DNA of 64,000 nucleotides from assembly GCA_013215295.1 (NCBI GenBank), contig JABSOZ010000004.1, positions 1 through 64,000 of the forward strand, read 5' to 3'. Numbering within the stretch: the stretch's first letter is position 1; the number at the start of each line of letters is the position of its first letter. Positions 1-64,000 of the stretch are shown here, piece after piece. The notes beneath the pieces were generated by a model. That model was not told the DNA's origin, did no database searches, and saw only the letters and a program-made list of their open reading frames with translations. Position numbers and translations under genes: made by a program. Source of the DNA: Colwellia sp. (GTDB lineage Bacteria; Pseudomonadota; Gammaproteobacteria; Enterobacterales; Alteromonadaceae).

Positions 1-75
1 TGTCGTTTTGCCAGCATCTACGTGCGCACAGATACCAATATTACGGTAGCGCTCAATAGGGGTGATACGTGCCAA
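1..75 (-). CDS. fusA: Elongation factor G, 5' end only (str operon copy)
   Basis: Only the first 25 codons are inside the window; the gene runs off the left edge. The translation starts [14 protein letters not shown] and reaches the P-loop region AHVDAGKTT, which is the EF-G N-terminus (ribosomal translocation GTPase). The start is TTG, at 75..73, with an AGAGG Shine-Dalgarno element about 8 bases upstream; no ATG is available in frame nearby. It is the third gene of rpsL-rpsG-fusA. A second full EF-G lies at 32634-34739. Confidence 0.93.
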
Positions 76-212
76 AAGGAATTCCTCTAATACTTAGTCA
101 CTAATATTTAGTGCTATTAAATAAATATTCTCTTAATCAATGAGTATTTATTTAATATAACTGCGCTGTAATCTTTCTGAACTACATAAAACCGCTAGTC
201 CGTAAAATGAGT

Positions 213-243
213 ATGGCTAGCAAGAGAAACTCTTGCTAGCCAT
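213..243 (-). repeat. Perfect 14-bp hairpin between rpsG and fusA
   Basis: Arms 213-226 and 230-243 are exact reverse complements with a 3-base loop. There is no following T-run on the minus strand, so it does not look like a classical intrinsic terminator. It sits in the 223-base rpsG-fusA gap and would form in the str mRNA. A processing site, a stability element or a translational-control element are all possible. Confidence 0.8.
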
Positions 244-298
244 GTACTGACCTCAGGTAGACCAAAGGAAAGTAATACGTTTAATCAATACTGCTAGA

Positions 299-772
299 TT
301 ACCAGCGGTAGTGAGCAAACGCTTTGTTAGCATCAGCCATACGGTGAACGTCTTCACGTTTCTTAACCGCTGAACCTTTGCTGTCAGACGCATCTAACAT
401 TTCGTTAGCTAGGCGCTGAGCCATTGATTTTTCACCACGTTTACGAGCTGCTTCAACTAACCAACGCATGGCTAGAGCATTACGACGAACTGGACGAACT
501 TCAACTGGAACTTGATAAGTAGAACCACCAACACGACGAGATTTAACTTCGACAGATGGGCGGATATTATCTAAAGCAGTTTCAAAAAGCTCTAAATGAG
601 TTTTTTCGCTGTTTTTTTCAGTCAAAATGTCTAATGCACCGTAAACAATTTTTTCTGCAGTAGATTTTTTACCATCAACCATAAGGATGTTGATGAATTT
701 TGCTAAAAGTTCGTTATGGAACTTAGGATCTGGCAATATTTTACGTTGCCCTACGACGCGTCTTCTTGGCAT
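299..772 (-). CDS. rpsG: 30S ribosomal protein S7
   Basis: 157 residues, starting [10 protein letters not shown], full length for bacterial S7. S7 nucleates assembly of the 30S head by binding the 3' domain of 16S rRNA and contacts E-site tRNA. It lies 109 bases downstream of rpsL and 223 bases upstream of fusA in the str operon. In Escherichia coli S7 represses its own operon through the rpsL-rpsG spacer; here that spacer (773-881) holds a purine-rich imperfect hairpin near 850-878 that could play the same part, which is inference. Confidence 0.98.
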
Positions 773-881
773 CTTAATTCTCCGTAGTATTCAGGATTAA
801 TCCAAAATATATAATTTTATTATTTGGCCTTACTTAACGTTTTTTTCTCTTCCTTTCTAAAAAGGAAATAGAGAGGAAAAC

Positions 882-1274
<393 letters not shown>

Positions 1275-1330
1275 TTAAACTTGTATAAATTCCAATCAAT
1301 GAGAAATTTACACCCTTATAAACGTGAAAT

Positions 1331-1379
1331 CCGCGACCTTATACTCTATACATAAACAGTACAGAATATAGGGTCGCGG
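1331..1379. repeat. 13-bp inverted repeat spanning the rpsL promoter region
   Basis: Arms 1331-1343 and 1367-1379 are complementary except for one G-T pair, separated by 23 bases. The right arm overlaps the proposed -10 box of the rpsL promoter, and the left arm would lie in the early transcript. It could act as DNA (operator-like) or as RNA in rpoC read-through transcripts. Confidence 0.65.
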
Positions 1380-1394
1380 AATTCTATAGGTCAA
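1365..1394 (-). promoter_or_regulatory. Putative str operon promoter
   Basis: On the minus strand a TTGACC -35 box (1389-1394) and a TATATT -10 box (1365-1370) are separated by 18 bases, upstream of rpsL. The rpoC stop codon is about 50 bases further upstream, so rpsL may be transcribed both by read-through and from this promoter. Confidence 0.5.
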
Positions 1395-1440
1395 ACAATG
1401 GTCTGTCAAGTAGGACAGGCCATTAACGCTATATTTTTAC

Positions 1441-4400
1441 TTAATCACTAGCATTTAGTGCGTCAGTTAATGCTTGTGCTGCGTCGTCAGCTGAAACAGT
1501 GACTTCCTCAACCGGCATTTGTGCTTGAAGCTTACGCTTAGCACGTTCTTGATGGTAAGAATAACCCGTACCTGCCGGGATTAAACGACCAACGATAACG
1601 TTTTCTTTCAAGCCACGTAACTTATCTTTCTTACCTGCAACAGCAGCTTCAGTAAGTACACGTGTTGTTTCTTGGAAAGATGCCGCTGAAATAAATGATT
1701 CAGTAGCTAATGATGCTTTTGTAATACCCATCATCAACATTACATATTCAGCTGGTTGCTTGCCATTAGCTTCTAGTTCACGGTTTGCGATATTAACGCG
1801 CGCCACTTCAACTATTTCGCCTTTCAAAAACTCGCCATCACCTGCATCAAGGATCTCACATTTGCGGATCATTTGACGTACGATAACTTCGATATGCTTG
1901 TCGTTAATTTTAACACCTTGTAAACGATATACTTCTTGTACTTCGTTAACAATGTAATTAGCAACAGGTGCAACACCACGTAATCGTAAAATATCATGTG
2001 GAGATTCAGGTCCATCGGCAATTACTTCACCTTTGATCACTGGCTCACCTTCATAGATATTCAATAAACGTGTTTTAGGTATCATCTCTTCGTATACTTC
2101 ACCGCTAGGTTGAGTAATCAATAAGCGTACTTTACCTTTAGTTTCTTTACCGAAAGCAACAACACCTGTTTTCTCTGCAAGAATTGCAGGAAGTTTAGGC
2201 TTACGCGCTTCAAATAAATCAGCAACACGGGGTAGACCACCGGTAATATCTCGAGTTTTTGAACTTGCTTGAGGAATACGCGCTAGCGCATCACCAACAC
2301 CAACATCTGCACCATCTTCTAGGTTAACGATTGCGTTACCTGGTAGGTAATAAAGTGCTGGAATTTCAGTGCCGGCGATCATTACGTCGTTGCCTTTCGC
2401 ATCAACAAGTTTCAATGCTGGACGCATTTCTTTACCTGTAGCATTACGTTGGCCAGCTTCTGTAACAATAATACTTGATAAACCAGTAAGCTCATCAGTT
2501 TGACGAACCATAGTTACGCCATCAGAAAGATCAACGAACTGAACCTTACCTGCTACTTCCGTTATAATAGGGTGAGTATGCGGGTCCCAGTTTGCGATAG
2601 TTTCGCCAGCTGTAATTGCACCACCATCTTTCTTAGATAGAACAGTACCGTAAGGAACTTTATAGCGTTCTTTCTCACGACCAAGCTCATCAATAACAGT
2701 AAGTTCAGATGAACGTGACGTTATAACAAGGTGATCTTCAGAGTTAGTTACAAATTTAGCGTTTTGTAATTTTAACGTACCCGTGTTCTTAACTTGTACA
2801 TTGTTCTCAGCAGAAGCACGCGATGCAGCTCCACCAATGTGGAATGTACGCATGGTAAGCTGTGTACCAGGTTCACCAATTGATTGTGCCGCTACGACAC
2901 CAATTGCTTCACCTTGGTTGATCATATGTCCACGAGCCAAATCGCGACCGTAACAATGAGCACAAATACCAAAATCAGTTTTACAGGTAATGATTGAACG
3001 AACTTTCATTTGATCTATTGAATTTTCTTCAATGAAATCACATAAAGCTTCGTCAATTAACGTATTACGAGGAAGTAAAACTTCTGTCGTACCTGGTTTA
3101 ACAATATCTTCAGCAACTACACGACCTAGAACACGTTCTCTAAGTGGTTCAACAACATCACCACCTTCGATAAGTGGAGTCATTTGTAAACCGTCGAATG
3201 TACCACAATCATGTTCAGTAACAACCAAATCTTGTGCAACATCAACTAAACGACGAGTTAAGTAACCCGAGTTAGCTGTTTTGAGTGCTGTATCGGCAAG
3301 ACCTTTACGCGCACCGTGAGTTGAGATGAAGTATTCTGATACGTTCAAACCTTCACGGAAGTTAGCTTTGATTGGCGTTTCGATGATTGAACCATCTGGT
3401 TTAGCCATCAAACCACGCATACCTGCTAACTGACGAATCTGAGCAGCACTACCACGAGCACCTGAATCGGCCATCATGTAGATAGAGTTGAAAGAATCTT
3501 GCTCTTCTGGTTCACCATCACGGTTAATAACAGTTTCTTTTGATAAATTGTCCATCATCGCTTTCGAGATTTTCTCGTTGGCAGATGACCAAATATCAAT
3601 AACTTTGTTATATTTTTCGCCCTGAGTTACTAAACCTTGTTCGAACTGAGCTTGGATTTCAGATACTTCTTCTTCCGACTCTTCGATAATAGTGTATTTA
3701 GCTGCAGGAATAACCATGTCATCTATACCAACAGATGCACCCGCGATCATCGCGTAATGGAAACCTGTGTACATGATATGGTCAGCAAATATAACCGTTT
3801 CTTTTAAACCAAGATTACGATAAGCATGGTTTATTAATTTTGAAATTGGTTTTTTGCCTAACGGTTGATCGATAAGTTCATACGGTAGTCCTTTAGGACA
3901 AACTGACCACATGATGGCACGACCAACGGTAGTATCACGTAAAGTTGTTTTAGGTATAGTAAAGTTACCTTCTTCGTCTTTAAAGTATTCTGTGATACGA
4001 ATTTTAACACGGGCATGTAGTTCAGCGACTTCAGTGCGGTAAGCTTTTTCAGCTTCTTTGATATCCGCAAATATCATGCCTTCACCTTTACCATTAACAC
4101 GATCACGTGTTAAGTAATAAAGACCTAAAACAACATCTTGTGATGGAACAATAATCGGCTCACCGTTTGCTGGTGATAACACGTTATTAGTAGACATCAT
4201 TAAGGTACGTGCTTCCATTTGTGCTTCAATGGTTAACGGTACGTGTACCGCCATTTGGTCACCATCGAAATCGGCATTATATGCCGCACAAACTAAAGGA
4301 TGAAGATGTATTGCTTTACCTTCAATTAACACAGGTTCAAATGCTTGAATACCGAGTCTATGAAGTGTTGGTGCACGGTTAAGCATTACTGGATGTTCAC

Positions 4401-5649
4401 GAATTACTTCGTCAAGTACATCCCATACTTCAGCGCCTTCACGTTCAACTAATTTCTTAGCTGCTTTGATTGTAGTGGCTAAACCACGACGCTCTAAAAG
4501 ACCATAAATAAATGGTTTAAATAACTCTAATGCCATTTTCTTCGGTAAACCACATTGATGTAGCTTAAGCGTTGGACCAACCGTGATTACTGAACGACCA
4601 GAGTAATCAACACGTTTACCCAATAGATTCTGGCGGAAACGACCTTGCTTACCTTTGATCATATCGGCAAGAGATTTAAGAGGTCGTTTGTTAGAACCAG
4701 TAATTGCACGACCACGACGACCGTTATCAAGAAGTGCATCAACAGACTCTTGTAACATACGTTTTTCGTTACGTACAATAATGTCTGGTGCAACTAGATC
4801 TAGAAGACGTTTCAAACGGTTATTACGGTTAATAACACGACGATATAAATCATTTAAATCAGATGTAGCAAAACGGCCACCATCCAATGGTACTAACGGA
4901 CGTAAATCCGGAGGTAAAATCGGTAGTACGTTCATGATCATCCACTCAGGCTTATTACCTGAAGCAGCGAATGCTTCCATTAATTTTAAACGTTTAGTGA
5001 CTTTTTTGCGTTTAGTTTCACTACCAATTTCAGGAAGCTCTTCACGCATTTGCGCTACTTCGGCGTCTAAATCGATTTGTTGTAGTAAAGCAAGTACCGC
5101 TTCAGCACCCATAAGAGCGTCAAATTCATCACCATGCTCTTCAAGAGCATCAAGATATTCTTCTTCGGTAAGAATCGCACTTTTTTCTAATGTTGTCATA
5201 CCAGGTTCAGTAACAACATATGATTCAAAATAAAGTACACGTTCAATATCACGTAGTGTCATATCAAGTAATAAACCAATACGCGACGGTAGTGATTTTA
5301 GGAACCAAATATGTGCAACTGGGCTAGCTAATTCGATGTGTCCCATACGGTCACGACGAACTTTTGTTAATGTAACTTCAACGCCACATTTTTCACAAAT
5401 AACACCACGATGCTTTAAACGTTTGTATTTGCCACAAAGACATTCGTAATCTTTAACTGGACCAAAAATACGAGCACAAAACAAGCCGTCACGTTCTGGC
5501 TTGAACGTACGGTAGTTAATTGTTTCAGGCTTCTTTACTTCACCAAATGACCAAGAACGGATCTGATCAGGTGATGCTAGTCCGATACGTATACCATCGA
5601 AATCTTCTGTTTGATTCTGTTGCTTAAGAAACTTAAGTAAATCTTTCAC
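1441..5649 (-). CDS. rpoC: DNA-directed RNA polymerase subunit beta'
   Basis: 1402 residues, the normal gammaproteobacterial length. It forms the RNA polymerase catalytic clamp with RpoB. Seen in order: the N-terminal zinc finger [20 protein letters not shown] (about residues 70-90), the active-site Mg motif NADFDGDQ (about 460), and the second zinc site with CAHC (about 890). The start is GTG at 5649..5647, with AGGAG six bases upstream. It is 100 bases downstream of rpoB and co-transcribed with it. Confidence 0.99.
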
Positions 5650-5749
5650 ACACTTCTCCTGTCGGAGTTAAACCTTAAAGAGAAAGCAGTTACCTGCTTC
5701 CTCCGTGTACTGACTTATCTAATTGATAGTCAGCATGCAGCTTTGGAAG

Positions 5750-8700
5750 CTAGTCCTGATCTAATTCGATGTTAATACCTAACGAACGAATTTCTTTCAA
5801 CAATACGTTGAATGACTCAGGAATGCCTGGTTCCATTCTGTGATCACCGTCAACTAAGTTTTTGTACATCTTAGTACGACCGTTAACATCATCAGACTTA
5901 ACCGTTAACATTTCTTGTAGCGTATATGCAGCACCGTATGCTTCTAGTGCCCATACTTCCATCTCACCAAAACGCTGACCACCAAATTGCGCTTTACCGC
6001 CAAGTGGTTGTTGCGTTACAAGAGAGTAAGAACCTGTAGAACGAGCATGCATTTTGTCATCAACTAAATGGTTTAGTTTTAACATATACATGTAGCCAAC
6101 AGTTACTGGACGTTCAAATTCACGACCCGTACGACCGTCAGTTAATATAAACTGGCCGCTTTCAGGCATATCTGCAAGTCTGAACATTTCTTTAATTTCT
6201 TTCTCTGCAGCACCATCAAAAGCTGGTGTAGCAATAGGAAGACCCGCACGTAAGTTATCCGCTAAACGCAAAACTTCATCGTCTGAGAAGCTTGCGATAT
6301 CAACAACTTGTCGAGATTCACCAACATCATAAACTTCTTGAATGAAATTACGGAGTTTATGGATTTCTTGCTGTGCTTCTAACATACGGTTGATTTTTTC
6401 ACCAATACCGCGACATGCCATACCTAGATGAGTTTCTAAGATCTGACCAATGTTCATACGTGATGGAACACCTAACGGATTTAGTACCACATCAACTGGA
6501 ACACCATATTGATCGTAGGGCATATCTTCAACTGGAACTACGTTTGAAATAACACCTTTGTTACCATGACGGCCGGCCATTTTATCACCCGGTTGGATGT
6601 GACGTTTTATCGCTAAGTAAACCTTAATGATTTTAAGAACGCCAGGAGCTAAATCAGCACCTTGAGTAATTTTACGGCGTTTAATTTCAAATTTCTTATC
6701 GAAATCAGCCTTAATGTTGTCATATTGCTCAGCAATTTGCTCTAGATCAGACTGTTGACCTTCGTCAGACAAGTTTTGAACTAACCAATTTGCACGAGAC
6801 ATACCATTAATGTCTGATTCGTTTAAACCTGCAGATAGAAGAAGGTTTTTAGCACGGGCGAAAATACCATCTTCAAGGATGCTAAATTCATCGCCTAAAT
6901 CTTTCTTTACTTCTTTAAGTTGTAATTCTTCAATCTCAACGGCACGCTTATCTTTTTCTACACCATCACGGGTAAAGATTTGCACATCGATGATAGTACC
7001 TTTAACTGAGTTAGGTACACGTAAAGAACTATCTTTAACATCTGCGGCTTTTTCACCAAAGATTGCTCGTAAAAGTTTTTCTTCTGGTGTTAATTGAGTT
7101 TCACCTTTAGGCGTAACTTTACCCACTAAGATGTCGCCACCATTAACTTCAGCACCAATGTAAACAACACCAGCTTCATCTAATTTAGATAATGCTGATT
7201 CGCCTACGTTAGGGATATCAGAAGTAATTTCTTCACTGCCTAACTTAGTATCACGCGCGATACATGTTAACTCTTGAATATGGACCGTTGTGAAACGATC
7301 TTCAGTAGCAACACGTTCAGATAACAACATTGAATCTTCAAAGTTGTAACCATTCCATGGCATGAAAGCAATACGCATGTTCTGACCAAGAGCTAATTCA
7401 CCCATGTCCGTTGAAGGACCATCGGCAAGAACATCACCACGTGTTACAGGCTCGCCCATACGACACTGTGGACGTTGGTTGATACATGTATTTTGGTTTG
7501 AACGTGTGTATTTTGTTAAGTTATAAATATCAATACCGGCTTCACCAGCATGCATTTCGTCTTCATTAACTTTAACAACGATACGTGAAGCGTCAACATA
7601 GCTGACTACACCACCACGTTTAGCAACGGCTGTAACACCTGAATCAACAGCTACTACTTTTTCCATACCAGTACCGATTAACGGCTTATCTACGATAAGG
7701 GTTGGTACAGCTTGACGTTGCATGTTTGAACCCATCAAGGCTCTGTTAGCATCATCGTGCTCTAGGAATGGAATTAAACTTGCTGCAACTGAAATAATCT
7801 GTTGTGGCGAAACGTCCATATATTGAACTTGTTCTGCCGAGATTAATGTAAATTCGTTTTTATGACGACATTGTACTAAGCCGTCAATTAAATGACCTTT
7901 ACTATCAACCGGAGCTGTAGTTTGGGCGATTACGAAGTTACCTTCTTCGATTGCTGATAAATAATCTATTTCATCAGTGACTAAACCATCTACCACTTTA
8001 CGATAAGGAGTTTCTAAGAAACCATAATCGTTAGTACGTGCATAACACGCTAGCGAGTTAATCAAACCGATGTTTGGACCTTCCGGCGTTTCGATAGGAC
8101 ATACACGACCGTAATGGGTCGGATGTACATCTCGAACTTCAAAACCAGCACGTTCACGCGTTAAACCACCTGGGCCTAATGCTGAGATACGACGTTTATG
8201 CGTAACTTCAGATAACGGATTATTCTGATCCATAAATTGTGATAACTGTGAAGAACCGAAAAATTCTTTAACAGCGGCTGAAATTGGTTTAGCGTTGATC
8301 AAATCTTGTGGCATGATCGCATCTAAGTCACCTAGACTTAGGCGCTCTCTTACTGCACGTTCTACACGAACTAGACCAACACGGAATTGGTTTTCTGCCA
8401 TTTCGCCAACAGAGCGAATACGACGATTACCTAAGTGATCTATATCATCAGTTTCACCTTTACCGTCACGAATGGCGATTAAAGTTTTCATTACTGAAAT
8501 GATATCTTCGTTTGATAATATTCCGCTACCAACATCGTCAGCATTGCCAACACGTCGATTAAACTTCATACGACCAACAGTTGATAAGTCATAACGTTCA
8601 GATGCGAAGAATAAGTTAGTGAATAACGTTTCTGCAGCATCTTTAGTTGGAGGCTCGCCTGGACGCATCATGCGGTATATTTCGACTAAAGCTTCAAGCT

Positions 8701-9778
8701 TATTAGAAGTACCGTCAACACGAATAGTGTCAGACATGTATGAACCAACATCAAATTCATTCATATATAAAGTAGAAAGCACTTTATGGCCCGCTTGGCT
8801 AAGTTCTGCTAATAACTCTAACGTTATTTCAGCATTCGCTTCAGCGATTATTTCACCAGTCGACTCATCGATATAAGCTTTAGATAAAACTTTACCAACG
8901 ATGTATTCAGCTGGAACTTCTAGCTTAACAAGTTTGTCTTTAGATAGAGAGCGAATATGACGAGCAGTGATTCGGCGTCCTTGTTCTACTAAAACATCAC
9001 CATTCTTCAAACATATGTCAAACGTTGCCGTTTCACCACGTAAGCGTTCAGGAATTAAATCCATGATCAGCTTATCGCCTTTGATTGAAAAATCAGTTGT
9101 GTCGTAGAACATATCTAGAATTTCTTCAGTAGAATATTCTAATGCACGTAAAATGATAGAAGCCGGTAATTTACGACGGCGATCTATACGTACGAATAAA
9201 TTATCTTTCGGATCAAATTCAAAATCTAACCAAGAACCACGGTAAGGAATAACACGTGCGTTATATAACACTTTACCTGATGAATGGGTTTTACCCTTAT
9301 CGTGATCGAAAAACACACCTGGAGAACGATGTAATTGTGAAACAATAACACGTTCAGTACCATTGATAACAAACGTACCGTTGTCTGTCATTAATGGTAT
9401 TTCACCCATGTATACTTCTTGTTCTTTGATATCTTTAACTGTGCCTGCTGGCGCTTCTTTATCGTAAACTACTAAACGTAATTTAACGCGAAGCGGCGCA
9501 GAGTAGGTTATACCGCGGACTTGACATTCTTTAACGTCAAATAACGGTTCGCCAAGTCTGTAGCTCACATACTGTAATTCTGAACTACCAGAATAGGCTT
9601 TAATTGGGAAAATAGAATGAAACGCAGCTTCTAGACCTGTTTCACCTGTTGGATCAATATCAATAAACTTACGGAAAGATTCGAGTTGGATTGATAACAA
9701 GAATGGATAATCCATTACTTGTTTACTTTTACCAAAGTCCTTGCGAATACGTTTCTTTTCAGAGTAAGAGTAAACCAT
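5750..9778 (-). CDS. rpoB: DNA-directed RNA polymerase subunit beta
   Basis: 1342 residues, full length. It begins [16 protein letters not shown]. The rifampicin-region sequence [20 protein letters not shown] and the following [10 protein letters not shown] match the sensitive wild-type form. The C-terminal part carries the conserved [14 protein letters not shown]-type motif as [20 protein letters not shown] Shine-Dalgarno element lies close before the ATG. rpoB is separated from rplL by a 260-base gap containing an attenuator and two further hairpins. Confidence 0.99.
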
Positions 9779-9820
9779 GGGGTTCCTCAGCTTGCATGTT
9801 ATGGCCGATCTGCCTTTTAA

Positions 9821-9885
9821 ATACCAATTGGACTAGACAACTTTAGTATGGGTACATACGTTTTGTTAGCTAATCCAATTGGTAT
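9821..9885. repeat. Long imperfect inverted repeat in the rplL-rpoB spacer
   Basis: Outer arms 9821-9832 and 9874-9885 are perfect 12-bp reverse complements (ATACCAATTGGA), and the complementarity continues inward with few mismatches to near the centre, giving a roughly 65-base hairpin. It lies between the attenuator and the rpoB start. In E. coli this spacer carries an RNase III cleavage site; this could be the equivalent, or a dispersed palindromic element inserted here. Only one copy was noticed in the window. Confidence 0.75.
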
Positions 9886-9970
9886 CAGACAGGATATTGC
9901 AATGATACTTAAATTATAAATATCAAATATTGCACTGTATTGGTTAAATAAAAACCACTTTTATTAGCGC

Positions 9971-10001
9971 AAAAAGGCCGGTGACTTTAAAGTCACCAGC
10001 C
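9971..10001 (-). terminator. Attenuator between rplL and rpoB
   Basis: Ten-base-pair stem (9976-9985 with 9992-10001, one G-U pair, loop TTTAAA) followed on the minus strand by five T. It lies between rplL and rpoB, where partial termination in E. coli sets the ratio of ribosomal proteins to RNA polymerase subunits. Partial read-through is inferred, because no strong rpoB promoter was seen after it. Confidence 0.8.
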
Positions 10002-10015
10002 ATTGCCTTTTCAGG

Positions 10016-10045
10016 CAAATAATCTGTTTAACAACAGATTATTTG
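10016..10045 (-). repeat. Perfect 13-bp hairpin overlapping the rplL stop codon
   Basis: Arms 10016-10028 and 10033-10045 are exact reverse complements with a 4-base loop (TAAC). The 5' arm on the mRNA includes the last codons and stop codon of rplL, and there is no T-run after it. It may stabilise the 3' end of the abundant rplJL message or favour pausing before the attenuator. That role is inference. Confidence 0.75.
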
Positions 10046-10398
10046 ATCTCAACAGAAGCACCAGCTTCTGAAAGAAGTTTAACAAGCGTTTCAGCTTCAG
10101 CTTTCTCAACGCCTTCTTTAACAACGCCAAGAGCTTCAACTAAGTCTTTAGCTTCTTTAAGGCCTAAACCTGTAGCGCTACGAACTGCTTTGATTACTGC
10201 AACTTTCTTCTCACCGAAGCTAGTCATAACAACGTTGAATTCAGTTTGCTCTTCAACAGCTTCAGCAGGTCCAGCAGCGGCAACAGCAGCAGATGCAGAT
10301 ACGCCAAATTTTTCTTCCATTGCTTCGATTAAAGCAACAACGTCCATTACTGACATGTCAGCAACTGCGTTTAGGATATCGTCTTTAGAAATAGACAT
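10039..10398 (-). CDS. rplL: 50S ribosomal protein L7/L12
   Basis: 119 residues. The N-terminal dimerisation helix [20 protein letters not shown] is followed by an Ala-rich hinge ([15 protein letters not shown], about residues 34-48) and the factor-binding C-terminal domain [20 protein letters not shown]. Several dimers bind L10 to form the ribosomal stalk that recruits translational GTPases such as EF-G. It follows rplJ by 114 bases and lies before the rpoB attenuator. Confidence 0.98.
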
Positions 10399-10512
10399 TT
10401 TTAATTTCCTGTTTTTTAATAAACAGCCTTTGGCTGTTTGAAATAACTATAAATACAAAAAGTGTTAATTGTGCTCTGCGTATATTTAAGTTAGTGCAGA
10501 GGTATACAATTA

Positions 10513-11007
10513 TTAAGCAGCTTCTTGTTCTTTCTGATCGCGTACTGCAGCGATCGTGCGGACTAATTTGCCTGCAGATGCTTCTTTCATAACGCTCATC
10601 AAACGTGAAATCGCTTCGTCGTAAGTAGGTAGCTTAGCTAACATATTTACGTCTACTGCGTTACCTTCAAATGCAGCTGCTTTTAATTCAAAGTTTTCGT
10701 TAGCTTTAGCGAAATCTGTGAATAAACGTGCAGCAGCACCTGGGTGTTCACTTGAAAAAGCAATTAATGAAGGACCTTTGAATACGTCAGAAACACATTC
10801 AAATTCAGTACCTTCTACTGCACGACGTGCTAATGTATTACGAACAACTTTCATCCATACGCCATTTTCACGTGCTTGCTTACGCAATACAGTAATTGCT
10901 TCAACTGTAACACCACGGGCATCCGCGATTACAACTGAGTGAGCGCCATTAGCAGCTTCTTGAACTTCAGCAACAATTGCCTTTTTGTCATCAAGATTGA
11001 TAGCCAT
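10513..11007 (-). CDS. rplJ: 50S ribosomal protein L10
   Basis: 164 residues from ATG at 11007..11005 ([15 protein letters not shown]). The frame opens 7 codons earlier at a GTG, but AGGAG lies nine bases before the ATG and the ATG matches the family N-terminus, so the upstream codons are taken as leader. L10 anchors L7/L12 dimers to 23S rRNA. The C-terminal helix (about 135-164) is the L12-binding spine. In E. coli an L10-L12 complex represses translation of rplJ from the leader. Confidence 0.97.
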
Positions 11008-11255
11008 TGGCTTTAACTCCTGGTTCACCGGTTAAATAAACCGGTATTTACTATCCCTAAGCTTTTATTTTATACAAAAAAACACTTAGGCCGTTACGGC
11101 GAGGACCAGAATTAGGAAATACTGGGTAATCACCATCTACGTAGGATATATTAAGTTAAAACGAGTAATAAAATACCCATTTTAACACCTACGGTCTTTG
11201 ACGGGGCTGTTTAACTTCGTATACGAAGAAAACAACACCTACCAAAATTTTAAGG
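11008..11255 (-). promoter_or_regulatory. rplJ leader RNA (probable L10-type autoregulatory leader)
   Basis: About 250 bases of untranslated leader lie between the promoter at 11261-11289 and the rplJ ATG. A 7-bp hairpin (11027-11033 with 11039-11045) sits just upstream of the AGGAG ribosome binding site. A further stem near 11052-11094 pairs CCTAAG-type arms around a T-rich loop. Position and structured length match the known L10 leader. The kink-turn was not verified. Confidence 0.6.
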
Positions 11256-11260
11256 GCGAA

Positions 11261-11289
11261 ATTATAGCCTACAATTTAGCCCTTGTAAA
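11261..11289 (-). promoter_or_regulatory. Promoter of rplJL-rpoBC
   Basis: On the minus strand, -35 TTTACA (11284-11289) and -10 TATAAT (11261-11266) are separated by 17 bases, a near-consensus sigma-70 promoter in the rplA-rplJ gap. It corresponds to the L10 promoter known in E. coli. Confidence 0.75.
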
Positions 11290-11306
11290 GCACCGTAATT
11301 GATACT

Positions 11307-12011
11307 TTATTTAGAAACAACTGTCAAACTAGCTTGGTTTACCGTTACACCGGCACCCATTGTAGTTGAGATAGAAAGTTTCTTAATGTACTGTCCTTTA
11401 GCATTTGCTGGTTTAGCTTTTTTCAAAGCTTCCAATAAAAACTCTAGGTTTTCTTGTAATTTATCAGCGTCGAAATCAGCCTTACCAATAGTAGTATGGA
11501 TGATACCGTTTTTATCATTGCGGTAACGGATTTGACCCGATTTAGCATTGTTAATAGCGGTTACAACGTCTGGTGTTACAGTACCAACTTTAGGGTTAGG
11601 CATTAAACCACGTGGGCCTAATATCTGACCAAGTTGGCCAACAACACGCATAGCGTCTGGAGAAGCGATTACAACATCAAAGTTCATCTCGCCTTTTTTA
11701 ACTAATTCAGCTAAATCTTCCATACCTACGATGTCAGCACCAGCAGCTTTCGCTTTTTCAGCATTTGCGCCCTGTGTAAACACAGCAACACGAACATCAC
11801 GACCTGTACCATTTGGTAATACAGCTGCGCCACGTACGTTTTGGTCTGATTTACGTGCATCAATACCAAGATTTACAGCAACATCTACACTTTCACGAAA
11901 TTTAGCAGTAGCAAGTTCTTTTAATAAAGAGATTGCTTCTTTAATATCATAATCTTTTAATACGTCTACTTTTTCACGGATAAGACGAGTACGTTTTGAT
12001 AATTTAGCCAT
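11307..12011 (-). CDS. rplA: 50S ribosomal protein L1
   Basis: 234 residues, starting [15 protein letters not shown]1 forms the mobile stalk at the ribosomal E site. The family signature around [14 protein letters not shown] (about residues 125-140) is intact. It is only three bases from rplK, implying translational coupling. In E. coli L1 represses rplKA translation by binding the rplK leader. Confidence 0.98.
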
Positions 12012-12014
12012 TGA

Positions 12015-12443
12015 TTAGTCCTCTACCACTAAACCCATTGAACGAGCAGAACCCGCAATGGTACGCACTGCAGCTTCCATAGAACCAGCAGTCAAATCAG
12101 ATTCTTTTGTCTTAACAATTTCTTCAAGTTGAGCTGTAGTAACAGTTCCAACTTTATCAGTGTTAGGACGACCAGAGCCGCTTTTGATTCCAGCTGCTTT
12201 CTTTAACAAGTAAGAAGCAGGTGGTGTTTTTGTTTCGAACGTAAAAGAACGATCGCTGTATACAGTAATTACTACTGGAACTGGAGCGCCTTTTTCTAAA
12301 GAATCTGTTTTTGCGTTAAACGATTTACAGAATTCCATGATGTTCACACCGTGTTGACCTAATGCAGGACCAACTGGCGGTGACGGATTTGCTGCACCAG
12401 CAGCAACTTGTAGCTTGATTAAAGCTTGGACTTTCTTAGCCAT
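12015..12443 (-). CDS. rplK: 50S ribosomal protein L11
   Basis: 142 residues, starting [22 protein letters not shown], full length. L11 forms the GTPase-associated centre with 23S rRNA and is needed for RelA activation. The proline-rich N-terminal segment ([13 protein letters not shown]) and the RNA-binding C-terminal domain ([21 protein letters not shown] is the core region, about 113-133) are present. It is first of rplKA. Confidence 0.98.
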
Positions 12444-12556
12444 TTTTCAATACCTTTAATTTGGGTTCTAGCGCTGAATATTAATTCAGCTCCCCGTTGT
12501 ACGGTTTACCTTACTTTTTTTCATGCAAAACATCGCTTAAAAAAAATAGGCAGCGG

Positions 12557-12586
12557 ATTATATATTAAATAGCACAAATTGCACAA
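12557..12586 (-). promoter_or_regulatory. Promoter of rplKA
   Basis: On the minus strand, -35 TTGTGC (12581-12586) and -10 TATAAT (12557-12562) lie 18 bases apart, downstream of the nusG terminator. The transcript would carry a leader of about 105 bases before rplK, where an L1 binding site is expected from E. coli. The site itself was not proven. Confidence 0.65.
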
Positions 12587-12621
12587 GTTATTTTTTAAAC
12601 GATTTACTTTATTGTAAATAC

Positions 12622-12654
12622 AAAAAAGACCAAAGATACTTATCTTTAGCCTTT
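12622..12654 (-). terminator. Terminator after nusG
   Basis: A stem of about 13 bp with two wobble pairs (12625-12637 with 12642-12654) is followed on the minus strand by a T-run (complement of 12622-12627). It lies 37 bases after the nusG stop and before the rplK promoter. Confidence 0.75.
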
Positions 12655-12690
12655 TGTTTTCTACGTTTATACTATCTGTTAGAGCTTAGG

Positions 12691-13287
12691 TTAGCCTTTT
12701 TCGACTTGACCAAATTCTAAATCAACAGGAGTAGAACGCCCAAAAATTAGAACCGATACTTTGATTCGATTTTTGTCGTAATCTAATTCTTCAACAACAC
12801 CATTAAAATCAGCAAATGGACCATCGATAACACGTACCACTTCGCCGGGCTCAAACAAGGTCTTAGGTCTAGGTTTATCAGTATCTTGTAGTCTTTGTAA
12901 GATTCGATCCGCTTCTTTTTGTGTAATTGGCGCTGGACGGTCACTAGTACCTCCAATAAAACCTAATACACGTGGAACACTTTTGACTAGATGCCATGCT
13001 TCAACGTCCATTTCCATTTGAACTAAAACATATCCAGGGAAAAATTTACGTGAGCTTTTACGCTTTTGACCTGCGCGCATTTCAACAACTTCTTCTGTAG
13101 GTACAAGGATTTGTCCGAATTTTTCATGAAGGCCTTGAATTTCTATATGCTCAACTAATGTTTTTTGCACACGCCCTTCGTAACCTGAAAAAGCTTGAAC
13201 CACATACCAACGCAAATTCGGATTAGTATTTATTACTGGCTCTTCGTTTTCTTCGTTCTCTTCTGGTGGTAAATTTTCTTCAGTCAT
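12691..13287 (-). CDS. nusG: Transcription termination/antitermination factor NusG
   Basis: 198 residues from ATG at 13287..13285 ([17 protein letters not shown]). NusG binds RNA polymerase through its N-terminal domain ([14 protein letters not shown], about residues 27-40, to [11 protein letters not shown]) and Rho or S10 through the C-terminal KOW domain ([19 protein letters not shown]). The frame opens 13 codons earlier inside the secE stop region, but the ATG leaves a two-base gap after secE and fits better. An acidic N-terminal tail makes the protein about 17 residues longer than in E. coli. Confidence 0.97.
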
Positions 13288-13289
13288 GA

Positions 13290-13670
13290 TTACACCTGTA
13301 CACTTGTAATAAATCCAACGACCCAAAACAATGTAGAATCAAGTCCCCACATCACTAGAGACATGATAAAGGTAGCAAATAGTACGATACCTGTAGTTTG
13401 TATAGCTTCTTGGCGCGTTGGCCAAACTACTTTACGTATTTCCGTACGAGATTCTTTAGCGAATGCAATCGCATTATGGCCTTTAACAGTTTGCATGGCG
13501 ATTACGCCTGCAATGGCGATACCTAAAACCGCACCAATTGCACGATATAATACCGACTCGTCACCATAAAAATAATTTGCGAAAACGACACCCGATAAAA
13601 TAACGATAACTGTTATCCATTTTACCGAATCAAGAGAACCGCTTGGCTGGCTTTCTGTACTTGCATTCAT
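13290..13670 (-). CDS. secE: Preprotein translocase subunit SecE
   Basis: 126 residues with three hydrophobic helices (about residues 19-34, 41-60 and 92-120) and the conserved cytoplasmic segment [18 protein letters not shown] between the second and third, which is the SecE signature. SecE clamps SecY in the inner membrane channel. It is the three-helix form seen in enterics. nusG begins two bases after its stop. A tRNA-Trp gene lies just upstream on the same strand. Confidence 0.97.
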
Positions 13671-13757
13671 AATATCAACCTGTAATTTTGCCTAAGACAT
13701 TTGAACTTCATCACTGAAATTCACTTCAAAAGTATTAATACAATACTTTATTAAATT

Positions 13758-13834
13758 TGGCAGGGGTAGAGAGACTCGAACTCCCAACCATCGGTTTTGG
13801 AGACCGCTGTTCTACCAATTGGAACTATACCCCT
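13758..13834 (-). tRNA. tRNA-Trp (anticodon CCA)
   Basis: 77 bases including an encoded CCA tail (13758-13760). The acceptor stem pairs AGGGGTA with TACCCCT, the D stem pairs GTTC with GAAC, the anticodon loop is CTCCAAA with anticodon at 13798-13800, and the T loop is TTCGAGT. The base of the anticodon stem has a G-A mismatch, and the D loop is one base longer than in E. coli. It is probably co-transcribed with secE-nusG. Confidence 0.96.
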
Positions 13835-13923
13835 ATTTACTATTCATCTAGGATGAGTAGTTACACTTGTCGAGTGAATCTTAGTTTTTAGGGAATTAAG
13901 AGATACTCTAGAAGTGAGGCGCT

Positions 13924-13951
13924 ATTATACTAATGAAAATATTTTACTCAA
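13924..13951 (-). promoter_or_regulatory. Promoter of tRNA-Trp / secE-nusG
   Basis: On the minus strand, -35 TTGAGT (13946-13951) and -10 TATAAT (13924-13929) are separated by 16 bases, about 90 bases upstream of the tRNA. The GC-rich bases right after the -10 resemble a stringent discriminator (AGCGCC). Confidence 0.7.
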
Positions 13952-14054
13952 GAGATATTTTACAATGTATGACGATAGTTTTATCCAAGGTTTCATTAAG
14001 TTGTTGTTCTTATCCTAAATACTAGCTTAAATGCCCGATTACACGTTATTATAT

Positions 14055-14081
14055 TTGTCAAAATATTGTATTTGTCATAAT
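14055..14081 (+). promoter_or_regulatory. Possible yhfA promoter
   Basis: TTGTCA (14055-14060) and CATAAT (14076-14081) are 15 bases apart on the plus strand, 21 bases before the yhfA ATG. The spacing is short, so the call is weak. Confidence 0.35.
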
Positions 14082-14102
14082 AAATGGAAATAAGGTTAAA
14101 TA

Positions 14103-14507
14103 ATGAAAGCAACTGTGAAATGGATCGGCGATGAATTATTTATGGGTACCTCAGAGAGTGGCCATACTATTGTTTTAGATGCGAATGGAGGCGCATTAGC
14201 GCCTAGCCCCCTTGAAAACATTCTTATCTCTCTAGGTGCATGTTCATCAGTGGATGTAGTGAGTATTCTTGAAAAAACACGTCAGGATGTTACTGGTTGC
14301 AAAGTCGACATATCTGCAACTCGTGTTGAATCCGTACCTAAGTTATTTTCTGACATTCATCTTCATTTTATTATATCTGGAAATGATGTTGCAGAAAAAC
14401 ACGTAGCACGTGCAGTCAGTCTTTCTGCAGATAAATATTGCTCGGTAGCACTGATGTTAAATAAATCAGTAAAAATCACTCACGACTATGAAGTGGTAAA
14501 AGCCTGA
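14103..14507 (+). CDS. yhfA: OsmC family protein, YhfA type
   Basis: 134 residues. The family pattern is present: GGALAPSPLENILISLGACSS around residues 36-56 with the first conserved Cys, and SADKYCSVALMLNKSV around 108-123 with the second Cys. OsmC proteins reduce organic hydroperoxides using such a Cys pair; the YhfA subgroup has no settled physiological role. In E. coli yhfA lies next to prkB and crp, and here it is next to prkB, convergent. The AAGG ribosome site is seven bases before the ATG. Confidence 0.85.
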   Translation: MKATVKWIGDELFMGTSESGHTIVLDANGGALAPSPLENILISLGACSSVDVVSILEKTRQDVTGCKVDISATRVESVPKLFSDIHLHFIISGNDVAEKHVARAVSLSADKYCSVALMLNKSVKITHDYEVVKA

Positions 14508-14572
14508 TCCTAATTCTGTCGCTGTAAATATATCTAGGGACTCATTTTAAAATATCTTACAGCGCGGTCCTA

Positions 14573-15472
14573 TTATAAGTCACTCATCCAGTCTAATTGT
14601 TTATTCGATTCATTTTTTTTATTCATCAAGTCTAAGATCAAAGGGGTTAAAAGTAATTCCATTGCTAAGCCCATCTTGCCTCCAGGAACTACAAGAGTAT
14701 TTATGCGTGACATAAACGCACCATCAATCATTGACAAATAATATGGGAAATCAACACTCGTTCCTTCACGAAAGCGAATAACAACAAAACTTTCATCTAA
14801 AGTTGGGATTGCTTTTGCACTAAAAGGATTTGATGTATCTACAGTTGGTACGCGTTGAAAGTTAATGTGGGTTCTTGAAAACTGTGGAGTAATGAACGAG
14901 ATGTAATCTTCCATACTGCGTACAATACTTGCTGTTACCGCTTCCCGGCTATGACCACGTTGGTTGGTATCTCGAATTATTTTTTGAATCCATTCAAGAT
15001 TAACAATCGGCACCATACCAATCAGCAGATCGACGTGTTTCGCTACATCATTTTTATCAGTAACCACACCACCGTGTAATCCTTCATAAAAAAGTAAATC
15101 AGTACCATCACCTAAATTTTCCCATGGCGTAAATGTACCTGGCATTTGGTTATATGGAACTGCTTCATCAAAAGTATGAAGGTATCGGCGCATTTTACCT
15201 TTGCCTGTTTCAGAATAATCTTTAAATAGCCTTTCTAATGCATCAAAATCATTTGCTTCATCACCAAAATAACTAATATTACGCCTATCATCTCTGGCTT
15301 TACGTTTTTCCATATCCATTTCTTGACGAGAATAACGGTGAAAGCTGTCACCTTCAACAGTTGCTGAGGTGATGCCAAGGGATCGAAATATGTGTTCAAA
15401 TGATTCTGTTGTAGTAGACGTCCCAGCTCCTGATGAACCAGTTACGGCGATGATAGGGTTTCGAGATGACAT
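14573..15472 (-). CDS. prkB: Phosphoribulokinase-like kinase PrkB
   Basis: 299 residues, the PRK/uridine kinase-like P-loop family. The Walker A motif is GSSGAGTSTT (residues 12-21), with Thr in place of the usual Lys, as in E. coli PrkB. Conserved stretches EGDSFHRYSR, YEGLHGGVV, VPIVNLEWIQK and NTLVVPGGKMGLAMELL are all intact. Its substrate in heterotrophs is not known and no RuBisCO is present here, so a Calvin-cycle role is unlikely. It sits between rplQ and yhfA; the E. coli neighbour yhfA is retained. Confidence 0.9.
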   Translation of the reverse strand: MSSRNPIIAVTGSSGAGTSTTTESFEHIFRSLGITSATVEGDSFHRYSRQEMDMEKRKARDDRRNISYFGDEANDFDALERLFKDYSETGKGKMRRYLHTFDEAVPYNQMPGTFTPWENLGDGTDLLFYEGLHGGVVTDKNDVAKHVDLLIGMVPIVNLEWIQKIIRDTNQRGHSREAVTASIVRSMEDYISFITPQFSRTHINFQRVPTVDTSNPFSAKAIPTLDESFVVIRFREGTSVDFPYYLSMIDGAFMSRINTLVVPGGKMGLAMELLLTPLILDLMNKKNESNKQLDWMSDL

Positions 15473-15570
15473 AGTTGATACTCTGAGGATTGGGGTTAAA
15501 TGTTATACGGTTAATTTAGAGGCCGGTCAAGTTTTACTAGCAAATAGTAATTATGAGGTAAATAAAAAAC

Positions 15571-15596
15571 AAAAACGGAGCCGAAGCTCCGTTTTT
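15571..15596 (-). terminator. Terminator of the alpha operon (after rplQ)
   Basis: Perfect 11-bp arms 15571-15581 and 15586-15596 with a 4-base loop and T-runs on both strands. It ends the rplQ transcript (minus) and could also work in the other direction. Confidence 0.92.
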
Positions 15597-15625
15597 AATT
15601 TCAAAGTAAATTTAGCTTAGCTAAA

Positions 15626-16030
15626 TTAAGCTTCTACTGACTCTTCAACTTCTTCTACAGCATCTTCAACTGCAGGTCGGTCTACTAACTCAATGTATGC
15701 CATAGGTGCTTTATCACCAGTACGGAAACCACATTTTAAAATGCGAGTATATCCACCTGGACGTTCTTGATAACGAGCACCAAGTTCGTTGAATAAAATA
15801 CCTACTACTTCTTTATCTTGTGTACGAGCAAACGCTAAACGGCGATTTGCAACACTGTCGGTTTTAGCCAATGTAATCAATGGCTCTACAACCATACGTA
15901 GTTCTTTAGCTTTAGCTACAGTCGTTCTAATCAAACCGTGCTTCACTAAAGAGCTTGCCATATTGCGGAACATCGCTTTACGATGACTGCTATTACGGTT
16001 TAACTGGCGACCGCTTTGACGATGGCGCAT
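15626..16030 (-). CDS. rplQ: 50S ribosomal protein L17
   Basis: 134 residues, starting [24 protein letters not shown], the strongly conserved L17 N-terminus. L17 lines the region near the peptide exit tunnel. The C-terminus is an acidic tail ([14 protein letters not shown]) slightly longer than in E. coli. It is the last gene of the alpha operon, 42 bases after rpoA, and is followed by a strong hairpin terminator. Confidence 0.98.
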
Positions 16031-16072
16031 AAGTTAATCCTTCTCTCAACTATTAAAAAAATGATGAACGAA

Positions 16073-17062
16073 TTAGTCGTTATCAGCAATGCTTTCAGGC
16101 GGCCAATTTTCAAGGCGCATACCTAAAGATAAACCACGAGACGCTAAAACGTCTTTGATTTCTGTTAAAGACTTCTTACCTAAATTAGGTGTTTTAAGAA
16201 GCTCAACTTCTGCACGCTGTACTAAATCGCCAATATATTGAATTGCTTCTGCTTTTAAACAGTTTGCTGAACGAACTGTTAATTCAAGATCATCTACTGG
16301 ACGAAGCAAAATAGGGTCAAATAGTGGTTTAGCTTCTACTTGCTCTACTTCTTTAATATCACGCAATTCTACAAACGCATCTAGCTGTTCAGCTAAAATT
16401 GTTGAAGCACGACGAATAGCCTCTTCTGGATCCAATGTTCCATTGGTTTCCATATCAAGTACAAGTTTGTCTAAATCAGTACGTTGTTCAACTCGGGCAG
16501 AGTCAACATCGTAGGCAATTCTTACAACTGGACTGAATGAAGCATCAACTAACAAACGTCCGATTGCACGATCTTCGTCTTCGGCATCGCGTCTCACTGA
16601 AGCAGGAACATAACCACGTCCCATTTCAATTTTGATGCGCATACTGATAGAACCATCACCTGTTAAATTACAGATCACATGACCAGGATTTGCAATTTCT
16701 ACATCTCCATCATGTTGGATATCAGCTGCCGTTACAGGGCCTTCACCGGATTTAGTTAAAGTAATAACAGTTTCGTTTTTACCTTCTAAACTTATTGCTA
16801 GTCCCTTAAGGTTCAACAATATTTCGATGATGTCTTCTTGAATACCTTCTTTACTACTGTATTCATGTAAAACGCCATCAATCTCAACTTCAGTTACAGC
16901 ACAACCTGGCATTGAAGATAAAAGAATGCGACGTAACGCATTACCTAAAGTGTGACCAAAACCACGTTCTAATGGCTCTAAAGTTACCTTAGCGCGTGTA
17001 GGGCTAATGGTTTCAATACCAACCAATCGTGGTCTAAGGAATTCGGTTACAGAACCCTGCAT
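16073..17062 (-). CDS. rpoA: DNA-directed RNA polymerase subunit alpha
   Basis: 329 residues, the enteric length. The N-terminal dimerisation domain runs to about residue 235 ([21 protein letters not shown] is conserved, from about 33). The C-terminal domain (about 250-320) carries the DNA/activator-contact sequence [21 protein letters not shown] and the helix [19 protein letters not shown]. It is expressed with the alpha-operon ribosomal proteins, 24 bases after rpsD. Confidence 0.99.
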
Positions 17063-17086
17063 ATATGTCCTCTCTTAAGTGCTACT

Positions 17087-17707
17087 TTACTTAGAGTAAA
17101 GTTCAACAATTAACTGTTCATTAATTTCGGCAGACAAGTCAGAACGATCAGGAACACGTTTAAAAACGCCTTCAAGTTTCTTGTTATCTACTTCAACCCA
17201 GACTGGCTTCTCACGTTGTTCAGCTAATTCTAAAGCAGCGATAATACGTGCTTGAGTTTTAGACTTCTCACGAATAGAAACTGCATCTTCAGCTTTAACA
17301 TTGAAAGATGGAATATTAACAACTACGCCGTTAACTACGATAGCTTTATGGCTAACAAGTTGACGAGCTTCAGCACGAGTACTTGCGTAACCCATACGAT
17401 ATACTACATTGTCAAGACGCTTTTCTAAAAGTTGTAACAAGTTTTCACCTGTATTACCTTTCAAACGAGCAGCTTCTTTATAGTAATTACGGAATTGTTT
17501 TTCTAGTACGCCATAAATACGACGAACTTTTTGTTTTTCACGAAGTTGAACACCATAGTCTGACAAACGACCGCGACGGGCGCCATGTTGACCTGGTATT
17601 GTTTCGATTTTACATTTAGTGTCAATTGCTCTAACACCGCTTTTAAGGAACAAATCTGTTCCTTCACGGCGACAAAGCTTTAACTTAGGACCTAAATATC
17701 TAGCCAT
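17087..17707 (-). CDS. rpsD: 30S ribosomal protein S4
   Basis: 206 residues. Begins [16 protein letters not shown] and includes the S4 RNA-binding fold ([20 protein letters not shown], about residues 92-111). S4 is a primary 16S rRNA-binding protein and, in E. coli, the translational repressor of the alpha operon acting at the rpsM leader; a matching leader is seen at 18500-18590 here. It lies 32 bases after rpsK. Confidence 0.98.
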
Positions 17708-17739
17708 TTTCTTTCTCCAACTATCCTAAAAAAGAGCGA

Positions 17740-18129
17740 TTAAACGCGACGTTTCTTAGGAGGACGACAACCATTATGAGGAATAGGTGTAACGTCAGTA
17801 ATGTTGGTGATTTTAAAACCAGCAGCATTTAAAGCACGGATTGCAGACTCACGTCCAGGTCCTGGGCCTTTAACGAACACTTCAATATTCTTCAAACCAA
17901 ACTCTTTTGCAGCGGCGCCAGCGCGGTCTGCAGCTACCTGAGCAGCAAAAGGTGTAGATTTACGTGAACCACGGAAACCTGAACCGCCTGCAGTTGCCCA
18001 AGATAAAGCATTACCTTGACGATCTGTAAGAGTTACGATTGTATTGTTGAAAGAGGCGTGGATATGAGCCATGCCATCAGCAACTTGTTTTTTTACGCGT
18101 TTACGCGTACGTACAGGTGTTTTAGCCAT
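17740..18129 (-). CDS. rpsK: 30S ribosomal protein S11
   Basis: 129 residues. The body sequence [20 protein letters not shown] and the C-terminal [11 protein letters not shown] are typical of S11, which sits on the 30S platform and contacts the Shine-Dalgarno helix. It is 13 bases after rpsM in the alpha operon. Confidence 0.98.
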
Positions 18130-18142
18130 TGTCTAGTTCCTC

Positions 18143-18499
18143 TTACTTCTTAATTGGCTTACGAGGGCCTTTACGGGTACGCGCATTTGTTTTAGTGCGT
18201 TGACCACGTAGAGGAAGACTGCGACGGTGGCGTATGCCACGGTAACAACCTAAATCCATAAGACGTTTAATATTCATTGAAACTTCACGGCGTAAATCAC
18301 CTTCTACGGTGTATTTATCCACTTCAGCACGTAGCAAATCAATATTTGCTTCGTCTAATTCACTGATCTTCGTTGATTCTGCGATACCTGCTGCTGCACA
18401 AATTGCTTTTGCGCGAGTAGCTCCGATACCGTAAATCGCAGTAATGGCGATTACTGCATGCTTACGATCAGGGATGTTAATGCCAGCGATACGGGCCAC
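18143..18499 (-). CDS. rpsM: 30S ribosomal protein S13
   Basis: 118 residues from GTG at 18499..18497 ([16 protein letters not shown]). An ATG three codons upstream is in frame but directly abuts the AGGAG element, whereas the GTG has nine-base spacing and matches the E. coli GTG start. S13 forms bridges to the 50S subunit at the 30S head. The conserved C-terminus [17 protein letters not shown] is present. It is the first gene of the alpha operon, preceded by a structured leader. Confidence 0.97.
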
Positions 18500-18590
18500 T
18501 AAACACATCTCCTATTTAAGTTAAAATTAATCAAGTTGGAAAGCCCGTTAGGATACCCAACTTGTCTTCTTTTCTGCAAATCGAAGCGGC
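18500..18590 (-). promoter_or_regulatory. Alpha-operon leader / S4-binding ribosome site
   Basis: Just upstream of rpsM the minus strand forms a stem with arms CAAGTTGG and CCAACTTG. Its loop contains GTATCCT and ACGGGCTTT, both found in the E. coli alpha-operon pseudoknot. As in E. coli, the rpsM start reads GTGGCCCGTAT. S4 binding to such a pseudoknot traps the 30S subunit and represses the operon. The S4 effect is inferred from this match. Confidence 0.8.
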
Positions 18591-18596
18591 ATTATA
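18591..18596 (-). promoter_or_regulatory. Possible alpha-operon -10 box
   Basis: TATAAT on the minus strand followed by a GC-rich discriminator (GCCGCTTCG), between rpmJ and rpsM. No convincing -35 was seen at the right distance. The alpha genes may also be reached by read-through from spc. Confidence 0.45.
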
Positions 18597-18658
18597 CAGA
18601 ATTCTCTGCACAATGCTACTTCTAAAAGATATTGCTGTTATCTTAGATAAATCTAAGA

Positions 18659-18772
18659 TTAACCTTGTCTTTGTTTGTGCTTTGGTTCTACACAAAGAAT
18701 GCGTACTACGCCTTTGCGTTTAACCACTTTACAATTACGACAAATCTTTTTTACGGATGCACGTACTTTCAT
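18659..18772 (-). CDS. rpmJ: 50S ribosomal protein L36
   Basis: 37 residues, [17 protein letters not shown] onward. The zinc ligands Cys11, Cys14, Cys27 and His32 are all present, so this is the zinc-binding (C+) form. It lies 38 bases after secY, at the end of the spc operon, in the same place as in E. coli. Confidence 0.96.
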
Positions 18773-18810
18773 TTTATACTCCGTTTACCTATTGAGTTAA
18801 GTCTTTCGAC

Positions 18811-20139
18811 CTAGCCCTTTAAGTTAGCTTTCTTAAGCACATTGTCATATTGATGAGACATCATATGAGTTTGTACTTGTGCCATAAAGTCCATAATAAC
18901 CACTACAATAATGAGTAATGATGTGCCACCGAAATAGAACTGTACGTCCCACGCGATGATCATGAACTGAGGTACCAAACAAATAAAGGTAATATACATC
19001 GCTCCCGCTAGGGTTAAACGTGTCATCACTTTATCTATATATTTAGACGTTTGCTCACCAGGACGGATCCCAGGAATAAACGCACCAGATTTTTTTAGGT
19101 TATCTGCTGTTTCACGCGGATTGAAAACAAGAGCCGTGTAAAAGAAACAGAAAAATATTATCGCCGCAGCAAGTAACATTACATACAGTGGCTGACCTGG
19201 AGAAATAGCAATAGATACTTCTTGTAAAAAGTCAGCAACCGCACCTTCACCTTGTCCAAACCAGCTCGCTAGAGTGCCTGGAAACAAGATAATACTTGAT
19301 GCAAAGATAGGTGGTATAACACCAGCCATATTCACTTTTAGCGGTAAATGTGTGCTTTGAGCAGCAAAAACCTTACGGCCTTGCTGACGCTTAGCATAGT
19401 TAACAACAATACGTCGCTGACCACGTTCAACAAATACTACAAAAAATGTTACAGCGAATACTATGACACACATCAACAATAATACTAATGGGTGCAATTC
19501 ACCTTGACGCGCCATCTCTGCTGTTTGAGCAACAGCTGAAGGCATGCCAGCAACAATACCTGCAAATATCAAGATTGAAATACCGTTACCAATACCGCGT
19601 TCTGTAATTTGTTCACCTAACCACATTAAAAACATGGTACCAGTTACTAAACTTACTACTGCAGCAAAGTAGAAACCAAAACCTGCGTCCATTACTAGAC
19701 CCGGCATCATTCCTGGTAGACTTCTTGCAATTGCAATTGATTGTACTGTCGCTAGAACTAACGTGCCGTAGCGGGTGTATTGACTGATTTTACGTCGTCC
19801 AGCTTCACCTTCTTTTTTTAACTCTGCCATTGCCGGGTGCATAACCGTAAGCAATTGCATAATTATTGAAGCTGAGATGTACGGCATAATACCAAGTGCC
19901 AATACAGAGGCTCGCTCAAGAGCACCACCAGAGAACATGTTAAACATCTCTATTATGGTGCCCTTTTGTTGTTCAAACAACTGAGCTAATACAGCGGCGT
20001 CAATACCAGGGATTGGCACAAATGATCCTAAACGGAACACTATTAGTGCGCCGAGAACAAACCATAATCTTTGCTTTAGCTCAGACAAACCGCCTGCGCC
20101 TTTATTACTTTGTGAAGTAGCCATTCCTGGTGTAGCCAT
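18811..20139 (-). CDS. secY: Preprotein translocase subunit SecY
   Basis: 442 residues with ten predicted membrane helices, the channel of the Sec translocon in the inner membrane. The plug region [15 protein letters not shown] (about residues 41-55) and the cytoplasmic loop [19 protein letters not shown] (about 242-260) are typical. A GAGGA element precedes the ATG by nine bases. The gene is embedded in the spc operon between rplO and rpmJ. Confidence 0.98.
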
Positions 20140-20145
20140 GCTGTA

Positions 20146-20580
20146 CTATTCCTCGATTTTTCCGCCAGCAGCTTCAATAGCTGCACGTGCGCCTTTAGTA
20201 ACACCTAAACCACGAACCGTAATTGGACGGTTAATTTCACCAGACAACATGATTTTTGCTGTTTTGATGTTACGTGTAATTAGGTTTGCGTCTTTAAGAG
20301 CAAAGATATCGACAACATCACCTGTGATGATGTTTAGTTCATGTAAACGTACTTCAGCGCGAACTAAAGACTTACGTGACGTGAAACCAAACTTAGGTAA
20401 ACGTTGTTTCAATGGCATTTGACCACCTTCGAAACCTGGACGTACACTACCGCCAGAACGTGACTTCTGACCTTTGTGACCACGACCGCCTGTTTTACCA
20501 ATGCCTGAACCAATACCGCGACCACATCGCTTCTTAGCTTTCTTTGCACCTGGTGCAGGAGATAAAGTATTTAAATGCAT
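20146..20580 (-). CDS. rplO: 50S ribosomal protein L15
   Basis: 144 residues, starting [22 protein letters not shown], with the Gly/Arg-rich extension [19 protein letters not shown] that threads into 23S rRNA. Late assembly protein of the large subunit. It is two bases after rpmD and six before secY. Confidence 0.98.
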
Positions 20581-20582
20581 AA

Positions 20583-20762
20583 TTAGTCCTCCACCTTAAC
20601 CATATAAGATACTGTGTTAATCATACCGCGTACAGATGGAGTGTCTTCTAACTCTACTGTATGACGAATACGACGTAATCCAAGACCTCTTAATGTAGCT
20701 CTATGCTTCGGTAAACGACCGATAGAACTTTTCATTTGAGTTACTTTTACTGTTTTAGACAT
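20583..20762 (-). CDS. rpmD: 50S ribosomal protein L30
   Basis: 59 residues from ATG at 20762..20760 ([20 protein letters not shown]). A TTG two codons upstream is also in frame, but it overlaps the end of rpsE and the ATG gives the family length. GGGG about ten bases upstream may serve as ribosome site. Confidence 0.96.
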
Positions 20763-20768
20763 GCTCAA

Positions 20769-21278
20769 TTACCCCAAAATATCTGCAACGGTTTTGCCAC
20801 GCTTAGCTGCAACACCTGCCGGCGATTTCATATTCGCAAGAGCTGAAACAGTAGCACGAACTACGTTGATCGGGTTTGTAGAACCGTATGCTTTTGACAA
20901 TACGTTCTGAACACCTGCAACTTCTAGTACTGCACGCATCGCGCCACCGGCGATGATACCTGTACCTTCAGAAGCTGGTTTCATGAAAACTTTAGAACCA
21001 GAGTGCTTGCCAGTAATGACATGCTGAAGAGTAGTACCCTTCAAATCAACGGTTACTATGTTTCGACGTGCTTTTTCCATTGCTTTCTGGATTGCAGCAG
21101 GCACTTCACGTGCTTTACCGTAACCGAAACCAACGCGACCAGCACCATCACCAACTACTGTAAGAGCAGTGAAACTGAATATGCGACCACCTTTAACCAC
21201 TTTTGAAACGCGGTTAACGGCAATTAGCTTTTCAGCCATATCACTTTGTTGTGAGTTTTCTTGATTATGATTAGCCAT
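20769..21278 (-). CDS. rpsE: 30S ribosomal protein S5
   Basis: 169 residues from ATG at 21278..21276 ([11 protein letters not shown]); the TTG two codons earlier lies inside the ribosome-site spacing (AGGGG six bases before the ATG). The S5 double-stranded-RNA-like domain starts at [21 protein letters not shown] (about residue 16). S5 acts in decoding accuracy and mRNA unwinding. The N-terminal tail is a few residues longer than in E. coli. Confidence 0.97.
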
Positions 21279-21287
21279 TATCAACCC

Positions 21288-21641
21288 CTAAAACTGCAAA
21301 CCAGCTTCACGAGCTGCTTCTGCTAACGCTTTTACGCGACCATGGTAACGAAATCCAGAGCGATCAAAAGCAATGCTTGTGATGCCTTTAGCTACTGCAC
21401 GTTCAGCAATTGCTGTACCTACTGCAGTTGCTGCTGCAACGTTACCTGTTTTTTCTAACTGAGCACTGATTTCTTTGTCTAAAGTTGACGCAGATGCGAT
21501 AACTTCAGAACCCGTTGGAGCGATCAACTGAGCGTAAATATGACGAGGAGTACGAAATACAACTAAACGATTCGCACCCAACTCGCTAATTTTTGCACGA
21601 GAGCGTTTAGCTCTGCGCAAACGAGATGTTTTCTTATCCAT
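21288..21641 (-). CDS. rplR: 50S ribosomal protein L18
   Basis: 117 residues, [18 protein letters not shown] onward, with the C-terminal [24 protein letters not shown] signature. L18 binds 5S rRNA with L5 and L25. It lies nine bases after rplF and nine before rpsE. Confidence 0.98.
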
Positions 21642-21650
21642 AGTATTACC

Positions 21651-22184
21651 CTACTTCTTTTTAGCTTCTTTACGGCGAACAATTTCGTCACTATAACGTA
21701 TTCCTTTACCTTTATAAGGCTCTGGCTTACGGTATGAACGAATTTCTGCAGCAACTTGACCGACCAACTGCTTATCAGCACCTTTCAGTATGATTTCAGT
21801 TTGGCTAGGAGTTTCAACGGTAATCCCTTCAGGGATTACGTGGTTAACTGGATGTGATAAACCTAAAGATAAGTTTAAAGACTTACCTGCAGCTTTAGCA
21901 CGGTAACCAACACCATTTAACAACAATGTTTTTACATAACCTTTACTTACACCTTCAACCATATTATTGATTAAAGAACGTGTAGTACCGGCTTGAGCCC
22001 AAGCGCCCTTAACATCAGCAACGATATTAGTAATGATGCTGTTCTCTTCTTGAGAAACAACAACGTCACTATGGATCGTGCGAGATAATTCGCCCATTGG
22101 ACCTTTAACTTGTATATCTTGACCTGACAACGTAACAGTAACGCCAGCAGGAACAACGACATGTGCTTTTGCAACACGAGACAT
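21651..22184 (-). CDS. rplF: 50S ribosomal protein L6
   Basis: 177 residues, two tandem L6 folds; the C-terminal signature [19 protein letters not shown] is intact. L6 sits near the sarcin-ricin loop, at the factor-binding site. It is ten bases after rpsH. Confidence 0.98.
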
Positions 22185-22194
22185 ATATTTCTCC

Positions 22195-22584
22195 TTACGC
22201 TACGAAACCGATGATTTCACCGCCGATACCCGCAGAGCGAGCAGCGCGATCAGTCATCAGACCTTTAGAAGTAGAAACAATCGCAATACCCATTCCCGCA
22301 AGAACTTTTGGAAGCTCATTACAGTTTTTGTATATACGAAGACCAGGACGTGAAACACGTTTGATCGTTTCAATTACTTCTTTACCTTCAAAATATTTCA
22401 AAGTTACAGATAGCTCAGGTTTTACATCACCTGATACTGAGAACTCTGATACATAACCTTCTTCTTTAAGCAAGTTTGCAATTGCAACTTTAACTTTAGA
22501 AGATGGCATTGTAACTGCAACTTTTGCTGCAGATTGACCGTTGCGGATGCGTGTAAACATGTCCGCGATAGGATCAGTCATCAT
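22195..22584 (-). CDS. rpsH: 30S ribosomal protein S8
   Basis: 129 residues, [17 protein letters not shown] onward, ending [12 protein letters not shown]8 binds the central 16S domain and, in E. coli, represses spc translation by binding near the rplE start. Two consecutive ATG codons begin the frame; the first has GGGAG nine bases upstream. Confidence 0.98.
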
Positions 22585-22603
22585 AACAATTTACTCCCGT
22601 GAA

Positions 22604-22909
22604 TTACCAACTAGCTTTCTTAAGACCTGGAACTTCACCACGCATCATTGCTTCACGCAATTTGATTCGGCTTAAACCGAACTTACGTAAGAAACCATGA
22701 GGACGACCAGTAATTGCACAACGGTTACGTTGACGACTACTTGATGAATCACGAGGTAAACTTTGAAGTTTCAATACAGCATCCCAACGATCTTCTTCAG
22801 AAGAAGCACCGTTAGAGATGATTGCTTTTAATGCACTACGCTTTTCAGCATATTGTGCGACTAATTTGGTTCTTTTAGCTTCACGAGCTTTCATTGACGT
22901 TTTAGCCAT
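22604..22909 (-). CDS. rpsN: 30S ribosomal protein S14 (long, zinc-free form)
   Basis: 101 residues from ATG at 22909..22907 ([17 protein letters not shown]). The open frame runs about 60 codons further upstream into rplE, but that part has no S14 similarity. It is the long form without CxxC zinc ligands. The C-terminus [20 protein letters not shown] is the family signature. It lies four bases after rplE. Confidence 0.97.
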
Positions 22910-22913
22910 AACT

Positions 22914-23459
22914 CTACACCTTCTTCTTAAACGGGAAGTTAAAGGCAGACAATAAAGCGTGTCCTTCTTCATTATTCTTCGCGCTAGTAGTGATAGTGAT
23001 ATCCATGCCACGAATCTTGTCGATTTTATCATACTCGATTTCAGGGAAGATAATTTGCTCACGTACGCCCATGCTGTAGTTACCACGACCATCGAATGAC
23101 TTAGGATTTAAGCCACGGAAATCGCGGATACGAGGAATAGAGATCGAAATTAAACGCTCTAAAAATTCCCACATACGTTCGCCACGTAGAGTTACTTTTG
23201 TGCCTATAGGATAACCTTCACGAATCTTGAAGCCCGCAACAGATTTGCGCGCTACAGTCGTAACAGGTTTTTGTCCTGAGATTGCAGTAAGATCATTTGT
23301 GGCGTGGTCTAATACTTTTTTATCAGCAATAGCCTCACCAACACCCATGTTAAGGGTGATCTTTTCAATCCGAGGGACTTGCATGACACTTTTGTACTCG
23401 AACTTCTTCTGAAGGTCGCTTACAACAGTATCTTTGTAAAAATCATGCAGTTTCGCCAT
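22914..23459 (-). CDS. rplE: 50S ribosomal protein L5
   Basis: 181 residues, [20 protein letters not shown] onward, a little longer than in E. coli. L5 brings 5S rRNA to the large subunit and contacts P-site tRNA. Conserved [13 protein letters not shown] (about 31-43) and [19 protein letters not shown] (about 110-128) are seen. Confidence 0.98.
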
Positions 23460-23474
23460 CGTTTACTCCAATAA

Positions 23475-23789
23475 TTAAACTAGTTCGTTATTAGATTTGA
23501 AGAAACGAACTTTTTTGCCGTCTTCAATTCTAAAACCTATACGATCTGCTTTACCCGTTTTAGGGTTTACAATCGCTACGTTTGAAACTTGTAAAGATGC
23601 TTCTTTTTCAACTATGCCACCAGGCTGCTGTAACTGAGGTACAGGCTTAGTGTGCTTTTTGATTAAGTTAACGCCTTCTACAAATACTTTGCCGTTATCA
23701 ACAAGAACTTTAGTGACTTTACCAGTCTTACCCTTGTCTTTGCCAGCTAGTACAATAACTTCATCATCACGACGAATCTTAGATGCCAT
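23475..23789 (-). CDS. rplX: 50S ribosomal protein L24
   Basis: 104 residues. The KOW motif ([21 protein letters not shown], about residues 8-28) identifies L24, an assembly initiator for the 50S subunit and part of the exit-tunnel rim. It is twelve bases after rplN. Confidence 0.98.
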
Positions 23790-23801
23790 TATCGTGACTC
23801 C

Positions 23802-24170
23802 TTATAGTACTTCTGGTGCAAGTGAAACGATTTTCATGAACTTTTCATTACGAAGTTCACGCGTCACAGGACCGAAAATACGAGTACCAATTGGTTGTAA
23901 GTTAGCATTTAACATTACAGCCGCGTTTTCATCGAATCTGATAGTAGAACCATCTGAACGACGAACACCTTTCTTAGTGCGCACCACTACCGCAGTAAGA
24001 ACATCACCTTTTTTAACTTTGCCGCGAGGATTTGATTCCTTCACTGCAATTTTAATGATGTCACCTATACGCGCGTAGCGACGGTGCGAACCACCAAGAA
24101 CCTTTATACATTGTACACGCTTAGCTCCGCTGTTATCAGCACAGTTAAGTTGTGATTGCATTTGGATCAT
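23802..24170 (-). CDS. rplN: 50S ribosomal protein L14
   Basis: 122 residues, [20 protein letters not shown] onward. L14 binds 23S rRNA and faces the subunit interface. It is the first gene of the spc operon, separated from rpsQ of the S10 operon by a 339-base gap holding a terminator and a promoter. Confidence 0.98.
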
Positions 24171-24436
24171 TGAGTTTTACTCCGCTATTTATCTAAATTT
24201 AATTAGATATAATTTAAGGCCAGAAATTTGACCCGTCACTGCCTTCTACTCCCCCTAGAATCCTACAGTCGAATTCGGAGGGCGCGAGATTATAACACCA
24301 CCTATATAAAAGTGATACCCTAATTAGTTAAAAATTAGACAATGTCCCCCTTATCAGTTCATATGTACCTCGAAGAGAATCTATATTATTTAATCTAACA
24401 ACTTACAAATCGACACAGCCCATATATTTTGAGCAT
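24171..24436 (-). promoter_or_regulatory. spc operon upstream region with promoter
   Basis: Non-coding gap between rpsQ and rplN. On the minus strand TATAAT (24289-24294) is followed by a GC-rich discriminator; 17 bases upstream is only a weak -35 (TATCAC, 24312-24317). A transcript from here would carry a leader of about 110 bases. No open frame or further hairpin of note was seen in the rest of the gap. Confidence 0.55.
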
Positions 24437-24472
24437 AAAAAAGCCCTATCACATTGTGATAGGGCTTTTATT
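24437..24472 (-). terminator. Terminator of the S10 operon (after rpsQ)
   Basis: Perfect 14-bp arms 24439-24452 and 24456-24469 with a 3-base loop and a T-run on the minus strand. It separates the S10 operon from spc, where E. coli has no strong terminator of this kind as far as recalled. Confidence 0.92.
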
Positions 24473-24509
24473 TAATACTTTCGTTAAAACAAATTTATCT
24501 AAAAATAAA

Positions 24510-24761
24510 TTATGCTTTAGTAATTACATCAACTAAAGTCCAGTTTTTAGACTTTGAGATTGGTGCAACTTCACGAATAGTTACTAAATCACCAGCATTG
24601 CATTGGTTAGTTTCATCATGCGCTTTCAACTTAGTTGAACGCGTAAGGTACTTACCATACATTGGGTGCTTAACACGACGTTCGATTAATACAGTGATAG
24701 ACTTATCCATTTTATCACTGATAACTCGACCTTGTAGTGTGCGGATTTTAGCTTCGCTCAT
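24510..24761 (-). CDS. rpsQ: 30S ribosomal protein S17
   Basis: 83 residues, [21 protein letters not shown] onward, an OB-fold primary 16S-binding protein. Conserved [21 protein letters not shown] is seen. Its start codon overlaps the rpmC stop by one base (TAATG), implying coupled translation. It ends the S10 operon. Confidence 0.98.
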
Positions 24762-24952
24762 TACTTACCTGCCTTTTCAGTTATGATAGTCTTAACACGT
24801 GCAATATTGCGACGTACGATTCTTAGCAAATGAGTTTGTGCTAATTGACCTGTGCTTGCTTTCATGCGGTAGTTAAACTGTTCGCGCAATAATTCAAGTA
24901 GCTCAGTATTTAGCTCTTCAATGCTTTTTTCTTTTAATTCACTAGCTTTCAT
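24761..24952 (-). CDS. rpmC: 50S ribosomal protein L29
   Basis: 63 residues, two antiparallel helices, starting [21 protein letters not shown]29 lies at the exit tunnel, part of the trigger-factor and SRP docking site. Start and stop overlap its neighbours rplP and rpsQ by one base each. Confidence 0.98.
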
Positions 24953-25365
24953 TACATCACCGTTCTAGTTACGAAAGATGTTTTAAATGGAAGTTTAGCC
25001 GCTGCTAAAGCAAATGCTTCGCGAGCGATTTCTTCCGAAACACCTTCCATTTCATAAAGAACACGGCCTGGTAGAATTTGGCATACCCAATATTCCACTG
25101 AACCTTTACCTTTACCCATACGAACCTCAAGAGGTTTTTTAGTAATTGGCTTATCAGGGAATACTCGGATCCAGATTTTACCTTGACGCTTAACGTGACG
25201 AGTCATTGCTCGACGTGCCGCTTCAATTTGACGCGCAGTCATACGACCACGTTCCAATGATTTTAAACCGAAAGTACCGAAGCTAACTGAGCTACCGACG
25301 TGTGCAAGACCACGGTTGCGCATTTTAAATTGCTTACGGAATTTAGTACGTTTTGGTTGTAACAT
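24952..25365 (-). CDS. rplP: 50S ribosomal protein L16
   Basis: 137 residues, [20 protein letters not shown] onward. L16 lies by the A-site tRNA and peptidyl-transferase region and is needed late in 50S assembly. The signature [14 protein letters not shown] (about residues 81-94) is present. It is eleven bases after rpsC. Confidence 0.98.
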
Positions 25366-25376
25366 TACTTAGCTCC

Positions 25377-26072
25377 CTACTTAGGCTTGCGGTTGTTTTT
25401 TCTTTTAGGTTTAGCCGCTGGTACTTCTGCCTGTAGAGGCATGTTACCAATGATTTCACCTTTAAAGATCCACACTTTGATACCGATAACACCATAAGTA
25501 GTGTTACCGCGTGCAATAGCGTAGTCGATGTCAGCACGGAAAGTGTGTAGTGGTACACGACCTTCACGATACCATTCAGCACGTGCAATATCAGCACCAC
25601 CTAAACGACCACTTACTTGTACTTTAATACCCTTTGCGCCTAGACGCATAGCATTTTGTACAGCACGTTTCATAGCGCGACGGAACATCACACGACGTTC
25701 TAATTGACTAGCAATGCTGTCGGCAACAAGCTGCGCATCCATTTCTGGCTTACGTACTTCAGCGATGTTGATTTGAGCAGGAACACCAGCAATTTTAGAA
25801 ACAGCTAAACGTAGTTTCTCAACATCTTCGCCTTTCTTACCGATAACAACACCCGGACGAGCCGTGTGAATAGTTACGCGGATAGATTTAGCTGGACGCT
25901 CAATTACTACTTTAGATAATGATGCGCGTTTAAGCTTCTCTTTCAAATATTCGCGAACCAAATGGTCACCGCGTAAATTTTCAGCGAAGTCTTTGTTACT
26001 TGCAAACCAAGTAGACGCGAACGGTTTCGTGATACCTAAGCGAATACCGTTAGGATGAACTTTTTGACCCAT
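25377..26072 (-). CDS. rpsC: 30S ribosomal protein S3
   Basis: 231 residues. [18 protein letters not shown]-terminus, KH domain with [15 protein letters not shown] (about residues 53-67) and the C-terminal S3 domain with [20 protein letters not shown]3 lines the mRNA entry site with helicase activity in the 30S subunit. It lies twelve bases after rplV. Confidence 0.98.
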
Positions 26073-26084
26073 ACTAATATACTC

Positions 26085-26417
26085 CTAAGAATCAGACACG
26101 ATCACAGTGATGTGACTAGTGCGCTTAATTATACGATCCGCGCGGCCTTTAGCACGTGGTCGAATGCGTTTCATTGTTGGACCGTCGTCAACTAAAATAG
26201 TTTTTATGACAAGTTCATCAATATCTGCACCTTCGTTATGCTCAGCATTAGCAATTGCAGAGTTAAGTACTTTTTTCACTAATTCAGCAGCTGATTTGTT
26301 GCTAAAAGTTAGTATTTCAAGTGCTTTCTCAACATGTACGCCACGGATTTGATCCGCAACTAAACGTGCTTTCTGAGCAGAACCGCGGGCAAATTTATGT
26401 ATAGCGATAGCTTCCAT
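26085..26417 (-). CDS. rplV: 50S ribosomal protein L22
   Basis: 110 residues, [23 protein letters not shown] start. The beta-hairpin region ([18 protein letters not shown], about residues 82-99) reaches into the exit tunnel, where macrolide resistance changes map in other species. It lies ten bases after rpsS. Confidence 0.98.
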
Positions 26418-26427
26418 TTAATTTCCC

Positions 26428-26703
26428 CTATTTCTTCGCTTTCTTATCAGCGATATGACCGCGATAAGTACGAGTTGGTGCAAATTCGCCTAACTTGTGA
26501 CCGATCATTTCATCAGTTACAAATACAGGTACGTGTTGACGGCCATTATGGACAGCTATGGTCAATCCGATCATCGTTGGGATGATCATTGAACGACGGG
26601 ACCAAGTCTTAATTGGCTTTTTATTCCCGCTTTCCAGAGCTTTCTCTACCTTCGTCAGCAAGTGTAGGTCAATAAATGGACCTTTCTTGAGAGAACGTGG
26701 CAT
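26428..26703 (-). CDS. rpsS: 30S ribosomal protein S19
   Basis: 91 residues, [20 protein letters not shown] onward, with the signature [22 protein letters not shown]19 forms a complex with S13 in the 30S head. It lies 86 bases after rplB, a larger gap than elsewhere in the operon. Confidence 0.98.
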
Positions 26704-26789
26704 GGTGAATCCTCTTTATTTACTCTTCATGTTGAACTTAACTTACCTAAGTAAACCAAGCTCCACATTCAGAGTATTAATTAAATGTA

Positions 26790-27614
26790 CTATTTAGTAC
26801 GACGACGTACGATAAATTTATCAGTACGTTTATTTGAACGAGTCTTGTAACCCTTAGTTGGTACGCCCCAAGGGGATACCGGGTGACGACCGCCAGATGT
26901 TTTACCTTCACCACCACCGTGTGGGTGATCAACTGGGTTCATGGCAACACCACGAACAGTTGGGCGAACACCGCGCCATCTTGAAGCACCAGCTTTACCC
27001 AAAGAGCGAAGCATGTGTTCAGCATTGCCGATTTCACCTAAAGTAGCACGACAGTCAGACTCAACTTTACGCATTTCGCCAGAGCGAAGACGTAAAGTGA
27101 CATAAGCACCGTCTTTAGCAACTAACTGAGCGTAAGTACCAGCAGCACGTGCGATTTGAGCACCTTTACCTGGCTTAAGTTCGATTGCATGCACAACACT
27201 ACCTAAAGGAGTGTTGCGTAATGGCATTGTATTACCCGCTTTAATAGGAGCATCAACACCTGACTGGATTGAATCTCCAGCGCTTAAGCCTTTAGGGGCT
27301 AAGATGTAACGACGTTCACCATCTGCATATAATACAAGTGCAATGTTAGCAGAACGGTTTGGATCATATTCCAAACGCTCAACTTTTGCAGGGATACCAT
27401 CTTTATTTCGTTTAAAATCGATCATGCGGTAATGTTGTTTGTGACCACCACCAATATGACGAACTGTAATACGACCGTTATTATTACGACCACCAGACTT
27501 AGACTTAGTGTCTAGTAATGGTGCGTAAGGCTTACCTCTATGCAACTCCGTGTTTACCACTTTAACTACGTGGCGACGACCCGGAGAAGTAGGTTTACAT
27601 TTAACTATAGCCAT
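26790..27614 (-). CDS. rplB: 50S ribosomal protein L2
   Basis: 274 residues. L2 is essential for subunit joining and peptidyl-transferase activity; the conserved [14 protein letters not shown] around residue 225 includes the His implicated in function. It lies twelve bases after rplW. Confidence 0.99.
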
Positions 27615-27626
27615 TTTCGTAAACTC

Positions 27627-27929
27627 CTATGATTCCGCGCCGACGAAGTCGATGTCGCTGCCTTCAGCAAGAGTAACGTATGCTTTTTTCCAATCGCTTC
27701 TGCGACCAAAACGAGCACCAGTACGTTTCACTTTACCTTTAACATTTAATGTGCGAACACCGTCTACTGAAACTTCAAAAAGTTTCTCAACAGCAGCTTT
27801 AATTTCAGCTTTAGTAGCAGTAGTAGCAACTTTGAAAACAACCGTGTTGTTTGCTTCAGCAGCCATCGTGCTTTTCTCAGAAATGTTCGGTGCTAAAAGC
27901 ACTTTTAACAAACGTTCTTCGCTTATCAT
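27627..27929 (-). CDS. rplW: 50S ribosomal protein L23
   Basis: 100 residues, [20 protein letters not shown] onward. L23 sits at the exit tunnel and is the main docking site of trigger factor and SRP. Its start overlaps the rplD stop (ATGA), so translation is coupled. Confidence 0.98.
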
Positions 27930-28531
27930 CCTAACATCTCCTCAATTTGCTTAACTGCACTAGCAGTCATCAAAACTTTTTCGAAACCAACCAAGCTAAC
28001 TGGGTCAATACCGTCTACGTCACGAACGTCAACTTTATACAAGTTACGTGCTGATAAGAACAAGTTCTCATCAACGTCTGGAGTAACGATTAATACGTCT
28101 TTTAACTCCAAACCGTTGAGCTTAGCTACTAACTCTTTAGTCTTTGGTGTTTCAACTGTAAAATTTTCTACCACTACTAAGCGATCTTGACGAACAAGCT
28201 CAGATAAGATGCTTTTAATCGCACCACGGTACATTTTACGGTTTACTTTTTGGCTGTGATCTTGAGGTTTAGCAGCAAATGTAACACCACCTGAACGCCA
28301 AATTGGACCACGACTAGTACCAGCACGTGCACGGCCAGTACCTTTTTGACGCCAAGGTTTAGCGCCACCACCACTTACTTCTGAACGAGTTTTCTGAGCA
28401 CGAGTACCTTGACGGGCGCCAGCTGCATATGCAACTACTACCTGATGTACTAATGCTTCGTTAAACTCAAGTCCAAAAGTTGCTTCAGAAACTTCAAGAG
28501 CACCTGCAGCGTCTTTTAATGATAATTCCAT
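27926..28531 (-). CDS. rplD: 50S ribosomal protein L4
   Basis: 201 residues from ATG at 28531..28529 ([14 protein letters not shown]). A GTG one codon earlier is in frame, but AGGAG is seven bases before the ATG. L4 binds 23S rRNA, reaches into the exit tunnel through its extended loop ([19 protein letters not shown], about 54-72), and in E. coli represses the S10 operon at the leader. Confidence 0.98.
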
Positions 28532-28546
28532 CACAAATCTCCTGGA

Positions 28547-29185
28547 CTAGGCTTTAACAGCTGGTTTGATGATTACGTTACCGTTGATAGCACCCGGAAC
28601 CGCACCTTTAATAAGGAGCAAGTTACGTTCTACGTCAACGCGAACCAATTCAAGGTTTTGTGTAGTACAACGCACAGAACCCATGTGACCAGACATTTTT
28701 TTGCCTTTGAAAACGCGACCTGGTGTTTGACACTGACCTAACGAACCGTTAGAACGATGTGATAAAGAAACACCATGAGTGGCATGTTGCATAGTAAAGT
28801 TCCAACGCTTAATACCACCTTGGAAACCTTTACCTTTTGACGTGCCAGTTACGTCTACTAATTTTGTGTCATTGAAAATTGAAACAGTTAATTCACTGCC
28901 CAATTCTAAACCTTCGCCTTCATTTTCGTTTAAGCGAAATTCCCACAGGCCGCGACCTGCTTGAACTCCAGCTTTAGCGAAATGACCCGCTGCTGGTTTT
29001 GTAACACGGCTAGCCTTACGGCTACCTGTTGTAACTTGAAGCGCTGAGTAACCGTCAGTTTCTAAAGTTTTCACTTGAGAAATACGGTTGGCTTCAACTT
29101 CTAGGACGGTTACAGGTGTTGATACGCCATCTTCAGTGAAGATACGTGTCATGCCTACTTTACGTCCAACTAGACCAATAGTCAT
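28547..29185 (-). CDS. rplC: 50S ribosomal protein L3
   Basis: 212 residues, [20 protein letters not shown] onward. L3 is one of two assembly-initiating 50S proteins; its loop with [22 protein letters not shown] reaches the peptidyl-transferase centre. It is eleven bases after rpsJ and fifteen before rplD. Confidence 0.98.
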
Positions 29186-29196
29186 TGTTAAACCCC

Positions 29197-29674
<478 letters not shown>

Positions 29675-29680
29675 GTGCGC

Positions 29681-29708
29681 ATTATACACAAACATAAAAA
29701 AAGAGCAA
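29681..29708 (-). promoter_or_regulatory. S10 operon promoter
   Basis: -35 TTGCTC (29703-29708) and -10 TATAAT (29681-29686) are 16 bases apart on the minus strand; the discriminator is GC-rich (GCGC). The -35 lies inside the 3' arm of the upstream terminator hairpin. Confidence 0.7.
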
Positions 29709-29731
29709 TAGCTGATTGGCTATTGCTCTTT
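29694..29731 (-). terminator. Terminator of the sigma/anti-sigma/PDZ operon
   Basis: Perfect 13-bp arms 29700-29712 and 29719-29731, 6-base loop, followed by T7 on the minus strand. It lies 53 bases after the stop of the PDZ gene. Confidence 0.93.
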
Positions 29732-29783
29732 ACATTCAATTTGTTCAATATTTACAATGAAAGTTTTTGTTGTATTACTTTGT

Positions 29784-31298
29784 TTAGCTACCTTTAGTCA
29801 CTACTTGCCCTACTCGAGGCTCGCGCATGGAAGATACCTTGCCACTGCGGTAAGTTTTATTACGAAACTTGTTGTGAATAACACCTCTATTAAGTGGATT
29901 ACCAAACTTCGCATTTTTTATCAATTTCAGCCCTTTTTCAATAGATGCCATATCTATATTTAAAGCAAAGCTTGGTGTGTAGTTAACCTGAAAGTATCCT
30001 GATAAGATAACGACTTTATCGTTACGTAATACCGTTAATGAGAACGCTTCATTCTCATCCAATCGATTCAAGCTTTCGGCAAAACTGCGGGCTTGGTCGA
30101 TAAGTTTCTTATCTTCATTTAAATATAACAATAAATCTCCTTTTTTTACACCAACAGACTTTAATACACTATTATCTTCCATACCCATAACCTTGAGGCC
30201 TTGTCCGATAACCTCTTGTCCAGAAAAGCCAATTCGTTTGCTGCGTTGTCGGTCACGTTTTACGATGACTTGTTTATCTGTTATGCCTTTCTTCTGATAG
30301 TAGTCTTGTAAGGTCAATAAGAAACGTTCATATTCGAAATTTAGCTTTTCAGGTAATTCTTGATAATTAACCATCTGATTATGTGCTGGAACATTCCCGA
30401 TAGTATACGCACTCTGTGGGATTAAATTAGGCGTAAACTTGCCACCTATTTCAATGAGCTTATCACTGCGTCGTACCGTTAAATTAATATATTTAGTTTT
30501 TTTCTTACGGTTTTCGAAAGCTGCTAACAAAAAGTTATTCATTACGGCTCTAGCGCTCGTATTTTGTTTGAAATTTTCCATATCGCCTAGTTTTATTATC
30601 TCATCACCACTGCGTAAGCCATAATGGGCAGCCAGAGAGTATGGGAGTACACTTAGCACTTTTAAAGTGCCATTTTCAGTGTACTCATTATCAATAACCG
30701 TACCAAAATATTGATCAACTTTGAGTGGTAATACGTTAGCCACCGCATTGTTATTAGTCCCACCAGTAAAAGTGTTTGCTAATCGATTCATTATCGAATT
30801 AAGTTGTGCCTCTTCTTGATTGGGTAAAGGTTCATGATCAATATATTCTGCCAATTTCTCGCCAAAGATATTTCCACCTGTTGCAACGGAGCAAGCTGAT
30901 TCTTTCTCATTTACTACTATTGTTGAATTATCTTCAGACAAAGCAAGGCTATAATGCGTATTCACGTCTATATCTAATCGAATAAGTCTACCTTTTAATG
31001 ACTTAGCATAATTCACTGATCTACCTTTCATCCACAAACGTTTATACTCACTTTTATCGAATATACCGATATTCAATACATGCGTGCCTGGCGCTAAATT
31101 AATGGTATAACGCCCTTCAAGCATCTTATTTAGACTTTTCCTTTGGTAAATTTCTTCATTATTTATTCGTAGTAAATCTAAAACGAATTCATTATTAGAT
31201 GACATATTCACAACGCCGCACTGCTCATTAGCAAAAGTGAATAATGACGGAATATAGAGTAGGACTATGATGATTACTTTTCTATATGCTGAATACAT
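29784..31298 (-). CDS. Secreted protein with two PDZ domains, function unknown
   Basis: 504 residues. A signal peptide (about residues 1-23, cleavage near FTFA-NEQ) suggests export to the periplasm. Residues about 25-140 look like a beta-rich domain without a recognised family. Two PDZ-like segments follow: about 195-290 (GTLKVLSVLPYSLAAHYGLRSGDEII) and about 355-440 (NSVLKSVGVKKGDLLLYLN). No protease catalytic motif (for example GNSGG) is present, so it is not a DegP/DegS protease. The C-terminal 60 residues are basic. It overlaps the anti-sigma gene by 17 bases and ends the operon before a strong terminator. It may be the output or a sensor of the ECF system; that is inference. Confidence 0.8.
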   Translation of the reverse strand: MYSAYRKVIIIVLLYIPSLFTFANEQCGVVNMSSNNEFVLDLLRINNEEIYQRKSLNKMLEGRYTINLAPGTHVLNIGIFDKSEYKRLWMKGRSVNYAKSLKGRLIRLDIDVNTHYSLALSEDNSTIVVNEKESACSVATGGNIFGEKLAEYIDHEPLPNQEEAQLNSIMNRLANTFTGGTNNNAVANVLPLKVDQYFGTVIDNEYTENGTLKVLSVLPYSLAAHYGLRSGDEIIKLGDMENFKQNTSARAVMNNFLLAAFENRKKKTKYINLTVRRSDKLIEIGGKFTPNLIPQSAYTIGNVPAHNQMVNYQELPEKLNFEYERFLLTLQDYYQKKGITDKQVIVKRDRQRSKRIGFSGQEVIGQGLKVMGMEDNSVLKSVGVKKGDLLLYLNEDKKLIDQARSFAESLNRLDENEAFSLTVLRNDKVVILSGYFQVNYTPSFALNIDMASIEKGLKLIKNAKFGNPLNRGVIHNKFRNKTYRSGKVSSMREPRVGQVVTKGS

Positions 31299-31833
31299 GT
31301 GAATTTCCTTTAAGTGTATTAATATGACTTTTTAAAATTGCCTGTCTTTTTTGTAGGACAGTAACCTTCTCTACGTTTGTTTGCGCCTTCAATAGCTCAC
31401 TATCTATATCTCTTAACTTTTCTATCAATGTCACTTGCTGAAAAGATACTTCTATTTGAGTAAACATCTTTTCTTCTAGTGCCGAATTTATGACTAACAT
31501 TTGTTCCAATTGGTTTTGTAATTGGTGGTTATTCCAAACTAACCAACCCACGGCAATAAAAAATGTTGAAGCTGCAACACCTATAAGCTGTTGAAATATG
31601 AATGGTCTATTAAAAATGGATTTTGGTTTAGTGCTTGTATTTTGTTTATTTATCGTTCTTTGCTTAATCGCTTGCCAATTCAATGCTTCTGGAACAATTT
31701 CAGGCACCAATTCCGCTGATTGTTGTAACTTTTCTAACGTGCTTACATCTTCTTGGCATTGATTGCATTGTTGTATATGTACGAGTTCAGCTGCGGTGTA
31801 TGCATCGTTATGTTGGCGTAAATTAATATGCAT
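31282..31833 (-). CDS. Putative zinc-type anti-sigma factor
   Basis: 183 residues. The N-terminal cytosolic part contains His19, Cys23 and Cys26 in the HxxxCxxC arrangement of zinc anti-sigma domains. A single membrane helix (about 83-100, GVAASTFFIAVGWLVW) follows, then a mostly helical, coiled-coil-like periplasmic part (about 101-175). It overlaps the ECF sigma gene by 11 bases, the usual arrangement of a sigma/anti-sigma pair, and overlaps the secreted PDZ gene downstream. It would hold the sigma factor at the membrane until a periplasmic signal releases it; the signal is unknown. Confidence 0.75.
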   Translation of the reverse strand: MHINLRQHNDAYTAAELVHIQQCNQCQEDVSTLEKLQQSAELVPEIVPEALNWQAIKQRTINKQNTSTKPKSIFNRPFIFQQLIGVAASTFFIAVGWLVWNNHQLQNQLEQMLVINSALEEKMFTQIEVSFQQVTLIEKLRDIDSELLKAQTNVEKVTVLQKRQAILKSHINTLKGNSHVFSI

Positions 31834-32365
31834 AATTTCTTACCTCTTCTTTTGACCTTAATTTTTTCAAACAACGTGAAACTACTGATTTTGAATAACT
31901 CGGACTTTTCTTCACTATGTCTCCTATTTCCTCATGACTATATTGTTCAACGATATATAGCCAAATAATCAAACGCTCTTTTTCAGAAATTGTTCTTAAT
32001 AGCGCATTGAGAAAATTATTTTGTTCATGACGCATTTCCACTTCGCACGTGGTTGACACTGCTACATTTTCATCATCGATCCCTACGACCGTTAATTTGT
32101 GCTTTTTTAAAAAGTTAAAGGTATTGTTAAATGCAATACGTTTTAACCAAGCAATAAACGAGTTATCTTTTGCTGTGTAGCTGTGTATTTTTTCAAACGC
32201 TGCCACAAATGTGTCTTGCAATAAGTCATTGGCGTTACCTTGGTCACGGCATATATTAAATATCGCGGTATAAATAGCAGGAGACAACTGTAGATAACAT
32301 TGTTCAAATGCCTGTTGTTCTCCTTCTTTCATTTTATCGACTAGCGATTCATTCCATTGCTGCAA
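31823..32365 (-). CDS. ECF-family RNA polymerase sigma factor
   Basis: 180 residues. Region 2 (about residues 10-90) includes RDQGNANDLLQDTFVAAFEK and FIAWLKRIAFNNTFNFLKKH, the -10 binding and core-binding segment. Region 4 (about 115-170) includes ISEKERLIIWLYIVEQYSHEEIG, the helix-turn-helix. There are no regions 1 or 3, as in ECF sigmas. The start is TTG, at 32365..32363, preceded by AGGGTG; the next in-frame Met is 11 codons later and has no ribosome site. It is first in the operon and divergent from fusA2. Confidence 0.88.
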   Translation of the reverse strand: MQQWNESLVDKMKEGEQQAFEQCYLQLSPAIYTAIFNICRDQGNANDLLQDTFVAAFEKIHSYTAKDNSFIAWLKRIAFNNTFNFLKKHKLTVVGIDDENVAVSTTCEVEMRHEQNNFLNALLRTISEKERLIIWLYIVEQYSHEEIGDIVKKSPSYSKSVVSRCLKKLRSKEEVRNYAY

Positions 32366-32402
32366 AAGTACACCCTTTTATTTTTCTTTATATCTATATA
32401 AC

Positions 32403-32432
32403 AATTTATGACCTTAAAGGGTCGCATAAATT
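32403..32432. repeat. Inverted repeat upstream of the ECF operon
   Basis: Arms AATTTAT and ATAAATT plus inner GACC/GGTC pairs form an 11-bp stem with a 2-base bulge, 38-67 bases upstream of the sigma start. It could be a leader hairpin or an operator. Confidence 0.5.
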
Positions 32433-32569
32433 TTAGAATAATTAAGCTTTTTAAAAGTCTGCTTATATATAGAGATCATTTTTCAACGATCTCGTTATCA
32501 GCTCAACCAAAATCTTTGCTAAAATATGAGTTTTTTTCATTATTTCTATAGCTTTCTAAAAAGTAATGG

Positions 32570-32575
32570 TATACT
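32570..32575 (+). promoter_or_regulatory. Possible fusA2 -10 box
   Basis: TATACT followed by CGCGCG, 58 bases before fusA2. The GC-rich discriminator is typical of growth-rate-controlled genes. No good -35 is seen. Confidence 0.4.
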
Positions 32576-32633
32576 CGCGCGCAAATTTTCAACAATTCCG
32601 CTTTTTTAGTAGCGACTTAAATAGAGTAAAGTA

Positions 32634-34739
32634 ATGGCAGATTTATCCAAATACAGAAACATTGGTATCTTCGCTCACGTTGATGCTGGTAAAACCACAA
32701 CAACTGAACGTATCCTTAAATTAACCGGTATGATCCATAGAACTGGTGAAGTACATGACGGCGAATCAACAACTGACTTCATGGAACAAGAAGCTGAGCG
32801 CGGTATTACCATCCAGTCTGCTGCGGTAAGCTGTTTTTGGAAAGATCACCGTTTCAACGTTATCGATACTCCTGGTCACGTTGACTTTACTGTTGAAGTT
32901 TACCGTTCACTTAAAGTTCTTGATGGTGGTATTGGTGTTTTCTGTGGTAGTGGTGGTGTTGAGCCACAATCAGAAACTAACTGGCGTTACGCGAACGACT
33001 CAGAAGTTGCTCGTATTATCATGGTTAACAAATTAGACCGTTTAGGTGCTGATTTCTACCGTGTTTGTAAGCAAGTTAAAGACGTACTAGGTGCTAACCC
33101 ATTAATCATGACCTTACCTATTGGTACTGAAGATGAGTTCGTTGGTTTAGTTGATTTACTCTCTGAAAAAGCATACATCTGGGATGATACTGGCGAACCT
33201 GAAAACTATGAAATTACTGATATTCCAGCTGACATGGTAGAAAAAGCTGCTGAATACCGTCTGAAGTTAATTGAAACAGCTTTAGAAGTTGATGAAGACA
33301 TGTTAATGGATTTCTTAGAAGGGGAAATGGTTCCTACTACAGAACAAATCAAAGCGTGTATCCGTAAAGGGACTCGTGATATGACTTTCTTCCCAACTTA
33401 TGGTGCATCTGCATTTAAAAACAAAGGTATTCAATTAATTCTTGATGCTGTTGTTGATTATTTGCCTTCACCTACAGATGTTGATCCACAACCACTTACT
33501 GATGAAGAAGGTGAGCCAAATGGTGAGTACGCAATCGTTTCTGCAGATGAAACATTTAAAGCGTTAGCATTCAAAATCACTGATGACCGTTTTGGTACAT
33601 TAACTTTCGTACGTATCTATTCAGGTACATTGAAGAAAGGCGATACAATTCTTAACTCGTTCACAGGAAAAACTGAGCGTGTTGGCCGTATGTGTGAATT
33701 GCAAGCCGATGAGCGTACTGAACTTAGTTCAGCACAAGCCGGTGATATTATCGCGATTGTTGGTATGAAAGGTAACGTTCAGACAGGTCACACATTATGT
33801 GATCCTAAGCACCCAATCATCCTTGAAGCTATGGTTTTCCCTAAGCCGGTAATTTCAATTTGTGTAACACCAAAAGATAAAGGTTCAACAGAGAAAATGG
33901 GTATTGCTATCGGTAAAATGGTTGCAGAAGATCCTACCTTTAAAGTTGAAACTGATATTGATTCAGGTGAAACGATTTTATCTGGTATGGGTGAGCTTCA
34001 CTTAGATATCAAAGTAGATATTCTAAAACGTACCTACGGTGTTGAATTAGCTGTTGGTAAGCCACAAGTTGCCTACCGTGAAACGATTACTCAAGAAATT
34101 GATGATTCTTACACACATAAGAAACAATCTGGTGGTTCTGGTCAATTTGGTAAAATTGACTATATCATCCGTCCAGGCGAGCCGAACTCTGGTTTCACAT
34201 TCTCATCAAAAGTTGTTGGTGGTAATGTACCTAAAGAATTCTTCCCGGCAATCGAGAAAGGCTTCAAAGGCATGATGGATACTGGTGTTCTTGCTGGTTT
34301 CCCTGTATTAGACGTTGAAATTGAATTATACGATGGTGGTTTCCATGCGGTCGATTCATCTGCTGTTGCCTTTGAACTTGCTGCTCGTGGAGCTTTCCGT
34401 CAGTCAATTCCAAAAGCGGGTGCCCAGTTAATTGAACCTATCATGAAGGTTGATGTATTTACGCCTGATGATCACGTTGGTGATGTTATTGGTGATTTAA
34501 ACCGTCGTCGTGGCATGATCGGTGGTCAAGACGCTGGCGTTTCTGGTGTGCGTATTAAAGCTGACGTGCCTCTTTCTGAAATGTTCGGTTACATCGGAAC
34601 ATTACGTACAATGACATCAGGTCGTGGTCAATTCTCAATGGAATTCTCTCATTACTTGCCGTGTCCTAATAACGTAGCTGAAGTTGTAATTGCTGAAGCT
34701 AAAGCAGCTAAAGCAGCTAAAGATGCCGCTAGAAAATAA
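32634..34739 (+). CDS. fusA2: Elongation factor G, second copy (EF-G2)
   Basis: 701 residues. GTPase motifs: [12 protein letters not shown] (about residues 14-25), the switch [17 protein letters not shown] and NKLD. Domains II to V follow to a C-terminal Ala/Lys-rich tail. It closely resembles the FusA2 paralogue of Vibrio and other marine gammaproteobacteria, not a tetracycline-resistance or LepA protein. It is monocistronic, followed by a terminator, and divergent from the ECF operon. Whether it acts in translocation, recycling or stress is not visible from sequence. Confidence 0.95.
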
Positions 34740-34760
34740 TGAGTAATTAATTACTCATAT

Positions 34761-34790
34761 AAAAAAAGGACGCTTATGCGTCCTTTTTTA
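34761..34790. terminator. Bidirectional terminator between fusA2 and rluF
   Basis: 12-bp arms 34762-34773 and 34778-34789, loop TTAT, with T-runs on both strands. It serves fusA2 (plus) and rluF (minus), which converge. Confidence 0.92.
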
Positions 34791-34832
34791 TTGTCTAAAA
34801 TTTATCTTAGCTCATGATTTGAATATAGTGTT

Positions 34833-35660
34833 CTATTTTTCTATATCACTGTCTATATCACTTTTTATATCATTGACCGCAATGACAGTAGCCCATGGGT
34901 CACCAGCTTCATCGTCTTCTTTAGGTAAAGCAATTTTAGTTGATGTTGCTACCGCGCCATTAATTTCAGTCATCTCATCAGGGGTTAAATCTCGCCATTG
35001 TCCAGGTCTTAAAGTGCCTAGCTCAACACTCATAATACGTGAACGTTTAAGTTTCAACACTTCGTAATCTAAATATTCACACATGCGACGAATTTGACGG
35101 TTCAAACCTTGAGTAAGAATAATTCGAAACTCAAATTTACTTTGCACTTTAACAATACAAGGTTTAGTAATAGTGCCAAGAATAGGCACGCCTTTAGACA
35201 TGCGAAGAATAAACCGCTCACTGATGGGTTTATCAACAGTCACTATGTATTCTTTATCGTGGGAGTTTTCAGCGCGTAATATCTTATTAACGATGTCACC
35301 ATCACTGGTCAGGAAAATTAATCCTTCAGAAGGCTTATCTAATCGTCCTATTGGAAAAATTCTTTCTTTATGTCCTATAGCCTCAATAATGTTACCTCTA
35401 ACATGTAATTCGGTAGTACAGGTAATACCTATTGGCTTATTGTAGGCAATATAGACTCTGTCAGACTTGTTTGACGGCATTGCACCAATAAGTTTACCGT
35501 CGACAAAAACTACATCCCCTGGCTGTACTTTCGTACCTAATTCAGGAATTACGCCATTTATGGTAACTCGATTTTCTTCAATCAACTTATCGGCACCTCG
35601 ACGTGAGGAATAACCTGATTCACTGATAAATTTATTGAGTCTTTTTTCTTGATCGCTCAC
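34833..35660 (-). CDS. rluF: 23S rRNA pseudouridine synthase RluF
   Basis: 275 residues. N-terminal S4 RNA-binding domain (about residues 5-52, RLNKFISESGYSSRRGADKL) then a pseudouridine synthase domain with the catalytic motif GRLDKPSEGL (Asp108). The sequence QGLNRQIRRMCEYLDYEV is typical of RluB/E/F and TruA-independent families; overall it matches RluF (23S position 2604, E. coli numbering) best. The C-terminus has an Asp/Glu-rich tail. It lies 74 bases after the unknown gene at 35735 and converges on fusA2. Confidence 0.88.
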   Translation of the reverse strand: MSDQEKRLNKFISESGYSSRRGADKLIEENRVTINGVIPELGTKVQPGDVVFVDGKLIGAMPSNKSDRVYIAYNKPIGITCTTELHVRGNIIEAIGHKERIFPIGRLDKPSEGLIFLTSDGDIVNKILRAENSHDKEYIVTVDKPISERFILRMSKGVPILGTITKPCIVKVQSKFEFRIILTQGLNRQIRRMCEYLDYEVLKLKRSRIMSVELGTLRPGQWRDLTPDEMTEINGAVATSTKIALPKEDDEAGDPWATVIAVNDIKSDIDSDIEK

Positions 35661-35734
35661 AAGGTCTGTCCAAAGTAATACTGAGTAATGCTGTGTATTT
35701 TACCTGAAATTTAGCAGACAGTGAAAAAGCTTTA

Positions 35735-37189
35735 TCAATATTTAGCTTTATTCCATAATTTTTGATTAATCTTTAATTCGAAAAATTCACCTGGCTGCCA
35801 ACAACGGGGTAATAAATCCAATTGCTTACGCTCATGATAGTTTGATACTAAAAGCTCTAAGATTTCATTCAGCCGGTCTTTACTTATAGTAGAAAAACAT
35901 TTGGCGGTTTCTGTAAAATATAAATTATTCGCCTTTTTGATCTCGATGTCTTGCCCATGACTGATAAATGTTAGATTTCGAGTGGCTGTTCGACAAATAG
36001 GATGTTCAGGCGATTCGGGGTAAAGCTGACTAACAATACCATATTCATAGCGATCATATATATCTTGCTCTGACGGAATATAAGTCACCCCATAACCTTG
36101 AGGAAAGTGACCAATTATCTTCGCAAGACAATCAACGATGACTTTGCTACAAGCACCACGTTCTGCATTTTGATTCAATACTTGAAAAACTTTCGGCAAT
36201 AATTTGTAATTGTAACTGCTTTTTGTTGACAAGATAATTGAACTATAGATTTGTGGCACTTTAAGTAGGTTGCCAATCCCCTTTTTCGGGTTAACCGAGC
36301 TTTTTAGTAAGTGCTTTATAAACAATAGTTTTTTTTGTTCAATTATATTATATTTATCACGATCAGCTTTTGAATTGCCTATATACATTGGTGCACCAAT
36401 GCCATTAACCAGGTATTTCACTGTTTCCCGATAATTAATTTGTAATAATGTTTTTCTTTCTTCAATTGGCAGTGTTCGAAACGGATCTTCTTTATAGTCG
36501 GCACCAAACAATATTGTTAAAGATTCAGGGTGATTATTCCCTATATCTTGTAATAATGAGGCCATAACAAGTGGGATTTTTACTGTTTCTACAAAAACTT
36601 TATATGCTTCGGGGTTATCTTCAGCGAAAGTTGTATATTTTAATGCGGTATTATCCCCCAATGCGGCCTTGATATAGGGCTCTACTATATGTTCATCTAT
36701 ACATAATTTGTCGAGTAAACGTAAGCATAATACGCTTTTATAAAGGGGTTTATATTGCTCGTTTATTACGGCAATTTTTTTTCCCTCTGTCGGTGTTACT
36801 AGTTGTATCGTGCCTAAGAGTTGTGCTGATTTCCTATTACTCTCATCAAAACTGTCTCCTTCACAAAGCCCTATGATTTCTTCACATATTGTATATAGAT
36901 GCTGATGACGGTCAATACGTTCCGAGGTTAATACGTCATGATAATCACGTTGTTCGCGTTCTAGTCTTACTATATATTGCCTGCTCTTATCCGTAGCTAC
37001 TTGCTCCATTATTTTATGAATATTTTGCTTTAATTTATCTAACTTACGATCAACAGATGGCTTTTGTTGATAATATTCAAGAGCACGTTCTAGCATTGAA
37101 TCTTTTAATTGGCTACGACCATATATTCTCGAGCAAATATTTTTTACGTGGATGGTAAAATTGGTATCACTTTGCGCTTTATTTTCCAT
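35735..37189 (-). CDS. Protein of unknown function, possibly a degenerate HD-GYP relative
   Basis: 484 residues, no signal peptide or membrane helix. The N-terminal 120 residues are helical and charged (coiled-coil-like around 45-110). The middle has PLVMASLLQDIGNNHPES (about 206-223), reminiscent of an HD-domain helix but with Gln instead of the metal-binding His. Near the C-terminus GHFPQGYGVTYIPSE and YEYGIVSQLYPESPEHPICR (about 360-400) resemble the tail of HD-GYP phosphodiesterases. If related, it lacks the catalytic HD pair. Upstream is the metL terminator; rluF follows. The family is not securely recognised. Confidence 0.6.
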   Translation of the reverse strand: MENKAQSDTNFTIHVKNICSRIYGRSQLKDSMLERALEYYQQKPSVDRKLDKLKQNIHKIMEQVATDKSRQYIVRLEREQRDYHDVLTSERIDRHQHLYTICEEIIGLCEGDSFDESNRKSAQLLGTIQLVTPTEGKKIAVINEQYKPLYKSVLCLRLLDKLCIDEHIVEPYIKAALGDNTALKYTTFAEDNPEAYKVFVETVKIPLVMASLLQDIGNNHPESLTILFGADYKEDPFRTLPIEERKTLLQINYRETVKYLVNGIGAPMYIGNSKADRDKYNIIEQKKLLFIKHLLKSSVNPKKGIGNLLKVPQIYSSIILSTKSSYNYKLLPKVFQVLNQNAERGACSKVIVDCLAKIIGHFPQGYGVTYIPSEQDIYDRYEYGIVSQLYPESPEHPICRTATRNLTFISHGQDIEIKKANNLYFTETAKCFSTISKDRLNEILELLVSNYHERKQLDLLPRCWQPGEFFELKINQKLWNKAKY

Positions 37190-37293
37190 TTAAATACAAC
37201 ATATTGTCTGATCAGAGCCACTAGAAGATTTTATTATCTAAATGCTAGTTAATATTGCATTAACAGACAAGTATTTATTTCGATTATTTTATT

Positions 37294-37324
37294 AAAAAAG
37301 CACAACCTACATGGTTGTGCTTTT
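37294..37324 (-). terminator. Terminator after metL
   Basis: 12-bp arms 37296-37307 and 37313-37324, loop TACAT, with a T-run on the minus strand (complement of 37294-37299). Confidence 0.92.
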
Positions 37325-37367
37325 GTCTATTTCGCGAACGAATAATGAGTAACGCTTCAAAGATAAT

Positions 37368-39818
37368 TTAACTTAAAGCTTTAATTTTTACTTGATGCTT
37401 TTTACCTGCTAGCTGCTGACAAATACTCACTAAGTCTGAGTGTAATCCACCTGCAGTTACATCTCGACCTGCACCGGGACCACGAATAAGGAGTGGATTA
37501 TCTTGATACCACAGACTCTTTATTTGAAATATATTGTCGCACGGTGTCAAACTAGCGAATGCGTCATTATTGGGTAACACGGCAAGGTAAACTTTTGCTG
37601 TTACTTTGTTCTGCTTATCAATTGAAAATTTTGCCACATAACGTATACATGCTTGTTTTTCATTTGCTAACGTTAACTGATTTGCAAAAAAGTCATCTAA
37701 TTGATCTGCTTGTTCTAAAAAGGCTTCAGTTGATAAAGCCTGTAATGATTCTGGCACTAAATTTTGGCAATCAATATCTTCCAATGACAGTTCAAAACCG
37801 GCCATACGCGCTAAAATAAGTAATTTGCGTTGTACGTCTCGTCCTGATAAGTCTTCACGTGGATCTGGCTCGGTAATACCTTGAGATAGCGCATCTAACA
37901 ACAAGGTTGAAAATGGTACGCTGCCATCGTAGGTTTCAAATAACCATGAAAGAGTCCCTGAAAATATCCCCGATATTTCGGTAATACTATCGCCGCTATT
38001 AATTAAATCATTAATCGCAAAGTTAATCGGTAATCCAGCACCAACCGTCGTATTACCTAACCATATACTTTTGTTTTTAGCAGCAGTTGCTACCAAGTCA
38101 TTATAGTGTGATGTGCTAGACGATGCTGCCCACTTATTCGCACCAATGACATGAATACCTTCGTTGAAAAATTCTTTGTATAAGTGACTGAATTGTTCAC
38201 TCGGCGTAATATCAACCACAATTAATTCATCATACGGATGATTCTTTAACCACGACATTAATAACGTATTGTCATAAGGCAGCGCATCGCGCTTATATAA
38301 GGTCATCGATTGGGTGACATCTATACCATCGGTATTTATTAGCGCTTTTTTAGAGGTTATTAATCCCACTAAGTGAAGGTTTTCAAGTGCTGGAACACGC
38401 TGTAACTGTGACGGTAAAAGTTCTAAAAAACGTTGACCAATATTGCCTAGCCCAGCAACAACAACACCAATATGACGTGCATCTTTGGTCATATCATGAT
38501 GAATATTATTAATTAATTCAGCCGTGCAACTTTGGTTTAGTATGGCAATAACACTATGTTCACTGACAGAGTTAACAATATGTAACGTTTGAGTATGCTT
38601 TAATGCCCGTTTAAAACGTGCCTGAATATCACCTTGATTCACCACGCCATGACCAACAATGGCCAAAATAGATATTGGGGTAAATGACACCTCGGTATCG
38701 TGACTTGTTAACCACTGGCTTACTGTTTTTTGTTGTTCTTGGGTAATAACAATAAAACCCTGCTGATTATCAGCGCATATTGTCGAGAATTCAGTGATGG
38801 CTTGTTCACCTAATGAACCTAATAAACTAGTAGATTTAACAAGCAATAAATCGTTAAGTGCAGTTACAGATAACTCTTGTTTCGCAATTTGCCCAAACTT
38901 ACCAATTTCGGTACCACTAATTTCTGGAGCAAAACTGCTTGCAACATGTAAGTTTGTATTGTGGTTTGTTAATGGTTGCAATGTTTTCGCGTGTAAAACC
39001 GGATTGCCTAGACGACCAAGCTCTTTCGCAACACCCTTAGGTAATCGATGGATCTTTCGGGCAAGGGGAACTATACGTGGATCAGCACTATAAATACCGT
39101 CGACATCAGTCCAAAGCGTAACATTTAGGGCTCCTGATAATGACGCCATAATCGTCGCAGAATAGTCACTACCATTACGTCCTAATGTACAAGTTTCACC
39201 TTGGGCATTTTTGGTAATATAACCGGTAATTACTGCTAGCTTCCCTTTTTGTAATTGTTGCTGAAATTGCTGACTACTTTGCTGATTATCAACGGCACAA
39301 TCTATTTCATTATTGATCACTAAGAAGTTTCGAGCATCTAAAGCATAACTTGGGCAAACTTGTTCATTTAACCCGGCAGATAAGAGACGAGCTGACCAAA
39401 GTTCACCAAAGGCGAGCATATCCGCTTGATGTATTTCAGGCTGATTTAATGACCACGTGGTTAATTGCTCAATATCAGCCGTTAAATGTTCAATTAAACG
39501 TGCTGCACTACTGCTGTTTAATAGTTCAGTAATTAATACACTTTGCGTTTGTTGCAATTTGTCTATAGCCGATAATAGTTCGGCACTGTTTTCCAGCGCT
39601 AGCTGATAAAGACTAAATAACTCATCGGTGGTATTACCATTAGCTGAAACAACCACTAAGTCGTTTAACTTACAGTTCTGGCGGATAATATTAATAACAC
39701 GTTCAATACATTTCGCGGTTGCTAAACTACTACCACCAAATTTATGCACATGAATCGCATGCTTGGCGAGTTGATTATTTCCTGCAGATAGCTGATTTGC
39801 TACATTTAACTGGCTCAT
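37368..39818 (-). CDS. metL: Bifunctional aspartokinase II / homoserine dehydrogenase II
   Basis: 816 residues. The aspartokinase half begins at VHKFGGSSLA (about residue 24) and includes GRNGSDYSATIMA; the homoserine dehydrogenase half starts at VVVAGLGNIGQRF (about 455) and includes GIFSGTLSWLFETYDG. It catalyses the first and third steps from aspartate to homoserine. The Ser/Gln-rich middle and the weak ACT-like region fit the MetL rather than the Thr-inhibited ThrA form. It is 32 bases downstream of metB, in the metBL operon. Confidence 0.93.
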   Translation of the reverse strand: MSQLNVANQLSAGNNQLAKHAIHVHKFGGSSLATAKCIERVINIIRQNCKLNDLVVVSANGNTTDELFSLYQLALENSAELLSAIDKLQQTQSVLITELLNSSSAARLIEHLTADIEQLTTWSLNQPEIHQADMLAFGELWSARLLSAGLNEQVCPSYALDARNFLVINNEIDCAVDNQQSSQQFQQQLQKGKLAVITGYITKNAQGETCTLGRNGSDYSATIMASLSGALNVTLWTDVDGIYSADPRIVPLARKIHRLPKGVAKELGRLGNPVLHAKTLQPLTNHNTNLHVASSFAPEISGTEIGKFGQIAKQELSVTALNDLLLVKSTSLLGSLGEQAITEFSTICADNQQGFIVITQEQQKTVSQWLTSHDTEVSFTPISILAIVGHGVVNQGDIQARFKRALKHTQTLHIVNSVSEHSVIAILNQSCTAELINNIHHDMTKDARHIGVVVAGLGNIGQRFLELLPSQLQRVPALENLHLVGLITSKKALINTDGIDVTQSMTLYKRDALPYDNTLLMSWLKNHPYDELIVVDITPSEQFSHLYKEFFNEGIHVIGANKWAASSSTSHYNDLVATAAKNKSIWLGNTTVGAGLPINFAINDLINSGDSITEISGIFSGTLSWLFETYDGSVPFSTLLLDALSQGITEPDPREDLSGRDVQRKLLILARMAGFELSLEDIDCQNLVPESLQALSTEAFLEQADQLDDFFANQLTLANEKQACIRYVAKFSIDKQNKVTAKVYLAVLPNNDAFASLTPCDNIFQIKSLWYQDNPLLIRGPGAGRDVTAGGLHSDLVSICQQLAGKKHQVKIKALS

Positions 39819-39850
39819 TTACCCTCATTAGTTCTTTTACGGATTGCTTG

Positions 39851-41008
39851 CTAAAGTTGACTTGCGCTTAACGCTTGCCCTAAGTCACGTATGATATCAT
39901 CAATGTCTTCAATACCAACAGAAATTCGTACCAATGATTGACTAATACCTGCTGCTATTTGCGCTTCTATTTCCATACCCGCGTGGGTCATGGTAGAAGG
40001 ATGACTAATTAAGCTTTCAACGCCACCTAAAGATTGCGCTAAAGTAAAAAGTTCTAATTTCCTGAATAAAATTTTAACGGCTTCAACACCACCTTTAATT
40101 TCAAAACTCATCATGGCGCCAAAACCACTTTGCTGACGTTTAGCTACTTCATGGCCAGGGTGATCAGTAAATCCAGGAAAGTATACGGCTTCAATTGCAT
40201 CATGGCTTTTCAAATAATCGGCGACATGGTCAGCGTTTATTTGATGTTGTTTCATGCGTACAGGTAATGTTTTTAGGCCACGCAATGCTAAATAACTGTC
40301 AAATGGTGAACCCGTAATTCCAATACAATTTGCCCACCAAGCTAATTCTTCTCCGAGCGTTTTATCTTTAGTGACTAATACACCACCGACAACATCACTA
40401 TGACCATTAATATATTTAGTGGTGGAATGAAAAACAATATCAGCACCCAATAATAAGGGTTGCTGTAAAAGCGGTGAAAGGAAGGTGTTATCTACCGCAA
40501 CTAAAGCGCCAACGGTATGACATTGTTTAGTCACTTTTTCGATATCAACTAAGCGCAATAATGGATTACTCGGTGACTCAAGCAACACTATTTTCGGTTT
40601 TGTTGATAATGCATCGGCTAGGGCTTTTTCGTTATTTTGATCAACAACAATAACCTTAAACTGCCCACGTTTTGCTAGATGTGTGAAGAGTCGATAACTT
40701 CCTCCATAACAGTCATGAGGGATAACGATGGAGTCTTTAGTGTTTAACAACTGACAAATTAAATGTACTGCTGACATGCCAGTGCTGGTCACAATACCCA
40801 CAGCACCTTGTTCTAAGTCAGCAATCGCTTGTCCAAACGTAGCACGAGTTGGGTTACCTGTACGAGAATAATCGAATTGACGTTTTTCATTAAAGCCTTT
40901 TAACGCATAGGTCGTTGATAAATGCATTGCAGGGATAACCGCACCATGATGTTTATCACTATTAATACCGGCTCTAACCGCTAGCGTAGCTGATTTTTTA
41001 CTTGTCAT
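39851..41008 (-). CDS. metB: Cystathionine gamma-synthase
   Basis: 385 residues from ATG at 41008..41006 (MTSKKSATLAVRAG); a TTG four codons earlier lies inside the ribosome site GGAG. It joins an activated homoserine to cysteine in methionine synthesis, a cytosolic PLP enzyme. The PLP lysine is in STTKYINGHSDVVGG (about residue 194). SLGGVESLISHPSTMTHAGM near the C-terminus is typical. It is divergent from metJ, with met boxes between. Confidence 0.95.
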   Translation of the reverse strand: MTSKKSATLAVRAGINSDKHHGAVIPAMHLSTTYALKGFNEKRQFDYSRTGNPTRATFGQAIADLEQGAVGIVTSTGMSAVHLICQLLNTKDSIVIPHDCYGGSYRLFTHLAKRGQFKVIVVDQNNEKALADALSTKPKIVLLESPSNPLLRLVDIEKVTKQCHTVGALVAVDNTFLSPLLQQPLLLGADIVFHSTTKYINGHSDVVGGVLVTKDKTLGEELAWWANCIGITGSPFDSYLALRGLKTLPVRMKQHQINADHVADYLKSHDAIEAVYFPGFTDHPGHEVAKRQQSGFGAMMSFEIKGGVEAVKILFRKLELFTLAQSLGGVESLISHPSTMTHAGMEIEAQIAAGISQSLVRISVGIEDIDDIIRDLGQALSASQL

Positions 41009-41039
41009 TTGTTGCTCCAATAGGGCAGTAAAATCAAAT

Positions 41040-41063
41040 AGATGTTTGGACGTCTATAACTCT
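41040..41063. promoter_or_regulatory. Met boxes (MetJ operator) for metBL
   Basis: Three head-to-tail 8-mers resemble the met box AGACGTCT: AGATGTTT (6/8), GGACGTCT (7/8) and ATAACTCT (5/8). They overlap the proposed metB -10 box, so MetJ-SAM binding there would block transcription. Confidence 0.8.
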
Positions 41064-41087
41064 AAACACTTTGTATTTATCGGTCAA
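41059..41087 (-). promoter_or_regulatory. metBL promoter
   Basis: On the minus strand, -35 TTGACC (41082-41087) and -10 TAGAGT (41059-41064) lie 17 bases apart. Confidence 0.5.
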
Positions 41088-41102
41088 GAACTTTAGACTT
41101 CT
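41087..41102. promoter_or_regulatory. Second met-box pair, near metJ
   Basis: AGAACTTT (5/8) and AGACTTCT (7/8 to the met box AGACGTCT) are adjacent and lie just upstream of the proposed metJ promoter. They suggest autoregulation. They are one base out of register with the first array, so they form a separate operator. Confidence 0.6.
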
Positions 41103-41114
41103 ACACATTCGTTA

Positions 41115-41142
41115 TTGACTCAGCGCCTACAACTAGTAAAAT
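41115..41142 (+). promoter_or_regulatory. metJ promoter
   Basis: -35 TTGACT (41115-41120) and -10 TAAAAT (41137-41142), 16 bases apart, with the met-box pair directly upstream. Confidence 0.6.
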
Positions 41143-41181
41143 CTAACTTATAAAAATAATTTTTCAAATAAAGGAAACTGC

Positions 41182-41511
41182 ATGACACAGTGGAATGGCG
41201 AGTATATTAAACCATACGCCGAACATGGTAAAAAAAATGAGCAGGTAAAAAAAATCACTGTGTCTATTCCGTTACGTGTACTTAAAGTATTAACTGATGA
41301 GCGCACCCGGCGACAAGTAAACAACTTACGACATGCGACAAATAGTGAATTGTTATGTGAAGCATTTTTGCATGCATTTACCGGACAACCTCTTCCTGAT
41401 GATGGCGATTTAACAAAAGACAATACTGAAAAATTACCGAGGAGTGTTCGAGAAGCATTGATTGCTCAAGGTATTACTGATTTTAGTCAATTTGAAGATG
41501 ATGTGGATTAG
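41182..41511 (+). CDS. metJ: Methionine repressor MetJ
   Basis: 109 residues. A ribbon-helix-helix repressor: the DNA-contacting strand is [15 protein letters not shown] (about residues 22-36), followed by the helix [27 protein letters not shown]. Binding S-adenosylmethionine increases its affinity for met boxes. An AAGGA ribosome site is six bases before ATG. Divergence from metBL matches E. coli. A hairpin terminator follows. Confidence 0.96.
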
Positions 41512-41534
41512 TCTTTAATTTAACAGGTGAAAAT

Positions 41535-41888
41535 TTAAAAAGACGCACTTGCGTCTTTTTTTATACCGATACGATAGGCATCAACAATCGCTACTAGCCA
41601 ACAAATTAATAGTATATACGTTAATACACTGACGCGTTGTGGATCTAGTATTATGGGGTTCTTTGACAACTCATAAGCAAGTGCTTGACCGTTCAAGGGG
41701 ACTTCACCTGACTTTACTTTATCAATAAGAGGTTGGTACTTACTGACCACCTCTTCGATATAGAAATATGCTGCAATTGAAAATACTAAAATTAATAAGG
41801 TAGCTCGACGATAGGCATGGTACAAAAGTTGCCCTATTCCTGGATAGACCAGAGCTGATAGTAAAGCGGCTTTCGTTGACGTTTTCAT
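41535..41888 (-). CDS. Small membrane protein of unknown function
   Basis: 117 residues with about three hydrophobic segments (about 7-20, 28-45, and 87-103). The start ALLSALVYPGIGQLLYHAYRRA resembles the N-terminus of TM2-like proteins (Pro-Gly followed by an Arg-rich turn). There is a soluble loop of about 40 residues between helices. Its last codons lie inside the metJ terminator hairpin. Convergent with metJ. No function is assigned. Confidence 0.65.
   Translation of the reverse strand: MKTSTKAALLSALVYPGIGQLLYHAYRRATLLILVFSIAAYFYIEEVVSKYQPLIDKVKSGEVPLNGQALAYELSKNPIILDPQRVSVLTYILLICWLVAIVDAYRIGIKKDASASF
41537..41562 (+). terminator. Terminator of metJ
   Basis: 10-bp arms 41537-41546 and 41551-41560, loop ACTT, with T-run 41556-41562. 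It overlaps the 3' end of the convergent small membrane-protein gene. Confidence 0.9.
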
Positions 41889-42032
41889 TCTATCATGCCT
41901 TTTGAATATCGTCTTTATCTACCATAGTAAATTTATGACATTACTTCTAGGAATAGTGGTACATATGATTTGGTCTAGAATCCAAAGGAGAGTTAAACTC
42001 TCCTTAAAGATATACGAGTTTCGTTCAGTGTA

Positions 42033-43274
42033 CTATTCCATATAATTTTCGGGCATGTCTAGTGCTGCAACACCAGAATCTACCGCAGCTTTAGCCACTG
42101 CAAGTGCTACTCGACCACACAAACGAGGATCCATAGGTTTAGGTATAATATATCCTTTACCAAATGTCAGGCTTGTTTCACAACTTGCATCTAGTACTTC
42201 TTGTAAAACAGGCTCTTTAGCTAACTCACGAATGGCGTGAACCGCCGCAATTTTCATCTCATCATTAATCGTTCTTGCACGAACGTCTAGTGCTCCACGG
42301 AAAATGAAAGGAAAACATAAAACATTATTAACTTGATTAGGGTAATCAGAACGGCCAGTGGCAATAATAATATCGTCTCGAGCTGCAAGGGCTAATTCAG
42401 GTTTGATTTCAGGATCAGGATTAGAACAAGCGAATATTACTGGATTAGCTGCCATCAATTTTACATTTTCAACAGAAAGTACATTAGGACCAGAGACACC
42501 AACAAAAACATCTGCGCCATCAATCACATCTTCTAACGTACGTTTGTCCGTATTATTAGCAAACAAACGCTTATATTCATTAAGATCATCACGACGAGTG
42601 TGAATAACACCCTTAGTGTCTAACATGTATATTTTTTCACGCTGTGCGCCACATTTTATTAATAACTCCATACAAGCTATTGCTGCAGCTCCGGCACCCA
42701 TACAAACAATATTGGCACTTCTGATACTTTTTCCTTGAATTTCTAAAGCATTAAGCATTCCTGCAGCAGTAACAATAGCGGTACCGTGTTGGTCATCATG
42801 AAATACGGGGATTTTACAACGCTCAATTAACGCTTTTTCGATTGCAAAACATTCTGGTGCTTTTATGTCTTCTAAATTAATGCCACCAAAGCTGTCAGCA
42901 ATATTTGCCACTGTGTTGACAAATTCGTCTACTGTTTTATGTTTAACTTCTATATCAAACGAATTAATATCGGCAAAACGCTTAAATAACAGTGCCTTGC
43001 CTTCCATTACCGGCTTTGATGCCATTCCACCTAAATTACCTAAGCCTAGAATAGCGGTACCGTTAGTAATAACCGCAACAGTATTCCCTTTTCCTGTATA
43101 TTTATAAACATCATCAGGGTTTTCTGCAATCGCACGAACAGGCTCTGCAACACCAGGACTATAAGCGAGAGATAAATCGAGGCTAGTTTCAGCGGCTGTC
43201 GTTAATTCAACACCTATTTTTCCAGGTGTTGGGAATTGATGGTAATCAAGAGCTTGTTGGCGAAAATCAGTCAT
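42033..43274 (-). CDS. NAD(P)-dependent malic enzyme, short form
   Basis: 413 residues. Oxidative decarboxylation of malate to pyruvate and CO2. Motifs: YSPGVAEPVRAI (about residues 38-49), GLGNLGGMASKPVMEGKALLFK, FHDDQHGTAIV (metal and substrate), and the nucleotide fold VCMGAGAAAIA (about 190). There is no C-terminal phosphotransacetylase-like domain, so it is the short form, unlike E. coli MaeB. AGGA lies seven bases before ATG. Cofactor preference cannot be set from sequence. It lies alone, preceded by a 500-base non-coding gap. Confidence 0.92.
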   Translation of the reverse strand: MTDFRQQALDYHQFPTPGKIGVELTTAAETSLDLSLAYSPGVAEPVRAIAENPDDVYKYTGKGNTVAVITNGTAILGLGNLGGMASKPVMEGKALLFKRFADINSFDIEVKHKTVDEFVNTVANIADSFGGINLEDIKAPECFAIEKALIERCKIPVFHDDQHGTAIVTAAGMLNALEIQGKSIRSANIVCMGAGAAAIACMELLIKCGAQREKIYMLDTKGVIHTRRDDLNEYKRLFANNTDKRTLEDVIDGADVFVGVSGPNVLSVENVKLMAANPVIFACSNPDPEIKPELALAARDDIIIATGRSDYPNQVNNVLCFPFIFRGALDVRARTINDEMKIAAVHAIRELAKEPVLQEVLDASCETSLTFGKGYIIPKPMDPRLCGRVALAVAKAAVDSGVAALDMPENYME

Positions 43275-43710
43275 GGTGAGTCCTATGCGTTAGGTAAATT
43301 AATTGTTTTATATATGCCATTTTTCACGTTTTATTATTTTTATATACAGCATAGTTATATATATTATTGTAATCTTACATTTTGTCCAACGTTATTCTTA
43401 TATAAAAAAGTGCTAGAAGCTATAACAAACATACCCTCAGCGCATTTTGATTGCACATCATAAAACTAAATATTCGTTATATAGCTTTATTTATTCATCA
43501 AATGATTATATATATTATCTAAACTTCAGCGACTTGTTATATTTAACATTCACGTTGTCTTTATTTCAACGCATAACCGCGAATTTATCTGCACACTTAT
43601 GCACAAGGTAATTAAATTCCATAAACATTATCACTTTCATTTTTACCAGAATAACTTTATTTAGCATCTATATTTAAATGGCCGTTTGAATATAGTTTAT
43701 TTTTTGATAT
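43275..43710. other. Non-coding, AT-rich gap upstream of the malic-enzyme gene
   Basis: About 440 AT-rich bases between the malic-enzyme gene and the purA terminator. Apart from a promoter at 43361-43389, no convincing open frame, RNA gene or repeat was seen. A small RNA or a long regulatory leader cannot be excluded. Confidence 0.5.
43361..43389 (-). promoter_or_regulatory. Promoter of the malic-enzyme gene
   Basis: -35 TTGGAC (43384-43389) and -10 TAATAT (43361-43366), 17 bases apart on the minus strand, about 85 bases before the start codon. Confidence 0.6.
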
Positions 43711-43736
43711 AAAAAAACCACCTATAAGGTGGTTTT
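43711..43736 (-). terminator. Terminator after purA
   Basis: 10-bp arms 43714-43723 and 43727-43736, loop ATA, T-run on the minus strand (complement of 43711-43717). It is 41 bases after the purA stop. Confidence 0.9.
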
Positions 43737-43776
43737 AAAAATGTTTAATTTCAAAAAAAGAAATTACCGTATGCGA

Positions 43777-45096
<1,320 letters not shown>

Positions 45097-45200
45097 TTAG
45101 GCGAGGATTTTATCAAAAAAATATTTATAGTCCAAGTAATAAATGATGATTTTTAGTGCTAATTTAAATTATTCAATTATCTAAGGGGGTTAGAAAAGGT

Positions 45201-45386
45201 TTATTGAAGTAACCACAAGATAAATGCACCAAGTATAATCAAGCCAACGCCGATATTTCGGATAGATGAAGTGGACTCTTGTGCCAATTTCAAAACATAA
45301 TTTCGCCATTTGTTTGGAAAAAGAGCAGGAATTAGACCTTCAATAATGAGTGCAAGCGCTAATGCCATGATTAATGTGTCTGCCAT
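45201..45386 (-). CDS. yjeT: DUF2065 inner-membrane protein, YjeT type
   Basis: 61 residues with two hydrophobic helices (about 3-22 and 42-60) separated by a short charged turn (FPNKWRNYV). The sequence and place, between hflC and purA, match E. coli YjeT. Its function is not known. Confidence 0.85.
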   Translation of the reverse strand: MADTLIMALALALIIEGLIPALFPNKWRNYVLKLAQESTSSIRNIGVGLIILGAFILWLLQ

Positions 45387-45461
45387 TTTTACTCTCTTAT
45401 ATATTTAGGGTTACTCACCACAAATTTCAAGAAACTCATCTCGACATTAATGGCAGATACT

Positions 45462-45489
45462 AAAAAGCCATGACAAGTCATGGCTTTTT
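45462..45489 (-). terminator. Terminator after hflC
   Basis: 13-bp arms 45462-45474 and 45477-45489 (the terminal loop opens to four bases), T-run on the minus strand. It lies 17 bases after the hflC stop and separates the hfl operon from yjeT-purA. Confidence 0.88.
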
Positions 45490-45505
45490 CATTACAAGCG
45501 GTTAG

Positions 45506-46393
45506 CTATTTTACTACTTTAGCGCCATTTTTTAAATAGCTAAAGAAATCACTATCGGGTTTAACCACTAAGATATCGCTTTTACTGTTGAAACTTTTTT
45601 CATAAGCTTGAAGACTACGGTAAAAGCTAAAGAACTCAGGATCTTGTCCGTATGAATCAGCATATACTTTAGCTGCTAAGGCATCACCTTCACCACGCAT
45701 TTCCTGTGCTTCTTTTTGAGCGGTTGCTAACATTACCGTTACTTTAGCATCAATCGTTGCACGAATAATCTCAGCTTGCTCTTGTCCCTGAGAACGATGT
45801 TCTTTGGCAACAGCAGTACGTTCTGCTCGCATACGTTCGTATATAGATGCACTGACTTCAGCAGGTAAATTAATGGCCTTAATACGCACATCAATAACTT
45901 CAATACCTAAGTCTTCACGACTACTTGCCGCGCTTTCTAGCGCCTTAGCCATAATAGAATTACGATCACCTGAAACGATTTCTTTAATAGTACGTGTACC
46001 AAACTCGTTACGTAGACCATTATTTACTTTTTGTTTCAAAAGTGCCCGAGCATTATCTATAGAGCCACCTGTACGCAAATAATAGGTTGAGAAATCAACA
46101 ATACGCCATTTTACAAATGAGTCGACAATTAAATCTTTTTTCTCAGAGGTAACAAAACGATCAGGAGTTTCATCAAGGGTTTGAATACGTGCGTCAAGTT
46201 TACGAACCGTGTTAATAAACGGGACTTTGAAATGCAAGCCCGGTTCATATACTTTCATTTGCCCGCTGTCAGCGTCACGTTTTATTTTTGAAAATTCGAA
46301 AACAATGCCACGTTGTCCTTCAAAAACAATAAAAACAGAAGAAACCGTTAACACCAAAATTAATGCAATTGTTGCAATTATAAAGTTTTTCAT
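45506..46393 (-). CDS. hflC: SPFH protein HflC, FtsH protease modulator
   Basis: 295 residues, shorter than the E. coli protein (about 334). An N-terminal membrane helix (about 4-22) is followed by the SPFH/band-7 domain (IVFEFSKIKRD onward) and a helical coiled-coil part rich in Ala/Glu/Gln (about 185-245). With HflK it forms the large cage around FtsH in the inner membrane. It starts three bases after hflK. Confidence 0.93.
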   Translation of the reverse strand: MKNFIIATIALILVLTVSSVFIVFEGQRGIVFEFSKIKRDADSGQMKVYEPGLHFKVPFINTVRKLDARIQTLDETPDRFVTSEKKDLIVDSFVKWRIVDFSTYYLRTGGSIDNARALLKQKVNNGLRNEFGTRTIKEIVSGDRNSIMAKALESAASSREDLGIEVIDVRIKAINLPAEVSASIYERMRAERTAVAKEHRSQGQEQAEIIRATIDAKVTVMLATAQKEAQEMRGEGDALAAKVYADSYGQDPEFFSFYRSLQAYEKSFNSKSDILVVKPDSDFFSYLKNGAKVVK

Positions 46394-46396
46394 TGC

Positions 46397-47542
46397 TTAA
46401 TTTCTCCCGCTATTAAATCTGTCTGCACGCCCTGACATAGCAGGAGCAGAACTTGACGTATTAATCGGCTGATTTATACGTGACTGACTTTGTGGCAAAG
46501 TGCGTTGTATTGAAGACTGATTTTGCATCATTTTATCTAACGGTAAGTACATCATGTTATTACCACCTTCCACATCAACCATTACTTTACTGGTATTAGC
46601 GTAAACGCTTTCCATGGTTGTTAAATACATGCGCTGACGCGTAACTTCTGGCGCTGCGTGATATTCGGGTAATAATTTATTAAATTTAGCCACCTCACCT
46701 TGAGCATCTAATACTGTTTGCTGTTTATACGCTAAGGCTTCTTGTTCCATACGTTTTACTCGGCCACGTGCGCGCGGTTCAATACCACGTTCATAAGCTT
46801 CAGCTTCACGTTTAAAACGAACTTCATCTTCTTGTGCTGAAATCGCATCATCAAAAGCGTCTTTTACTTCTTCAGGAGGACGTGCATCTTTAAAGTTAAC
46901 GTCAACAACAATCAAACCTAAATTATAAGGAGCAATAATTTTATCGAGCTCATTCCATACGTCTTGACGAACCTTTTCACGGCCGCTGGTTAATATGTCA
47001 TCCATTTTGGCATGACCTACAACATAACGTAAGGCACTGTCTAATGACTGACTTAAACTGTCATCCGCATTAGTCACACTAAATTTGTAATTGCGCGGGT
47101 CAACAACACGATATTGAATTTGCATTTCTACACGTACAACATTTTCATCTTGTGTCAGCATAAATCCGGCAGCAGGTAACACACGCGTTGTTTGAATATC
47201 TACAGGAATAATACGCTCTGCAAATGTCCATTTCCAACGTAAACCTGGATCTACGGTTCCAGCATATTGGCCAAAACGTAAAACAATACCTTTCTCTGCT
47301 TCATTAATAGTATAGAAACCACTAAAACCATAAACGAGAATACCGACAATAAGTGCGATAACAATACCGACACTCGATACGCCTTTATTGCTGCCACCAT
47401 TTGATGATTTGCCACCAAAAATTCCGCTGACTTTATTACCAATATCTTTTAGTAAATCGTCTAAGTCAGGTGGTCCTTGATTTTTGTCATCTTTCTTTTT
47501 CCAGGGGTCTTTATCATTATTCCCCGGTTCATTCCACGCCAT
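46397..47542 (-). CDS. hflK: SPFH protein HflK, FtsH protease modulator
   Basis: 381 residues from ATG at 47542..47540 (MAWNEPGNNDKDPWKKKDD); a GTG four codons earlier overlaps the GGAG ribosome site. A Gly/Asn/Ser-rich cytoplasmic tail precedes one membrane helix (about 55-75), then the SPFH domain (EAEKGIVLRFGQYAG) and the coiled coil (ARPPEEVKDAFDDAISAQEDE). The C-terminus is Gln/Ser/Asn-rich. It partners HflC. Confidence 0.94.
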   Translation of the reverse strand: MAWNEPGNNDKDPWKKKDDKNQGPPDLDDLLKDIGNKVSGIFGGKSSNGGSNKGVSSVGIVIALIVGILVYGFSGFYTINEAEKGIVLRFGQYAGTVDPGLRWKWTFAERIIPVDIQTTRVLPAAGFMLTQDENVVRVEMQIQYRVVDPRNYKFSVTNADDSLSQSLDSALRYVVGHAKMDDILTSGREKVRQDVWNELDKIIAPYNLGLIVVDVNFKDARPPEEVKDAFDDAISAQEDEVRFKREAEAYERGIEPRARGRVKRMEQEALAYKQQTVLDAQGEVAKFNKLLPEYHAAPEVTRQRMYLTTMESVYANTSKVMVDVEGGNNMMYLPLDKMMQNQSSIQRTLPQSQSRINQPINTSSSAPAMSGRADRFNSGRN

Positions 47543-47615
47543 GGTATTCTCCACTCATTTTAAATTAAATACATTCTATAACTAACTTGCCCAATAACAG
47601 TAATATATCAGGCTG

Positions 47616-48902
47616 TTAACTTTCAATAAAGCCTTCTATATCAGCTTCATCGAGTTTAATTAGCCTATTCCATTCTCTTTCAGGTAATTTCACCTTCAAT
47701 AAACAATCACCATTCTCATCATAGGATTCTTCTTCAATACAATTTAATTGATAAAACACACTACGAAGTTTTCCCTCGCTTGCTGGTAAGCGTAAGCTGT
47801 GCTTGATTATTTTCTTACCTAAGCGTTCCGATAATGCTTGAAAAAGCAACTCAATTCCAATATCTTTTTGAGCAGATAACCATACACGAATAGGTAAACC
47901 GGTGTCATCTCGGTCAATTCGCGGTTGAATATTTTCCACTACATCTATTTTGTTACAAATTAATAATTGTGGTACTTCACCTGCACCTATCTCTTTTAAT
48001 ACTTCCTCAACTTGCTCAATATTTTCAGTTTGGCGATCATTGGAAATATCAATCACGTGAAGTAACAACTCTGCTTCACGTGTTTCTGTAAGCGTTGCTT
48101 TAAAAGCTGCGACTAAATCATGGGGTAAATGCCGAATAAACCCAACCGTATCAGCTAAAATTGCTCGGCCGACATCTTCAATATTTATTTTTCTTAATGT
48201 TGGATCTAAAGTTGCAAAAAGTTGATCCGCGGCGTAAACATCAGCTTTCGTAATTTGGTTAAATAAAGTAGATTTACCTGCATTAGTATAACCAACTAAT
48301 GAAAGTGTTGGAATTTCAGCGCGAGTTCTAGCACGACGACCTTGTTGGCGCTGTTTTTCGACTTTTCCTAAACGCTTACGTATATTTACCATACGTTCGT
48401 GGAGTAAACGTCGATCAGTTTCTAATTGCGTTTCGCCGGGTCCACGTAGTCCAATCCCCCCCTTTTGTCTCTCAAGGTGAGTCCAACCACGAATAAGTCG
48501 AGTGCTCATATGTCGTAATTGTGCAAGTTCAACTTGAAGTTTGCCTTCATGTGTACGTGCTCGTTGAGCAAAAATATCTAAAATAAGCGCTGTGCGATCT
48601 ACAACACGGCATTCACATAACGCTTCAATATTTTTTTCTTGTGAAGGCGATAATGCATGATTGAAAAGTACAACGTCTGCTTTATAAAGTGACACGGCTT
48701 GAGCAATTTCTTCAGCTTTACCACTGCCCACAAAAAACTTTGTATGAGGTGTATTACGTTTACCGGTAATAATATTAAGTGAATTGATGCCAGCAGAACT
48801 TACAAGTAATTCAAATTCTTGTAGGTCTTCACGTGCATTTTCATCAGGAAAATCCAAGTGAACAAGTATTGCTTGTTCACCTGCTTTATAACGATCAAAC
48901 AA
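47616..48902 (-). CDS. hflX: Ribosome-associated GTPase HflX
   Basis: 428 residues. The start codon is TTG (48902..48900), giving [15 protein letters not shown], which matches the E. coli N-terminus. The N-terminal HflX domain ([21 protein letters not shown]) is followed by the G domain with [13 protein letters not shown] (about residue 205), [14 protein letters not shown] and NKID. HflX splits stalled or heat-damaged ribosomes. It is 88 bases after hfq. Confidence 0.95.
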
Positions 48903-48990
48903 TTGAGCAGTACCTATAAACTAAATAGTTAAACCAAAAAATCTTTTTGGACATTACTTATTTGGCCAATAACCAAACTCAATAAAATCA

Positions 48991-49248
48991 TTAATCTTGC
49001 TGTTCTTGATTATAGTCACCTGTTTGAGGTGCAGGCATGGTAGAAACTGCCCGAGAAGGAACAACAGTAGAAATCGCGTGTTTATAAACCATTTGGCTTA
49101 CTGTATTTTTAAGTAAAATAACGAATTGATCAAAAGATTCTACTTGTCCTTGTAGTTTAATCCCATTAACTAAATATATTGCTACTGGAATGCGATCACG
49201 TCGTAAAGCATTCAAAAATGGGTCTTGTAACGATTGCCCTTTTGCCAT
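48991..49248 (-). CDS. hfq: RNA chaperone Hfq
   Basis: 85 residues. The Sm1 part runs from [11 protein letters not shown] (Gln8 and the 3'-end binding proximal face) through about residue 50, and Sm2 is YKHAIS (55-60). The C-terminal tail after 65 is short and Gln/Asp-rich compared with E. coli (102 residues). Hfq hexamers pair small RNAs with mRNAs. It lies between miaA and hflX. Confidence 0.97.
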
Positions 49249-49350
49249 TATTTGGCCCCTTTTATTGTTATTTTTAATAAATGTATTGTTCGAATTTTTT
49301 TCATAAAACTAGTTACTTACTATGCAACTGTTTTCATTATACATCAAGGT

Positions 49351-50331
49351 TTAAAGTTTGCTTACTGAAGACAAAATTACTTTTAAATTATTTTCATCTT
49401 CCATATGCAACCATTGTAAATTTGGCCAATTTCTCAGCCACGTCAATTGGCGTTTAGCTAATTGACGTGTTGCACAAATTCCCTTGAAGACCATTTCATC
49501 ATGATCAACTTCATCATTTAAATATTCCCACATTTGCCGATAACCAACACAACGTATAGAGGGTAAATTTTCATGTAAATCAGCACGCTGCTTTAACTTA
49601 ACGACTTCTGATTCAAAGTCTTGCTTAATCATCTGCTCAAACCTCAAAGCGATGCGCGCATGTAAGTCTTTACGATCTTTAGGCGAAATAGCAAACTGCA
49701 AAACATCACCGCCAAGTCGTTCACCTTTAACTTTCGTTAATTCAGTCATGCTTTTGCCAGTAATACGATAGACTTCTAAAGCGCGAATTAATCGTTGCGG
49801 ATCATTTTTATGAATACGCTCAGCAGATATCGGGTCTACGTTAGCAAGTTGGCCATGTATATTATCCCAACCCAACTCTTTAGCTTCAGCTTCTATATCT
49901 TGACGAATTTTAGCATCTGCGCCCGGCAAAGGGGAAATACCATCAATCAAGCTTTTGAAATACATCATGGTACCGCCTACCAATAATGGTATTCGGTTAT
50001 TAGCCCGACTTTTTTCAATTTCTCTTAAAGCATCTCGACAAAAATCAGCTGCTGAGTAACTTTCGCTCGCATCAATTAAATTAATTAAACTGTGTGGGTA
50101 CTTTGCTAACTCTTCAGCCGTCGGTTTTGCTGTACCAATATCCATATCCCGATAAACAAGGGCGGAATCAACACTAATAATATCGCAAGGCAAAGCATCG
50201 TGTAATGCCATTGCTAATGCTGTTTTTCCTGATGCAGTAGGTCCCATCAAACAAATTACTGGCGGTAATTTACTTTGTTGAGTGTCAATACTATTGATTG
50301 GTAAGACTTCAGACATCGCTTTATTTGGCAT
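49351..50331 (-). CDS. miaA: tRNA dimethylallyltransferase MiaA
   Basis: 326 residues. P-loop [12 protein letters not shown] (about residues 29-40), [17 protein letters not shown], and the tRNA-binding insert ending [14 protein letters not shown]. It adds the dimethylallyl group to A37 of tRNAs reading codons that start with U. The start overlaps the mutL stop by 11 bases; a second Met five codons later is also possible and would leave a small gap. No strong ribosome site distinguishes them. Confidence 0.95.
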
Positions 50332-52231
50332 TCGTTAACTTTGTTATTGAAGATGTGAGGTCTACCACTACAGAATTCAAGCGTAACAGTTGTTCAAATG
50401 TAGAATTAAATTGTTTTTGGCTCAAACGCAGTAGATTTCTAGCCTGGTGGTTATCAAAGGAATTTGCTGTTAATAGGCTTGCAAATGCTTGTTGCCATTC
50501 ACTATTTGTTAATTCACCAACACCTTCAACCACCAATAGTTTCAATAATTCATTAAAACTAAGGTTGACGTCTTTATTTCTCAATAAAGCTGGAAATTGA
50601 CGAATTTGCACACTACTTTTTGTTAATACATTGACCACAATACCAATTTTTTTCAAGGCATCTGTTTGATGCTCAACAAAACTCACCTGTTCATGATTTA
50701 AGGAGATTTTTATGGGTAATAATAAGGGTTGGCTGACAAAGTCGTGATGCCATCTATCTTTAACTTCAATAAACTTAAGCGCTTGCTCGATTTTATTCAA
50801 TGATAATAACCGAAGTTCACCATTTAGTTTGACCACTGCATATAGTTCATCAACAACGGTTATCAACTCTAATACTTCATTTTCATTCGTTGCTAATAAC
50901 GTTGTTTCTGTATTACCTTTTCCCGACATTTCACCATCAGACAAAGGTGTCATTAATGTTTGATAAGCTTGCGCTGCATTTCGACTTACTTGGTTATTAC
51001 TATGGGTATAAGAAGATTGATTATGCTGATTTCCTTGATTGCTTAGCTGATAGGGTTTGCTCTGAACATCAGTAACTTTAGTCAATGGCTTGATATAATC
51101 ACGCGTTGTTTGATAGTCGCTTGCTTGCTGCCCAACCGGCTTGCTTTGGGGGTAAGTCTCGGCACTCATTTCAGGCTGATGTTGTGGCAGGTCAGTCGTT
51201 TGATTATCTTGTTCCGGCAAAAGCTCCGTATTCACATTATCACTTAACGCGTTATGGCAAACAGAATAGATAAAATCATGAATATATCGACCTTGATGAA
51301 AACGGACTTCATGTTTAGCAGGGTGCACATTAACATCTACTTCGCGGACATCAAGTGTTAAGAAAAGTACAAAAGCAGGATAAGTATCAGCCGGCAACAG
51401 ATTACTATATGCTTGGCGAATGGCGTGATTAATTAACTTATCTCGCATCATACGGCCATTTACATAACTAAAGCACAAGTCATTTTGGCTACGCGCAAAG
51501 CTTGGCAAACCTACCCAACCCGATAATTGTAAATCGCCATGCTGGCAATCTACTTCCAGTGCATGTTCAATAAACTTTGCTCCACATATTTGTGCAACAC
51601 GTTTTCCATATAAACTTTTATTATTTACTGCTCTGAAGTGTTTAATCACTTTTTGGTTATGCGATAAGATAAAGCTCACATCAAAACGTGCTAAAGCAAT
51701 ACGCTTAATAACCTCTTCAATGTGGGAAAACTCTGTTTTTTCAGTACGAAGAAACTTTCGTCTTGCTGGAGTATTAAAAAACAAATCAACGACATCGATT
51801 GTTGTGCCATTTGGATGCGCAGCTGGTTGTAATGCTACAGCCATGTCTCGCCCTTCGGCTATTGCTTGCCAAGCCGACGCTTGTTCTACGGGTTTTGACG
51901 TAAGTGTTAAACGAGCAACAGAGCTAATACTTGCCAGAGCTTCACCTCGAAAACCTAAACTACAAATGCCTTCTAGGTCATTCAAGCTTTTAATTTTACT
52001 GGTAGCATGACGGCTTAACGCTAACGTTAATTCATCTTTGACAATACCCGAGCCGTTATCGCTAATACGAATACGTTTAGCACCGCCTTTTTCAATATCT
52101 ATCTTAATGGTCGTTGAGCCAGCATCTAAGCTGTTTTCCACTAATTCTTTCACTACAGATGATGGGCGTTCTACCACTTCGCCAGCAGCAATTTGGTTAG
52201 CAAGTCGAGCAGGAAGGATTTCTATGGTCAT
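50321..52231 (-). CDS. mutL: DNA mismatch repair protein MutL
   Basis: 636 residues. GHKL ATPase motifs: [10 protein letters not shown] (about residues 30-39), ISDNGSGI (about 56-63) and [12 protein letters not shown] (about 94-105). A Gln/Ser/Thr-rich linker (about 340-440) leads to the C-terminal dimerisation domain. MutL links MutS recognition of mismatches to MutH or UvrD action. No DQHAxxE-type endonuclease motif was seen, as expected for species using MutH-type discrimination. Confidence 0.96.
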
Positions 52232-52262
52232 AAATTTTGATCGTTAACTATTTTAAATGAAA

Positions 52263-53567
52263 TTAATCAGCGCGAGGTATGGTCAATGTTTGACCAACAC
52301 GAATGGTATTCGACGTTAAATTGTTTGCCGTTTTTAATTGCCTAATTGAAACGTTATAGCGTTGTGCAACTACCGACAAAGATTCACCACGCGTAATTTT
52401 ATGTTCACGCTTTTCAATAGACGCATAATAACTCCCCATTGGCGGTTGGGAAAGAAAATGATTTTTAATCCCTTTAAAAATGCCATTAGCGAGTTTTCTT
52501 TGATGAGCACTCGAGTTCAAGTTTTGCTCTTCTCTATGGTTCGAGATAAAGCCAGTTTCAACCAAAACAGAGGGGATATCAGAAGATTTCAATACACCAA
52601 AATTACCATGCTGTGGCACTTTTTTATGCATTTTGGTAACTTTCTTTAATTGTTTCAAAACACTACTTGCCATACTTATACTGACACCTTGTGAGTGTTC
52701 TTTATTCATATCAGCTAAAGTTTTCGCCAAATTATCATCACGCGTATTTTTAATGACCCCGCCACCGCCACCTAAGAGCTCTGAATTTTTGGAGCGATTA
52801 CGCAACCATTTTGCCATTTCAGATTCAACGCGTTTGTTCGATACAATCCAAACTGACGCTCCACTAGGTTGTGGTGTACTAAAAGCATCGGCATGAATTG
52901 AGACCAAGAAGTCAACTTGGTTTTTTCTTGCTATTTCACTACGCATTCCTACTGATACATAATAATCACCATCACGCACCATCACTGCTTTCATGCCTTT
53001 TTCTTTATTAATATAGTTGGCAAGTTTTTTGGCTATAGCGAGTGTCACCCGCTTTTCATAGCTACCTTTGCCACCAATAGAACCTGGGTCTTCGCCGCCA
53101 TGTCCGGCGTCAATGGCTATCACAATATCGCGTTTATTATTTTTTGGTGTATGGGTACGTTGAGTGATTTGTTCTTGATCAAATAAATCGATAACTAAAC
53201 GATTACCGTATTGACCTGCTGGAGATAGCGGAAAAACCGCCAAAGAATAATTATCAGCCAATTCCAAGACTAATCGTGTCGTGCCTTTATTCTTAGATTT
53301 ACTGGTACGAATTCGTTTAATGCGTTTATCATTTTTCAATACATTGTTAAAAGAAACAAGGTTCTTACTATTTTTAAAATCAATGACTAAGCGCTGAGGA
53401 TTTTTTAAACTGAAATACTTATAATCGGGTTTGTTGCTTAAATCAAAGACAATACGCGTATTTCCTGGTGCTGGCCAAACACGTACGCCATCAATACTAT
53501 TGCCATGGACGGGAAAGAAAGCGCCGACGAATAATAAAATAGCTAATAATAACGTTCGAATATTCAT
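52263..53567 (-). CDS. amiB: N-acetylmuramoyl-L-alanine amidase, AmiB/AmiC type with LysM
   Basis: 434 residues with an N-terminal signal peptide (about 1-22). An AMIN domain (about 28-130) targets the septum. The zinc amidase domain (about 148-372) has DAGHGGEDPGS (His156), Glu171, SIHADA (His225) and VETGFISN (Glu337). A C-terminal LysM domain (about 388-431) binds peptidoglycan. It cleaves the peptide from the glycan strand for daughter-cell separation, probably activated by an EnvC/NlpD-like protein. It lies between tsaE and mutL. Confidence 0.92.
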   Translation of the reverse strand: MNIRTLLLAILLFVGAFFPVHGNSIDGVRVWPAPGNTRIVFDLSNKPDYKYFSLKNPQRLVIDFKNSKNLVSFNNVLKNDKRIKRIRTSKSKNKGTTRLVLELADNYSLAVFPLSPAGQYGNRLVIDLFDQEQITQRTHTPKNNKRDIVIAIDAGHGGEDPGSIGGKGSYEKRVTLAIAKKLANYINKEKGMKAVMVRDGDYYVSVGMRSEIARKNQVDFLVSIHADAFSTPQPSGASVWIVSNKRVESEMAKWLRNRSKNSELLGGGGGVIKNTRDDNLAKTLADMNKEHSQGVSISMASSVLKQLKKVTKMHKKVPQHGNFGVLKSSDIPSVLVETGFISNHREEQNLNSSAHQRKLANGIFKGIKNHFLSQPPMGSYYASIEKREHKITRGESLSVVAQRYNVSIRQLKTANNLTSNTIRVGQTLTIPRAD

Positions 53568-53604
53568 GTACTCCTTTCCTGCCTCTTGCTTCTATCAAGC
53601 TATA

Positions 53605-54087
53605 TTAAATAAGTGCATTCAGTACTAGCTCACCTAACGGGGTGTTTGCCTGTACGTTAATTGTTCTTTGTTCTTCACTATACGCTAAGTCAATGCGCAA
53701 ATCAGGTTCCTTGATCATACCTTTGCCCTTTTCTGGCCACTCAATAAAACAGCAGCAGTTATGGGCAAAATAATCTCGAATCCCCATATATTCTAACTCT
53801 TCAGGATCTGACAATCGATATAAATCAAAATGGTATACTAACCAGTCATTTAATTCGTAGGGTTCAACTAACGTATACGTTGGGCTTTTCACATGACCGA
53901 CATGACCCATCCCTTGTACAAAACCGCGAGTCAATGTGGTTTTTCCGGCACCTAAATCTCCATACAAATAGACGACAATGCCTTCTTTAAGTTGGCTTTT
54001 CACAATATTAGCGAGTTTTTTACCAATCGCTATAGTTGCTGATTCGTCTGCTAATAAGTACTGTTTGTTTGTAATTATTTCTTTCAT
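53605..54087 (-). CDS. tsaE: tRNA threonylcarbamoyladenosine biosynthesis ATPase TsaE
   Basis: 160 residues. P-loop GDLGAGKTTLTRGF (about residues 44-57) and SPTYTLVEPYE, with YHFDLYRLSDPEELE later. TsaE is the ATPase partner of TsaB-TsaD that completes t6A37 on tRNAs reading A-starting codons. It lies first in the tsaE-amiB-mutL-miaA run; divergent from queG. The nnr gene that separates these in E. coli is absent. Confidence 0.94.
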   Translation of the reverse strand: MKEIITNKQYLLADESATIAIGKKLANIVKSQLKEGIVVYLYGDLGAGKTTLTRGFVQGMGHVGHVKSPTYTLVEPYELNDWLVYHFDLYRLSDPEELEYMGIRDYFAHNCCCFIEWPEKGKGMIKEPDLRIDLAYSEEQRTINVQANTPLGELVLNALI

Positions 54088-54348
54088 TAATTTTTTCTAA
54101 CATCGATTGTTTTTAAGTTGCTGGATAACAGACAATAAGTGATTTGTTAGCATAACAATTTTACTCGGCTTGTGTGCAATAAAATTATCTTCTTATTACA
54201 AAAAAGCACTAAAGACTTAAGCCATTCCCTTCATTATTCAACACTTGTTCGCGGAAAAATACTCTTGTGGTAAACTGGTGATTAACAATTTTTCTTTCAT
54301 TATTTTTATCAGATATTTTTCTAACTTTCCAGCGATTATTATTCAACT

Positions 54349-55509
54349 ATGACAACATCTAAGATCGACTATCATTCATTGGCCGAAAAAATAAAAAAGT
54401 GGGGACAAGCGCTAGGTTTTTCCCAAGTTGGCTTTAGCGATATTGACTTATCTAGTCATGAAAAAGCCTTAACGGATTGGTTAGAAAATAATTATCATGG
54501 TGAGATGGATTACATGGAAAAGCACGGTTTAATGCGGGCACGTGCGCAAGAGCTTGTTGAAGGTACCACCCGAGTGATCAGTGTTCGCATGGATTATTTA
54601 CCCCCAGAAGCAAAATTCGCACACATACTCAAAAAGAAAGATCATGCCTATATCAGCCGCTATGCGCTGGGGCGTGATTATCATAAGTTAATGCGAAAAC
54701 GTCTTAAACAACTTGGTGATAAAATTAGTGAATATTGTGAAACGTTTAATTTTCGTCCTTTCGTTGACTCTGCACCTATTTTAGAAAGGCCTTTAGCTGA
54801 AAAAGCCGGATTAGGTTGGGTAGGAAAGCACTCGCTGCTGATCAACAAGAATGCAGGCTCGTGGTTTTTTTTGGGTGAACTTTTAGTTGATATTCCTTTA
54901 CCTATTAGTGAGCCGACAACAAATGAATGCGGTAGCTGCGTTTCATGTATTAAAATTTGCCCTACACAAGCGATAGTAGCTCCATACGTCGTTGATGCTC
55001 GTCGCTGTATATCATATCTAACGATTGAATTACGTGATGCGATCCCAGAAGAATTCAGACCTTTAATTGGCAATAGAATATATGGTTGTGATGATTGCCA
55101 ACTAATTTGTCCTTGGAATAAATTTGCAAACTTGAGTAATGAAGGTGATTTCTCACCACGTCAGAACATTGATAACATTGAATTATTAACGGTTTTTAGT
55201 TGGGATGAAAAAAACTTTCTGAGTAAAACTGAAGGTTCACCCATCCGACGGATTGGCTTTCAGAGCTGGCAAAGAAATATTGCAGTTGCAATAGGCAATG
55301 CACCTTACACGATAGAAAATATTCAAGCGTTAACGCATAACTTAACCAACGCAGAAAGTATGGTAGCAGAGCATATTCATTGGGCACTAGACCAACAAAA
55401 CCAAAAGCGTATTGCCATAGAACAACAAGATACACTACACGTGAAAAACCTAAGGTTAACCGAAAGATTAATTCGTAGTGTTGAAAAAGGGTTACCTAGA
55501 GACGCTTAA
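54349..55509 (+). CDS. queG: Epoxyqueuosine reductase QueG
   Basis: 386 residues. It performs the last step of queuosine formation in tRNA, using cobalamin and two 4Fe-4S clusters. Seen: FVDSAPILERPLAEKAGLGW with the catalytic Asp140, CGSCVSCIKICP (first cluster, about residues 199-210), and CDDCQLICPWN (second cluster, about 246-256). The C-terminal HEAT-like region follows. Its last bases overlap the 3' end of the convergent receiver-TPR gene by 14 bases, with no terminator between. Confidence 0.95.
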   Translation: MTTSKIDYHSLAEKIKKWGQALGFSQVGFSDIDLSSHEKALTDWLENNYHGEMDYMEKHGLMRARAQELVEGTTRVISVRMDYLPPEAKFAHILKKKDHAYISRYALGRDYHKLMRKRLKQLGDKISEYCETFNFRPFVDSAPILERPLAEKAGLGWVGKHSLLINKNAGSWFFLGELLVDIPLPISEPTTNECGSCVSCIKICPTQAIVAPYVVDARRCISYLTIELRDAIPEEFRPLIGNRIYGCDDCQLICPWNKFANLSNEGDFSPRQNIDNIELLTVFSWDEKNFLSKTEGSPIRRIGFQSWQRNIAVAIGNAPYTIENIQALTHNLTNAESMVAEHIHWALDQQNQKRIAIEQQDTLHVKNLRLTERLIRSVEKGLPRDA

Positions 55510-57154
55510 CGGGTTCAGCTTCCTGCCACTTTATTTTAAGTTTATCAATAGCCTCTAAACCACTGCCCTTGATACTTGAAGATAACAACACCTCAATAGC
55601 TTCATCACCTAATTTGCCATGATGTTCTTCAAACTCGTTACTTTGCTTTATCACAATCAGTATCTTTAACATGCGCATGGTCAGTTTAACATTATGAGGC
55701 GTTAACCTGAGTGCTTGCTGAATAGCGTCTAGTGCTGGTTGCAGACGATTTTTGTCGAAATGTTCGATCGCCATATCATTTAATTGCTTCGGAGAAAAAT
55801 TAATTTCAGCCCGTTCAATGCTTTCTTGTTCTATATATTTATTGATCACTTGGCCAGTAAGTGAATCTCCAGAAACCTGATTACTAATTGCATCTAACAT
55901 TTTTACTGCCTCTTCACGCATGCCCAATTCATGAAAGACCTTTACCTTATCGAGGTTATCTTCAATTTGCGGTGATATTTTTAAATCCACGTGATTTTCA
56001 ATAAGCTTAGTTGCTTTGCCTTTTTGTTCACGAACGATGTATAACCGTGCTTTTATCACCAACAACTGCTGTTTGAATTCACTTATTTCACTACTATATT
56101 CAATTTGAAGTTGTTTAATGTATTTGTCCGTTTGCTTTAAAACAAGCGCTGTCCGTTCATCAGTCAATGCACTGGCTAAATCGATACCTGATCGTATAAC
56201 GTTTAAAAGTAGTTCTGGTGAATCATGAATAGAGTTTTTTGCTTGTTTGGCAATATTACGTGTCGCGACATATTGTCCTTCGTGATCATGATTGAGACGC
56301 GCTAAATCCCAAGACTTTTTATTACGATCAATATTTCGAGGAGATAGCTTTGTGGCTTTTTTTATTTCATCATATGCTTTGTCATATTCCTCTTGCTCAA
56401 TATAATACTGAGCGAGCATATCGTGAGCACCAAACCTTGTAGCCGGCTTCGCGATGAGTTTTTCGAGTAAGTCATTAATTTCGTTAATACGCCCTTGCTT
56501 CAGCAAAGATTTTACATAGCCCAAATAAACCCAAGCATAGGTATAGGTTTTCATTAAACCTTTATAGAAAGCTTCTGCTGTTTCAAATTCTAAAAGATTT
56601 AAATAAGCCTCACCTTTCATGCGTGATATGTTTGAGTGAAAATGATGCAAACGTTCATTAGCTAAGTAGCGGTCTGCAAAATAAATAACTTTTGCAAAAC
56701 TTTTGGTGTCTATCGCTCGATACATGTTGAATAATTGCTTTTTAATTTGCAAAGTATGCACTAAGCGTTCTTTAACTGTTTTAGGTGCAAGTGGTTTTAC
56801 CCAAAAATCATCCGGCTGCAATTCTACAATAGAGTTAACGAGAGACTCACTCGTTTCAGTGCTAAGAAAAATCAGCACCGTGGTTTTATTAACATGACCT
56901 CTAAACTTTAATTCTTCGAGTAAATGAAAACCGTCTTTATCACTATTAACATTAAATGAACAAATAACAATATTAAAACGCTCTGATTCACATAACCTTA
57001 TACCGTAATAAGCACTTTCAGCACATTTTACATGATTAACGCCAATGTCATATAATCCCCTTTTTAGGGTGTCGTGAACTAACCGGTTATCGTCAATTAT
57101 TAATACGGTAAGTTGGGAAAGATCATCCAATTCACTTTGTTCAGTAATTTCCAT
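55496..57154 (-). CDS. Degenerate receiver domain fused to TPR-like repeats
   Basis: 552 residues. The N-terminal receiver (about residues 15-135) keeps the acidic pair Asp21-Asp22, Ser98 at the Thr position and Lys120, but the phosphoacceptor Asp is replaced by Ser66 (VICSFNVNSDKDG). The remainder (about 145-540) is helical with TPR-like repeats (GEAYLNLLEFETAEAFYKGL; AQYYIEQEEYDKAYDEIKKA; DKNRLQPALDAIQQAL). No DNA-binding or enzymatic output domain is present, so it is likely a protein-protein hub. Its ATG directly follows the stop of the DUF1289 gene. Convergent with queG. Confidence 0.8.
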   Translation of the reverse strand: MEITEQSELDDLSQLTVLIIDDNRLVHDTLKRGLYDIGVNHVKCAESAYYGIRLCESERFNIVICSFNVNSDKDGFHLLEELKFRGHVNKTTVLIFLSTETSESLVNSIVELQPDDFWVKPLAPKTVKERLVHTLQIKKQLFNMYRAIDTKSFAKVIYFADRYLANERLHHFHSNISRMKGEAYLNLLEFETAEAFYKGLMKTYTYAWVYLGYVKSLLKQGRINEINDLLEKLIAKPATRFGAHDMLAQYYIEQEEYDKAYDEIKKATKLSPRNIDRNKKSWDLARLNHDHEGQYVATRNIAKQAKNSIHDSPELLLNVIRSGIDLASALTDERTALVLKQTDKYIKQLQIEYSSEISEFKQQLLVIKARLYIVREQKGKATKLIENHVDLKISPQIEDNLDKVKVFHELGMREEAVKMLDAISNQVSGDSLTGQVINKYIEQESIERAEINFSPKQLNDMAIEHFDKNRLQPALDAIQQALRLTPHNVKLTMRMLKILIVIKQSNEFEEHHGKLGDEAIEVLLSSSIKGSGLEAIDKLKIKWQEAEPVKRL

Positions 57155-57367
57155 TTAGCTTTTACCTTGATAAATTTTTTCTTCTGCTGCGGCACGTCTT
57201 TGGATGCAGGTAGTAACAACGATTTTTTTTTCAGCCGTTTTATAGCTTTGCCACGCAAGGATTTCATTTATATGCCGGAAGCAACCTAAGCATATATCCT
57301 CTGTATTTAAACAACAATTTCGCACGCATGGGCTCGGAACTTCGAGTGTTTGTTCATGTTCAATCAT
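57155..57367 (-). CDS. DUF1289 small Cys-rich protein
   Basis: 70 residues. SPCVRNCCLNTEDICLGCFR (about 12-31) and the following EILAWQSYKTAEKK and C-terminal CIQRRAAA are typical of DUF1289 proteins, whose conserved Cys residues probably bind a metal. Function is unknown. It is two bases after the kinase-like gene and abuts the receiver-TPR gene, so all three are in one operon. Confidence 0.85.
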   Translation of the reverse strand: MIEHEQTLEVPSPCVRNCCLNTEDICLGCFRHINEILAWQSYKTAEKKIVVTTCIQRRAAAEEKIYQGKS

Positions 57368-57369
57368 GT

Positions 57370-60300
57370 CTAAATAGCCTCAGCAAACTGATTTAGCAGT
57401 AATTTTTGATGACTCAATTCACTAAATAATACCATAGCTTGCTTATGTTCTGTTGTCACACCTTTGTTAAGGTTCACCAGTAGCTGTTGACAAATATCAG
57501 TAAAATCTACAGCGGCTAGTATTGTCCCTGTTTTAATCAGCGCATGGGTCAAACTTATACCTAGTGGGTGATTTTTCTTTGCGAGCGCAACCGATAGTTT
57601 TTTAACTGTTTCATCAATGTCATCAAGATAATCATCAAGCATTACAACGGCCAACTCGGCTGAGCCCTGATTTTGTGCATATAGCACTAAATTTATGGCA
57701 TCTGCTTGATTGTTCTTCGACGTTTCAGGTAAAGGTAAGGCTAATGTCGGTGATAAGTTGTCTAGCGGTTCATTTGTATTAAGGGTATTTACTTCGCTAC
57801 GCTTGCTTACATGAACGTCATTAGAGAATTTTTCACTTTTATCAATAGAAATCACTTTAGTTTCGTTGCGTTTTAACCAAGGTTGTAATAGTGCAACTAA
57901 AGCGTCAATATTTTTAAGTTCTGGTACGACAAATTCGCCCCATTTTTTAGCTAAGGACTGGTCACCCGATGTCGAAAATTTGCGCTGAGTAAAAGTAAAT
58001 ATATCACGACGTACACCTTTCCCAGCGGCTATTTCAATAAAAGGTGATTGATCAAACTCGGTAAATAATAATAAATATCGACCAGAAGTCCAAAATTTAA
58101 TCATCGCTTTTGGCTGACAAACAATCTTCACCTGTAAACCTAGCCACTGTAAAATACGTATCAAGGTTAAATGTTCTGTTGGACTTGCAACCGCAAAAAG
58201 AACCTCTACTTGCGTGACTAAAAACTGATGTTCAGCAAAGGTATTTGCATCAAGTTTACTATTGCTCTTTTTATTATTAGACAAACAGTCAGATAAGCTT
58301 TGTTGCAGTTCAATTATTTTTAGCGGATTTGCCGTTTGTTGGAATAAACCAAATTTTTCTAATGACGCGTTAAAAAACGGCTGTATTACAAAGAGTTTCG
58401 GTTGGATATTCTTATCCAAATTCGAAATATGTTGTTGAATATTTTCCAGTGACTTTGAATAAAAATCACTACCCAATATAACAAGGTCGATTTTTTTCGC
58501 CGCTAAGTGAGTCGCACTGAGTTGTTGAACAACTAATTCTGGATTAGCAAAACTTTCAATTAATCCATTTGCTGAAGAAATAGATTTTTCGATTGTATCG
58601 CGAATGCTGTTGTCCTGAGAGAGTAATAAAATATTCGTTTGCTTCAAATCGACTTTATTAGATGTTATTTCAGCAGCAGTCTCTACAAAGGCAATAGGAA
58701 GCGTAAATGAAAACTGGTAACCATTATCTTGTAATTGAACATTTTTGTCAGTGACATGCAATGAGTCAAACAGTAAACACATATAATCAAGTGTATCGTT
58801 TGAAATTATTTTTGCTGATTTAGGGCGTTCAACCAATAATAATCGCTCTATCTCCTTGGGCACTTGCGCTATTTTCTTACTCGCCTTTACAGAGAAATTA
58901 AAACGAATAATTTGCTGACCTTCATTCTTATCCAACACCACCGTGTTGATTTGCAAATTAGCTTTAAATAAATCAGCAAGTAATAATCTGCATATTCCAC
59001 TGAAAAGTCGATGAAATAAGCGAATATCTAATTTGGCGTGTGTTAATAATTTTTCGTCTTGTTGGTAATAAATATTATTACGCTGAAAATGCGCGTCTGT
59101 TATGATATTAAGCAATGCAGCGTCTATTTCTCGGTGTAAGGCAACGTCATTCAGTGTCTTTGATTGCATTGCAGACGAAAAATCATTCCGAATTCTATTT
59201 TGTCTGCACCAATCAAAAATTCGCGCTAATTGTCGGTAGACTTGAAGAGAAGTAACACCGGAACCAATAGAAACACTTTGGCTTTGCAACATAGTACGTA
59301 CAACCATATTGCTTAACTTTTCGTTATTTTTTCTATCTTGAGATTTCCGCATCAAGCTTTCTTCAGAAGAAACCGACTCCAAAAATTCAATACAACTTTT
59401 TAACTTTTTGATTTCTTCAAGCTGTTGATTAATATGTTGATTGGTCGTTTTTTGCTCTTCAATCTTTTGCTGATATTGTTTTTCACTATGTACAGGATTC
59501 GTCATTATTTCGAATGATTTTTGAAATTGTTCCGCTATTCGTTTATTTTCTTTAGAATTAAACATATCGGATGTACATTTTTCATCACTATTTTTATTTC
59601 TACTTTCTATGAATTGAGTAAATAGTTGTTCGCTTTCTTGCCCATAGCTTTTAACTTTTTTCTTCACTGCAAAGATCATTCTCAGCAGAAGTAAAAAAAG
59701 TAGCCCGATAAATCCAAGGATCGATAATTGTAAATTTTGGTTGTTGAGGGTGATATTTTGCTGATCGAATAAATCCTTTATTTCAGCAGGAACCCAATCT
59801 ATTAAGAATAGTTTATTGTTTTGAGGTGAAGGCTTAACGGATGATATTTCCAGTACTAATTGTTGTAGTTTTTGCTGTTGTTGCTTAATAAACTCGACGT
59901 ATAAACGAGATAAACGTAAATGACTGCGCCACTTTGCCACTGAATTTTGTTGTGAGAATAGCAGTTGGTCTAACGTTATTAATTGTGTTGTCAATAAAGA
60001 AGTAGGTCTACTTACAAGCCTTCCCGCTGGTAAAAAATTCGTCACCGCTTGTTTTAGTTCTGCGCTAACATCGTCAAACTCAAGAATTGGAGACTGTAAA
60101 TCTAATTGTTGAAAAGCTAACAAAGCTCGAATAATTATTTGTTGCAGTTTTTGTGATTGGCTAAGTTCAGTTAATTGTACGGCGTAAGCTTTAGTTCGAT
60201 TTGCGGTAACTTTATCAGTGAACCTATCGACACTAATTTGCTTTAACAAGAGACTAGTTTGTCGGTTTTTCTCTTTTATGTCAGATGATAATTGATCATT

Positions 60301-60729
60301 AATTAGTTGTAGTTGAATTATCGTATTTTGCTTTAATTGGTAATTTCTATCATGATTTTTATCTAGTTTAGCTATAACGCCGGCAAATTCTTTATGACCG
60401 ATATACATGCGTTCAAGTTGAGATTTATTTTTATTGATGGGTAATGATATTTTATTAATTTGCCGTTGAACGTGTTGATAATCATCCGCTAAATTTTCGG
60501 CATGGGTACGTTTGGCTAAATCATCTAACGCAAGGTATGTCGATAAGATTTGCTGTTGTTGGATATTTTGTTTCGTTAAAAATGGCAGTTTTTCTCCAGC
60601 TAAAAGTGTAACTTGATTATCACGAAGTACTAAAAGCGCCGTTAGAGACGTACAGAGGAAAAGTGATAGGAAAGCAATCCGAAAAAATCGTCCTGATAAT
60701 TGCTGATAAAAGTAGCGAGAAACGTCCAT
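57370..60729 (-). CDS. Large membrane protein resembling a degenerate hybrid histidine kinase
   Basis: 1119 residues from ATG at 60729..60727 (MDVSRYFYQQ), with AAGG about eleven bases upstream; a TTG six codons earlier lacks a ribosome site. Membrane helices at about 17-36 and 336-356 flank a helical, Gln-rich periplasmic sensor of about 300 residues. A coiled coil (about 415-450) follows. The part about 525-680 looks like an ATPase domain of a sensor kinase ending in YQFSFTLPIAF, but no H-box, N-box or DxGxG is visible. Two receiver-like segments (about 698-815 and 838-952) have Gly or Thr where Asp is expected. The C-terminus (about 1010-1090) resembles an HPt domain and keeps His1062 (SLTHALIKTG). 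It probably acts without kinase activity, as a scaffold or phosphotransfer end; that is inference. Confidence 0.7.
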   Translation of the reverse strand: MDVSRYFYQQLSGRFFRIAFLSLFLCTSLTALLVLRDNQVTLLAGEKLPFLTKQNIQQQQILSTYLALDDLAKRTHAENLADDYQHVQRQINKISLPINKNKSQLERMYIGHKEFAGVIAKLDKNHDRNYQLKQNTIIQLQLINDQLSSDIKEKNRQTSLLLKQISVDRFTDKVTANRTKAYAVQLTELSQSQKLQQIIIRALLAFQQLDLQSPILEFDDVSAELKQAVTNFLPAGRLVSRPTSLLTTQLITLDQLLFSQQNSVAKWRSHLRLSRLYVEFIKQQQQKLQQLVLEISSVKPSPQNNKLFLIDWVPAEIKDLFDQQNITLNNQNLQLSILGFIGLLFLLLLRMIFAVKKKVKSYGQESEQLFTQFIESRNKNSDEKCTSDMFNSKENKRIAEQFQKSFEIMTNPVHSEKQYQQKIEEQKTTNQHINQQLEEIKKLKSCIEFLESVSSEESLMRKSQDRKNNEKLSNMVVRTMLQSQSVSIGSGVTSLQVYRQLARIFDWCRQNRIRNDFSSAMQSKTLNDVALHREIDAALLNIITDAHFQRNNIYYQQDEKLLTHAKLDIRLFHRLFSGICRLLLADLFKANLQINTVVLDKNEGQQIIRFNFSVKASKKIAQVPKEIERLLLVERPKSAKIISNDTLDYMCLLFDSLHVTDKNVQLQDNGYQFSFTLPIAFVETAAEITSNKVDLKQTNILLLSQDNSIRDTIEKSISSANGLIESFANPELVVQQLSATHLAAKKIDLVILGSDFYSKSLENIQQHISNLDKNIQPKLFVIQPFFNASLEKFGLFQQTANPLKIIELQQSLSDCLSNNKKSNSKLDANTFAEHQFLVTQVEVLFAVASPTEHLTLIRILQWLGLQVKIVCQPKAMIKFWTSGRYLLLFTEFDQSPFIEIAAGKGVRRDIFTFTQRKFSTSGDQSLAKKWGEFVVPELKNIDALVALLQPWLKRNETKVISIDKSEKFSNDVHVSKRSEVNTLNTNEPLDNLSPTLALPLPETSKNNQADAINLVLYAQNQGSAELAVVMLDDYLDDIDETVKKLSVALAKKNHPLGISLTHALIKTGTILAAVDFTDICQQLLVNLNKGVTTEHKQAMVLFSELSHQKLLLNQFAEAI

Positions 60730-60837
60730 ATTGTACAATACCTTCAACGGTAAATTCGGGTAAAAATACAGTGTAGGGAATTGTCACTAAGAATCAACGA
60801 TTTTTAATGGATACATCGCGCTTTTATTTATACCGTA

Positions 60838-61323
60838 CTAGGTTCTCTTTGCCACCCAAGCCCATTCCATTTCACAAACAATAGGTTGTTGTTCGGATTC
60901 ATCCGTTATTTCTACATTCACCATGATGCTGCCTTTGTTTGAGTTCTCGATCATGTGGACATCGACTTCAGATATTTTTGCTACAGCAGTTAAGCTCCCT
61001 TTCATCCGTCTTTGATAATGAATAGTCATACTTTTCAAAAGAGGTACACAAGTATCCAAAACATTCATACCGAAAACAATGCCTGTCGCTGACTCTGCTA
61101 ATAGTGCCGCTGCAATAGCGTGAATACCACCAATATGATTACGCACTTTTTTCTTGTTTTCGAGTGTTAACACCGCTTGAGTGTGAGAAACCGATACTAA
61201 CTTTATTGATGCAGTTCCTGCGAATTTTACGGTTGTGCAGAAGATTTTAGTTAATAAGAATGAGCGTATGGTACGAGGGGCCTTATTAACTTTATTAACA
61301 ACTTTTCTGAATTTATTGGTCAT
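60838..61323 (-). CDS. DUF4442 hotdog-fold protein
   Basis: 161 residues from ATG at 61323..61321 (MTNKFRKVVNKVNKAP). The open frame extends 33 codons upstream to a TTG that abuts the orn terminator, so the later ATG is preferred. The fold is that of thioesterase-like hotdog proteins: KKVRNHIGGIHAIAAALLAES (about 59-79) is the DUF4442 signature. No classical catalytic Asp is certain. Its 3' end is 108 bases upstream of the kinase-like gene. Confidence 0.8.
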   Translation of the reverse strand: MTNKFRKVVNKVNKAPRTIRSFLLTKIFCTTVKFAGTASIKLVSVSHTQAVLTLENKKKVRNHIGGIHAIAAALLAESATGIVFGMNVLDTCVPLLKSMTIHYQRRMKGSLTAVAKISEVDVHMIENSNKGSIMVNVEITDESEQQPIVCEMEWAWVAKRT

Positions 61324-61428
61324 GAGGATGCTACGCAAATATAATTTAAAAACAGTGTCGCGCAAACTGGTCTGACCTGCAAGTTTTTTACGTATAAGTA
61401 TTGTTGAATTTCTATCTTGCAAGAAGAA

Positions 61429-61455
61429 AAAAGCGCCATTGGCGCTTTTCTTTTA
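61429..61455 (-). terminator. Terminator after orn
   Basis: 9-bp arms 61429-61437 and 61441-61449, loop ATT, followed by T on the minus strand. It lies between orn and the DUF4442 gene. Confidence 0.88.
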
Positions 61456-61470
61456 GTATTTATAAAAATT

Positions 61471-62016
61471 TTACAGTTTAAAAAAGTGTTCTTGATACAC
61501 TTTCATTTCAGCAATTGACTCTAAAATATCGTCAAGGGCTAAATGTGCTCCCGTTTTCACTACTTTATCTAATACTTCTGGTTTCCATCGACGCGCTAAT
61601 TCTTTTACTGTACTTACATCTAAATTTCGGTAATGAAAATAATCTTCAAAATCAGGCATATATTTATTGATAAAACGGCGGTCTTGTCCAATGCTGTTAC
61701 CACACATTGGTGACTTACCTTTTGGTACATATTGCTCAACAAATTTTAGCGTCGCTTCGGTCGCATCAGCTAACGAACTTACACTTTCACGACAACGTTT
61801 AGTCAAACCTGATTTTCCATGGTGCTCTATACACCACTCACTCATATTATCTAAAACATCATCATTTTGATGAATGGCAAATACCGGACCTTCAGCTAAG
61901 ATGTTTAAATGACTATCCGTGATTATACTGGCAATTTCTATAATCACATCTACAGCTGGCTCTAATCCTGTCATTTCCAGATCTAACCAAATTAAATTTG
62001 TATCGCTACACGTCAT
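61471..62016 (-). CDS. orn: Oligoribonuclease
   Basis: 181 residues, DEDDh exonuclease: [13 protein letters not shown] (Asp12, Glu14), [13 protein letters not shown] (Asp) and [11 protein letters not shown] (His, Asp). It degrades short RNA oligomers to mononucleotides, and pGpG from c-di-GMP. Full length. Divergent from rsgA, as in E. coli. Confidence 0.97.
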
Positions 62017-62182
62017 ACCGTTTCCTTAAAAAGCCAACTGTTTTACTTGCTGTTACAAGTATATTAGATGAATTGTGATTTAGTCAGTATAATACGTGAC
62101 AATGAACTGTGATAAAAACCTTTTGTCACATTACCTTTTTTATATAATAGTGAAATATACATAAATAACATGATGAAACTGC

Positions 62183-63220
62183 ATGTCTAAGGTCAAAAAA
62201 CTGACTAAAGGTCAGACAAGACGTATAAAAGACAACCAAGCTAAAAAGCTACGTAATAAACCTGAGCAAGTAAAATGGCAAGATACCGAACTAGGTGAAG
62301 CTGAAAATGGCACTATTCTCAGTCGCTTTGGACAACATGCCGATGTTGAAGCTGAAAATGGCGATTGCATACGTTGTAATATTAGACGTGGTGTTAAGTC
62401 TTTAGTCTGTGGTGATAAAGTATTGTGGCGCAGAGGTAAAGAAACGCAACATAGTATATCAGGCGTTATTGAAGCTGTTCATGAAAGAACCTCAGTATTA
62501 AGCCGCCCGGATGTTTATGATGGTGTTAAACCTATCGCTGCCAATATTACCCAAATATTGATTGTTTCTTCTGTGTTACCTGCTTTTAATCCAGATATAA
62601 TCGACCGTTATTTAGTTGCTGCAGAGCAAACAGGTATTACACCGGTTATTTTACTGAATAAAACTGACTTATTTGATGAAGTGTCTCAAGCTGATATTGA
62701 GCATCAGCTCAATATTTATCGTGATATCGGTTATCAAGTTATTTATGTCAGCAATGAATCTCAAGACGGTATTGAAGAGCTTAAAATGCAACTCAGTGAA
62801 CATACCAGTATTTTTGTTGGCCAATCTGGCGTGGGTAAGTCAACGCTCACTAACTCGTTAATGCCTGAATTAGGTGTGATGACGAAAGTGGTTTCTGAAA
62901 ATTCAGGCTTAGGTCAGCACACCACAACCGTTGCGCGTTTATACCATTTCAAACAAGGTGGAGATTTAATTGATTCACCGGGTATTCGTGAATTCGGCTT
63001 ATGGCATTTAAGCCCTGAAGAAGTTTATGGTGGTTTTATTGAGTTTGAAGATTATTTAGGTGATTGTCGATTTAGAGATTGTAAACACCAAAAAGATCCT
63101 GGTTGCGCATTAATAGCCGCAGGTAAAGATCTGAAAATACACCCAAAACGTTTAGCGAGTTTTCAACGAATTTTAGCGAGCTTAGGTGATAATAAATTAA
63201 CGTCTCGTTTCAACGATTAA
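62183..63220 (+). CDS. rsgA: Ribosome small-subunit GTPase RsgA
   Basis: 345 residues. Circularly permuted GTPase: NKTD (about residue 158), then the P-loop GQSGVGKSTLTNSL (about 214-227) and DSPGIREFGL. An N-terminal OB domain (about 38-105) and a C-terminal zinc motif GDCRFRDCKHQKDPGCAL complete it. It assists late 30S maturation. It is 35 bases before psd. Confidence 0.96.
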   Translation: MSKVKKLTKGQTRRIKDNQAKKLRNKPEQVKWQDTELGEAENGTILSRFGQHADVEAENGDCIRCNIRRGVKSLVCGDKVLWRRGKETQHSISGVIEAVHERTSVLSRPDVYDGVKPIAANITQILIVSSVLPAFNPDIIDRYLVAAEQTGITPVILLNKTDLFDEVSQADIEHQLNIYRDIGYQVIYVSNESQDGIEELKMQLSEHTSIFVGQSGVGKSTLTNSLMPELGVMTKVVSENSGLGQHTTTVARLYHFKQGGDLIDSPGIREFGLWHLSPEEVYGGFIEFEDYLGDCRFRDCKHQKDPGCALIAAGKDLKIHPKRLASFQRILASLGDNKLTSRFND

Positions 63221-63255
63221 CAACAATCAAATTAAAATAATATAAGGATCGTTCA

Positions 63256-64000
63256 GTGCTTTTAAATAAATTAAAAATTACCCTTCAATACATTATGCCA
63301 AAACATATCATTTCTCGTTTGGCAGGGAAATTTGCCGACGCAGAATGTGGCACGTTAACCACTAAAGCAATTAAAGCATTCATTAAAAACTACAATATTA
63401 ATATGGCTGAAGCAAAGTTTAAAGATGCCGAAGACTTTAAAACATTTAACGATTTCTTTACCCGTGAACTTGAAGAAGGTGCTCGCCCCATTGATAGTGA
63501 CGAAAATGCACTTTGTTACCCTGTTGATGGCGCTATTAGTCAACAAGGCACTATTGAAGACGGCCGTTTAATTCAAGCTAAAGGTTTTGATTATTCGTTA
63601 GAAACATTATTAGGTGGCTCATACAATACTGCCAAGCCATTTCAAGGCGGTAAATTCTCCTGTATCTATTTAGCCCCCAAAGATTATCACCGCATTCATA
63701 TGCCCATGGCTGCAACGTTACGTGAAATGATTTTCGTACCAGGTGATTTATTCTCAGTAAACCCGTTAACCGCTAATAATGTGCCTAATTTATTTTCTCG
63801 TAATGAGCGTGTCGTCGCTATATTTGATACAAAACATGGCCCATTGGCGATGGTGCTTGTAGGAGCAACAATTGTTGCCAGTATAGAAACCACTTGGGCG
63901 GGTACAATTACCTCACCAAGAAAAAAAGGGGTATTCCGAGAAAGTTACCCTAGCGATGGAGCAGATGCGATTACCTTTGAAAAAGGTGATGAAATGGGAC
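63256..64000 (+). CDS. psd: Phosphatidylserine decarboxylase, 5' part
   Basis: Partial: 248 codons to the right edge. The start is GTG at 63256, with AAGGA seven bases upstream ([20 protein letters not shown]). [26 protein letters not shown] and [14 protein letters not shown] are typical of bacterial Psd. The LGST-type autocleavage site that forms the pyruvoyl group lies beyond the window. It makes phosphatidylethanolamine in the inner membrane. Follows rsgA as in E. coli. Confidence 0.95.

Follow-up and report, generated by a model that had tools for sequence, protein, structure and literature searches.

What can a set of phosphorelay-like proteins do once the residues that carry phosphate are gone? 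The question is raised by three adjacent genes in a 64,000-nucleotide stretch of Colwellia sp. DNA (the window), which an initial annotation had described as coding for phosphorelay-like proteins without most of the phosphorelay chemistry. That description holds, in that the folds are alike and the catalytic and phosphoaccepting residues are lost. We consider it rather probable that the largest gene, which encodes a histidine-kinase-like (HK-like) membrane protein, derives from a hybrid histidine kinase of the TorS/BarA type, has lost phosphotransfer and has been kept as a phosphate-independent receptor.

All three are minus-strand genes. The HK-like gene (57370..60729) encodes a pseudo-hybrid histidine kinase of 1119 aa, and is followed by a gene for a Cys-rich DUF1289 protein of 70 aa (57155..57367) and one for a receiver-TPR protein of 552 aa with a pseudo-receiver (55496..57154). 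The open reading frames bear out the gene order and coordinates reported earlier, and also the gaps, which are 2 bases between the HK-like and DUF1289 genes and 0 bases between the DUF1289 and receiver-TPR genes. The HK-like frame starts with ATG, an alternative TTG start being possible at 60747. The genes around the trio are housekeeping genes: upstream are a DUF4442 gene and what we take to be orn, and downstream, in convergent orientation, what we take to be queG (names outside Pfam were given by recognition). A promoter and terminator scan found no more sites than in shuffled sequences, an anti-phage library gave no match, and none of six proteins reached a family cut-off in NCBIfam.

We now turn to the HK-like protein. 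The AF2 model (pLDDT 77.5) and its structure matches give it the fold of a TorS/BarA-type hybrid kinase, in agreement with its first description as hybrid-kinase-like, and the kinase motif is not intact. TorS and BarA are tripartite hybrid kinases, and the same parts follow here in the known order. A helical periplasmic sensor of TorS/HBM-like fold (residues 36-335; 59725..60624) is predicted first. A coiled coil and a DHp-like hairpin come next (residues 416-518; 59176..59484, from the model and fold matches), the hairpin having no H-box and a short second helix. The CA-like (Bergerat) fold (residues 524-682; 58684..59160) has the element order b-a-b-b-a-b-b-a-b-b in the model and matches GacS, RetS, ETR1 and ThkA, so that the predicted structure retains a DHp-CA fold, with nucleotide lid and boxes that are not recognisable. 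Receiver-like domain 1 (residues 697-820; 58270..58641) has G753 after strand 3. Receiver-like domain 2 (residues 840-953; 57871..58212), with E891 at the phospho-Asp position, is less certain; it was assigned from element order and a weak Response_reg trace in L050, and has no structure-match row of its own, the ShkA row extending to residue 901. The C-terminal HPt-like domain (residues 1008-1119; 57373..57708), a four-helix HPt fold in the predicted structure, has conserved residues at 1012-1034, a terminal AEAI and H1062 at the HPt His position. RetS and DivL are also among the Foldseek matches, and searching PDB sequences with the family's profile gave no genuine match.

An intact kinase motif was looked for, and none was found. 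Pfam at an E value of 1 detected neither HisKA nor HATPase_c in the HK-like protein (P0003) and 16 relatives, four of them core-less, and no Hpt or Response_reg above cut-off in the same proteins. The window protein has two unrelated matches only (E 0.12 and 0.18), and sub-cut-off traces occur in relatives, namely Hpt at 1.9e-4 in L049, 0.0066 in L047 and 0.12 in L138, and Response_reg at 0.015 in L050. Two control kinases were recognised: the intact hybrid kinase that adjoins the trio in L148, in all its domains (HisKA 4.9e-18, HATPase 1e-26, receiver 4.1e-21, Hpt 2e-9), and one from the window's own genome. Among 49 full-length rows, residues 420-524 contain no conserved His column; the best column in the DHp-like region, 436 in the coiled coil, has His in 24/49 and Gln in the window. 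The receiver 1 column 753 holds G in 8 rows, S in 16, T in 9, A in 11, other residues in 2 and gaps in 3, with Asp in none, while column 755 is acidic in 38/49. At the phospho-Asp column of receiver 2 (E891), Glu is present in 37/49 and Asp in 8/49, with G, Q, M and N once each. Pseudo-receivers of plants, and many of those in fungi, typically have Glu here (PMC12632262).

The C-terminal His had been reported as kept. H1062 is indeed at the His position of PF01627: using ungapped Pfam coordinates, position 34, the His of the intact kinase, falls on the H1062 column in L049, L047 and L138. However, only two of 58 rows, those of the window and L002, have His in this column, and the residue first noticed is therefore real yet not a conserved trait of the family. 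The commonest residue is Gln (11/58), followed by Lys and Ala (9 each) and others, and the same-genus L003, L004 and L005 carry Asn, Ser and Ala. The columns conserved in at least 75% of rows are fourteen within 1012-1034 (F-D-L..Y...QGSxELAxxMLDxY) together with L1045, A1048, A1073, L1076, A1116 and I1119; the His-bearing helix 1054-1072 has none.

In nine relatives of 525-611 aa the DHp-CA-receiver core is missing altogether, while the sensor, the membrane helices and a His-less HPt are kept; with Foldseek alone, a short form gave no match at E <0.001. A single origin of these nine is rejected (AU test p = 1.8e-5, with 14 of 58 rows omitted, namely L142, which has a long branch, and 13 near relatives), and DHp-CA is absent in up to four lineages. 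Without a core, the sole conserved cytoplasmic output left to these forms is the His-less HPt. The family is a natural deletion series, in which the same receptor, mostly at the same chromosomal place, carries all, part or none of a dead core. This series makes it possible to test directly whether a relay protein can signal without phosphate, and which of its domains is the output.

Within the bacterial family, a 25-row profile (E 1e-15) finds HK-like proteins in 104 of 395 genomes and in 18 of 52 genera. A single-protein search retrieved relatives in 15 of 59 genomes, a count that takes in the window's own, and the distant and short forms needed profile searches. Matches outside the bacterial family in an order-wide profile search of 394 genomes (best E 2.4e-9, a 113-aa frame) are weak and partial and were rejected as members; the profile matches L063, L066 and L068, whose sensor part was unmatched, were dropped from the neighbour counts. 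By name, the records belong to Colwellia, Cognaticolwellia, Thalassotalea, one Endozoicomonas sp. and a few uncultured Colwelliaceae/Alteromonadaceae. Among 44 distinct loci, 43 have a 3 kb flank, and queG is within 2.5 kb downstream of the HK-like gene in 40 of these, the exceptions being L134 (3.4 kb away), L135 and L138. Similarly, orn or DUF4442 is found within 3 kb upstream in 36/41 loci. The HK-like proteins are a family, not one decayed gene.

Whole-gene dN/dS is 0.13-0.18 against G002, G004 and G001, at dS values of 1.5-1.6 that are near saturation (G005 is saturated); G001-G004, the pair with the least saturation (dS 0.51), gives 0.20. The corresponding values for receiver-TPR and queG are 0.065-0.074 and 0.045-0.063. 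The HK-like values are low, yet above those of the neighbours, and the gene is thus under purifying selection but less constrained than they are. By part, G001-G004 gives the lowest dN/dS for the DHp-like segment (0.07), 0.24 for both receivers, 0.35 for the HPt and the highest value for the linker (0.49), which spans 0.31-1.03 in four pairs. Identity to the window protein in G001, G002, G004 and G005 is likewise highest in the DHp-like segment (75-87%), compared to 51-61% in the HPt-like domain. Conserved columns include K266 (56/58), W267 (57/58), E1025, A1027 and M1030.

The lost chemistry, the selection and the shedding of the core in some relatives together suggest signalling without the passing of phosphate. 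A ligand, or a signal from the envelope, would act on the helical periplasmic sensor and change the conformation of the HK-like dimer via the coiled coil, and the HPt-like tail would then dock receiver-type partners with no phosphate transfer. The pseudo-core, where kept, may also dock a partner; since it is strongly conserved in the window's lineage, it probably docks something there too. It is important to point out that some observations speak against the phosphate-free reading: the window copy carries the HPt His, receiver 2 has its Asp in 8/49 rows, and RcsD, which has no kinase His, is reported to autophosphorylate (PMC3762810). A more far-reaching version, which we put forward only tentatively, is that the whole relay has been converted to a class of phosphate-free receptors, with the membrane-tethered His-less HPt as output and the core as a dispensable relic that was shed repeatedly. 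In the window's genus the DHp-like part is more conserved than the tail, so that the tail does not stand out as the main output, and this speaks against its being the only one.

In the window's lineage the leading candidate partner is the pseudo-receiver-TPR protein. It matches Response_reg (PF00072, 5.3e-11) and TPR in Pfam, and was first described as keeping most of the receiver pocket, which agrees with what we find. The window's copy keeps the acid pair. In 17 aligned rows (one row with a stop was omitted), S98, T101 and K120 are invariant and D21 is nearly so, and the phospho-Asp column is Ser or Ala in all 17 orthologues, Ser66 in the window. Among the paralogues, the distant L180 and L182 keep the Asp, while the nearer L178, L179 and L181 have Ser.

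Whether the three genes work jointly is a separate matter, and it may be, though we lean against it, that they are neighbours by inheritance alone. The genes are not always separate: among 59 unique relatives, counting the window, 31 have the trio order; DUF1289 lies within 400 nt after the HK-like gene in 44/59 and receiver-TPR within 900 nt in 31/59. For HK-like proteins of at least 1050 aa, DUF1289 adjoins 40/46 and receiver-TPR 31/46; the four intermediate forms have DUF1289 in 2 and receiver-TPR in 0, and the nine short forms likewise 2 and 0. These counts are not independent because many rows are close relatives, and the correlation between core and neighbour genes comes down to only 2 independent pairs on supported branches. 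Against mere inheritance, receiver-TPR joined once, as a single change on the tree, and has stayed in all 31 rows of the clade, each with DUF1289, and the gaps in the window are very short. On the other hand, among 24 genomes that have the HK-like gene and no adjacent receiver-TPR (two of these assemblies being 80-85% complete), an ortholog is found elsewhere in 6, and 18 have no orthologue-scale match (<=206 bits); at least nine genomes have the ortholog and no HK-like gene, DUF1289 adjoins queG without an HK-like gene in 2/20 genomes, and the surroundings are housekeeping. The proposal of the initial annotation that the trio forms a unit is therefore sustained for one clade, and not as an obligate pathway, as its parts occur apart.

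Next, the His-less HPt and the pseudo-receivers might occupy the receivers of active kinases and thereby block a phosphorelay, or inhibit a kinase. Plant pseudo-HPts such as AHP6 are precedents, and RetS inhibits GacS. A competitor role of the plant type, or a FimL-like complex, fits as well. In favour of competition, the HPt fold is kept without its His, RetS and DivL are among the structural matches, and pseudo-HPts of rice reportedly bind receptors and regulators (PMC12115143). In DivL and RetS, as may be the case here, a kinase fold is used for protein docking, DivL docking DivK~P (PMC4211667); in the HK-like family the HPt and the receivers are dead too. We nonetheless regard the competitor role as unlikely, since no partner kinase was identified, helix 1054-1072 has no conserved column, and RetS-type pairing requires a DHp, which the core-less forms do not have.

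Even less probable, in our judgement, is a phosphotransfer of the RcsD type, in which the kinase part is dead but the HPt still receives phosphate from another hybrid kinase and passes it to a regulator. RcsD also combines a membrane sensor, a dead kinase part and a C-terminal HPt, and is a precedent for a lost kinase His (PMC3762810); H1062 in the window and its counterpart in L002, and an HPt fold that is intact in the model, are consistent with such a relay, and in the window species, taken by itself, H1062 may still transfer phosphate. However, the HPt His of RcsD is retained and serves as a relay step (PMC3762810), whereas the HK-like family has lost it in 56/58, the same-genus and core-less forms included, and has two receiver-like domains. 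The residues H+3/H+4 are moreover Ile-Lys in the window versus Lys-Gly in the intact L148 kinase. Finally, a decaying gene without function, as the lost motifs, the fast-evolving linker and the many size classes might imply, is rejected as highly improbable on dN/dS (0.13-0.20), with G732 alone having an internal stop among the matches listed, queG remaining close by and the five columns named above being conserved.

Dead kinases and receivers are known already, as are single HPts that lack the His. In the open-licence literature we found nothing on this locus, and no description of a receptor in which every relay step is lost and which has natural core-less versions. TorS and BarA share the order and folds of the parts with the HK-like protein (DHp, CA, receiver and HPt, after a periplasmic helical sensor whose predicted fold may resemble that of TorS), whereas the HK-like protein lacks the H-box, recognisable nucleotide boxes, the receiver 1 Asp and, in 56/58, the HPt His, has a second receiver-like domain, and has lost the core in some relatives. 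FimL of Pseudomonas aeruginosa has HPt-like domains with Gln at two His sites, and canonical transfer is thought unlikely (PMC3019171); it is a likeness by description, and FimL is tied to the chemosensory ChpA and not to a TorS-type membrane receptor. According to PMC12632262, Asp-less or pseudo-receivers make up ~6% of a representative bacterial set and His-less Hpt domains 0.9%, and the switching of bacterial pseudo-receivers is described as a mystery. The present case differs from these in that the loss extends to all relay steps of one polypeptide and to an adjacent protein. Pseudo-receivers and pseudo-histidine kinases are recognised already, and the HK-like family bears on whether a relay protein can signal without a phosphate step.

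The small DUF1289 protein matches PF06945 at 2.2e-16 (59.8 bits, cut-off 27), and a sequence search for a solved relative found none (best E 0.82). Its Cys pattern suggests that it may bind metal. E. coli ydhL, a DUF1289 gene, is among the overexpression-library genes reported to give H2O2 and HOCl resistance. The window's DUF1289 protein is probably a feature of the locus and not of the HK-like protein alone. A CC doublet typical of this locus is present in 41/43 linked copies and absent from the two further DUF1289 copies that the window's genome carries. It is also present in G022, which has no HK-like gene and the order orn-DUF1289-queG, and which is the sole keeper of orn near queG among 20 such genomes (two of the stretches being short).

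The pseudo-hybrid histidine kinase gene is absent from two stretches in which DUF1289 nevertheless adjoins queG (L164, 10237-10443; L154, 10561-10776), and it may be the orn-queG locus to which DUF1289 is linked. Near the trio in the relative G422 there is an intact hybrid kinase of 1125 residues, assigned with Pfam, together with a second protein that by eye resembles a receiver-GGDEF-EAL protein (L148, 12568-18061). These two proteins are a possible partner system.

In many relatives, the interval between tsaE and queG holds an ORF of 500-565 residues, which from recognition we take to be nnr/YjeF, the NAD(P)HX epimerase-dehydratase. This gene is absent from the interval in the window (54088-54348), and YjeF_N gave no match across the whole assembly, while 13 of the 14 control genomes were matched. 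The C. hornerae stretch (L084) likewise lacks the ORF at this position.

A paralogue of the receiver-TPR protein in the window's genome (contig C13, 86363-87835; L173, 7325-8968) has Gly at the phospho-Asp position, and loss of the Asp is therefore recurrent among receiver-TPR proteins. The receiver-TPR orthologue from G004 (L026, 1501-3153) contains a single in-frame TAG. In G008, the position of DUF1289 and receiver-TPR is occupied by a 509-residue protein (L048, 6727-8256), which by eye has a signal-like start and Sel1/TPR-like repeats.
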